Below, one piece after another: positions 1-38,298 of a stretch of 38,298 bases of DNA. Source of the stretch: Verrucomicrobiota bacterium (GTDB lineage Bacteria; Verrucomicrobiota; Verrucomicrobiia; CAIQCK01). The translations under genes were made by a program, and so were the position numbers. The stretch spans positions 1 to 38,298 of the forward strand of contig JACRKA010000039.1 in the NCBI GenBank assembly GCA_016219905.1. The letters are read 5' to 3'. Positions within the stretch are counted from its first letter, which is position 1, and every line of letters begins with the position of its first letter. The notes under the pieces are model-generated. The model saw nothing but the letters and a program-made list of their open reading frames with translations. It made no database searches and was not told the origin of the DNA.

Positions 1-82
1 CCAGCCGGATGAGTTGGCTGACTTTCCGGATCTTCTCCGCGAACGGTTCGCGTGCCAGTTGTCGCCGCAGTTCCAGTTTCAT
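1..82 (-). CDS. Hypothetical protein, N-terminal fragment cut by the window edge
   Basis: Only the first 27 codons are visible; they begin MKLELRRQLAREPFAEKIRK and continue as a charged, probably helical segment. The ATG overlaps the TGA of the nucleotidyltransferase gene in an ATGA motif, so the two are almost certainly translated in a coupled way. I do not recognise the family. A short charged helical protein coupled to a nucleotidyltransferase-fold protein is the usual form of toxin-antitoxin-like pairs, but nothing in these residues proves that role. Confidence 0.6.
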   Translation of the reverse strand, partial: MKLELRRQLAREPFAEKIRKVSQLIRL

Positions 83-591
83 GGTGTCGGCAGCTTCAGT
101 TTATGCCGTTGGAGAATGGTTTCCAAGCGCGCGTTGTCGAGGTCGGCTTGCTGGAGGAGTTGTTCGATGCGGGCCTTGTCCTTGGGCCGGCCGACGCTGG
201 CGGCGATGGCGACGATGTGTTCGGCGCGAAAGACTTTCGCAGGCACGCCTTCGAATTCGATGCGCGCGGCCTCGCGGACGGCTTCCTCGGTCAAATCGTG
301 GGCTGCCAGGAATTGCACGGGATATCCGCGCAGGAGGAGGTGCTCGCGTTGGACCTGCCAGCCGCGCGATTGCAGGTGGGCGTAGATGGCCGGGATGCCC
401 GCGGACAATCCCTTGTCAGCGGGAATGAAAAAGATGTCGGCGTCGTAGGTGGTGAACGGCTCGACGTAGTGAATCGCCGCGAGCGCGCCGCCGAGCGCCC
501 AATCTTCGATCAACTTCGCCGCGACCAGCTCGTTGGCCGCGCGAAACACATCGGCCAGCGGAATGTTGGCGGATGAATCGTCGTCCGGCAT
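79..591 (-). CDS. Nucleotidyltransferase-fold protein (AbiEii/MNT-like)
   Basis: A 170-residue protein with the minimal nucleotidyltransferase signature: Gly34-Gly35 followed by a D-x-D pair (Asp50 and Asp52, in TTYDADIFF). This is the Mg/NTP-binding pattern of the Pol-beta superfamily. The rest is alpha/beta with a helical C-terminus and no signal peptide, so it should act in the cytoplasm. Length suits stand-alone MNT or AbiEii-type proteins, often half of a toxin-antitoxin or phage-defence pair; substrate RNA or protein cannot be read from sequence. It has its own promoter and its stop overlaps the start of the next gene. It could also be a housekeeping nucleotidyltransferase homologue. 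Fold assignment is fairly sure, function is not. Confidence 0.7.
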   Translation of the reverse strand: MPDDDSSANIPLADVFRAANELVAAKLIEDWALGGALAAIHYVEPFTTYDADIFFIPADKGLSAGIPAIYAHLQSRGWQVQREHLLLRGYPVQFLAAHDLTEEAVREAARIEFEGVPAKVFRAEHIVAIAASVGRPKDKARIEQLLQQADLDNARLETILQRHKLKLPTP

Positions 592-627
592 GGCCAGGAT
601 TGTGCCAGACTCGCGCGGTCGTGTAAA
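592..627 (-). promoter_or_regulatory. Promoter of the nucleotidyltransferase gene, predicted leaderless
   Basis: Read on the minus strand, TTTACA (622-627) lies 17 bases from CACAAT (599-604), and only 7 bases separate that -10 box from the ATG at 591. No Shine-Dalgarno fits between them, so transcription should start at or within a base or two of the ATG. Confidence 0.5.
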
Positions 628-715
628 CCTCCGCTCTCTTCATAACGAATCCGGCGGTGCATCGGGACGCCATCGGAGTGATAAGAACCGCGTTCAACAA
701 CCGGAGGATTTGCCG

Positions 716-781
716 ATGAACACGCGGGTCGGATTGAAGCGGATGGTTGGCGCGTTCTGCGCGCTGGTTTGTTTGTCATAG
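716..781 (+). pseudogene. Remnant of a secreted-protein gene: signal peptide ended by TAG
   Basis: A GGAGG Shine-Dalgarno (703-707) stands 8 bases before an ATG. The 21 codons encode a typical signal peptide (MNTRVGLKRM followed by VGAFCALVCLS). A TAG then interrupts just where a signal-peptidase site would be; beyond it the same frame reads AQEPAA, as a mature N-terminus might. Reading resumes for only about 30 codons before another stop. I interpret this as the 5' end of a decayed or deleted exported-protein gene; the TAG is one base from a Tyr codon. A short real peptide is possible but less likely. Confidence 0.45.
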
Positions 782-865
782 GCGCAGGAGCCGGCGGCGC
801 GACGCGGAAGGCAATCACTTCGTTGCACCACGTCGTCGCGAAACCTGCGTCATCCAGTTTCTGAA

Positions 866-1951
866 CTAGACCGGCTTTCTCGCCAGCAACACCAGTTCTT
901 CCGACTGCTCCGGGTGGCGGAGCGAGAGGCGGTGGGCGTGGGCGATCTGCAGCCGCATCCGGTGCTTCACGAAGAACGGCAGGGGCAGCCGGCGCGCGGA
1001 GGGGTTCAACCCGCGCCGGATGTATTCGCTGCCGCGGAAGGTCGCCTTGGCGGTGAGGGTGGCGCGCGGCTGCGGCTCCGGATCGAACCCCGCCAGCCGC
1101 AGCGTCCGGCGCAGCGCCTCCGGCGTGAACAGCACCAGGTGCCGCGGCGGATCGAGCGCGAAGTAATCGCGCCCGAACAGGCGATGCCCCCGCGACGCGA
1201 GATTCGGCGTGCCGATGTGCAGGACGCCGCCGGGTTTCATCATGCGATGGACCACGCGCATCGTCCCGACCGGATCGTGGAGGTGCTCGATGACGTGACT
1301 GAGCGTCACCGCGTCGAAATAGTCGTCGGGAAACAAGCCGGGCACGAGAAAGCCTTCCTTCACCGCCAAGCCCGCTGCCGCGGCCGCAGCGGCGGCCTTC
1401 GGGTCCGGTTCGACGCCATGCACGTCCCAGCCGGCGGCGCGCATCAGCAGCAGGAACGCGCCGTTGCCGCAGCCGATGTCGAGCAGCCGCGCGCCGGGGC
1501 GCGGCATTTTCAACCAGCGCACCGAGCGGTCCGCGCGCAGGCGGACGGCGAGGCCGAGCCGCGTTGCGCCACGAGAATCGGACGGCTCGAAATGGCAGCC
1601 GTAAGCGGCATTGAGGTAACCGTTCCTCAACGCGAGCCGATGCCGGCGCCATGCCGACGACGGCGTCTTCGTCGCGTCCGCTGCCGACTCGTGCGTGAAG
1701 TAGCTCGAATAGGCCAGCTTGATCGTGGCGCGGGTCGGGCGCGGGTCGAGATAGGCGGCGGTGCAGCCGGCGCAGCGGAGGAGCGTCCACCGGCCCGGCG
1801 CGCAGAAGAACACGCGATCCGTCAGATCGGCGTGAAGCAGCTCGCGCTTTGTCTCGCCGCAGAGAGGGCAGGCGGGCACGGACTCCAAGCCGTCCGCCGG
1901 CCATTCGCCGGCTGGAGCCGTCATTCGCGCTGGGACTTCACGGGATTTCAT
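866..1951 (-). CDS. Class I SAM-dependent methyltransferase with N-terminal zinc ribbon
   Basis: A 361-residue protein. The N-terminal C28-x2-C31 and C60-x2-C63 pairs form a zinc ribbon of the kind seen before sugar C-methyltransferase-like and Methyltransf_23 domains. The SAM-binding motif I (LLDIGCGNGAF, residues 156-166) is followed by HVIEHLHDP, the usual post-motif helix. The C-terminus (MRLQIAHAHRLSLRHPEQSE) is basic. It lies 33 bases downstream of a glycosyltransferase on the same strand, so the pair probably acts on a surface or secreted glycan; the acceptor is unknown. An internal ATG at residue 10 is an alternative start. Family is secure, substrate is not. Confidence 0.85.
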   Translation of the reverse strand: MKSREVPARMTAPAGEWPADGLESVPACPLCGETKRELLHADLTDRVFFCAPGRWTLLRCAGCTAAYLDPRPTRATIKLAYSSYFTHESAADATKTPSSAWRRHRLALRNGYLNAAYGCHFEPSDSRGATRLGLAVRLRADRSVRWLKMPRPGARLLDIGCGNGAFLLLMRAAGWDVHGVEPDPKAAAAAAAAGLAVKEGFLVPGLFPDDYFDAVTLSHVIEHLHDPVGTMRVVHRMMKPGGVLHIGTPNLASRGHRLFGRDYFALDPPRHLVLFTPEALRRTLRLAGFDPEPQPRATLTAKATFRGSEYIRRGLNPSARRLPLPFFVKHRMRLQIAHAHRLSLRHPEQSEELVLLARKPV

Positions 1952-1984
1952 GCGTGACGTGGATTGGCGAAGATGTTCTCGCTG

Positions 1985-2965
1985 TCAGGTCTCCAACAGC
2001 CGCGCCCATGTGTCCGCGGCTTGTTGCACGGAATAGCGCGCGACGACCCGCTCGCGGCCCGCTGCGCCCATGCGCGCGCGCAGCCCGTCGTCGCGGCAAA
2101 GTTTGATGATGGCCTCCACCCATTCCTCGGACCGCGTGGGCAACAGCCCCGTTTCGCCCGGCACGACGACCTCGGCGTTGGAGCCGACCGGCGACGCGAT
2201 CACGGGCAGCCCTGCGGCCATGTATTGGATGATTTTGAACGCGCACTTGCCCTGCGTCCACGGGTCCAGCGGCGTGGGCGCGATGCCGATGTCGCCGCGG
2301 CAGAGCGCGGCGGCTTCGCCCTCCTGCGACCACGGAATCGTTTCCACCGGCAGCACGGAGCTGGCCACCGTCTCGTCCGCGATCACGACCAACCGCAAAC
2401 CGGGCACGGACGCCGCGGCGCGTTCAAGGGCCGGGAGTGACTGGCGCAGATACGGCAGCGTCCAGTGCGACCCGATCCAGACCAGCGTCGGCTGGCGGGT
2501 CTCCGCGTGTTGCTTGAGCTGGTAATGCGCCGGGTCGAGCATCGTGGGCACGACCGTGACGGGGCAGCCGCGCTCCCGGAAAAACCCGGCGAGGTATTCG
2601 TTGCCCGCCACAACATGGTCCAGCGCCCCGGTCGTCGCGCGGAAGCGGACGCGTTTGCGGTAGCGCTTCACCCATCCCACCGGGTGCGCGTAGAACATCA
2701 CCGCGTCGTCCACGTCGAAGAAAAGCCGCCGCGCGTGCCGGCGCAGGCAGCGGGCATCGGCCGGGCTGAGCAACTTGCGCTGGAGGATCACCGCGTCGTA
2801 ACCGGCCGCCGAGCGGAACAGCTCCTGGCACGCCGCCGGGTCGGCGGGCCGGAGCCGGGCTTCGACCTGGAATCCGCGCGGCGAGAGCAATGCCTTCAGC
2901 GGGTCGAGCCGGAGGCGGAACGACGACCCGTCCAGATTGGTGGTGATGATCAAAACACGTTTCAC
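1985..2965 (-). CDS. Glycosyltransferase, GT4-like (GT-B fold)
   Basis: A 326-residue protein starting at GTG. It opens with a GT-B N-terminal strand (KRVLIITTN), lacks a signal peptide, and carries the C-terminal nucleotide-sugar half: WIGSHWTLPYL, then IGIAPTPLDPW, and the GT4-type segment YMAAGLPVIASPVGSNAEVV near residues 249-268, where the family donor-binding acid and glycines sit. It ends in a short helix typical of the family. It likely transfers a sugar to a lipid-linked or polysaccharide acceptor at the inner face of the cytoplasmic membrane. The zinc-ribbon methyltransferase follows on the same strand, suggesting a two-gene unit. Donor and acceptor cannot be told from sequence. Confidence 0.85.
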   Translation of the reverse strand: MKRVLIITTNLDGSSFRLRLDPLKALLSPRGFQVEARLRPADPAACQELFRSAAGYDAVILQRKLLSPADARCLRRHARRLFFDVDDAVMFYAHPVGWVKRYRKRVRFRATTGALDHVVAGNEYLAGFFRERGCPVTVVPTMLDPAHYQLKQHAETRQPTLVWIGSHWTLPYLRQSLPALERAAASVPGLRLVVIADETVASSVLPVETIPWSQEGEAAALCRGDIGIAPTPLDPWTQGKCAFKIIQYMAAGLPVIASPVGSNAEVVVPGETGLLPTRSEEWVEAIIKLCRDDGLRARMGAAGRERVVARYSVQQAADTWARLLET

Positions 2966-3026
2966 GCGATTCTGTTTGTCCCGTGCATCCGCGTCGGCAA
3001 GAACTGGCGCAGCCTGCCCGCACCGG

Positions 3027-3093
3027 GTGGCGCAAGCTCCCAGCTTGCGGTCGTTGATGACAACAGGATTCGCAAGCTGGAAGCTTGCGCCAC
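3027..3093. repeat. Nested palindromic interspersed element
   Basis: Arms 3027-3049 and 3071-3093 are inverted copies matching at 22 of 23 positions, separated by 21 bases. Each arm is itself a small palindrome (CGCAAGCT / AGCTTGCG around 2-3 bases), so a single strand can fold as one long hairpin or as two adjacent short ones. It lies between the 3' end of the Tat oxidoreductase and the 5' end of the glycosyltransferase. The design resembles bacterial REP-like non-autonomous repeats; I see no transposase. Confidence 0.8.
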
Positions 3094-3134
3094 TTTTGAC
3101 TCGAGAAGACGCGACGCCGCGCGGCGGCCGGGTT

Positions 3135-4547
<1,413 letters not shown>

Positions 4548-4581
4548 GGTGGTTGTCTCCGGGTTTGAAATGCTGGCGGCC

Positions 4582-4609
4582 AGACTACCGCGACGCGGGC
4601 CACAGGCAA
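4582..4609 (-). promoter_or_regulatory. Promoter of the Tat oxidoreductase gene
   Basis: On the minus strand TTGCCT (4604-4609) is 16 bases from TAGTCT (4582-4587). The predicted start near 4575 leaves a leader of about 28 bases containing the GGAGA ribosome site. This is the conventional arrangement, in contrast to the leaderless promoters elsewhere in the window. Confidence 0.5.
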
Positions 4610-4707
4610 GAAAAACCGCGAGGGAGCGCGGCGTGCCGCAATCCGGGTGAACTGTCCCCGGGCACAACCAAGGCGCGGCGCCGTGGCCGCGCGCTCAGGC
4701 TCGCGGC

Positions 4708-5526
4708 TCAGTCATAGCCCCGACCCGGCGGCGGCAGGGGCGTGTAGAGTTGCCGTTGCGCAGGCGGCGACGGCGGCGCGGGGGCGGCCTGGGGAGTGAC
4801 GGTCGTGACGCCAGAGCTTGCAGAGGCGGCCGGCTGAACGGCCGCGGCCGGTGACGCACCGGTCGCCGCGCCGCCGCGCGAGCCTTGCAACGCGGTGAGC
4901 ATCTGCTGGTAGAACGCGCGGCGGTTGGGATCAATCTGCTCGCTCATCCGCTGGTTGATGTGGGCGAGGGCCTGGTCGCCGCCGCCAAAGCGGTTGGCGT
5001 AGTCCTGCGCGCTGAAGAACCCGCCGTTGGCGAACCGGATGCCCCAGCGGCCCTGCTCGTCCTGGGTGGCGGTGCCCGCGCCGCCGCTCCAGGGAGGCCC
5101 GCCGCCCCAAGGACCGCCAAATCCCGGACCGCCGGGCCGCGGCTGTCCCGGTTGTTGCTGAGGGTTCTGCGCGAGGGCGGTGTTGGGTTTGGCGGGCAGG
5201 GGGGCGGAACCGGGCCGGATGACGGCGGTCTGTTTATCGCGGCGGACGGTCACGCTGCGGTTGGCCGGGTCTATCTTCTCCACCACGATGCCGGGCATCA
5301 GTTCGTCGCCTTCGTTGACGAAGCGGGCGGCGCGGCCGGAGTGTTCGAGGCTCGCCTGGAGCTTGCCGCCTTGCTTGACCACGCCGGACACGCGCCAGCC
5401 GGCCACAAAGTCGGGCTGCTCAGGCGAGGGCGGGGGGGCGGCAGGAGATTTTTTCGAGTCCTCCGCAAAGCCGGTGCAAACGGCCGCAGCCAGGACGGCA
5501 GTGAAGACTATCCGATGCGCTTTCAT
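4708..5526 (-). CDS. Secreted proline/glycine-rich protein with PilP/GspC-like domain
   Basis: A 272-residue protein with a signal peptide (about 1-21, ending TGFAE). Residues about 40-95 (GWRVSGVVKQGGKLQASLEH, then NEGDELMPGIVVEKIDPANR) have the strand pattern of the periplasmic HR domain of GspC/PilP proteins, which link inner-membrane platform to secretin. A low-complexity Pro/Gly/Gln region follows, then a helical segment (QDYANRFGGGDQALAHINQR) and a Pro/Ala-rich tail. No pilus or secretion gene is adjacent, so a type II secretion or pilus role is inferred only from the domain shape. It may be an orphan regulator of such a system or merely share the fold. Confidence 0.6.
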   Translation of the reverse strand: MKAHRIVFTAVLAAAVCTGFAEDSKKSPAAPPPSPEQPDFVAGWRVSGVVKQGGKLQASLEHSGRAARFVNEGDELMPGIVVEKIDPANRSVTVRRDKQTAVIRPGSAPLPAKPNTALAQNPQQQPGQPRPGGPGFGGPWGGGPPWSGGAGTATQDEQGRWGIRFANGGFFSAQDYANRFGGGDQALAHINQRMSEQIDPNRRAFYQQMLTALQGSRGGAATGASPAAAVQPAASASSGVTTVTPQAAPAPPSPPAQRQLYTPLPPPGRGYD

Positions 5527-5662
5527 TCAAGATCCACGCAACGCCCGCCTTTCCAACACCAATACCGGGCCGTTGGTTCTGCCGAACTTAGCGCGATGCC
5601 GGCGGGATTGCAAAACGCCCAGGCCGGCGCGACCGCGCCGCCACGCCTCGCTCTGGGGCGGG

Positions 5663-6664
5663 TCACTCCTCGCTGACGCACTTGTCGTAGAAGTTCACGA
5701 ACTTGTCCTTGTCGGGACTCTCACGCACGGCCATCGCGGCGCGCGGGTGCTGGTTGAGCTGGCCGCCGATGTTGTAGGGCACGAGCGGACCCCACTCCAT
5801 TTTTTGACGCAGCGCGAGCATGTGATCCTGAAGAAGTTTATAGACCGGCCGGACGTGGAACTTCGGGTTGCGGAGGAAACCGAGCATCAGCTCCATGGGA
5901 CAGTTGCCGGCGCCACGGCCGAGGCCATACATGGTGGCGTCCACGCGGTTGGCGCCGTGGATGATCGCCTCGATGGTGTTCGAGAAGGCGAGTTGGAGGT
6001 TGTTGTGCGCGTGGATGCCGACCTCTTTGCCGGTGGGGTCGGTGTATTTGCGGAACTTTTTCACGAGCCGCTCGATCTGCTCGGTGTAGAAGGCGCCGTT
6101 ACTGTCCACGACGACGATGACCGAGGCGGGCGTCTGAGCCAGGACCTCCAGCGCCTGCTCCAGCTCCTCGTCCTGCACGCGCGAGATGGCCATGAGGTTC
6201 GCGCTGACCTCGTAGCCCATGTCGTGGCAATGCTTGATCATCTCGACGGCTTCCGGGATCTGGGTGATGTAGAACGCCACGCGGATCAGCGAGAGAACGC
6301 TCTTGTCCTTCGGGATGATGTCCTCGCGCCAGTCGCACTTGCCGGCGTCGGCCATCACGGAGAGCTTCAACGGCGTCGGGTTGTCGCCGACGATGCGGCG
6401 GATGGCGTCCTCATCGCAGAACTTCCAGTCGCCATACTCGCCGACGGCAAACTGCTTCTTCGAGGACTTGTAACCCAGCTCCATGTAATCCACGCCCGCC
6501 TCGATGCAGGTCTGATAAACGGCCTTGACCAGCGTGTCGTCGAACTTATGGTCGTTGATCAGCCCCCCGTCGCGGATGGTGCAGTCCAGCACCTTGATCT
6601 GCGGCCGGTAGGTGACCCACGGCGCTTTTTCCTTCTCGTGATGTGTCTTTGCTTTGGCTGCCAT
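5663..6664 (-). CDS. HMGL-like (DRE-TIM) aldolase-domain protein
   Basis: A 333-residue TIM-barrel protein. The HMG-CoA lyase-like signature is present: VLDCTIRDGG with Arg31-Asp32 and the metal ligands His218-x-His220-Asn221 (IHAHNNLQLAF). This is the family of 4-hydroxy-2-oxovalerate aldolase, homocitrate and isopropylmalate synthases; the short length without a regulatory or communication domain favours a lyase-type aldolase. The start was chosen at 6664 because the ATGATG five codons upstream lies within the predicted -10 box. No acylating aldehyde dehydrogenase is next to it, so the usual meta-cleavage partner is missing and the physiological substrate is open. Confidence 0.8.
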   Translation of the reverse strand: MAAKAKTHHEKEKAPWVTYRPQIKVLDCTIRDGGLINDHKFDDTLVKAVYQTCIEAGVDYMELGYKSSKKQFAVGEYGDWKFCDEDAIRRIVGDNPTPLKLSVMADAGKCDWREDIIPKDKSVLSLIRVAFYITQIPEAVEMIKHCHDMGYEVSANLMAISRVQDEELEQALEVLAQTPASVIVVVDSNGAFYTEQIERLVKKFRKYTDPTGKEVGIHAHNNLQLAFSNTIEAIIHGANRVDATMYGLGRGAGNCPMELMLGFLRNPKFHVRPVYKLLQDHMLALRQKMEWGPLVPYNIGGQLNQHPRAAMAVRESPDKDKFVNFYDKCVSEE

Positions 6665-6674
6665 AAGATTGTGC

Positions 6675-6703
6675 ATCATCCCGATTCAGCGGCAGGCTGT
6701 CAA
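6675..6703 (-). promoter_or_regulatory. Promoter of the HMGL-like gene, near-leaderless
   Basis: A perfect TTGACA (6698-6703) is 17 bases from GATGAT (6675-6680) on the minus strand. The next in-frame ATG begins 10 bases after the -10 box, giving a predicted leader of about 4 bases. The box overlaps two upstream ATG codons, which rules them out as starts if this promoter is used. Confidence 0.6.
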
Positions 6704-6734
6704 TCGCTACTTCCGCAACTTCCGCCTTCCGCAT

Positions 6735-7223
6735 TCAACGCGGCCCGAAGAGCGCCCACGCCAGCAGCGGCAGCGGATAGGCCCACGGCACGTGGAAGCC
6801 GCGAAATCCGTCAATCGCCATCGTCACCGCGTAGAGATGCCGCAGCCGCTCCGGGCGATGACGGTAGTAAGTGATGAAATCGTAGAGCCACGCGCCGGCG
6901 AGCATCCATGCCAACACGCGCGGCTGCACGAAAATCCCCGCGCCCGCCACGCCAAGCCACACGACAAACTCCGCGATGCGGCTGCCCGGCAGTTCCTTCA
7001 CGAAGAGCTTGAACTCCTCCGGCGCGACCTTCGCACGCATCTCGGCCAGGTTGATCACGACGCCGAGCGGCAGGCCGGCGACGAGGCCGAGCCATTGGCT
7101 GACGCCCGCGCCACTCATCGCGCAGCCTCCAGCCAGCACCACAAACGCGAGGTTCATCCACCACCGCCGCGCGCGGTCCTGTCCCAGCTCGGAGGGGTCC
7201 GGCTGCCGGTGCGAGCCGCCCAT
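6735..7223 (-). CDS. Small integral membrane protein of unknown function
   Basis: A 162-residue protein from the first ATG (an upstream in-frame codon is TTG). After a polar N-terminus (HRQPDPSELGQDRARRWW) there are hydrophobic segments around LAFVVLAGGCAMSGAGV, LGLVAGLPLGVVINLA, AEFVVWLGVAGAGIFV and PLPLLAWALF, with a basic YYRHRPERLRHLY loop. I do not recognise the family. It lies between the HtpX-like protease and the aldolase on the same strand; a CGAAA repeat element separates it from the protease gene, so co-transcription is possible but uncertain. Confidence 0.65.
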   Translation of the reverse strand: MGGSHRQPDPSELGQDRARRWWMNLAFVVLAGGCAMSGAGVSQWLGLVAGLPLGVVINLAEMRAKVAPEEFKLFVKELPGSRIAEFVVWLGVAGAGIFVQPRVLAWMLAGAWLYDFITYYRHRPERLRHLYAVTMAIDGFRGFHVPWAYPLPLLAWALFGPR

Positions 7224-7246
7224 GGTTGGCGGGGAATCGTTCAACG

Positions 7247-7406
7247 TGAAATCCGAAGTTCGAAACCGCGAAAGCCGAAAGAAACTCGAATTTCGAATGA
7301 CGAAGGCTGCGCCGGGGAGGGGTCAAGACTGTTCAGCTTGCTGCCGCCGTTTCGAGCTTCGAGTTTCGGACTTGTTTCGGATTTCGACATTCGGATTTCG
7401 GATTTT
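7247..7406. repeat. Composite CGAAA-heptamer repeat element with inverted ends
   Basis: Two stretches rich in 7-8 base units of the form YYCGAAA face each other: 7247-7305 in direct orientation on the plus strand (for example AAATCCGAAGTTCGAAAC) and 7350-7406 in inverted orientation (TTTCGGATTTCGACATTCGG). About 45 bases of unrelated sequence lie between. It fills the gap between the stop of the HtpX-like gene and the start of the small membrane protein. Related heptamer arrays occur inside two genes in this window (13436-13471 and 30776-30810). Confidence 0.75.
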
Positions 7407-7417
7407 CCGCCCACCGC

Positions 7418-8356
7418 TCACGCTGACGCTCCCATCGCCTCCAGCCGCTTGATGCGCTCCTCGATTGGCGGATGCGTGCTGAACCACGAGTTCACACGCC
7501 CGCCGTGGGCCATCAACGGGCTGACGATGTAGAGGTGCGCCGTCGCCTTGTTGGCCGCCTCCAGCGGCTCCGTGTCCGCGCCGAGCTTGCGCAGCGCGTC
7601 GGCGAGGCCCTTCGGGTAGCGCGTCAGCCGCACGCCGTTGGCGTCGGCCATGAACTCGCGCTGCCGGCTCACCGCCGCCTGGATCAGCGCGGCGACGATC
7701 GGCGCGAGGATGGCCAGGATGAGGCCGATGACCAGGAACACCAGCACCGCCGCGCCGCCGCCGCGCCCGTCGCTGCCGGATCGCCGGCTGCCGCCAACGC
7801 CCCGCCACCGCAGCGAGCGCAGGAACCAGTCGCTCAACAACGTGATGACGCCGACCATCACGACCACCAGGCTCATGAACCGGATGTCGTAGTTCTGGAC
7901 GTGGCTCATCTCGTGCGCGATGACCCCCTCCAGTTCGGCGCGGTTCAGCCGGGTCAGCAGGCCGCTGGTGACGCAAACCACCGCGTGCTGCGGGTCGCGC
8001 CCGGTGGCAAACGCGTTCATCGCCGTGTCCTCTATTATATAGGCGCGCGGCTTCGGCACGCCCGCGGCGATCGCCAGCCCTTCGATGACATTGTCGAGAA
8101 ACGGATACTGCTCATGCACGACCGGCCGCGCGCCGGACATCGCCAGCACCATGCTGTCGCTGTGGTAGTAGCTGATCCACGCCGAGCCGCCGGCGAAAAT
8201 CAACGCCAGTCCCGTCGCGAAGCCGGGATCACCCAAGACGACGCCGAACGCCATGCCGAGCGCCCCGATGATCAGGATGAAGAAGCTGCACAGCACGATG
8301 CTGCGGCGCTTGTTGCTGGCGATGGCGTCGTAGAAACTGACGTTCACGGGCTGCAT
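7418..8356 (-). CDS. htpX: M48 family membrane zinc metalloprotease, HtpX-like
   Basis: A 312-residue protein with family length. Two N-terminal membrane segments (about 19-40 and 46-62) precede the zinc site HEMSH (His148, Glu149, His152), then a membrane segment after it, a Gly/Ser/Arg-rich loop (GVGGSRRSGSDGRGGG) and another at about 202-228. The third ligand is Glu234 in REFMADAN, as in HtpX. HtpX degrades misfolded inner-membrane proteins with its active site on the cytoplasmic face. The start at 8356 is the first ATG after a long non-conserved upstream stretch and has an AATGAT box 6 bases before it. The Gly-rich loop is longer than I would expect but is in a variable region. Confidence 0.88.
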   Translation of the reverse strand: MQPVNVSFYDAIASNKRRSIVLCSFFILIIGALGMAFGVVLGDPGFATGLALIFAGGSAWISYYHSDSMVLAMSGARPVVHEQYPFLDNVIEGLAIAAGVPKPRAYIIEDTAMNAFATGRDPQHAVVCVTSGLLTRLNRAELEGVIAHEMSHVQNYDIRFMSLVVVMVGVITLLSDWFLRSLRWRGVGGSRRSGSDGRGGGAAVLVFLVIGLILAILAPIVAALIQAAVSRQREFMADANGVRLTRYPKGLADALRKLGADTEPLEAANKATAHLYIVSPLMAHGGRVNSWFSTHPPIEERIKRLEAMGASA

Positions 8357-8362
8357 CGTAGC

Positions 8363-8368
8363 ATCATT
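8363..8368 (-). promoter_or_regulatory. Possible -10 box of the HtpX-like gene
   Basis: AATGAT on the minus strand ends exactly 6 bases before the ATG, the spacing seen at other leaderless genes here. I see no good -35 hexamer, so this is weaker than the other examples. It overlaps the promoter region of the divergent alpha/beta hydrolase gene. Confidence 0.3.
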
Positions 8369-8372
8369 TGGA

Positions 8373-8400
8373 TTGCGCGACCATCGCCGCCGCCTACAAT
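8373..8400 (+). promoter_or_regulatory. Promoter of the alpha/beta hydrolase-SDR operon
   Basis: TTGCGC (8373-8378) and TACAAT (8395-8400) are 16 bases apart. The predicted transcript begins near 8407 and has a 21-base leader without a Shine-Dalgarno. Confidence 0.45.
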
Positions 8401-8427
8401 CCGCCCAACTCCGAAACCACTGCCGCC

Positions 8428-9459
8428 ATGGACCTGCAACAACCTCCCCCCACGCTCCCGCCCGACGCGCCGAAGCTTGCCGCCATCGCCCCCGCCGACG
8501 TGGCCCAATGGCGCAAGCGATGGACGCAATTCCTGTTTGGCGGCGAACTGCCACAGGGTGGGCCGGGCGTCCCGCACGGCCAATCATCAACAATCGCCGC
8601 GCGGGACGCGCGGCCCACTCTGAACGTCCGCGAAGACCGCCGCGACGGAACCAACGACGTTGAGCGCATCCACATCACCTACGATGTCGAACCGGGCGTG
8701 GCGACCGAGGCCTATGTGCTGCGCCCGAAGAACGCGACCGGCAAACTGCCCGGCGTTGTCGTCTTTCATCCCACCTCGACGCAAACCATCGAGCGCTCCG
8801 GCGGACTGGACGCGTCCGTGGACCGCAACATGGGCATCCATCTGGCCCGGCGCGGCTACGTGGCGATTGTGCCGAAGAATTTCCTCTGGGGCGCGGCGGG
8901 CGAGGCGCCGCCGGCAAACGCCGGCCGGAAGTATTACGAAGGCGAGGTCGCGAAGATGCAGCAGCGCCATCCGAAGTGGAAAGGCATGGCCCGCATGGTC
9001 TGGGACGGCATCCGCGCCGTGGATGTCCTCGTCGCGCGGCCCGACGTGGACCCGGCGCGCATCGGCTGCATCGGCCATTCGCTCGGCGCGAAGGAGTCGG
9101 TCTTCCTGCCCGCCTTCGACGGGCGCGTGAAGGCCGCCGTGTCCAGCGACGGCGGCATCGGGCTGGGCCTTTCGAACTGGCACGACCCGTGGTATCTCGG
9201 CCCGGAGATCCGCGCGCCGGGATTCGAGCTTGAGAACCACCAGCTTCTGGCGATGATGGCGCCGTGCGCGTTCCTGCTGGCGGCCGGCAAGGACGACAAC
9301 GAGCGTTCGTGGCCGTTCATCGCGAGCGCGCTGCCACTGTGGAAATCGCTCGGCGCGCCCGGCGCGGTCGGCTGGTATCGCCACACCGCCGGCCACAACT
9401 GGCCGCCGGACGCGCAAGAGGTTGGATACGAATTCTTCGACCGATACTTGAAACGCTGA
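8428..9459 (+). CDS. Alpha/beta hydrolase (dienelactone hydrolase/acetyl xylan esterase-like)
   Basis: A 343-residue protein. The nucleophile elbow is GHSLG (Ser218), with the acid probably Asp289 or Asp290 ([11 protein letters not shown]) and the base His323 (TAGHNWP). The oxyanion-side strand is VVVFHPTST near 110-117. No signal peptide is evident at the chosen ATG. Residues 43-65 ([20 protein letters not shown]) are encoded by an inserted palindromic repeat and are absent from the fold's expected core, but the frame stays open. Only 4 bases separate its stop from the SDR gene, so the two are one transcription unit and may act in sequence on an ester and the released hydroxy compound. The substrate is unknown. 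Confidence 0.82.
8555..8621. repeat. GC-rich palindromic element inserted in frame inside a gene
   Basis: Arms 8555-8575 and 8601-8621 are inverted copies matching at 19 of 21 positions (outer part AGGGTGGGCC / GGCCCACTCT), with a 25-base centre containing AATCATCAACAATC. It lies wholly inside the alpha/beta hydrolase gene and contributes 22-23 codons without a stop. Confidence 0.75.
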
Positions 9460-9463
9460 GCGT

Positions 9464-10246
9464 ATGAATCCTGTCGCACTCATCACCGGCGCGTCGCGCG
9501 GCATCGGCCGCGGGATCGCGCTCGAACTGGCGAAGATCGGCTACGACCTCGTCATCAACTACGCCGGCAACGCCGAGGCGGCCAAGCAGACGCAGGCGGA
9601 CTGCGTTGCCGCGGGAAAATCCAAAATCCGCGCCGACGTTTGCCAAGCCGATGTCTCCATCCCCACCGACCGTCAACGGCTGGTGGACTTCACGCGCGAG
9701 AAGTTCGGCCGGCTCGACCTGCTGGTGAACAACGCGGGCGTGACGTCGCGCGGGCGGAAGGACATCCTGGATGCGACGGAGGAGAACTTCGACTGGCTTG
9801 TGGGCATCAACCTGAAAGGGCCGTTCTTCCTGTCGCAGCTCGCAGCGAAGTGGATGATCGAGCAGAAGAAGCCGGAGGCTGGCGGATATCGGCCGAAGAT
9901 CGTGATGGTCACTTCCATCTCATCCTACACGGTCTCGCCGAACCGCGCGGACTACTGCATGGCGAAGGCGGCGCTCTCGATGATGGTGAAGCTGTTCGCG
10001 GCGCGGCTGGCGGAGCACGGCATCAACGTCTATGAGGTCTGCCCCGGCGTGATCGAGAGCGACATGACCGGCCCGGTGAAGGCGAAATACGACAAGCTCA
10101 TCGCCGAAGGCCTGACACCGATCAAGCGTTGGGGCCAGCCGGAGGACGTCGGCCGCGCGGTCGTGGCCATCGCGCAAGATCTGCTGCCGTTTTCGACAGG
10201 CGAAGTGATCAACGTGGACGGCGGTTTCCATATCCGCACCGTGTAG
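9464..10246 (+). CDS. SDR family oxidoreductase (3-ketoacyl-ACP reductase-like)
   Basis: A 260-residue classical short-chain dehydrogenase. It has the cofactor motif TGASRGIG (8-15), NNAG (89-92), and the catalytic Ser151, Tyr164 and Lys168 (YCMAK). The C-terminal G-x-x-I-NVDGG pattern ([12 protein letters not shown]) is typical of FabG-like enzymes that reduce keto groups with NAD(P)H. The annotation as 3-ketoacyl-ACP reductase is by family habit; no fatty-acid gene is near. It is coupled to the upstream hydrolase by a 4-base gap, suggesting a shared catabolic role. Rossmann and active site are complete. Confidence 0.88.
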
Positions 10247-10278
10247 CGGGGGGCTGGTCGGAGGTGTCGCCTCAAATG

Positions 10279-10307
10279 TTGCGCTCCATGCACGGGTCTG
10301 CTATGCG
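10279..10307 (+). promoter_or_regulatory. Promoter of the HEAT-VWA gene, predicted leaderless
   Basis: TTGCGC (10279-10284), a 17-base spacer, and TATGCG (10302-10307), then exactly 6 bases to the ATG at 10314. There is no ribosome site in the gap. Confidence 0.5.
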
Positions 10308-10313
10308 GGCGGC

Positions 10314-11690
10314 ATGGGAATGAACGTCTTTTTCCATCGCGCGGCCCAAGCCGTCGTTGCCGGTTGTCTTCTTTTTTCCGGGATGCCGGCGAGCGGGCTG
10401 GACGACCCCGCCGCGACACTCCGATCCGTGGCGCGGGCCGCGCGCGAAGGGAAGCTGGACGGCATCGAGCCGCTGAAAGCCGTCCACGACAGCAAGGCGG
10501 GCGACGCGGTGGTGAGGATGATCGAGGACAAGAAGGTGCCCGACGCCGCGAAGCAACGGATCGCCGGGATGGTGGCGCAGTGGCCCGCAAAGGGCGGCCT
10601 GGATCACTTCACGTTTTATCTGCGGAGCCATGACCGCTTGAGCGACGAGATGTTCCGGTTCTACGCGGAACTCGGGCGCGCCGAATTCAAGCCGCTGTTC
10701 CTCGGCATGATTGCATCGCTCAAAGGCAAGCTGGCCGCCGAGATCAAGGAGCCGGCGCGTGTCGCGGTGGCCCTGCGCGCGCTCGGACGGTTTCCCGATT
10801 TCACCGACGACGTCGTGGCCCAAATCGCGTCGCTGCTGGACGAAAAGCTCCCGCATGCGGTCCGCGCCAGCGCCGCGGACGCGCTCGGCGGCATCAAGAG
10901 CCGGCGCGCGCTGCCGGCGTTGGTTGCGCTCGTGAAGGACACCACGATCGGGGAGGCCGCGCAGCGGTCCCTCTTCCGCCTGACGGGCCAGGATTTTGGC
11001 GAAGACAGCAGCAAATGGGCCGCGTGGCTCAAGGGGCAGGGTTCGCAGGCGGAGTTGAAGATGCTAGGACTCGCGGATTGGGAGACGCATCTGAAAGCGA
11101 AGCCCGCCGCAGCGCCACCGCCGAAGAAGAAGGAATTCAGCGCGCGCTTCTACGGCGTGGAGGTCAAGACGCGCCACTGCCTGTTCGTGCTCGACTGCAG
11201 CGGCAGCATGGAGGGCGAGCGCATCACGCATCTCAAAGAGGAGATGGTCAACCTGCTCGCCGCGTTCGAGGGCAAACCCAAGACCCTGCGTTTCGCCATC
11301 ATCCTCTTTCACACCGAGGTGGAAGGATGTTTCACCGCGCGCGGGCTGATGCCGAACGACGCGGAGAGCCTCAAGCGCGCCTCGAAGTATGTGGACAGGA
11401 TCGTGGCCGGCGGCGGGACGGCGATGATGAGCGCCCTGCAATTTGTCGCCGCAAAGCTGCTGCCCGGCGGTGACGTGGACACGATCTACCTGCTCAGCGA
11501 CGGCGCGCCGACCGATGCCGCGCCGGAAGACGTGCTGGCCGCGGCGAGAAAGATCCACGACGACTTCCAGGTGAAGTTCCACACCATCGGCATCGGCGAA
11601 TCCGAGGGCCTCGTCGTCACCCAGGACCGTCCGCCGACCCTCCTCGATCAGATCGCCAAGGCCACCGGCGGCACCTACGTGGCGCGATAG
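10314..11690 (+). CDS. Exported HEAT-repeat and von Willebrand factor A domain protein
   Basis: A 458-residue protein. A signal peptide (about 1-29, FHRAAQAVVAGCLLFSGMPA) is followed by alpha-helical repeats with a HEAT-like run near 150-230 (AVRASAADALGGIKSRRALP), then a VWA domain. The metal-ion-dependent adhesion site is intact: Asp294-x-Ser296-x-Ser298 (DCSGSM), Thr369 (GGGTAMM) and Asp396 (LLSDGAPTD). It probably binds a partner through the metal site in the periplasm or at the surface. A second ATG two codons in is an alternative start. The gene is monocistronic. Exported VWA proteins with repeats are common in Verrucomicrobia and Planctomycetes; the ligand is unknown. Confidence 0.85.
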   Translation: MGMNVFFHRAAQAVVAGCLLFSGMPASGLDDPAATLRSVARAAREGKLDGIEPLKAVHDSKAGDAVVRMIEDKKVPDAAKQRIAGMVAQWPAKGGLDHFTFYLRSHDRLSDEMFRFYAELGRAEFKPLFLGMIASLKGKLAAEIKEPARVAVALRALGRFPDFTDDVVAQIASLLDEKLPHAVRASAADALGGIKSRRALPALVALVKDTTIGEAAQRSLFRLTGQDFGEDSSKWAAWLKGQGSQAELKMLGLADWETHLKAKPAAAPPPKKKEFSARFYGVEVKTRHCLFVLDCSGSMEGERITHLKEEMVNLLAAFEGKPKTLRFAIILFHTEVEGCFTARGLMPNDAESLKRASKYVDRIVAGGGTAMMSALQFVAAKLLPGGDVDTIYLLSDGAPTDAAPEDVLAAARKIHDDFQVKFHTIGIGESEGLVVTQDRPPTLLDQIAKATGGTYVAR

Positions 11691-11740
11691 GCCCGACCAC
11701 CAATCCCCCCGCGCCGAGCGAGCGGCTGCAAGAAAAGTTG

Positions 11741-11770
11741 TTGAATTCTCCCCCCGGCTTCCGCTACTTT
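11741..11770 (+). promoter_or_regulatory. Promoter of the ferredoxin gene
   Basis: TTGAAT (11741-11746) and TACTTT (11765-11770) are 18 bases apart. The expected start near 11777 leaves a leader of about 30 bases with AGGAGA (11793-11798) 8 bases before the ATG. Confidence 0.55.
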
Positions 11771-11806
11771 CGCGGCTCAAATCCAGCAAATCAGGAGACC
11801 TTTTAC

Positions 11807-12040
11807 ATGGCCGACAAGACCAAGAGATATCCGGAGAATGTTCCGGGAAAGTTCTACGTGGACGACCAGTGCATTGACTGCGATCTGTGCCGCGAGACCG
11901 CCCCGGAGCATTTCAAGCGCAACGAAGACGGCGGTTATTCCTTTGTTTACAACCAGCCCAAGAACGCCGAAGAAGAAGCCCGCTGCAAGGAAGCGATGGA
12001 AGGCTGCCCCGTCGAGGCCATCGGCAACGACGGCGCGTAG
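11807..12040 (+). CDS. Small [4Fe-4S] ferredoxin
   Basis: A 77-residue acidic protein. The start at 11807 has a strong AGGAGA site; the longer open frame upstream crosses the promoter. Cysteines 22, 25 and 28 (C-x2-C-x2-C in QCIDCDLCRE) and Cys67 followed by Pro (GCPVEA) give one cubane cluster in the Fer4_13/Fer4_15 style. Cys60 is extra. The second cluster of bacterial 2[4Fe-4S] ferredoxins is absent. It should shuttle electrons in the cytoplasm; its redox partners are not encoded nearby. A dedicated promoter and terminator show it is a one-gene unit, probably well expressed. Confidence 0.93.
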   Translation: MADKTKRYPENVPGKFYVDDQCIDCDLCRETAPEHFKRNEDGGYSFVYNQPKNAEEEARCKEAMEGCPVEAIGNDGA

Positions 12041-12066
12041 TCCGCTCCGGCAAGACTGTTTCCCCG

Positions 12067-12101
12067 ACGCCCTCCGCCATCCCGGCGGGGGGCGTTGTGT
12101 T
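12067..12101 (+). terminator. Rho-independent-like terminator after the ferredoxin
   Basis: Arms 12067-12078 and 12084-12095 (ACGCCCTCCGCC and GGCGGGGGGCGT) form a 12-pair stem with one G-U pair and a 5-base loop, followed by TGTGTTT. The T tract is interrupted by G but the stem is very stable. Confidence 0.65.
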
Positions 12102-12144
12102 TCGGGGGAAGGGGAGGAGGCAGCCAGCCGTCCGGGCGCTTGCC

Positions 12145-12945
12145 TCACCGCACCTGGACCGTCCGCTCGCTCCAGGCAAAGTTGGCCTTCATCAGCCGGC
12201 CTTCGCCGTCGAGCAACTCCAGCCGCACCGCGCGGTCGCCCGGCCCGAGGTTGATCGTGAACGCCGGGTCCACCCGGTCGAGCACGCCCTTTGGCTCGGC
12301 ATCCACCATCACCCGCACACGCCACTGCCCCGGTTCGATGGGGCCGTTCACCAGGAAATCCACCGGCAGGTTCTTCGTGGACACCTTGCGATACGCGACC
12401 CCCGGCAGGTTGAACGTCAGCGTCGGCAGCTCCGGGTCAAACGCCACGGCCGGCACGCGCGAGTCCCCGACCGCGAACCACGTCATCGCAAACGCCGCCG
12501 GGTTCTTGAAGCTCACATGGTTGGCGTCGCACGCGAACGCCCGCAGGACGTGCAGCCCCGGCCGGACCTGCCTCAACACCACCGGCAACAGGAAATCCGT
12601 GACGTCTTCCGGCGGCTGGTTGTCGAGGATCACGTGGACGTGCGCGCTGCTGTCCGCCGGCAGGTCCTTCACCTTCAGGAACACGCCCACATCGGCCGAC
12701 TCGACGACTTCGTTCTTCAGCGGGGAGGTGATTCGCACCTCCGGGCCGGTCTCGGGAACCGCCGCTGGCGGCGGGCTGGGCTTGGGGGCGGGGGCGGACA
12801 CGCCCGCCGGCGGTGCGTTGGTGCGCGCCGCCTTGCCGACGGCGGCCGCCTTTTTCTCATGGCGGGATTCGCCGCTGCATCCCAACGGCATCTTCATCGC
12901 CCCCAGCAGCGACATGGACAGCAGGATGACCGTGGGTCGTATCAT
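12145..12945 (-). CDS. Putative exported lipoprotein of unknown function
   Basis: A 266-residue protein. The N-terminal hydrophobic segment (MIRPTVILLSMSLLGAMKMP) ends in LGCSG, a weak lipobox that would make Cys23 the lipidated residue. An Ala/Pro-rich linker (about 35-65) leads to two beta-rich parts that look like Ig or Big-type folds: VRITSPLKNEVVESADVGVF and a later QWRVRVMVDAEPKGVLDRV. Phrases such as PGLHVLRAFACD and DRAVRLELLDGEGRLMKANF resemble carbohydrate-active or bacterial surface-protein beta-sandwiches. I do not recognise the family. It is convergent with the ferredoxin gene and monocistronic. Confidence 0.6.
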   Translation of the reverse strand: MIRPTVILLSMSLLGAMKMPLGCSGESRHEKKAAAVGKAARTNAPPAGVSAPAPKPSPPPAAVPETGPEVRITSPLKNEVVESADVGVFLKVKDLPADSSAHVHVILDNQPPEDVTDFLLPVVLRQVRPGLHVLRAFACDANHVSFKNPAAFAMTWFAVGDSRVPAVAFDPELPTLTFNLPGVAYRKVSTKNLPVDFLVNGPIEPGQWRVRVMVDAEPKGVLDRVDPAFTINLGPGDRAVRLELLDGEGRLMKANFAWSERTVQVR

Positions 12946-12995
12946 TGCCCGCGCACCGTGCCAGAACCGGCCGCCGACGTCAACGCGCGACGCAG

Positions 12996-13024
12996 TTGAT
13001 TGCGCCCGCCCGCGCTCCTAGAGT
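12996..13024 (+). promoter_or_regulatory. Promoter of the DNA glycosylase gene, predicted leaderless
   Basis: TTGATT (12996-13001), a 17-base spacer and TAGAGT (13019-13024), then 6 bases to a GTG start at 13031. No Shine-Dalgarno is possible in that space. Confidence 0.5.
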
Positions 13025-13030
13025 GCGGGC

Positions 13031-13945
13031 GTGGAATTCGTCGTTCGCGATTTCGACCTGCGGCACACGCTGGAGTGCGGCCAGGCGTTCCGCTGGCAGC
13101 GGCAGCCCGACGGCGCCTATCGAGGCGTCATCGGCCGCCACGTCGTCCGCGCCGCGCAACGCAACAGCACGCTCTCGCTCGACGGCGCACCGGCGGGAAC
13201 GTTGAGGGACTACTTCCAGTTCGACGCGAACCTCGCGGCGATCATCGCCACGTTTCCCGCAGACGAGCACATGCGCCGCGCGGTGGCGTGGTGCCACGGC
13301 ATGAGGCTGCTGCGGCAGGACCCGTGGGAGACACTCGCGTCGTTCATCTGCTCGGCGACCAAGCAGATCGTCCAGATCCGCCAGATGGTCGCGAACCTTT
13401 GCCGCGCCTTCGGGGAACCGGTCCCGCCGGGCGGGAAATCCGAAATCCGAAACTCGAAATCCGAAACTGAATTTGCCTTTCCCGTCGTCGTGGCCGTGGC
13501 GCGCGCCACGGAGGCGCAGCTTCGCGCGTGCAAGCTCGGCTTCCGCGCGAAGAACCTGCTCGCGGCGGCGCGGATGATTGACGCGGGCGAAGTGCGGCTC
13601 GGCGCGGTCGGCGCGATGGACTACCCGCGCGCCGCGGAGGAGTTGATGCGGCTGCCGGGCGTCGGGCCGAAGATCGCCGACTGCGCGCTGCTGTTCGGCT
13701 GGGGCCGGCAGGAGGCGTTTCCGCTGGATGTGTGGATCGAGCGCGCGTTGCGGCGGCTTTACTTCCGCGGGAAGCGGCGCGTGACGCGGCGGCGGCTCGT
13801 CGAGTTCCACCGCGGCTATTTCGGCCCGCACGCCGGCTACGCGCAGCAATACCTGTTTCACTACGTGCGGAACAACCCGCAGGAACTGGAGACGGCCGGC
13901 GGTCTCAGCGCGCGCCGTCCTGGCGTCTGGCGCAACAGCGTTTGA
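13031..13945 (+). CDS. OGG1-type 8-oxoguanine DNA glycosylase/AP lyase
   Basis: A 304-residue protein starting at GTG. It has the N-terminal CGQAFRW (16-22) that matches the GQxFRW of OGG1, then the helix-hairpin-helix LPGVGPKIADC (208-218) with Lys214 as Schiff-base nucleophile and Asp233 (PLDVW), equivalent to human K249 and D268. It should excise oxidised purines, mainly 8-oxoG, and nick the AP site. Residues 136-146 (KSEIRNSKSET) are encoded by a CGAAA-heptamer repeat in a loop between the two helical halves; they have no counterpart in the family. The last 41 bases overlap the 3' end of the DoxX gene on the other strand. Confidence 0.88.
   Translation: MEFVVRDFDLRHTLECGQAFRWQRQPDGAYRGVIGRHVVRAAQRNSTLSLDGAPAGTLRDYFQFDANLAAIIATFPADEHMRRAVAWCHGMRLLRQDPWETLASFICSATKQIVQIRQMVANLCRAFGEPVPPGGKSEIRNSKSETEFAFPVVVAVARATEAQLRACKLGFRAKNLLAAARMIDAGEVRLGAVGAMDYPRAAEELMRLPGVGPKIADCALLFGWGRQEAFPLDVWIERALRRLYFRGKRRVTRRRLVEFHRGYFGPHAGYAQQYLFHYVRNNPQELETAGGLSARRPGVWRNSV
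13436..13471. repeat. In-frame CGAAA-heptamer array in the DNA glycosylase gene
   Basis: Four tandem 7-base units of YYCGAAA at 13439-13466 (TCCGAAA, TCCGAAA, CTCGAAA, TCCGAAA) with an AAA before and a partial unit after. It encodes KSEIRNSKSET and matches the copy in the M28 peptidase gene at about 33 of 35 positions, in the same strand sense and the same reading frame. Confidence 0.85.
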
Positions 13946-14402
13946 CGAGCGCGTCGAGGCTCCACGGGCCGCCGCCGCTGAAGATGAGCGAGAGGGCGAG
14001 GAGGCCGAGGGTGAGCGGATACTCGTAACCATGCTTGTCGGCGAAGAAGCCGTTGGGGAGATGGACCTGGAAAACCGCGACGGCCATGACGCAGAAGATG
14101 CCGAAGGCCGCCAGCCGCGTCAGGAGACCGAGGAGCACGCCCAGGCCGCCAAAGAACTCGGCGATGATGGCCAGCGCGGCGAAGACGACGGGGATGCCCA
14201 GTTTGTCGTGCATGAATCCGATGGTGCCCGTCCAGCCGTGGCCGCCGAAGGCGCCGAAGATTTTCTGGGAGCCGTGCATCACGAAGACCGCGCCGAGCGC
14301 GATGCGCGCCACCAATGGCGCGAGCGGCGCGCAGGCGGCCCGCAGCGCATCGAGTTTGCCGCAACAACAACCGCCCTTGAGTTCGGATTCCCCGCTATTC
14401 AT
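13905..14402 (-). CDS. DoxX family membrane protein
   Basis: A 165-residue four-helix membrane protein with the DoxX signature: ARIALGAVFVMHGSQKIFGA then the helical LGIPVVFAALAIIAEFFGGL and AFGIFCVMAVAVFQVH. The family lacks a common enzymatic role; some members are subunits of quinol oxidases or act in redox and sulphur metabolism. The N-terminus carries the unusual run GGCCCGK, three Cys that could bind metal or form disulfides; these are absent from most DoxX proteins I know of. It is the gene downstream of the ammonium transporter but has its own promoter. Start: first ATG with a properly placed -10. Confidence 0.85.
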   Translation of the reverse strand: MNSGESELKGGCCCGKLDALRAACAPLAPLVARIALGAVFVMHGSQKIFGAFGGHGWTGTIGFMHDKLGIPVVFAALAIIAEFFGGLGVLLGLLTRLAAFGIFCVMAVAVFQVHLPNGFFADKHGYEYPLTLGLLALSLIFSGGGPWSLDALVKRCCARRQDGAR

Positions 14403-14407
14403 GGGCG

Positions 14408-14436
14408 ACTGTAGAACAGAACGCGCCACAGCGCAA
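14408..14436 (-). promoter_or_regulatory. Promoter of the DoxX gene, predicted leaderless
   Basis: On the minus strand TTGCGC (14431-14436) is 17 bases from TACAGT (14408-14413), and 5 bases follow before the ATG at 14402. It lies in the 61-base gap after the ammonium transporter stop. Confidence 0.55.
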
Positions 14437-14463
14437 ACGCGGGCGCGGACCACGCGGCGCGGG

Positions 14464-15906
14464 TCAAACGGCGCCGTATTCGTTGTAGGCGGCCTCGCCG
14501 TGCTGCGTAAGGTCGAGGCCTGCGACTTCCTCTTCCTCGCTCACGCGCAGGCCGATGACGGCGTCCACGAGTTTGAAGATGATGAAGGTCGCGGTCGCGG
14601 CCAGGGCCATCGTGAAGAGCACGCCCTTGGCCTGGTTCATGAGTTGGGCCAGCCCGCCGACGAGGGCGACGGGCTTGCCGGCTTCGAGGTAGGTGCCGAC
14701 GATGGCGCTGTTCACGTCGCCGTTGGCGAGCAGGCCGAGCATGAGCATGCCGATGGTGCTGCCGACGCCGTGGACGCCGAAGACGTCGAGCGAGTCGTCG
14801 TAGCCGAACTTCGCCTTCAGCTTGGAGACGGCGAGGTAGCAGACGACGCCGGCCGCCAGCCCGATCTGCAACGCGGACGGCACGGTGACAAATCCCGACG
14901 CGGGCGTGATTGTCGCGAGGCCGGCGACCATGCCGGAGGCGCAACCGAGCACGCTGGGCCGGCCTTTCAAGAGCCATTCCATCCCGGCCCAGCCGAGCGC
15001 GGCGGCGGCGGCGGCGAAGTGGGTGGCCGCAAATGCGCTGGAGGCCAGGCTGCCGGCATTGACGGCGCTGCCGGCGTTGAAGCCGAACCAGCCGACCCAG
15101 AGCAGGCCGGTGCCGATGAGGCTCAACACGACGTTGTGCGGCATCATCGGCTCGCGCGGGTAGCCGAGCCGCCGGCCGAGCAGGAAGGCGAACACCAGCG
15201 CGGAGACGCCGGAGCTGATATGGACGACTGTGCCGCCGGCGAAGTCGAGCACGGGGATTTTTCCGCCGAGCGCCCAGTTGAAGAAGCCGCCCTTGCCCCA
15301 GACCATGTGACAGAGCGGGAAGTAAACGATGGTCGCCCAGAGGATCATGAAGACCACGTAGCCGTTGAATTTGATGCGCTCGGCGAACGCGCCGGTGATG
15401 AGCGCGGGCGTGATGATGGCGAACATCATCTGGAAGAGCATGAACGTCTGGTGCGGGATGGTGGCGGCGTAGTCGGGGTTGGGCGCGGCGCCGACGCCCT
15501 TGAGCATGAAGTATTGCAGGGGGCAGCCGAAGAACGCGTTGCCTTCGCCGAAGCTCATCGAGTAGCCATAGACCACCCACAGCAACGACATCAGCGCCAT
15601 CAGGAACAGGCTGTGCATCATCGTGCTGAGCACGTTCTTGCTCCGCACCAGGCCGCCGTAGAACAGGATCAGTCCCGGCGCGGTCATCATGAGCACCAGC
15701 GCGGTGCTGACCAGCAGCCACGCGTTGTCGCCGGTGTTGATGGCGGGCGCGGCGGCGGCCTTGGCGGCGGCTTCCAGTTTGGCAAGGCGTTCCTCTAGGC
15801 CCGGCGCATCGGCCGCGGCGGCGCTGAGGCCGCTCAGACACAGCGCGGCAGGAAGCCAAAGGGAGAAGACACGACGGAAGACATCGCGAACGATTGGGTT
15901 GCGCAT
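14464..15906 (-). CDS. amt: Ammonium transporter (Amt family)
   Basis: A 480-residue protein with a signal-peptide-like N-terminus, a charged Ala/Lys-rich segment (LEERLAKLEAAAKAAAAPA, probably a short helical or coiled region before the first channel helix), and eleven hydrophobic segments. Amt motifs are visible: FYGGLVRSKNVLSTMM, DFAGGTVVHISSG (including the pore His), FNAGSAVNAG and GVHGVGSTIGMLMLGLLAN (second pore His). It moves ammonium across the inner membrane. The C-terminal tail ends in GEAAYNEYGAV, as in GlnK-regulated transporters. A glnK gene, the usual partner, is not adjacent. A strong sigma-54 promoter match lies upstream, as expected for nitrogen control. Confidence 0.95.
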   Translation of the reverse strand: MRNPIVRDVFRRVFSLWLPAALCLSGLSAAAADAPGLEERLAKLEAAAKAAAAPAINTGDNAWLLVSTALVLMMTAPGLILFYGGLVRSKNVLSTMMHSLFLMALMSLLWVVYGYSMSFGEGNAFFGCPLQYFMLKGVGAAPNPDYAATIPHQTFMLFQMMFAIITPALITGAFAERIKFNGYVVFMILWATIVYFPLCHMVWGKGGFFNWALGGKIPVLDFAGGTVVHISSGVSALVFAFLLGRRLGYPREPMMPHNVVLSLIGTGLLWVGWFGFNAGSAVNAGSLASSAFAATHFAAAAAALGWAGMEWLLKGRPSVLGCASGMVAGLATITPASGFVTVPSALQIGLAAGVVCYLAVSKLKAKFGYDDSLDVFGVHGVGSTIGMLMLGLLANGDVNSAIVGTYLEAGKPVALVGGLAQLMNQAKGVLFTMALAATATFIIFKLVDAVIGLRVSEEEEVAGLDLTQHGEAAYNEYGAV

Positions 15907-15943
15907 AGAAAGTTGGAATGGGTCTCTGGGTTGGCATCGTGTG

Positions 15944-15959
15944 AGCATTGAAAGTGCCA
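15944..15959 (-). promoter_or_regulatory. Sigma-54 promoter match upstream of the ammonium transporter
   Basis: On the minus strand TGGCAC, five bases, then ATGCT: the -24 GG and -12 GC elements are exactly 10 bases apart, and the match to TGGCAC-N5-TTGCW is 10 of 11 defined positions. Transcription would begin near 15933, 27 bases before the ATG. No sigma-70 promoter is apparent for this gene. Confidence 0.55.
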
Positions 15960-15961
15960 CG

Positions 15962-15994
15962 GGCTTCGCAGGCGGGTCTTGTGCCTGCCAAGCC
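15962..15994. promoter_or_regulatory. Dyad just upstream of the sigma-54 promoter
   Basis: Arms 15962-15973 and 15983-15994 (GGCTTCGCAGGC and GCCTGCCAAGCC) pair at 11 of 12 positions around a 9-base centre. It abuts the -24 element. It could be a regulator site, or another interspersed palindrome; the direct repeats TTCGCAC (16018-16024) and TTTGCAC (16033-16039) further upstream are also candidate activator sites. Confidence 0.35.
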
Positions 15995-16085
15995 GGTGAG
16001 GCGGTGTGTTTTGACCATTCGCACTGGAGCGATTTGCACAGCCCGGCCAAAACACAGCGCGCCGCTCCGTCTGCCAAGATTGAAT

Positions 16086-16114
16086 TTGCAAGCATCACGC
16101 AGTCCGGTTAGTTG
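16086..16114 (+). promoter_or_regulatory. Promoter of the plus-strand methyltransferase, predicted leaderless
   Basis: TTGCAA (16086-16091), 17 bases, TAGTTG (16109-16114), then 7 bases to a GTG start at 16122. The -10 is a modest match, and the start is supported by the frame as well as by the spacing. Confidence 0.4.
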
Positions 16115-16121
16115 TCTCCCC

Positions 16122-16832
16122 GTGCCCGAACAAATCGCCGGCAACAATCTGGTGAAGGTCAATCTCGGCAGCGGCTTCCTCGGCCTGCCCGGCTGGCTCA
16201 ACTACGACAACTCGCCCGTGATGCGGGTCGCGCGGTTCCCGCGGCTGCTCAAGCTCGCCGTGCGCCTCGGCATCCTGCCGACGAAATGGCTGGAGGTGAA
16301 ATGGCCGCCGATCATCCGGCACGACTGCCGCAAAGGCATCCCGCTGGCGGCCGATTCGGTGGACTGCATTTTCACGAGCCATTTCCTGGAGCATATCTAC
16401 CGTCATCATGTGGCAGAGGTGCTGAAGGAATGCTTCCGCGTGCTGAAGCCCGGCGCAAAAATCCGCGTGGTGGTGCCGGACGTGCGCAAGGCCGTGGAGA
16501 TCTATCTGTCGGGCAAGCCCGACCCCGAATGTCCCTGCACGCCGGACGAGGTCCTGCCTTTCACCATGGCCGACTGGCTGAGCGCGCAGTTCGGCTGCGC
16601 CGAGATCAACCGGGTCAGCAAGCCACGGCTGTCGGACTGGCTGGTGAACCTGCGCCGCCACCGCTGGATGTATGACCGCGAGAGCATGAGCCGGCTGCTG
16701 GCGCACGCGGGCTTCGCCGGCATCGAGGAGAAGAAGCCGTTCGAGAGCGCGCTGCCGGACATAGACAAGCTCGACGTGCATCCGCGCATCAGCCTCTATC
16801 TCGAAGCGCAGAAGCCGCCGGCGGCGAAGTGA
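16122..16832 (+). CDS. Class I SAM-dependent methyltransferase
   Basis: A 236-residue protein starting at GTG. The glycine loop VNLGSGFLG (13-21) is a variant motif I, followed by DSVDCIFTSHFLEHI (acidic loop and post-motif helix) and FRVLKPGAKIRVVVPDVRK, which matches Methyltransf_11 proteins that modify sugars or small molecules. Upstream in-frame sequence has no conserved residues and includes the sigma-54 region of the neighbour, so the GTG is preferred. It is convergent with the next methyltransferase, 15 bases away. Substrate unknown; adjacency to envelope-glycan genes hints at a surface polymer. Confidence 0.8.
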   Translation: MPEQIAGNNLVKVNLGSGFLGLPGWLNYDNSPVMRVARFPRLLKLAVRLGILPTKWLEVKWPPIIRHDCRKGIPLAADSVDCIFTSHFLEHIYRHHVAEVLKECFRVLKPGAKIRVVVPDVRKAVEIYLSGKPDPECPCTPDEVLPFTMADWLSAQFGCAEINRVSKPRLSDWLVNLRRHRWMYDRESMSRLLAHAGFAGIEEKKPFESALPDIDKLDVHPRISLYLEAQKPPAAK

Positions 16833-16847
16833 GCGACGGCGCGCAGC

Positions 16848-17693
16848 CTACTTGCGCGCGACGACCTCGATCGTGCCGCTGTTGCCGCACAGCGCCAGCA
16901 TCCACGACAGCGGCACGAACACGAGCTGCAACGGCAACAAGGCCACCTTCAGCCAGAACGGCAACGGCACCCCCAAGGCGCTCAGCAGCGCGTAGAGCAG
17001 CGTCTGGCGATACTCGCCGACGGTGTGGTTGATCCGCACGTCGCGGAGACCACACGTTTCCAGCAGCCGCCTCGCGGCCCGCGGGGAGTAGTGGGCCACG
17101 TGGTAAGGGAAATCAAAATGCAGCCAGCGATCTCCCGCCAGCCGCGCTTCCGACGACGCGATGTTTGGGATGCGCAGCAGGAGGACGCCGTCGTCCTTCA
17201 GGATGCGGCGCACTTCCTTCACGAACGCGCACGGCTCCGCGACATGCTCCAGCATGTGCATCGCCACGGCCGCGTCGAAGAAGCCCGCGTCGAACCGTGC
17301 CGTTTCGAGCGTGCCGCATCGCAGGCGCGACGGGGAAACCTTCCCGCCCGCGAGTGCGATGGCCGCCGCGGATGCATCCACGCCGTGGGCTTCGATGCCG
17401 TTCTGCTCCATCGCCGCGACCATCGCGCCGGCCCCGCAGCCGATGTCCACCACCCGTTTCCGGCCGCGCAGGACCGAGAGGATGTGGCGGTGTTCCCGGC
17501 GCGCCAATGCCGACTGAAGCCGGTCGAGCAGGCCGGAGGTTCGTTGGTAGTAGGCCGTGTCGTAGGCCGCACCGCTGCCCGCGGGCAACGACTGCGGGTC
17601 CGCGAAGTGAAAGTCGCAGTCCTCACAATGGAAGAACCGGCCGCCGAAGCGGCGGCGGTCGGTGCTGCGATTGCAGATCGGGCATTGTCCCAT
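16848..17693 (-). CDS. SAM-dependent methyltransferase with zinc ribbon and C-terminal membrane helix
   Basis: A 281-residue protein beginning with a zinc ribbon (Cys4, Cys7, Cys23, Cys26) as in the 0.9-2 kb methyltransferase. Motif I is VVDIGCGAGAM (81-91), followed by HMLEHVAEP. A hydrophobic stretch near the C-terminus (about 248-270, FWLKVALLPLQLVFVPLSWM) suggests membrane attachment. Start at 17693 is the first Met of the zinc ribbon. Same domain order as the earlier methyltransferase, so probably a paralogue acting on a membrane-linked glycan. It diverges from the YfhO-like genes. Confidence 0.8.
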   Translation of the reverse strand: MGQCPICNRSTDRRRFGGRFFHCEDCDFHFADPQSLPAGSGAAYDTAYYQRTSGLLDRLQSALARREHRHILSVLRGRKRVVDIGCGAGAMVAAMEQNGIEAHGVDASAAAIALAGGKVSPSRLRCGTLETARFDAGFFDAAVAMHMLEHVAEPCAFVKEVRRILKDDGVLLLRIPNIASSEARLAGDRWLHFDFPYHVAHYSPRAARRLLETCGLRDVRINHTVGEYRQTLLYALLSALGVPLPFWLKVALLPLQLVFVPLSWMLALCGNSGTIEVVARK

Positions 17694-17810
17694 CGGGGGC
17701 CGGGCGTTTCCGTTTGAGAAACGCACGCAATCGAGTTCTACCTTTCCACCCACTGAAGGCAAGCCGAATTCAATCCCCGGCTTCGCGTTCGCCGCTGTCG
17801 CGTTCGCCGC

Positions 17811-17840
17811 TTGCCTTTCGCGGCGGGCTGGCGACATACT
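17811..17840 (+). promoter_or_regulatory. Promoter of the YfhO-like operon
   Basis: TTGCCT (17811-17816) and CATACT (17835-17840) are 18 bases apart. The predicted transcript starts near 17847 with a leader of about 48 bases. Confidence 0.4.
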
Positions 17841-17852
17841 GCGGACACTAAT

Positions 17853-17887
17853 CCGGCCGCGGCGGCGGCAGCGCAGCCCGCGGCCGG
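17853..17887 (+). promoter_or_regulatory. Leader hairpin 7 bases before the YfhO-like start
   Basis: Perfect 10-pair stem (CCGGCCGCGG at 17853-17862 and CCGCGGCCGG at 17878-17887) with a 15-base loop, ending 7 bases before the ATG. No Shine-Dalgarno is present. A stem here would hinder ribosome loading, so translation may be regulated or low. Confidence 0.4.
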
Positions 17888-17894
17888 TCCAGCA

Positions 17895-19277
17895 ATGGCA
17901 AAGAAGAAGACCAAAACAGATTCCGAGCCGCGCGAGCCATCCTGGCCGTGGGCGCTGGGGCTGGTGGGACTGGTGGCGCTGGTGTTCTGGAAATGCTTCT
18001 TCACCGGCCAGCTCCTGATGGCCAACGACTCGCCGCTCGCCAAGTTCGCGCGCGAGAAGCGGCTGCTGCCGCAGCACTTCATCGGCACGTGGGACACCGG
18101 CTACTGGCTGGGCCAGCCGGGCGTGATCGAGGCGATGCCGTCGAATTTCCTCCTCTGCATCCTGTCGGCGGAATCGTTTGCGCGGTGGATTTACCCGATC
18201 CAGATCGCGGCGTGCGCGGTGCTGGCGTTCTACTGGTTCCGGCGGATGGCGCTGGGCAACTTCGCCGCGTTCTTCGGCAGCCTGGTGATGACGTTTGCCG
18301 GCGCCTACTTCAGCTACATCCTGCCGGGGCACATCAGCAAGTTCGAGATGACGGCCTTCGCGGTGCTCGCGCTGCAGTGCGTGACGCGGGCGGCCGAGAC
18401 GGCGCGCTGGGGCGACTTCATCTGGAGCGGCGTCGCGCTGGGGCTGGCGATCGTGGGCGCGGTGGACGTGGGCGCGCTGATGGCGTTGCTGCTGGCGGCC
18501 TGGTTTTTCTTCAGCGTGGCGCGCCGCTGGGCCGCCGCCGGGGACCACTTGCGGCGCAACTGGGTGCTGGGGTTCCTGTTATTGGTGCTCGTCAGCGGCG
18601 TCACGGTCGTGCCGACGCTGCGTATGCTGGCCGGTGCCGGCCTGGCCAAGGACATGCCCGGCACGGCCGAGGCCGGCGACTCGAGTGAACGAAACTGGAA
18701 CTGGGCCACGCAGTGGAGCTACCCGCCCGGCGAGGTCGTGGACCTGTTCGCGCCCGGCTATCACGGCTGGAAGACGGGCGACCCGCAGGCGCCTTACTGG
18801 GGCGCGCTGGGCCGCGCCGCGGAGAACTATCAGTTTGCATCGCCGGCCGACCTGATCAAGAAGGTCAACAACCCCCAGATCGCCTCGCAGTTCATCCAGT
18901 TCTGGAATTTCCGCTTCAACAGCGACTTCTACGGCAGCGCGACGCTCGTGGCAGTCCTGCTTGCGCTCGCGATCTTGTTGGCCCGCAACGGCGCGTCGTC
19001 TTCCGCGGCCGATCCCGACGACTGGCGCGCCGCGTGGCTCGCACGCCGCCGCCCGGAGTTGATCTTCTGGCTGGTCGTCGCGGCGGTCGCGTTGCTGACG
19101 AGCTTCGGCAGGCATTTCCCGCCGCTGTTCCAGTTGCTGCACTCGGTGCCGCCCTTCAACTCGATGCGCAACCCGAACAAGCTGATGATCGTCCTCACGC
19201 CCGCGCTGGCTGCGCTCGCCGCCATCGCCATGGACCGCCTCTGGCGCGAGACGGAACCGCGAGAGGAGGCGAGATGA
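17895..19277 (+). CDS. YfhO-like polytopic membrane protein, N-terminal half
   Basis: A 460-residue protein. A Lys-rich N-terminus (MAKKKTKTDSEPREP) is followed by a transmembrane helix and then the periplasmic loop containing DSPLAKFAREKRLLPQHF and GTWDTGYWLGQPGV, and about nine more hydrophobic helices. The loop GYHGWKTGDPQAPYWGALG and the segment FNSMRNPNKLMIVLTPALAA are typical of the YfhO family (GT-C-type glycosyltransferases that add sugars to lipoteichoic acid in Firmicutes). YfhO is normally one protein of about 800-860 residues; here the sequence ends after the last helix of this half and continues in the next gene. Exact role is unproven. Confidence 0.75.
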   Translation: MAKKKTKTDSEPREPSWPWALGLVGLVALVFWKCFFTGQLLMANDSPLAKFAREKRLLPQHFIGTWDTGYWLGQPGVIEAMPSNFLLCILSAESFARWIYPIQIAACAVLAFYWFRRMALGNFAAFFGSLVMTFAGAYFSYILPGHISKFEMTAFAVLALQCVTRAAETARWGDFIWSGVALGLAIVGAVDVGALMALLLAAWFFFSVARRWAAAGDHLRRNWVLGFLLLVLVSGVTVVPTLRMLAGAGLAKDMPGTAEAGDSSERNWNWATQWSYPPGEVVDLFAPGYHGWKTGDPQAPYWGALGRAAENYQFASPADLIKKVNNPQIASQFIQFWNFRFNSDFYGSATLVAVLLALAILLARNGASSSAADPDDWRAAWLARRRPELIFWLVVAAVALLTSFGRHFPPLFQLLHSVPPFNSMRNPNKLMIVLTPALAALAAIAMDRLWRETEPREEAR

Positions 19278-20491
19278 ACCGCCTCACCAAATGCTTCCTG
19301 ATTGCGCTCGGCGCGGTCCTGGCCGTGTCGCTGCTCTGGATGCTCCTGCTGGCGCTCGACACCAACGGCCGGATGAAGCACTTCGCCGACAGCGGCTACG
19401 ACATGTTCATCCCGCCGCACCCGGCCACCGGCGCCAAAGCCTCGCAAACCATGGCCGCCCAGTCCGGCGGCGCGATGTTTCGCCTCTTCGTGGTCACGCT
19501 GCTGGGCGGCGGGGCCGTCCTGGTGCTGCTTTGGTTCAACGGCTCAGCCAAGCCGGCGCTCCGCTACGGCTGTTTCGGCGCGCTCGCGCTGCTCCTCTTC
19601 ATCGAGCAATGGCAGGCCAACAGCCACTTCATGGATTACTACCCGCCCGCCCAGCTCTACGCCGACAACGACGTCTTCAAGAAACTCCGCTCCGCCCCCG
19701 GCCGTCCGCGCGTCGCGCTGCTGACCCGCGCCGGCTTCTACAACACCTGGCTCAGCCTGCATTTCCCTTACCACGACATTGACTCGATTGACATCACCGC
19801 CGCCTCGCGCCCGCCGGCCGACTATGTCGCCTTCTTCGGCGCCGTGGACCGCACCCCGCCGCGCAAGTGGGAACTCTGCGCCGTCCGCTACGTCCTCGGC
19901 CCGAAAGACCAGGGCGCGCAGTTGTTCCAGTCCCAGGGCGTGGACAAGCTCGTCAACGTCGCGCTGGAGTTCGACTCGCAGTTCGGCAAACAAGCCCTCT
20001 TCGAATACACCCGCGCCCTGCCGCGAGCCGTGATGCTGCACCGCTGGGAAACCATCGCCGACCCGGACAAGACCCTCGCCCGGCTCGCGGACCCGAAGTT
20101 CGACCCGCAGACCACCGTCTTGCTCATGCAGAAAGCCGAGGCGAACCTCAAGGCTGACCCCGCCGCGCCGCCGGCGACGCCCGTCGAGATCGTGAAGTTC
20201 GACCAGGCCCGCGTCATCCTCCGCGTCACGCCGCGCTCGCCGGGCATCCTCCTGCTCAACGACCGTTTCGACGGCGGCTGGACGGCCACCGTGGACGGCT
20301 TCCCGGCGGAAATCCTGCGCGCCAACTTCATCATGCGCGGCATCGCCCTCGAACCGGGCGACCATCGCATTGTCTTCCGCTACAACATACCCGCCAGCTC
20401 GAAACTCATCACCTGGGGCGTGTGGAGCCTCATCGGCCTCGGCCTCATCGCCACCGGCCTCGGCGCCCTGCGCCGCAAGCTCGCGAAGTGA
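19274..20491 (+). CDS. YfhO-like membrane protein, C-terminal half
   Basis: A 405-residue protein overlapping the preceding gene by 4 bases (ATGA), so it is translated by reinitiation. Helices at the N-terminus (about 6-28), near 70-90 and 100-115 surround a short loop, then a large extracytoplasmic region (PRVALLTRAGFYNTWLSLHF, then ADYVAFFGAVDRTPP and LLLNDRFDGGWTATVDG) and a final helix at about 378-398. The GWTATVDGFP motif and the C-terminal helix are those of YfhO C-termini. Together with the upstream gene the two halves total about 865 residues, equal to an intact YfhO-type protein. Whether the split is native or a recent frameshift is not decidable from one genome. Confidence 0.72.
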   Translation: MNRLTKCFLIALGAVLAVSLLWMLLLALDTNGRMKHFADSGYDMFIPPHPATGAKASQTMAAQSGGAMFRLFVVTLLGGGAVLVLLWFNGSAKPALRYGCFGALALLLFIEQWQANSHFMDYYPPAQLYADNDVFKKLRSAPGRPRVALLTRAGFYNTWLSLHFPYHDIDSIDITAASRPPADYVAFFGAVDRTPPRKWELCAVRYVLGPKDQGAQLFQSQGVDKLVNVALEFDSQFGKQALFEYTRALPRAVMLHRWETIADPDKTLARLADPKFDPQTTVLLMQKAEANLKADPAAPPATPVEIVKFDQARVILRVTPRSPGILLLNDRFDGGWTATVDGFPAEILRANFIMRGIALEPGDHRIVFRYNIPASSKLITWGVWSLIGLGLIATGLGALRRKLAK

Positions 20492-20523
20492 GCCGACCGA
20501 CGGCGGATGGTTGAATCCAGCCG

Positions 20524-20937
20524 ATGCAAGCCTACCAGAAATTCGAAACCGAACTGCAAGTCCGGCCGGACGACATGGACATGAACCAGCACGTCCACAA
20601 CAGCCGTTACATGGACTACGTGCTTGCCGCCCGCTACGACCAGATGGAACGCTGCTACAAGATGTCCATGGAGGAGTTCATCAAACTCGGCCTCGGCTGG
20701 GTCGTCCGCACCGCCCATCTCGACTTTAAACGCCCGCTCAACCTCGGCGAACGCTTCATCGTCCGCACCTGGATCGAGGAGATCCTCAAGGACGGCGTCA
20801 AGGTCCGGTTCGAGATTCTCCGCAAGACCAACGGCAAGCTCGCCTGCGACGGCTGGTTCCACTACACCCTCATCAACCTCCAGACCGCCCGCGCCACGCC
20901 CATCCCCGACTGGATCGTCGCGAAGTATGCGATCTGA
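20524..20937 (+). CDS. Hotdog-fold acyl-CoA thioesterase (4HBT/FadM-like)
   Basis: A 137-residue protein with the 4-hydroxybenzoyl-CoA thioesterase pattern: Asp19, His23 and Asn26 in DDMDMNQHVHNSRYMDY, then the hotdog strands (VVRTAHLDFKRPLNLGERF and FEILRKTNGKLACDGWFHYT). It hydrolyses acyl thioesters in the cytoplasm as a homo-oligomer; chain-length preference is not visible. It lies 32 bases after the YfhO-like pair and may be cotranscribed. A weak TTGAAT sits 7 bases before the ATG. Confidence 0.88.
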   Translation: MQAYQKFETELQVRPDDMDMNQHVHNSRYMDYVLAARYDQMERCYKMSMEEFIKLGLGWVVRTAHLDFKRPLNLGERFIVRTWIEEILKDGVKVRFEILRKTNGKLACDGWFHYTLINLQTARATPIPDWIVAKYAI

Positions 20938-20980
20938 GCGTCGGCAAACCGCGCGAGTTCTTGCCGGAGACTCTGGACGG

Positions 20981-21301
20981 TCAGCGTTTCTTGCCGTAAG
21001 GAGCGGAAGGCTCGGCGACGATGGCGGCGGGAGCGTGGCCGACGGACTGCGGCTTCGGGAAACGGCCGTGAACGGCGTCGTCCACCCAGATGTCTTCGTC
21101 GAGTTCCTCCCAACGGAGGGCGCGGCCTTGCACGCGGAGCCGGACCTTCTCCAGCAGTTCCTGGGGCGCTTCGGCCAACAAGGGATACTTGGCAGCAGGG
21201 AAACTCACCAGCCGTTGGTCGGCCAGTTCCAGCCAGACGCGGCGGCCCTCGACCCAGCATCGAAGCGCCGTGGCGGCCAAGGATGTTTCAGTGCTGTCCA
21301 T
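20981..21301 (-). CDS. DUF2442-like protein
   Basis: A 106-residue protein. The ATG at 21301 was chosen over an upstream GTG (21319). It has the short beta-rich layout of DUF2442 (VWLELADQRLVSFPAAKYPL, then LRWEELDEDIWVDDAVHG), with a C-terminal Pro/Ala tail. Its start overlaps the 3' end of the DUF4160 gene by 14 bases, so the two are coupled. DUF4160 and DUF2442 genes are often adjacent and are suspected toxin-antitoxin pairs; which is toxin is not certain. Confidence 0.75.
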   Translation of the reverse strand: MDSTETSLAATALRCWVEGRRVWLELADQRLVSFPAAKYPLLAEAPQELLEKVRLRVQGRALRWEELDEDIWVDDAVHGRFPKPQSVGHAPAAIVAEPSAPYGKKR

Positions 21302-21527
21302 GGAACTCAGTATAGGCACGAATCAGGGTTTCGCAATGCTGTTGGACAAGCCGCTCGATGTCGCGCAACTCGGCCATGCCGAAACCGTAATTGGCCGCCA
21401 GCGCGACCGGCTGCAGCCAGAACTTCACCTCATAATCGTCGCGGCTCACATGGATGTGCGGCGGTTCACGGTCTTCCCGGCTGTAGAAGTGGAAACGGTA
21501 AGGCCCGATGCGCAACACGGTCGGCAT
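21288..21527 (-). CDS. DUF4160 protein
   Basis: A 79-residue protein matching DUF4160: MPTVLRIGPYRFHFYSREDR, PPHIHVSRDDYEVKFWL, then the helix FGMAELRDIERLVQQHCETL. The PPHIHV motif is the family hallmark. It is first in a two-gene unit with DUF2442 and has a predicted leaderless promoter. It is small and basic to neutral, with no signal peptide; biochemical role is unknown. Confidence 0.85.
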   Translation of the reverse strand: MPTVLRIGPYRFHFYSREDREPPHIHVSRDDYEVKFWLQPVALAANYGFGMAELRDIERLVQQHCETLIRAYTEFHGQH

Positions 21528-21533
21528 GGCGGC

Positions 21534-21561
21534 ATCATGGCCACGGGATCGCGAACGTCAA
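21534..21561 (-). promoter_or_regulatory. Promoter of the DUF4160/DUF2442 pair, predicted leaderless
   Basis: On the minus strand TTGACG (21556-21561), a 16-base spacer and CATGAT (21534-21539), then 6 bases to the ATG at 21527. No ribosome site. Confidence 0.5.
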
Positions 21562-21615
21562 CTCGACATTTCAGCCAGCGCCCAGCGTGGTCGTCGCTTG
21601 GGTTTGGAAGAGAAC

Positions 21616-24165
21616 TCAAGCTTTCTCTGCCTTGATCTCCCGCACCTCGATCCGCCCGCTCCTCACCTCCACGAACGGTTTGCCGTTCTTCACACCGACG
21701 GTGCCGTAGCCGGTGGCGGTGGAGAGGAAGCAGCGGAAGTCGCCTTTCACGGCGGGGCGCAGGTGGAGGACTTTCTCGACCGCGTCGTAGCGCGCGCCGC
21801 TCAACGATTGCAGCAGCGCGTAGCTCGACATCGCCCGCGCATACCAGTGGCCGCACTCGTATTCGTTGAACGGGTTGCGCACGCGTCCGTCGTAGCGGTC
21901 GCGGCAGACGCGCACGATCTCCAACCCCTCGGCCACGTGGCCCATCAGGATCAGGTGCGAGGCGGCCTGGTATTCGATGCCGGTCCAGACTTCGTTGGAA
22001 TAAACGAACGGCAGCGCCAATTCGCCGCCCTTGGGCCACGTGCAAAGCAACAGGCCGCCCTCGGCGCCGGCGGCGTAGCTGGGCCGCTGCGGGTTGGCGT
22101 GGGCGGTGAGGTCGCGTTTGAGGTTGTGGCGATGAACGGCGCGGAGGTGGCTGGCTATTTTCTTCGCGTCGAGAACCTGGCCTGCGCCGCAGACCAACGC
22201 GAGCCAAGAGCCGAGCACGCCGTCGGAGAGACAGCCAGTGCCGTATTGGTATTTCGGGCCTTCCTTTTCCATCAACGCGATGGCCTCGGTCGAGTAGTTG
22301 CCGACCATGCTCTTCATCTCGATCGGGCTTTTCGCGCGCAGGTTTTTCCACTCGACCTTCTGGATGAAATACTCGCCGTCGAACAACTCCTGCTCCATGC
22401 GGCGCAGGCCCTTCTCCAGCAGCGTGGCATACGCACCGACGTCGTCGCCGAGCGCCCGGCCCATCCGCACCGCCGCCTGCAACGCGCCGAGGTAGAAGCT
22501 CGTGCACATCCCGTCCGGCCCCCAGAATTCGATGTCGTAGGTGTTGTGGTGCGGCTCCTCCAGCCAGCCTTTGCGGCCGGGGTCCCACGTCTCGATGCAA
22601 TAGTCGAGGCTCTGGCGCACCTTCGGCCAGAGCCGCCGCAGCCATTCGATGTCGCCGCTGATGCGCCAGTCACGATGGACCTTCATGATGCCGCCGAGCT
22701 GGCCGTCGGCCGCGGCGTGAAAATCGTGCGACACGAGCCGGATCGGCAGCGCGCTGCGGAACGTCTGGTGGCCACGCTCGTCCTGCGACGGGCCGAACTC
22801 CGTCTCGCGCAGCGTCCGCTCCAGCGCGGGGAACAGGTGCGGCAACGCCTGCGCGTAATTCCAGACGTGCGTGCAAGTCCCTGCGCAACAACCCGCATTG
22901 TCGCTGCAACCTTCCCAAGCCCACAGCCGCCCGTCGCTCTGCCGCAGCACCGTCGGCGATTTCAAGATCGTGAGGTTCGCCGCGACGGCCTCGATGACCT
23001 CCGGCGGCAGCGTCGAGTCGTGGAAACAATCGCTGAACCGCTGCGACTTCGCGCGCAACTCGCCGTAGTGCTCGCGCCAGTAGCTCGTGACCGCAGCGAT
23101 GTCGGAAAACTTGCCCGCATACCACGCTTGATAATTGCCCGGCACGGCTGGCGTGCCTTGCGGTTCCTTGCCCGCGCGCACGGCCGACTGGCCGGCATAC
23201 CACGCGAAGCGCAGCACGATGGTCTTCGATTCGCGCGAACCGATCGTGAACGGCACGAATAACGACGCACCCGGCGACGCGCCGCCTTCCGTCACCGGCG
23301 GCCGTTCGACGCACGCGCCGGCCTCAATGTCGCGCCAGGCCATCGTCAGTGGATCGAACCATCCGCCGCGAAACCACGCGCAGTTCACCTTCACGCCAGG
23401 CTCAGTCACCGTCGCCGAGAACGCACCCTCCTCGTGCGGCTTGTCTTTGCCCGGCCCGCCCTTGAGCACGAATCCGCCCGGCGTCGAGAGCACCCACTGG
23501 GGATTGTCGCGGATGGCCATGAAGTTGCGCGCGTTCCACGAGAACACTGCCTCGACCGGCGCGGATGACTTGTTCGTGAAGCGATACTCCATCGCCGCGA
23601 CGGGCAGACTCGCGTTGTCGGCGTCGTTCGGCTCGAACGGACTCCAGCCCGTGATCTCCACCGCCAGCGGCACGTCCTTGTCGCGCAGCGTCACGACGCC
23701 GAACGGGAACCGCGTGCGGAAGCCCGCCTCGCGAAACCGCGGCAAGCCGAAACACGCGCCGCCCGTGCCATTGCCCGTGCCCGGCTGGCCGAACAGTTTC
23801 CAGCCCGGCACCGGCCCTTCAAGCACACGCGCGACGTTCTTCTTCCCTTTCACGCACACCGCCGCAAACGTGCAAGGTTCGTTGAAGACCTCCGGCCTGT
23901 GCCGCAGCGAGAAGTGCGACAGCGCCCCCGTGCCTTCGAGACAGATCATGCCCGCGCCCATGCCGCCCATCGGGAACGCGACACGATTGAGCCGCTCGCC
24001 GGCATACTCGGCATTGTAGCGGCCCTTCGCGCCGCGTTTCTCAGCGGCGACGGCTGCGACAGCCGCACCGCCCGCCGGCAATGCCGCGCCGACGGCCGTG
24101 ACGGCCGAGAGTTTCAACGCCTCGCGACGGGAGATGGAATTGCGCTTATCGGTTGAGTTGTTCAT
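21616..24165 (-). CDS. GH116 family glycoside hydrolase (GBA2-like), Tat-exported
   Basis: An 849-residue protein. A twin-arginine signal (SRREALKLS, 12-20) is followed by the GH116 beta-sandwich (about 50-330) and an (alpha/alpha)6 barrel. By alignment in mind with human GBA2, Glu418 (WAWEGCSDN) corresponds to the nucleophile E527 and Asp544 (HHNTYDIEFWG) to the acid/base D677. The barrel continues through SNEVWTGIEYQAASHL. GBA2-type enzymes cleave beta-glucosidic (also beta-xylosidic or N-acetylglucosaminidic) linkages. The start has GAGGAAGAG before it. It is the last gene of the glycan-degradation operon, 24 bases after the GH89 gene, and acts outside the cytoplasm. Confidence 0.88.
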   Translation of the reverse strand: MNNSTDKRNSISRREALKLSAVTAVGAALPAGGAAVAAVAAEKRGAKGRYNAEYAGERLNRVAFPMGGMGAGMICLEGTGALSHFSLRHRPEVFNEPCTFAAVCVKGKKNVARVLEGPVPGWKLFGQPGTGNGTGGACFGLPRFREAGFRTRFPFGVVTLRDKDVPLAVEITGWSPFEPNDADNASLPVAAMEYRFTNKSSAPVEAVFSWNARNFMAIRDNPQWVLSTPGGFVLKGGPGKDKPHEEGAFSATVTEPGVKVNCAWFRGGWFDPLTMAWRDIEAGACVERPPVTEGGASPGASLFVPFTIGSRESKTIVLRFAWYAGQSAVRAGKEPQGTPAVPGNYQAWYAGKFSDIAAVTSYWREHYGELRAKSQRFSDCFHDSTLPPEVIEAVAANLTILKSPTVLRQSDGRLWAWEGCSDNAGCCAGTCTHVWNYAQALPHLFPALERTLRETEFGPSQDERGHQTFRSALPIRLVSHDFHAAADGQLGGIMKVHRDWRISGDIEWLRRLWPKVRQSLDYCIETWDPGRKGWLEEPHHNTYDIEFWGPDGMCTSFYLGALQAAVRMGRALGDDVGAYATLLEKGLRRMEQELFDGEYFIQKVEWKNLRAKSPIEMKSMVGNYSTEAIALMEKEGPKYQYGTGCLSDGVLGSWLALVCGAGQVLDAKKIASHLRAVHRHNLKRDLTAHANPQRPSYAAGAEGGLLLCTWPKGGELALPFVYSNEVWTGIEYQAASHLILMGHVAEGLEIVRVCRDRYDGRVRNPFNEYECGHWYARAMSSYALLQSLSGARYDAVEKVLHLRPAVKGDFRCFLSTATGYGTVGVKNGKPFVEVRSGRIEVREIKAEKA

Positions 24166-24189
24166 GAGACTCTTCCTCTTGGCGACCGG

Positions 24190-26796
24190 CTATTTCTCGT
24201 AAGCCATGACCTCCACCAGATGGCGGCCGGTGTTGGCGGAGTTGTGCGGTTGCATGATGCGGATGTAACGGATGGCGCGCGGCGGGAAAGTGCAGGTGTA
24301 GCCGTCTTCGGTCGAAGGTTCCTTGTTGTCGCGGCGGTCGGCGACTGTCTCCCATTGCTGTGCGTCGTTGGAAACCTCGACGGTGAAGCCGTAGTGGCGA
24401 TTGTCGCCGAAGTAGCAGACGACGACCACGCGACCGACCATCGTCGGCTTCTCCAAATCCACCTGCCACCACGGCACCGGATCACGATTCACATCAGTGG
24501 CCCAGAAGCGGTCGGTGTCGGAGCGGACGCCGTCGTTGGCGAGGCGGGCGGGATATTGCGAGATCGCGCTCGAACAGGTAGCCGGCTTGCCCGTGGTCAG
24601 GCTGATGGCGTCCTGCGTGACCGGCTCGGGCTTGAATCCGTCGGCGTATTTCGCCCAGAGCTTCCGCGCGACGGCGACGCTGTCGCCGCGCGGTTTCGTC
24701 GGGAAGCTCTCGCGGCGGTCGGACCACTGCGCGGTCCACTTCAGGAGTTCCTCGTTGTATTTCTTGCTGTCCAGAGGCTTGTCGGCGCGCAACGAGTTGG
24801 CGGCGGCATCAAGGAACCGTTTCCATCGCGGCGCGTAGTAGCCGCTGAGCATCCCGGCCCACTGCCTGCGCGCATAGTCGTTGATCGCGAACGTCTCGCC
24901 CCAGAGCGTCAGCACGCGCCGCGCGTTCCACTCGCACTTCGCGCGCTCGGCCGGCGTCGCGCCCCATCGCTTGGCGTCTTCGAGCCAGCCGCCGAGCAGG
25001 AACTCCTGCCGCGTCGCGAGCAGTTCGTCGAGGTCGCGGATCAACTTCAAGAACCGCTGCGACGCTTTTTCCAATCCGGCGGCGTCTTTCGCTCGCCACG
25101 CCTTGGCCATGTCGTTGTGGAGCAGGCTCGCATGGTCGGCGAGCGCCTGACGGGCAACGTTCACGAGGTCGAAGCGGAACGTGTCCACCTTGCCGAGTTC
25201 GTCCGCCGCCTGAAGCAAGTCGCGCCACGCCTCGGCCAAGCGAACCTGATCGTAGGGAGTCGTCCCGCGCGACTTGGCCAGCGCTGGCGCTGAAGTTATC
25301 ACTGACACGCTTCGCGTCGGGGTGTTGAGGACCGTATCGAGCAACGTCTGCCACGCGCGCTGCGCGGCGGCGTCGTCTTTACCGTAGCGATGGCGCGCGT
25401 AGCCGCCGACCCACGCTTTCAAGTCCACAGCCTCATCGCGCCACGCGTTCTCAAACATCAGGTCATAGGTGACCGGGTTGTAACACAGCCCCTCATTGAC
25501 GAAGCCCAGCCCGATGAGTTGGCCGCTCTTCGGGTCGCGCCGCGCGGCAAACAGGCCGTCGTTGTTGCGACTGAGCGCCGCGCCGAGGCCCACCGTTCGC
25601 CCGAAGCTCTGCACGTTGCACCAGAGCCACGGTTTGCCGCAGAAGGCGTCGGTCTTGTCCCACATCGGCGTTGACTCGCAATAGAGGTCGAGCACGACCA
25701 TCCGCTCGTTCGGGATGGCGTCGAGGAATGACTTGAACCGTGGCTGCGTCCAGAACTGCCGCTGGTTCATGAACGCCCAGCCTTGCAACACCCACACGGC
25801 CTGTGGGTCGCTCGCGGCCATGCCGTCGTAGATTGCGCGGCCGAGGTCGGCGAGATATTTCGGGTCGCCGTTGGGCGGGACCATTTCGATGAACGTGTCC
25901 GCCGCGTAGAGATGGTCCGTGCCGAACCGCTTCGTTTGTTCCTCCAGGAACATCCGCGCGATCTTCGCGAAGAGCGGGTCGAGCGGGTCGAGCAGATGCG
26001 TCTCCCACTCGATCCACCTTATGCGCTGGAGCGGCGCCTTCGGGAAAAGCTGTGCGACCGCGGCGGGCACGTGGCCGGTGAAGCCTTGCAGCACCGGCGT
26101 CATGCCCAGTTCGCGCTGGCGGGCGAGAATCTTCTTCTCCAGTTCCTCGTGGCGCGGAATCCAATTTCGTGGCAGCGGCCCGCCGTAGCCATCGAGGCAG
26201 CCCATCCACTGAAACGGCAGATACGGCGGCCCGGCGAGAAACCCGGTGATTTGCGCGTCGTTCATGCCAAGCCGCCGACACACCGCCTGCCACACCGCCT
26301 CCTGGCCCGTGACCGAGAGCGGCAAGTTCACGCCGTTGAGCGCCATCCAGTCAATGAGCCGCTCCCACTGCTTCCAGTCCCACCACGGCAACGAGTAGCC
26401 GAAGCAGCAGTAGTTGAGGAAGTAGCGGTGCTTGGCCCAGCTCACGCGACGGACCTTCGGCTCCACGCGGGGCAACGGCTGCGGCAGGTCCAACTGGTCG
26501 CCATACCACGACACGTGGCAGTGGCAGTGGTGTTTGAGATACCAGTTCAGCCCCATCGCCATCGCCACGCCGTTGTTGCCGCCGATGACGATCTTCCCAT
26601 CGCGGCTCCCGATCTCAAACACATCGCGGCTTTGGTCGGCCGGGATGACCTCGAACGCGAACTGCCGCGCGTGCTTCGGGATCAACCGCTCGACCAGTTG
26701 CCTGACCGGCTCAGTCGTTTCGGTCGCGTTGGCGACTGACGCGACACTCGCTGACATCAACAGCGCCCTTAATAATGAAAGTGTGTGCTTGCTCAT
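24190..26796 (-). CDS. GH89 alpha-N-acetylglucosaminidase with C-terminal F5/8 type C domain
   Basis: An 868-residue protein. After a signal peptide (about 1-24) come the N-terminal alpha/beta domain (about 30-110) and the TIM barrel: YFLNYCCFGYSLPWWDWKQW and MALNGVNLPLSVTGQEAVWQ are characteristic of NAGLU. The catalytic acids appear as Glu304 (DTFIEM, with Ile where NAGLU has Asn) and Glu374 (DLYCESTPMW). Residues about 735-868 (FWATDVNRDPVPWWQVDLEK, YIRIMQPHNSANTGRHLVEV) form a discoidin-like carbohydrate-binding domain. It should release terminal alpha-GlcNAc from heparan-like or mucin-like glycans. Its ATG overlaps the stop of the haem protein gene (ATGA). Confidence 0.93.
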   Translation of the reverse strand: MSKHTLSLLRALLMSASVASVANATETTEPVRQLVERLIPKHARQFAFEVIPADQSRDVFEIGSRDGKIVIGGNNGVAMAMGLNWYLKHHCHCHVSWYGDQLDLPQPLPRVEPKVRRVSWAKHRYFLNYCCFGYSLPWWDWKQWERLIDWMALNGVNLPLSVTGQEAVWQAVCRRLGMNDAQITGFLAGPPYLPFQWMGCLDGYGGPLPRNWIPRHEELEKKILARQRELGMTPVLQGFTGHVPAAVAQLFPKAPLQRIRWIEWETHLLDPLDPLFAKIARMFLEEQTKRFGTDHLYAADTFIEMVPPNGDPKYLADLGRAIYDGMAASDPQAVWVLQGWAFMNQRQFWTQPRFKSFLDAIPNERMVVLDLYCESTPMWDKTDAFCGKPWLWCNVQSFGRTVGLGAALSRNNDGLFAARRDPKSGQLIGLGFVNEGLCYNPVTYDLMFENAWRDEAVDLKAWVGGYARHRYGKDDAAAQRAWQTLLDTVLNTPTRSVSVITSAPALAKSRGTTPYDQVRLAEAWRDLLQAADELGKVDTFRFDLVNVARQALADHASLLHNDMAKAWRAKDAAGLEKASQRFLKLIRDLDELLATRQEFLLGGWLEDAKRWGATPAERAKCEWNARRVLTLWGETFAINDYARRQWAGMLSGYYAPRWKRFLDAAANSLRADKPLDSKKYNEELLKWTAQWSDRRESFPTKPRGDSVAVARKLWAKYADGFKPEPVTQDAISLTTGKPATCSSAISQYPARLANDGVRSDTDRFWATDVNRDPVPWWQVDLEKPTMVGRVVVVCYFGDNRHYGFTVEVSNDAQQWETVADRRDNKEPSTEDGYTCTFPPRAIRYIRIMQPHNSANTGRHLVEVMAYEK

Positions 26797-29411
26797 GGCT
26801 TTGGGGATTGCTCTGCTCTCTGTCGGATGAAGGCGATGATGTCCGCAGCTTCATCCGGCTCCAGGAACTGGCCGAGCGCCCACGGCATCAGCGCCACTTT
26901 TTGTTTGCTGAATCCCGCGAGTTTCCTGCGGAGCAGGGTGATCTCATCGCCTCCCGGCAGCTTCAACGTGACGCTGGTGGGCGATTCGGAGGCGAGCACG
27001 CCGGGAAAACCGTCGCCGCGCGACGTCTGCACCCAGTATGGCTCGAAACCCTGACGGATGTTCTCGCTCGGGAACAGGATGTCGCGCACCAGCGTCTCCT
27101 CGGCACGGTCGAACGCCGAGTCGAGGTCGGGGCCGACGGACGCGCCCAGGCCTTTGGCGAGATGGCATCCCGAGCAGTGCTCGCGGAACAGCTCGCGCCC
27201 GTGCTTCACGTCGCGCTTGCCGCCGAGCGCGGCGACGAACACCGGCACCAGCTTCTCCCTCGCCTCCAATTGCTCCTTCGTCGGCAGGGCGGGCGGCGGC
27301 GACGGACGATTCGCGCCCGGCTTGCGCGGCTGCGCCTCGGCGATGCCGATGGCGACGAGGTTGCCGATGAACTCGCGCAGCTTCGCGTCGGCCAGTTTGC
27401 CGACCTCGGCCCGCGTCTGTTCCAGTTCCTTCAAGTCGCCCCGCGCGGCGATGGCGCCGACCAACGCTTCGAGCGTCGCGCGGCTGCGGCCGGGCTGGGA
27501 CACGAGCGCGGTCACGATCTCCCGCTCGCGCTTGAACGCGGAGCTGGCGATGGCGGATTCCATCCAGCGCACGTCGCCGTGCTCGCGAGCAAGCCGGGCG
27601 AGCGCGGCAGGCACGCGCGGGTCCTGGCTCTCGCCGAGCGTCAACGCGAGCTGGAGTTGAACCGAGGGATCGGCGTCCTGGGCGACCGCGAGCACGCATT
27701 CGAGCATGGCAGGCCGGGCGTCGAGCCAGCGTTCGGCGAAGCGCAACGCGTGGAGACGCACGGCTTCGTGGCGATGTTTCAGCGCGGCTTCAACATCGGC
27801 CGGTTGCAGCGCGCCGAGGCCGTCGAGCGCGTAGAGCGCGTTGAGCACGGCTGCGGGATCGCCGGCTTCGCGGGCCAGACGCGCGAGGGCGGGAGCCGCG
27901 GATGTTTCGCCGCGCTCGGTCAACAGCCGCCGCGCCGTCTCGCGCCGCCAGAAGCGCGGGCTGGCGATCTCGCGCGCGAGTTGCCCGGCGTTGAGCTGGC
28001 TCATGTCGGCGGGCAACGGTTTGGGCATTTGTTCGTGGACGAGCCGCCAGATGCGGCCGTGGTTCATGCCGTGCGTGAGGCCGTATTGCTGCTGGAGATA
28101 GCGCGGGATGGCGGAGTAGTCCTCGATGATCTCGCGGTAGAAATCCGCGATCCAGATCGCGCCGTCGGGAGCGTGCCCCAGGTTCATGGGGTGAAACCAC
28201 GGGTCGCCCGACGCGAGGAACTCGCGCGCTTCCTCGCCCGGCGGGCGGCGCAGGCGCAACGCGGGGCCATCGCGCTCGATGAGCGCGCGATAGACGAAGT
28301 TCTGCGCCGGCTCGCAGCCGAAGTATTGGCCGCGCAACCCCGGCAGCGCCGTGTCCTGATAGACCAGCGGGCTGCACACGGAGGTGAAGTAGCCGCTCGC
28401 CGCGGACTCGCCCTCGCCGTAGCGGTCGCGATAGAATTTCGAGAAGCCGGGATCCTGCGCGCGTTTGGTTCGCCACGGGTGCGGCGGCGCGATCGGAAAG
28501 ACGCGCACGTAGTTGCCGGCCACTTCCTCTGTCCTCGGCGCGGCCACGTCGGGATTGCGCGCGAGGTAACGCCACGGCAGCGGCACGATGTAGTGGCCCG
28601 GATCGGACGTGCCGACCACAAACCGCTCGCCGGTTTCGGTGATCGCAAAGCCCATCGTGTGCGTCGCGCCGTTGACCTTCTCGATGGCGCTCCCATCGGG
28701 TTTGATGCGGAAGTCGCTGGTGCCAACGTCCACCGGTTTCTTCAAGTGCGGCCCGGTGATCGTGCCGCCGCGGCCGTGGCCGACGTAAATCCAGCCGTCA
28801 ATCCCCCATTGCGGGCAACTGATGCCGCGCTCCAGCATGCCGGTGGTGAAGCCGGTGAACAGCGTCTCGCGCACCTCGGCTTTGCCATCACCGTCGCGGT
28901 CGGCGAGAAACACGATGTCGGGCGCGCACGCGACGATGACGCCGCCGCGCGCGGCACAGAGGCCGTAGCACGGCGGCAGATGGTCGGCCCACACGACGGC
29001 CTTGTCCATGCGGCCGTCGCCGTCGGTGTCGAGCAGCAGCTTGACCGTGCCGTAGGTGCCGGCCTCGGCAGCTTTCTTGGCGCGGTCGTCGGCCTGGATG
29101 CGGCGCACTTCGCGGTCGAGCTGGCCGGTCTTGTTCAGCTCCTCGATGTCGAGCTGGCCTTCGAGGTTGTAGCCGTGCAGTTCGCACACGAACAGCCGCC
29201 CGCGCTCGTCCCAGCAAATGCCCGACGCTTCGTGAATGAGCGGCTCGCTCGCGACGAGTTCCATCCGGAAGCCGGGCGGCAGTTTCACCAGCGCCGCGCT
29301 TCGCTCCGGCGGAAGCGGCTGGGGCGCGTCGTCAGGTTTCGGGATTTGGGCGAGGGCCACACAGCCCGCCAGGAAGAAGATGCACAGAGGGAGGAGCCTT
29401 GATGAGTTCAT
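26793..29411 (-). CDS. Exported PVC-type haem-binding protein: propeller, HEAT repeats, CxxCH
   Basis: An 872-residue protein. Signal peptide (about 1-21, IFFLAGCVALAQ), a six-bladed-propeller-like N-terminal part (LPPGFRMELVASEPLIHEAS, DTDGDGRMDKAVVWADHLPP, ADRDGDGKAEVRETLFTGFT), HEAT repeats (about 480-700) and a cytochrome c domain with C746-SG-C749-H750. This is the architecture often named membrane-bound dehydrogenase or PVC-type haem-binding CxxCH protein, found in large numbers in Verrucomicrobia and Planctomycetes. It is expected to oxidise a sugar or sugar alcohol and pass electrons to a periplasmic acceptor; direct biochemical proof is scarce. It follows a Tat-motif mini-ORF by 2 bases and overlaps GH89 by 4, so the four are one operon. 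Confidence 0.9.
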   Translation of the reverse strand: MNSSRLLPLCIFFLAGCVALAQIPKPDDAPQPLPPERSAALVKLPPGFRMELVASEPLIHEASGICWDERGRLFVCELHGYNLEGQLDIEELNKTGQLDREVRRIQADDRAKKAAEAGTYGTVKLLLDTDGDGRMDKAVVWADHLPPCYGLCAARGGVIVACAPDIVFLADRDGDGKAEVRETLFTGFTTGMLERGISCPQWGIDGWIYVGHGRGGTITGPHLKKPVDVGTSDFRIKPDGSAIEKVNGATHTMGFAITETGERFVVGTSDPGHYIVPLPWRYLARNPDVAAPRTEEVAGNYVRVFPIAPPHPWRTKRAQDPGFSKFYRDRYGEGESAASGYFTSVCSPLVYQDTALPGLRGQYFGCEPAQNFVYRALIERDGPALRLRRPPGEEAREFLASGDPWFHPMNLGHAPDGAIWIADFYREIIEDYSAIPRYLQQQYGLTHGMNHGRIWRLVHEQMPKPLPADMSQLNAGQLAREIASPRFWRRETARRLLTERGETSAAPALARLAREAGDPAAVLNALYALDGLGALQPADVEAALKHRHEAVRLHALRFAERWLDARPAMLECVLAVAQDADPSVQLQLALTLGESQDPRVPAALARLAREHGDVRWMESAIASSAFKREREIVTALVSQPGRSRATLEALVGAIAARGDLKELEQTRAEVGKLADAKLREFIGNLVAIGIAEAQPRKPGANRPSPPPALPTKEQLEAREKLVPVFVAALGGKRDVKHGRELFREHCSGCHLAKGLGASVGPDLDSAFDRAEETLVRDILFPSENIRQGFEPYWVQTSRGDGFPGVLASESPTSVTLKLPGGDEITLLRRKLAGFSKQKVALMPWALGQFLEPDEAADIIAFIRQRAEQSPKP

Positions 29412-29413
29412 GG

Positions 29414-29569
29414 TTATATGGGGTGAAGTCTCGGTTTGCCCGGCGGCCAGAACCGGATGTGGGTAGCGTCGCAGAAATTCGGGTCGAAACCGCCGGCCAT
29501 GGAGCCGGGCAGCGCCTTGCCAAAATGGGCGAGCGGCTTCAGGAACTGCCTGCGTGATGGTGCGGTCAT
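29414..29569 (-). CDS. 51-residue Tat-motif mini-ORF heading the glycan operon
   Basis: It has a textbook Shine-Dalgarno (GGAGG at 29576-29580, 6 bases from ATG), and its first residues, MTAPSRRQFLK, carry a twin-arginine motif. The following segment (PLAHFGKALPGSMAGGFDPN) is poorly hydrophobic and the frame ends FWPPGKPRLHPI. Its TAA is 2 bases before the ATG of the haem protein, so the haem protein may depend on it for translation. It is either the surviving 5' end of a truncated Tat protein gene now serving as a leader, or a small real protein. I favour the first; I do not recognise the rest. Confidence 0.5.
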   Translation of the reverse strand: MTAPSRRQFLKPLAHFGKALPGSMAGGFDPNFCDATHIRFWPPGKPRLHPI

Positions 29570-29600
29570 GGCGTGCCTCCGGCAGCCTGCCACCGCGGCC

Positions 29601-29693
29601 CGCCCACGCAAGCCCAAATTCGCGTGTCCGCCGGCCCCGCTATTACGCCCGCGTTTCGCCTCCGGCTCCCGGCTTTCGCGTCCTGCGTGGGCG
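29601..29693. repeat. Long-loop inverted repeat between divergent operons
   Basis: Perfect 10-base inverted arms CGCCCACGCA (29601-29610) and TGCGTGGGCG (29684-29693) enclose 73 bases. It fills most of the gap between the glycan operon and the M28 gene. It may be another degenerate interspersed element or a regulator dyad; nothing decides. Confidence 0.35.
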
Positions 29694-29709
29694 GCGCTAC
29701 GAACCGCGC

Positions 29710-29738
29710 TTGCCTGCGCGCCGACGAGAGGATACTAG
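29710..29738 (+). promoter_or_regulatory. Promoter of the M28 peptidase gene, near-leaderless
   Basis: TTGCCT (29710-29715), 17 bases, TACTAG (29733-29738), then 9 bases to the ATG at 29748; GATACT two bases earlier is an alternative -10. The predicted leader is about 3-5 bases. Confidence 0.45.
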
Positions 29739-29747
29739 TTTCCGCCT

Positions 29748-32522
29748 ATGCAGCTTCCACGATTGTTCATTGCGGCAGCGGTCGCGCTTGCGTTCCTGCC
29801 CGCCTTTGCCAACGACGCCGACACCGAGGCGCGCCACCTGCGCCGCATCAAGCAACTCACCTTTGCCGGCTCGCGCAGTGGCGAGGGCTACTTCTCGCCC
29901 GACGGCAGGCAGATCGTCTTCCAAAGCACGCGGCCGCCGCAGAAACCGGGTGAGGCAGAGAATCCGTTCTACCAGATCTTCACGATGGACCTGCGCGACG
30001 GAGTGCTGCGGCGGATCAGTCCCGGCGCCGGCAAGACCACCTGCTCCTTCTTCCGGCCCGACGGCAAGCGCGTGCTCTACGCCTCGACACACCCCGACCC
30101 CGACGCGCTGAAAAAGCAGCGCGAGGAGATCGAGGTCCTGAAGAACGCCCACGGGCGCCGCTACCAGTGGGACTTCGACGACGCCTACGACATCTTCGAC
30201 TGCAAACCCGACGGCAGCGACCTGCGGCGGCTCACCAACGCGAAAAGCTACGACGCCGAGGCGGGCTATTCGCCCGACGGCAAGCTCATCTGCTTCTGCT
30301 CCAACCGCGACGGCGACCGCGAGATCTACGTGATGGATGCTGACGGCGGGAACCCGCGGCGCGTCACGCGCGACCCCGGCTACGATGGCGGGCCGTTCTT
30401 CTCGCCGGATGGCAAATGGATCATCTACCGGCACTTCACGCCCGACGACAAACAGGCGGAGATCACGATGGTCCGCGTTGACGGCACGGCCAAGCGGCAG
30501 GTGACCAAGCTCGGTGCGATGAGTTGGGCGCCGTATTTCCATCCGGGCGGCAACTGGATTGTGTTCTGCTCGAACAAGGACGGCGGCCACGCGAACTTCG
30601 AACTTTACGCCATCAAGCCGGACGGCACGCTGCTGACGCGGCTGACCTACACCGACGGCTTCGACGGCCTGCCGGTGTTCTCGCCCGACGGCACAAGGCT
30701 GATGTGGACCTCCACGCGCGCCGGCGGCAAGTCGCAGCTTTTCATCGCCGACTGGGTCGAGCCGTGGAGTTTCGGAAAATCCGAAACTCGAAACTCGAAA
30801 TCCGAAATCAAGAAGACTTTCGACCCGGCGCGCATCCAAAAGGAGATCGCGTTCCTCGCCTCGCCCGAACTGCAGGGCCGCAAGACCGCGTCGCCCGGCG
30901 AGAAGAAGGCGGCAGCGTTCATCGGGAAGAACTTCACCGCGAGCGGCCTGAAACCGGCAGAGCATCCGTTCACGTTCCAATCCGGCCTCGGCGTTGGTAT
31001 GAGCAATCTATTCGAGGTGACGCTCGGCACGGAGAAGCTCGCCAGCGCGATTGACAAGGACTACACGCCGCTGGCGCTCTCGGCCAACGGCGAGGTCGAA
31101 GGCGAGGTGGTGTTCGCCGGCTACAACATCGTCTCGGAAGGCTACGATTCGTTCGCCGGGCTGGACGTGAAGGACAAGATCGTGCTGGCGCTGCGGTTCC
31201 AGCCGGAGTCTGCGCCGGAGAAGGAGAAGCAGCGGCTGCGCCACTTCGCGCCGCTGCGGATGAAGGCGATGCTCGCGCGCGACCGCGGCGCGAAGGCGTT
31301 CCTGACGTTCACCGGGCCGAGTTCGCTGCCGACCGACCAGTTCGTCGGCCGCAAAGGCGACGGCAGCTTTGCCGACAGCGGCATCGTCGCGGCGCAGATC
31401 TCGCGCTCGCTCGCCGTGAAGATGTTCGCCGCCGCCGGGAAGGACATGAAGGCCGCGCAGGACGCGCTCGACAAGCTGGAGACGCAGGCGGGCTTCGCGC
31501 TGCCGGGCGTGAAGGTGAAGCTGCGAGTGGATTTGAAAAAGGAAACCGCCGCCAGCCGCAACGTCTGGACGCTGGTCCGCGCCAGCGCGACCAACCGCGT
31601 CAACGAGGTCGTTGTGGTCGGCGCGCACTACGACCACCTTGGCCTCGGCGGCGACAATTCGCTCGGCGACGGCCTCGAGGCGGTGCATCCCGGCGCGGAC
31701 GACAACGCCAGCGGCACGGCGGGCGTGCTGGAACTGGCGCGGCATTTCGCGGGCCGGCCCAAGTCGCTGCGGCGCGACGTGCTCTTCGTCTGCTTCAGCG
31801 GCGAGGAGATCGGCACGCTCGGCTCGTCCGCGTTCGTGAAGAATCCCCCCGTGCCGCTCTCCAACATCGTCGCGATGGTGAACATGGACATGATCGGCCG
31901 CCTGCGCGACGGCCGGCTCGCGGTGCAGGGCGCAGGCTCGGCGGCGGTCTGGCCGGCGATGGTCGAGCGCCACGCCGCGCCGCTGCCGCTCGGCGTCACG
32001 CTCGGCAACGACCCCTACCTGCCGACCGACTCGATCGTGTTCTACCAGAAGGGCATCCCGGCGCTGAACTTCTTCACCGGCTCGCACTACGACTATCACA
32101 AGCCTAGCGACACCGCCGATAAGATCAATGCCTCCGGCGAAGCGGACGTGCTGGAGCTGGTGCGGCGCGTCGTCGAAGACCTCGCCACGCGTCCCGACCG
32201 GCCGCGCTACGAGAAGGTGACGGGGCCGGCGGCCGAACTGGGCCGCGAGGTGTTGCGCGCGTATCTCGGCACGATTCCCGACTACACCGAGACCAGCCAG
32301 CCGGGCGTGAAGCTCAGCGGCGTGCGCGGCGGCAGCCCGGCCGAGAAAGGCGGGCTGAAGGCGGGCGACGTGATTGTGAAGTTCGGCGCCAAGGACATCC
32401 GCAACATCTACGACTACACCTATGCGCTGGAGGGCGCGAAGATCGGCCAGCCGGTCGAGATCGTCGTGCAGCGCGAGGGCAAGCAGGTGCCGCTGAAGAT
32501 CACGCCGGAACAGAGGAAGTGA
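29748..32522 (+). CDS. Exported TolB-like propeller, M28 zinc peptidase and PDZ protein
   Basis: A 924-residue protein. Signal peptide (about 1-21), then at least six PD40/WD40-like blades with the repeating SPDGKxI motif (YSPDGKLICFCSNRDGD, FFSPDGKWIIYRH, FSPDGTRLMWTS; about 40-335), a linker made by a CGAAA repeat (342-355), and an M28 aminopeptidase domain: HYDH near 626-629, GADDNAS near 651, GEEIG near 686, NMDMIG near 712 and SHYDYHKPSD near 780 supply the two-zinc ligands and the catalytic Glu. A PDZ domain (about 853-915) closes it. It likely degrades peptides in the periplasm or outside. The same domain order exists in relatives, so the join is probably old. Confidence 0.88.
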   Translation: MQLPRLFIAAAVALAFLPAFANDADTEARHLRRIKQLTFAGSRSGEGYFSPDGRQIVFQSTRPPQKPGEAENPFYQIFTMDLRDGVLRRISPGAGKTTCSFFRPDGKRVLYASTHPDPDALKKQREEIEVLKNAHGRRYQWDFDDAYDIFDCKPDGSDLRRLTNAKSYDAEAGYSPDGKLICFCSNRDGDREIYVMDADGGNPRRVTRDPGYDGGPFFSPDGKWIIYRHFTPDDKQAEITMVRVDGTAKRQVTKLGAMSWAPYFHPGGNWIVFCSNKDGGHANFELYAIKPDGTLLTRLTYTDGFDGLPVFSPDGTRLMWTSTRAGGKSQLFIADWVEPWSFGKSETRNSKSEIKKTFDPARIQKEIAFLASPELQGRKTASPGEKKAAAFIGKNFTASGLKPAEHPFTFQSGLGVGMSNLFEVTLGTEKLASAIDKDYTPLALSANGEVEGEVVFAGYNIVSEGYDSFAGLDVKDKIVLALRFQPESAPEKEKQRLRHFAPLRMKAMLARDRGAKAFLTFTGPSSLPTDQFVGRKGDGSFADSGIVAAQISRSLAVKMFAAAGKDMKAAQDALDKLETQAGFALPGVKVKLRVDLKKETAASRNVWTLVRASATNRVNEVVVVGAHYDHLGLGGDNSLGDGLEAVHPGADDNASGTAGVLELARHFAGRPKSLRRDVLFVCFSGEEIGTLGSSAFVKNPPVPLSNIVAMVNMDMIGRLRDGRLAVQGAGSAAVWPAMVERHAAPLPLGVTLGNDPYLPTDSIVFYQKGIPALNFFTGSHYDYHKPSDTADKINASGEADVLELVRRVVEDLATRPDRPRYEKVTGPAAELGREVLRAYLGTIPDYTETSQPGVKLSGVRGGSPAEKGGLKAGDVIVKFGAKDIRNIYDYTYALEGAKIGQPVEIVVQREGKQVPLKITPEQRK
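30776..30810. repeat. In-frame CGAAA-heptamer array at the propeller/peptidase junction
   Basis: Heptamer units TCCGAAA, CTCGAAA, CTCGAAA, TCCGAAA encode KSETRNSKSEI, nearly identical to the glycosylase insert in both base sequence and frame. It sits exactly between the last propeller blade and the first helix of the M28 region. Confidence 0.85.
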
Positions 32523-32529
32523 GGCGACG

Positions 32530-34371
32530 TTATCGACCGGACTTGCCGGAAGCATCTTGTTCTTTGAGCGCTCTAAGTTCCGCAACTGCGCTCGCGTGTT
32601 CGGAATAGGCCATCGCACCAGTCTCCACGCATTTTTTCAAATACGCCGCCGCTGTTGCCTTGTCTCCTCCAATCAACCGTTTCGTCCCCGCGTAGAAATA
32701 GGCCTCGCACAAAGGTCCTTTGGGTTCGCGCGGGTTCTTGACAGTTTCAACCGCCTTGAAGAAACCGGCCTCCGACTCCTGTCCCGTCAGGAACCGCCCG
32801 ATTCGTAATGGCATCTCGTTGTCCTTTGACGGCTTTTGCTCCGCGAGATACTGCTTCAACTCCCGGGTTGCTTCTTCAGTTCCTCCCAATCGGGATTGAA
32901 TGAGGTAAATCCGAAAATGCGAGTAGTCCTGATAGACATATTTCAATTCACACGCTTTCCGAAAACCCTCCACGGCGTCTTTCCACAAGCGCAGGTCATA
33001 CTGGCAGCAGCCGCGACCATGCCAGGCGGCCGGATAGTCGGTCTTGATTTCGATGGCCTTGGAATAATCTTGGAGCGCATTCCAACTCTCGCCTTTCTGC
33101 CGATAAACCATGGCTCGACATCCATAATACGATGCGTTTTGTGGTTTGAGGGCAATGGCTTTGGTCAGATCTTGGAGTGCGACGTCAACCGCGCCCTTGA
33201 CGCCATAAAACAAACCTCGATCGTAATAGGCTTCGGCTGAGTCTGGCGCCAGCCGGATTGCTGTGGAGCCATCTTGGATCGCGCGGTCGTCGTCGCCCTT
33301 GAGGAACCAGACACGGGCACGATCCCGATAGGCCAGGGCATCGTTGGGTTTGAGCTCGATGGCTTTGGTGTAATCCTGGATCGCCCGGTCGTAATCACCT
33401 TGGTTACCATGGGCGAGCCCGCGGTCCAGATACACCCCCGCCTCACGCGGCTGCAGCTTGATGGCTTTGTCGAAGTCTCGAATGGCCGCGGAATAGTCTC
33501 TCTTCATGTTGTAAGCCCGTCCGCGATCCAGATACACGTCGGCGTCACGCGGTTGCAATTCGATAGCTTTGTCAAAGTCCTGGATGGCTGCCTGATAATC
33601 CCCCTTCATGTAGTAAGCCCGGCCCAGCGCTTTGTGGTTGGCCGCGTCGGCCGGGTCCAGTTGAACCGCTTGCGTGAGATCTTCAATCGCGTGGTCATGG
33701 TCGCCCTTCAACAAGTAGGCGAAGGCGCGCAAACGATAGCCGGGCGCATAATCAGGCCGCAATTCGATGGCTTCCGTATGATCCTCAATCGAACGGTCGT
33801 AATCGCTCAGGTGGAAGTAGACCGTCGCACGCTCGAGATACGCAGGTGCGTTGCCGGGTTGCAAATCAATGGCCCGGCTGTAATCGCGAAGTGCCGCCTT
33901 GTGCTCGTCCTTTAGCGAGAGAGTTCTCGCGCGCCAATAGTAATCCGCCGCTTCGTCAGGCTTCAGTGAAATGGCTTTGGTGAAGTCTTGGATCGCGTGG
34001 TCGTAGTCGGATTTGTTGTAGTAGATCACGCCGCGGTTGCGGTAGGCCAACTCGGAGCGGGGTTCGAGTTCGATTGCTCTCGTGATATCCCGAATTGCGC
34101 GGTCGTAGTCGCCCTTTCTGGCACAGGAAACGCCGCGCTCGTGGTAGGCCAGCGCGAAGCGGGGCCAGCACTTGATTGCAGCAGTAAAACTCGAAATCGC
34201 CGCATCCCACTCCTCGTCCTCCTGATGGGCTTGGCCCATCGTGTAATGCACGGAAGCAAGGCCGCGCGTCTGCGCAAGGAAGACCAAGGCAGAGATCAAA
34301 CCGAGCAACGCGACGGCGCCTGTAACACAAAGGACTTTTTTCAACCACGACCTCCGGCAAGTTCGTTCCAT
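32530..34371 (-). CDS. Membrane-anchored TPR repeat protein
   Basis: A 613-residue protein. The first ATG (34371) has an AATGAT box 6 bases before it; the frame also opens at a TTG five codons upstream. A single N-terminal membrane helix (LKKVLCVTGAVALLGLISAL) is followed by about thirteen 34-residue TPR units of the form GDYDRAIRDITRAIELEP (about 40-490), and a less regular helical C-terminus. TPRs are protein-interaction scaffolds, here probably facing the periplasm. GC content is visibly lower than in flanking genes (many 60-base lines of 50-62 percent), which suggests recent acquisition. The partner protein is not apparent. Confidence 0.87.
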   Translation of the reverse strand: MERTCRRSWLKKVLCVTGAVALLGLISALVFLAQTRGLASVHYTMGQAHQEDEEWDAAISSFTAAIKCWPRFALAYHERGVSCARKGDYDRAIRDITRAIELEPRSELAYRNRGVIYYNKSDYDHAIQDFTKAISLKPDEAADYYWRARTLSLKDEHKAALRDYSRAIDLQPGNAPAYLERATVYFHLSDYDRSIEDHTEAIELRPDYAPGYRLRAFAYLLKGDHDHAIEDLTQAVQLDPADAANHKALGRAYYMKGDYQAAIQDFDKAIELQPRDADVYLDRGRAYNMKRDYSAAIRDFDKAIKLQPREAGVYLDRGLAHGNQGDYDRAIQDYTKAIELKPNDALAYRDRARVWFLKGDDDRAIQDGSTAIRLAPDSAEAYYDRGLFYGVKGAVDVALQDLTKAIALKPQNASYYGCRAMVYRQKGESWNALQDYSKAIEIKTDYPAAWHGRGCCQYDLRLWKDAVEGFRKACELKYVYQDYSHFRIYLIQSRLGGTEEATRELKQYLAEQKPSKDNEMPLRIGRFLTGQESEAGFFKAVETVKNPREPKGPLCEAYFYAGTKRLIGGDKATAAAYLKKCVETGAMAYSEHASAVAELRALKEQDASGKSGR

Positions 34372-34519
34372 CGAACAATCATTCAATCAACCGCTTTGAC
34401 AGCTCACTCTCCCTGACGGACGGATGGATGCCACGACAGGCTGAGCGGCGCAAGGTTTTTCCCCATGCCACGGACAATGTCTCGGAAACTTCCCGCTAGC
34501 AGCACGCGCATCTTCTGCT

Positions 34520-34543
34520 TATAGTCCCGCCGCTTTTTCAGGA
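34520..34543 (+). promoter_or_regulatory. -10 box and ribosome site of icd
   Basis: TATAGT (34520-34525) is a good -10 but no convincing -35 lies upstream. AGGA (34540-34543) sits 8 bases before the ATG at 34552, so this gene uses a conventional leader of about 20 bases. Confidence 0.4.
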
Positions 34544-34551
34544 AAAAACTC

Positions 34552-35913
<1,362 letters not shown>

Positions 35914-35944
35914 GAACATTCAACCCTGACAGAAAATCAATATC

Positions 35945-36475
35945 ATGAACCAACAAGTCATTTCATTTCACTACACGCTGACCGACCCGGCCGGGAAGAA
36001 GCTGGATTCCTCGGAAGGCCGGGAGCCGTTGTCGTTCGTCGAGGGCACGGGGCATATCATCCCCGGCCTGGAGACGCACCTGAGCGCGATGGCCGTCGGC
36101 GAAAAGAAGCGCGTGACGGTCGCGGCGAAGCATGCCTACGGCGACCGCGACGCGGGCCGCGTTCTCGAGGTGCCGCGCGAGAAGTTCCCGGATAAGGAGA
36201 TCAAGGTGGGCGACCAGTTTCGGCTCGGCGGCGACGGCCAAGCGATGGTCGTGACAGTCGAAAAAGTTGGCCCGTCACACATCACAATAGACGCGAATCA
36301 TCCGCTGGCGGGAGTGGACCTGACGTTCGACGTGGAGATGGTCGCCAAGCGCGACGCCACGGCCAAGGACCTCGAATGCTGCGGCGGCGCGCACCATCAC
36401 GAGCACGGCGGTGGCTGCTGCGAGGGCGAACAACACGACGAGCACGGCGGCGGTTGTTGCGGCGAGCATCACTGA
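35945..36475 (+). CDS. slyD: FKBP-type peptidyl-prolyl isomerase, SlyD-like, with metal-binding tail
   Basis: A 176-residue protein. The FKBP domain (VISFHYTLTDPAGKKLDSSE, then PGLETHLSAMAVGEKKRVTV) is interrupted by the IF chaperone domain (about 68-125), and the flanking HPLAGVDLTFDVEM completes it: this is the SlyD layout. The last 33 or so residues are rich in His and Cys (ECCGGAHHHEHGGGCCEG) as in nickel-binding SlyD proteins. SlyD assists folding and delivers nickel to hydrogenase; no hydrogenase genes are present here. It is likely transcribed with icd. Confidence 0.9.
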   Translation: MNQQVISFHYTLTDPAGKKLDSSEGREPLSFVEGTGHIIPGLETHLSAMAVGEKKRVTVAAKHAYGDRDAGRVLEVPREKFPDKEIKVGDQFRLGGDGQAMVVTVEKVGPSHITIDANHPLAGVDLTFDVEMVAKRDATAKDLECCGGAHHHEHGGGCCEGEQHDEHGGGCCGEHH

Positions 36476-36493
36476 CCCGCGCACAGCCGGGCC

Positions 36494-37282
36494 TTACTTG
36501 CCAGCTCGCCGCGCCCTCTCGGCCTCGCGCAGGCGGCGCTTCACCTGCCTCCGCCGCAGCCAGCGGTCGTGATGATGCTCGCTGAACCAGTGGGCCACCT
36601 TGTGGCGCAGCTCCATGTGGAAGAACGTCGTCCCGGCGCTCCACAGCGTGTGAGGCACCGACACGCGCTCGACCTTCCCGGTGCGGACGGCGCGGAACAC
36701 CGAGAGCATGTCCTTCTCCGCCTCGACCCACGTGTAGCCGCGTCCGAGCATGAACAGCGCGTGCGCGTCGCTGGTGCCCACCATCGGCAGCCCGCGCGCC
36801 CGCGCCTCCCGCTCCGCGCGCCGGTTGAAGTTCAACCAGCGCGTGTGCATGTGGCAATACTCCACCGCGTCCCACAGGTCCGCTTGCTTCGCGAACTGGT
36901 CCTGCAAACACTGCCGCAGCGGAAAAAACGGATGCGGCGCGATGACCAGCCCTGATTCGCCCTTGGCTTGTTTCCATGCCCGCAGGTCGTCGAACGTGTG
37001 GATGCCGTCCACCTCCGCCTGCGTGATGTTGAGGCAGAGCACTTCCTTGCGGCCGACATAGACCTCGCAGCCGGGGATCAGCAGGATGCCGCGCTCACGC
37101 GCAAACTCGATGGTCGCCTTGTCCTCAAACGCCTGCCCGTGAAACGTGAACGCCAGCACGTCGAACTTCAACTCCGCCGCCCGCTCGATCAACTCCCGCG
37201 CGGAGTAACGGATGTAATCGAGCTGGTCCTCTCCCGAATGCATGTGGAAGTCGCACTTCAACCTGGGCGGTTTGCTTTCCAT
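36494..37282 (-). CDS. PHP-domain phosphoesterase-like protein
   Basis: A 262-residue protein with PHP motifs: DFHMHSGED (11-19), HPFFPLRQC near 116, and GTSDAHALFM near 169. These bind two or three metals and hydrolyse phosphoesters in relatives; HPFFP and the final D-x-H are intact, so it is expected to be active. A basic C-terminal segment (HHHDRWLRRRQVKRRLREAE) is unusual and could bind nucleic acid or membrane. Its ATG is 6 bases from the stop of the helicase-nuclease gene, so they are cotranscribed; a DNA-repair setting is plausible but not shown. Confidence 0.85.
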   Translation of the reverse strand: MESKPPRLKCDFHMHSGEDQLDYIRYSARELIERAAELKFDVLAFTFHGQAFEDKATIEFARERGILLIPGCEVYVGRKEVLCLNITQAEVDGIHTFDDLRAWKQAKGESGLVIAPHPFFPLRQCLQDQFAKQADLWDAVEYCHMHTRWLNFNRRAEREARARGLPMVGTSDAHALFMLGRGYTWVEAEKDMLSVFRAVRTGKVERVSVPHTLWSAGTTFFHMELRHKVAHWFSEHHHDRWLRRRQVKRRLREAERARRAGK

Positions 37283-37288
37283 GGCGTC

Positions 37289-38298
37289 TCAGACCTTCTC
37301 CACCGCGCCCGTGCTCAGGAAAAACAACAGCCGCTCCGCCACCTTCAGGCCCGTCACCGCCTCCACCGCGCGTGCGTAGGCGGCGAGCTGCTCCGCGTAG
37401 AGTTTCGGCTCCGGCTTGGCGTCGGTCTTGTAGTCCACGATGACCAACCTATCGCCCTCGCGGAACAGCACGTCAAGGTAGCCTTCCATCAAACCCTCCG
37501 GCGACTCCCACACCACCGGCACCTCGCGGTGCCACTCGTCCGCCGCCAGGATGCGTTTCATCAACTCGTGCTTCAGCGCGCGGCAGATCAGTTTCTCGCC
37601 CGGCGGAAACAGTTTCACCGCGCCGTCCACGTCGCGCGGATCGCACGCCGCCAGCGCCTCGTGGACGCCCCGGCCGATCTCGATGCCGCCGCCCGCCGCG
37701 ACCGCATCGGCCGCTTCGCGAAAATGCTCTCGCTCGCCCAGCTTGTGCGGCGTCAGCTTCTTCACACCGGCGAACAACGCTGCCTTGGCCCGCTCGCGGC
37801 CCGCAATCCACGCGGCGCGCTCCGCGACCAGCTTCTCCAATGCCGCGCGGTCGCCACCCTCTGGCTGGCCAAGCTTCACGCGCACCGGTTTCGATCCGGC
37901 AGCCTCCATCCGGATCCCCGCGCGATCGAGCCGTTCGATGTCGGCTGCGGTTGCCGGATCGAAGGCGGTCTTCAGCGCCGCCGGGTATTCGCCCCGGTCA
38001 CTGAACCACGGCAGCACCAGCCAATCACGGGCGCGGGTGCAGGCCACGTAGAGCAACCGCCGCCCCTCGGCCTCCTCGCGCAACTTCTCCGCCTCGCGGG
38101 CTTCGTCATGCCCGGCGGTGCTCAACTCCGCCAGCTTTGCCTCCAGCGCGCCCGTTGCCGGCGACACCAGCACTGGCCGCGACGGCTCGCGGTCCGTCCG
38201 CGCCATGTCGCCCAGCACGACGACGCCCCACTCCAGCCCTTTGGCCTTGTGGATGGAAACGATGGAAACGGCACCCTCCTCGTTCCTGCGCGCCTCAG
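37289..38298 (-). CDS. UvrD/AddA-type helicase-nuclease, 3' part
   Basis: The gene runs off the right edge; about 335 C-terminal residues are visible. They start at UvrD motif V (VSIVSIHKAKGLEW) and include motif VI (RRLLYVACTRARDWLVLPWF), so this is a superfamily 1 helicase. The C-terminal part has a PD-(D/E)xK nuclease core, GYLDVLFREGDRLVIVDYKT, as in AddA (RecBCD-like). AddA processes double-strand breaks with AddB; neither AddB nor the helicase N-terminus is in the window. The PHP gene follows. Confidence 0.9.
   Translation of the reverse strand, partial: EARRNEEGAVSIVSIHKAKGLEWGVVVLGDMARTDREPSRPVLVSPATGALEAKLAELSTAGHDEAREAEKLREEAEGRRLLYVACTRARDWLVLPWFSDRGEYPAALKTAFDPATAADIERLDRAGIRMEAAGSKPVRVKLGQPEGGDRAALEKLVAERAAWIAGRERAKAALFAGVKKLTPHKLGEREHFREAADAVAAGGGIEIGRGVHEALAACDPRDVDGAVKLFPPGEKLICRALKHELMKRILAADEWHREVPVVWESPEGLMEGYLDVLFREGDRLVIVDYKTDAKPEPKLYAEQLAAYARAVEAVTGLKVAERLLFFLSTGAVEKV

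Follow-up and report, generated by a model that had tools for sequence, protein, structure and literature searches.

A heptamer array within a verrucomicrobial 8-oxoguanine DNA glycosylase gene as the probable arm of a dispersed palindromic repeat

The glycosylase gene and its heptamer array

The window, by which we mean the whole 38,298-nt stretch of Verrucomicrobiota DNA that was analysed, contains at positions 13031-13945 on the plus strand an intact gene for an OGG-type 8-oxoguanine DNA glycosylase of 304 amino acids. The assignment is based on the Pfam domains OGG_N (1e-20) and HhH-GPD (2e-10), on the match of the product to the structure 4ejy (9e-49), on alignment and on an AlphaFold2 model. 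At positions 13439-13466, the gene carries on the same strand the array TCCGAAA TCCGAAA CTCGAAA TCCGAAA, which is flanked by GGGAAA on the left and by CTGAATTT on the right and which was also detected by Tandem Repeats Finder. The two-unit pattern YYCGAAAYYCGAAA occurs six times in the window and in none of 100 dinucleotide shuffles, and thus the heptamer units are not a product of chance. The four YYCGAAA units are read in frame and encode the peptide KSEIRNSKSET (13436-13468, plus strand), which an earlier note on this DNA had placed in a loop without counterpart in OGG1 proteins. Indeed, close OGG relatives at 71-74% protein identity lack these residues (GEPFEAGGRNEFAFP vs GEPVPPGGKSEIRNSKSETEFAFP), and the alignment with the OGG family that the note had proposed yielded a net insertion of 27 nt, corresponding to nine codons. 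An OGG insert of the heptamer type was found in one genome.

The residues K214 and D233, which we take to be the catalytic equivalents of K249 and D268 of OGG1, are invariant in an alignment of 40 sequences, from which one locus with a stop codon was left out. The AlphaFold2 model, which was derived from 40 verrucomicrobial OGGs, has a mean pLDDT of 91.7. The insert region (residues 131-140) reaches a pLDDT of 68, the C-terminal tail being the sole other weak block, and is located in a turn joining two short strand or bridge segments. Given the confidently predicted fold and the invariant residues, the enzyme looks functional. Judging from model and sequence, the glycosylase is probably still active with its insert, which is likely to be near neutral.

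In the earlier note, it was further argued that the heptamer is unusually safe to land in genes because no unit creates a stop codon in any of the six frames. The premise is correct, as none of the 256 possible four-unit YYCGAAA arrays contains a stop. However, 8264 of all 16384 heptamers (50%) are equally stop-free as four-unit arrays, because a heptamer array cycles through only 14 codons. As 7 equals 1 modulo 3, the cyclic peptide is SEIRNPK in each of the three sense frames and ISDFGFR in every antisense frame. With half of all heptamers sharing it, a stop-free design was dismissed as a special feature of the repeat. The property permits insertion and does not point to an adaptation to genes.

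A dispersed element with two heptamer arms

The genome is available as a fragmented metagenome bin that is 89% complete. A search of all 4.88 Mb for the three-unit pattern with one mismatch allowed gave 135 forward and 134 reverse matches, and reversed controls gave none. In 609 kb of contigs, a sample that is enriched for arrays because the contigs were chosen for holding them, 55 heptamer sites could be delimited. Of these, 33 have the anatomy "+-", none has the anatomy "-+" and 20 are single arms. The 33 two-armed elements are 126-182 bp long and consist, from left to right, of a YYCGAAA arm, a loop and a TTTCGRR arm. In a frequent layout, four units are followed by a 4-nt spacer (CAAA or GAAA), by as many as three further units and by a loop of variable sequence, after which comes the mirror image; arm blocks are either four units long or four units plus 4 nt plus three units. 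The elements start with GAAATCCGAAA and finish with TTTCGGATTTC. At the four outer positions the commonest spelling is TC-TC-CT-TC in both arms, and the OGG copy is identical to it.

When folded as hairpins, the 33 two-armed elements have a mean z of -5.8 relative to shuffled sequences. Their median distance to a gene is 9 nt on the stop-codon side versus 46 nt on the start-codon side (p = 2e-4). Their enrichment between convergent genes was weak (p = 0.10) and was not retained. Pairwise covariation between the arms beyond their shared positional spelling was not detected (p = 0.83). Covariation was thus discarded as proof of a selected RNA hairpin, since the arms share the consensus spelling only. 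By analogy, the full elements probably act, or drift, as REP/BIME-like hairpins at the 3' ends of genes. The window itself contains a complete two-armed element at positions 7248-7405 (heptamers at 7252-7402), 15 nt past the stop codon of the minus-strand gene 7418-8356. This element, inverted repeat I6, folds with a z of -4.8, and the corresponding site of a sister species is also occupied. A separate intergenic palindrome at positions 3027-3093, with the 23-nt arms GTGGCGCAAGCTCCCAGCTTGCG and CGCAAGCTGGAAGCTTGCGCCAC, resembles another repeat family.

Could the arrays be independent local microsatellites that grew by slippage, site by site? They are tandem 7-mers, and some bacteria have an excess of heptamer repeats (PMC4692102). 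However, one and the same unit recurs at dozens of sites with a fixed two-arm polarity, the blocks come in the two standard lengths, and the arms share the spelling TC-x-CT-TC. Moreover, 491 kb of unselected verrucomicrobial OGG loci contained no heptamer arrays except for one weak match. Local slippage was ruled out as the origin on account of the dispersal and the shared arm spelling, and we give it hardly any weight. The TC-TC-CT-TC spelling of the OGG array, being the commonest among the arms, argues that the array arrived as a copied arm and was not grown by slippage, which from the sequence is the most likely history. We consider it quite probable that the OGG array is a single arm, kept in frame in a tolerant loop, which derives from a dispersed palindromic repeat with tandem YYCGAAA arms.

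The genome encodes seven Y1_Tnp proteins. No heptamer element was present within about 1.5 kb of the four Y1-transposase genes that were checked, and a RAYT link was dropped for this reason. With respect to the features of MITEs, the inverted arms are present. Among the orthologous sites compared with the sister species, none was a clean empty site showing a target duplication; the sole unoccupied one (L146 7098 vs L243) is too diverged for a duplication to be recognised.

Copies inside genes

Based on gene calls from a home-made coding-potential model, nine of the 22 single-arm or other sites are located in genes, compared with one of the 33 two-armed elements (Fisher p = 6e-4). Nine of the ten in-gene copies are hence single arms, of 21-53 nt, and the two-armed exception is L124. 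Seven of the nine single arms are read in the sense and two in the antisense direction; the two-armed copy is read in both. The hosts are unrelated. According to Pfam, they comprise the OGG, an M28 peptidase, an inositol monophosphatase, an AddB-like nuclease, a HEAT-repeat protein, a PQQ-propeller protein and the topoisomerase VI subunit B, in addition to three proteins without a Pfam match. The M28 peptidase gene lies in the window (29748-32522, plus strand; PD40 repeats, peptidase M28 and PDZ by Pfam and gene calls) and carries a second single arm of four units in frame at positions 30780-30807 on the plus strand. In the sister species, this copy also has four units, in another spelling. 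The earlier note mentions neither this array nor the one at 7252-7402, nor the dispersal of the repeat over the genome.

Two side observations concern in-gene repeats. First, three of the ten hosts act on DNA (the AddB-like nuclease of L113, the topoisomerase VI subunit B of L146 and the OGG), which recalls the bias of REPs, in a small sample. Second, a dienelactone-hydrolase-like gene (8368-9459) contains in frame, at window positions 8554-8622, a palindrome with 27-nt arms of 89% complementarity, which looks like a further in-gene repeat. Its version in the sister species differs, and within the 609 kb sampled its short core does not clearly stand out as multicopy.

These distributions suggest a simple scheme. 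Full elements form strong hairpins between genes, mostly just past stop codons. In genes, usually one arm is left; either a single arm would have been copied in, or an unstable palindrome would have lost its loop and the other arm. Such arms would survive only if they alter the length by a multiple of three in total and if they lie in a tolerant loop. The OGG loop is such a place, an exposed turn that has repeatedly accepted unrelated repeats in Verrucomicrobiota.

Stability between species

The sister genome G001 is about 87% identical, and about a dozen orthologous sites could be compared by means of at least one flank. Nearly all of these sites carry a heptamer or related array in both species; the array at L146 7098 is missing from the sister species (L243). 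The OGG gene was not found in the sister assembly, and the in-gene comparison is therefore confined to three other arrays. The window array at 30780 and its counterpart L158 have four units each without any change in length (0 nt), spelt TC-CT-CT-TC here and TC-TC-TC-TC in the sister. The pair L117/L195 also differs by 0 nt, and the sister copy has decayed by point mutation. In the pair L146/L151, the sister has 39 additional nucleotides in frame, the extra sequence being the inner half of the element. As regards the topoisomerase VI-B copy, the sister has the inner half plus TTTG, whereas this genome has the outer arm only. It can be stated that in genes only length changes that keep the frame were observed in the three orthologous pairs. 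Between genes, the pair L001/L250 shows length differences of 29 and 14 nt, which indicates that heptamer units do change over species time. At another intergenic site (L008 1469-1594 vs L183 9330-9480), the two-armed architecture has been kept, with TCCGAAA here and GGCCGAA in the sister in both arms. This respelling looks as if units change in concert or as if the site had been refilled by a subfamily.

These comparisons bear on the suggestion that the OGG array is a phase-variable contingency locus, in which 7-bp slippage would switch the enzyme off and on and thereby create a reversible mutator state. The deduction behind it is mechanically right, since the gain or loss of one unit truncates the OGG at codon 149 or 180, and the intergenic differences of L001/L250 (29 and 14 nt) are in line with changing unit numbers. 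However, the in-gene arrays that could be compared, the OGG not being among them, show length differences of 0, 0 and +39 nt, none of which alters the frame, and thus the phase-variable mutator is unsupported. Likewise, the variable unit number in coding sequence between close strains that marks phase-variable SSRs was not seen in these three species-level pairs, to which the OGG does not belong. Typical contingency repeats are longer than the four-unit OGG array, whose units are moreover imperfect (TC/CT), and this array belongs to a dispersed arm that recurs in many unrelated genes. A fast on/off switch is not supported by the sequences, and we regard a contingency locus as very improbable. 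Of the comparison with related genomes that the earlier note had suggested, the absence of the insert from near OGG relatives was borne out, whereas unit numbers that change the frame were found at none of the three other in-gene arrays. Taken together, the observation made in that note holds and its interpretation mostly does not.

Distribution of the heptamer pattern

The three-unit pattern was detected in 17 of 93 relatives and, in a survey across the phylum, in 15 of 289 genomes; many of them have just one or two copies. Lineages with high copy numbers are scattered among families, and the anatomy with a plus arm on the left and a minus arm on the right was also found in two other families of the class. 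The arrays might also be read as sites to which a chromosome-organising or regulatory protein binds, in which case the in-gene arms would be functional. The class-wide distribution, patchy but recurrent, is compatible with this proposal, as is the fact that the CGAA core is kept and the other three bases vary. By contrast, the in-gene copy L117/L195 decays freely in the sister species, the intergenic site L008/L183 is respelt throughout, and most genomes of the phylum (survey of 289) lack the pattern altogether. Binding sites thus appear to be an unlikely explanation, and a dispersed repeat with one arm in the OGG gene is still preferred.

The OGG loop as a recurrent landing site

To place the insert in its family context, the loop was surveyed in 81 OGGs, i.e. 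in the window protein and 80 verrucomicrobial relatives. The loop has a median length of 17 residues, and in 17 of the 81 proteins it is enlarged in frame to at least 22 residues. Elsewhere in the OGG, insertions of at least six residues occur in three of the 81 proteins, at two sites. The OGGs of L066 and L072 have a 37-residue insertion after window residue 46, a second rare position. Most of the long loops consist of palindromic repeats that are unrelated in sequence and distinct from the heptamers. The mean hairpin z is -3.1 for the long loops versus -0.3 for normal loops, and near-perfect palindromes are present in the loops of L069 (-107 kcal/mol), L043, L045, L062 and L070. Unrelated palindromic or repeat-like inserts in frame were identified in this loop of the OGGs of L037, L038, L043, L045, L048, L050, L054, L056, L062, L065, L069, L070, L085 and L092.

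Several of these inserts belong to repeats of the respective genomes. The motif GTAGGGCRGGCWKTCC was found in 12 of 14 insert-bearing genomes, in up to 32 copies, and palindromes of the type CTCTCCCC...GGGGAGAG in eight of ten, with up to 39 per genome; control matches were zero in both cases. As for the heptamer and both GTAGGGC variants, the genomes that bear them in OGG have multiple copies of them. Regarding the CTCTCCCC family, there are 27 copies in the L050 genome, two matches in that of L070, a single one for L056 and none for L048, and its multicopy status is well supported via L050. By eye, up to nine sequence families occupy the loop position.

As the inserts at this one site are unrelated, they represent independent events. 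The simplest reason for their recurrence is that the turn tolerates insertions. A bolder proposal is that unnamed heptamer-armed palindromes colonise genes as half-elements and that the OGG loop is a true hotspot, which up to about nine unrelated families, three or four of them counted as multicopy, would have entered in frame and independently of each other, as though insertion favoured repair enzymes or this site. We advance it tentatively, giving it somewhat less than an even chance.

Relation to known repeats and significance

A text search of 5.4 million open papers for the heptamer repeat sequence or its peptides gave no match. Among the closest parallels are the Rickettsia palindromic elements (RPEs), which are dispersed, about 150 bp long and inserted in frame in tolerant protein regions of unrelated genes (PMC10969869). 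In-frame palindromic repeats in Rickettsia genes go back to Ogata 2000 and 2002, as summarised in the same review (PMC10969869). The likeness is one of description: here, there are 33 dispersed two-armed palindromes of 126-182 bp with a z of -5.8, and the element lies in frame in ten genes of different families, only one of which has both arms. Unlike in RPEs, the arms are tandem heptamers, the in-gene copies nearly always have one arm and the host belongs to the Verrucomicrobiota. RPE-4 and RPE-6 have CGTC tags (PMC3733652), which the heptamer element lacks.

REP/BIME sequences with GTAG or CGTC tags (Di Nocera 2013) are located downstream of genes, where opposed pairs form larger hairpins (PMC3733652). 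They also occur inside genes, many of them for replication or repair, including uvrA of the verrucomicrobium Opitutus terrae; in recB of two Xanthomonas, REPs are present at about the same site, and a mutator effect has been suggested for in-gene REPs (PMC3733652). The main text of that study does not name OGG and contains no match for "glycosylase". The heptamer element resembles REP/BIME in its proximity to stop codons (median 9 nt) and in occurring as "+-" pairs only. In contrast to REPs, its arms are 7-bp tandem arrays without a GTAG or CGTC tag, and no RAYT lies near heptamer elements at the four Y1_Tnp genes checked. Lacking the tag and, at the four genes checked, a transposase link, it is not filed as a REP and, as far as the analogy goes, would work like one in position and hairpin only. 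The GTAGGGC... inserts in the OGGs of other genomes do resemble GTAG repeats. The heptameric repeats of Xanthomonas and Nostoc (GGGAATC, GGGGAYT) and the cyanobacterial STRRs lie between genes, some as inverted repeats, and the former are G-rich, form quadruplexes and are depleted in coding regions (PMC4692102). They differ from the heptamer element, which has a fixed two-arm anatomy and half copies in genes.

RPEs and REPs thus already provide examples of in-frame palindromes in genes, those for repair among them; what is new is the OGG loop as a recurrent landing site. An apparent mutator switch has turned into a case of repeat DNA that became protein sequence. Moreover, the OGG loop offers a natural series, in which one position of a fold holds several unrelated repeat families and near relatives serve as empty controls. 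This series makes it testable whether in-frame palindromes in repair genes are tolerated or alter repair, a question that was raised for REPs in 2013.
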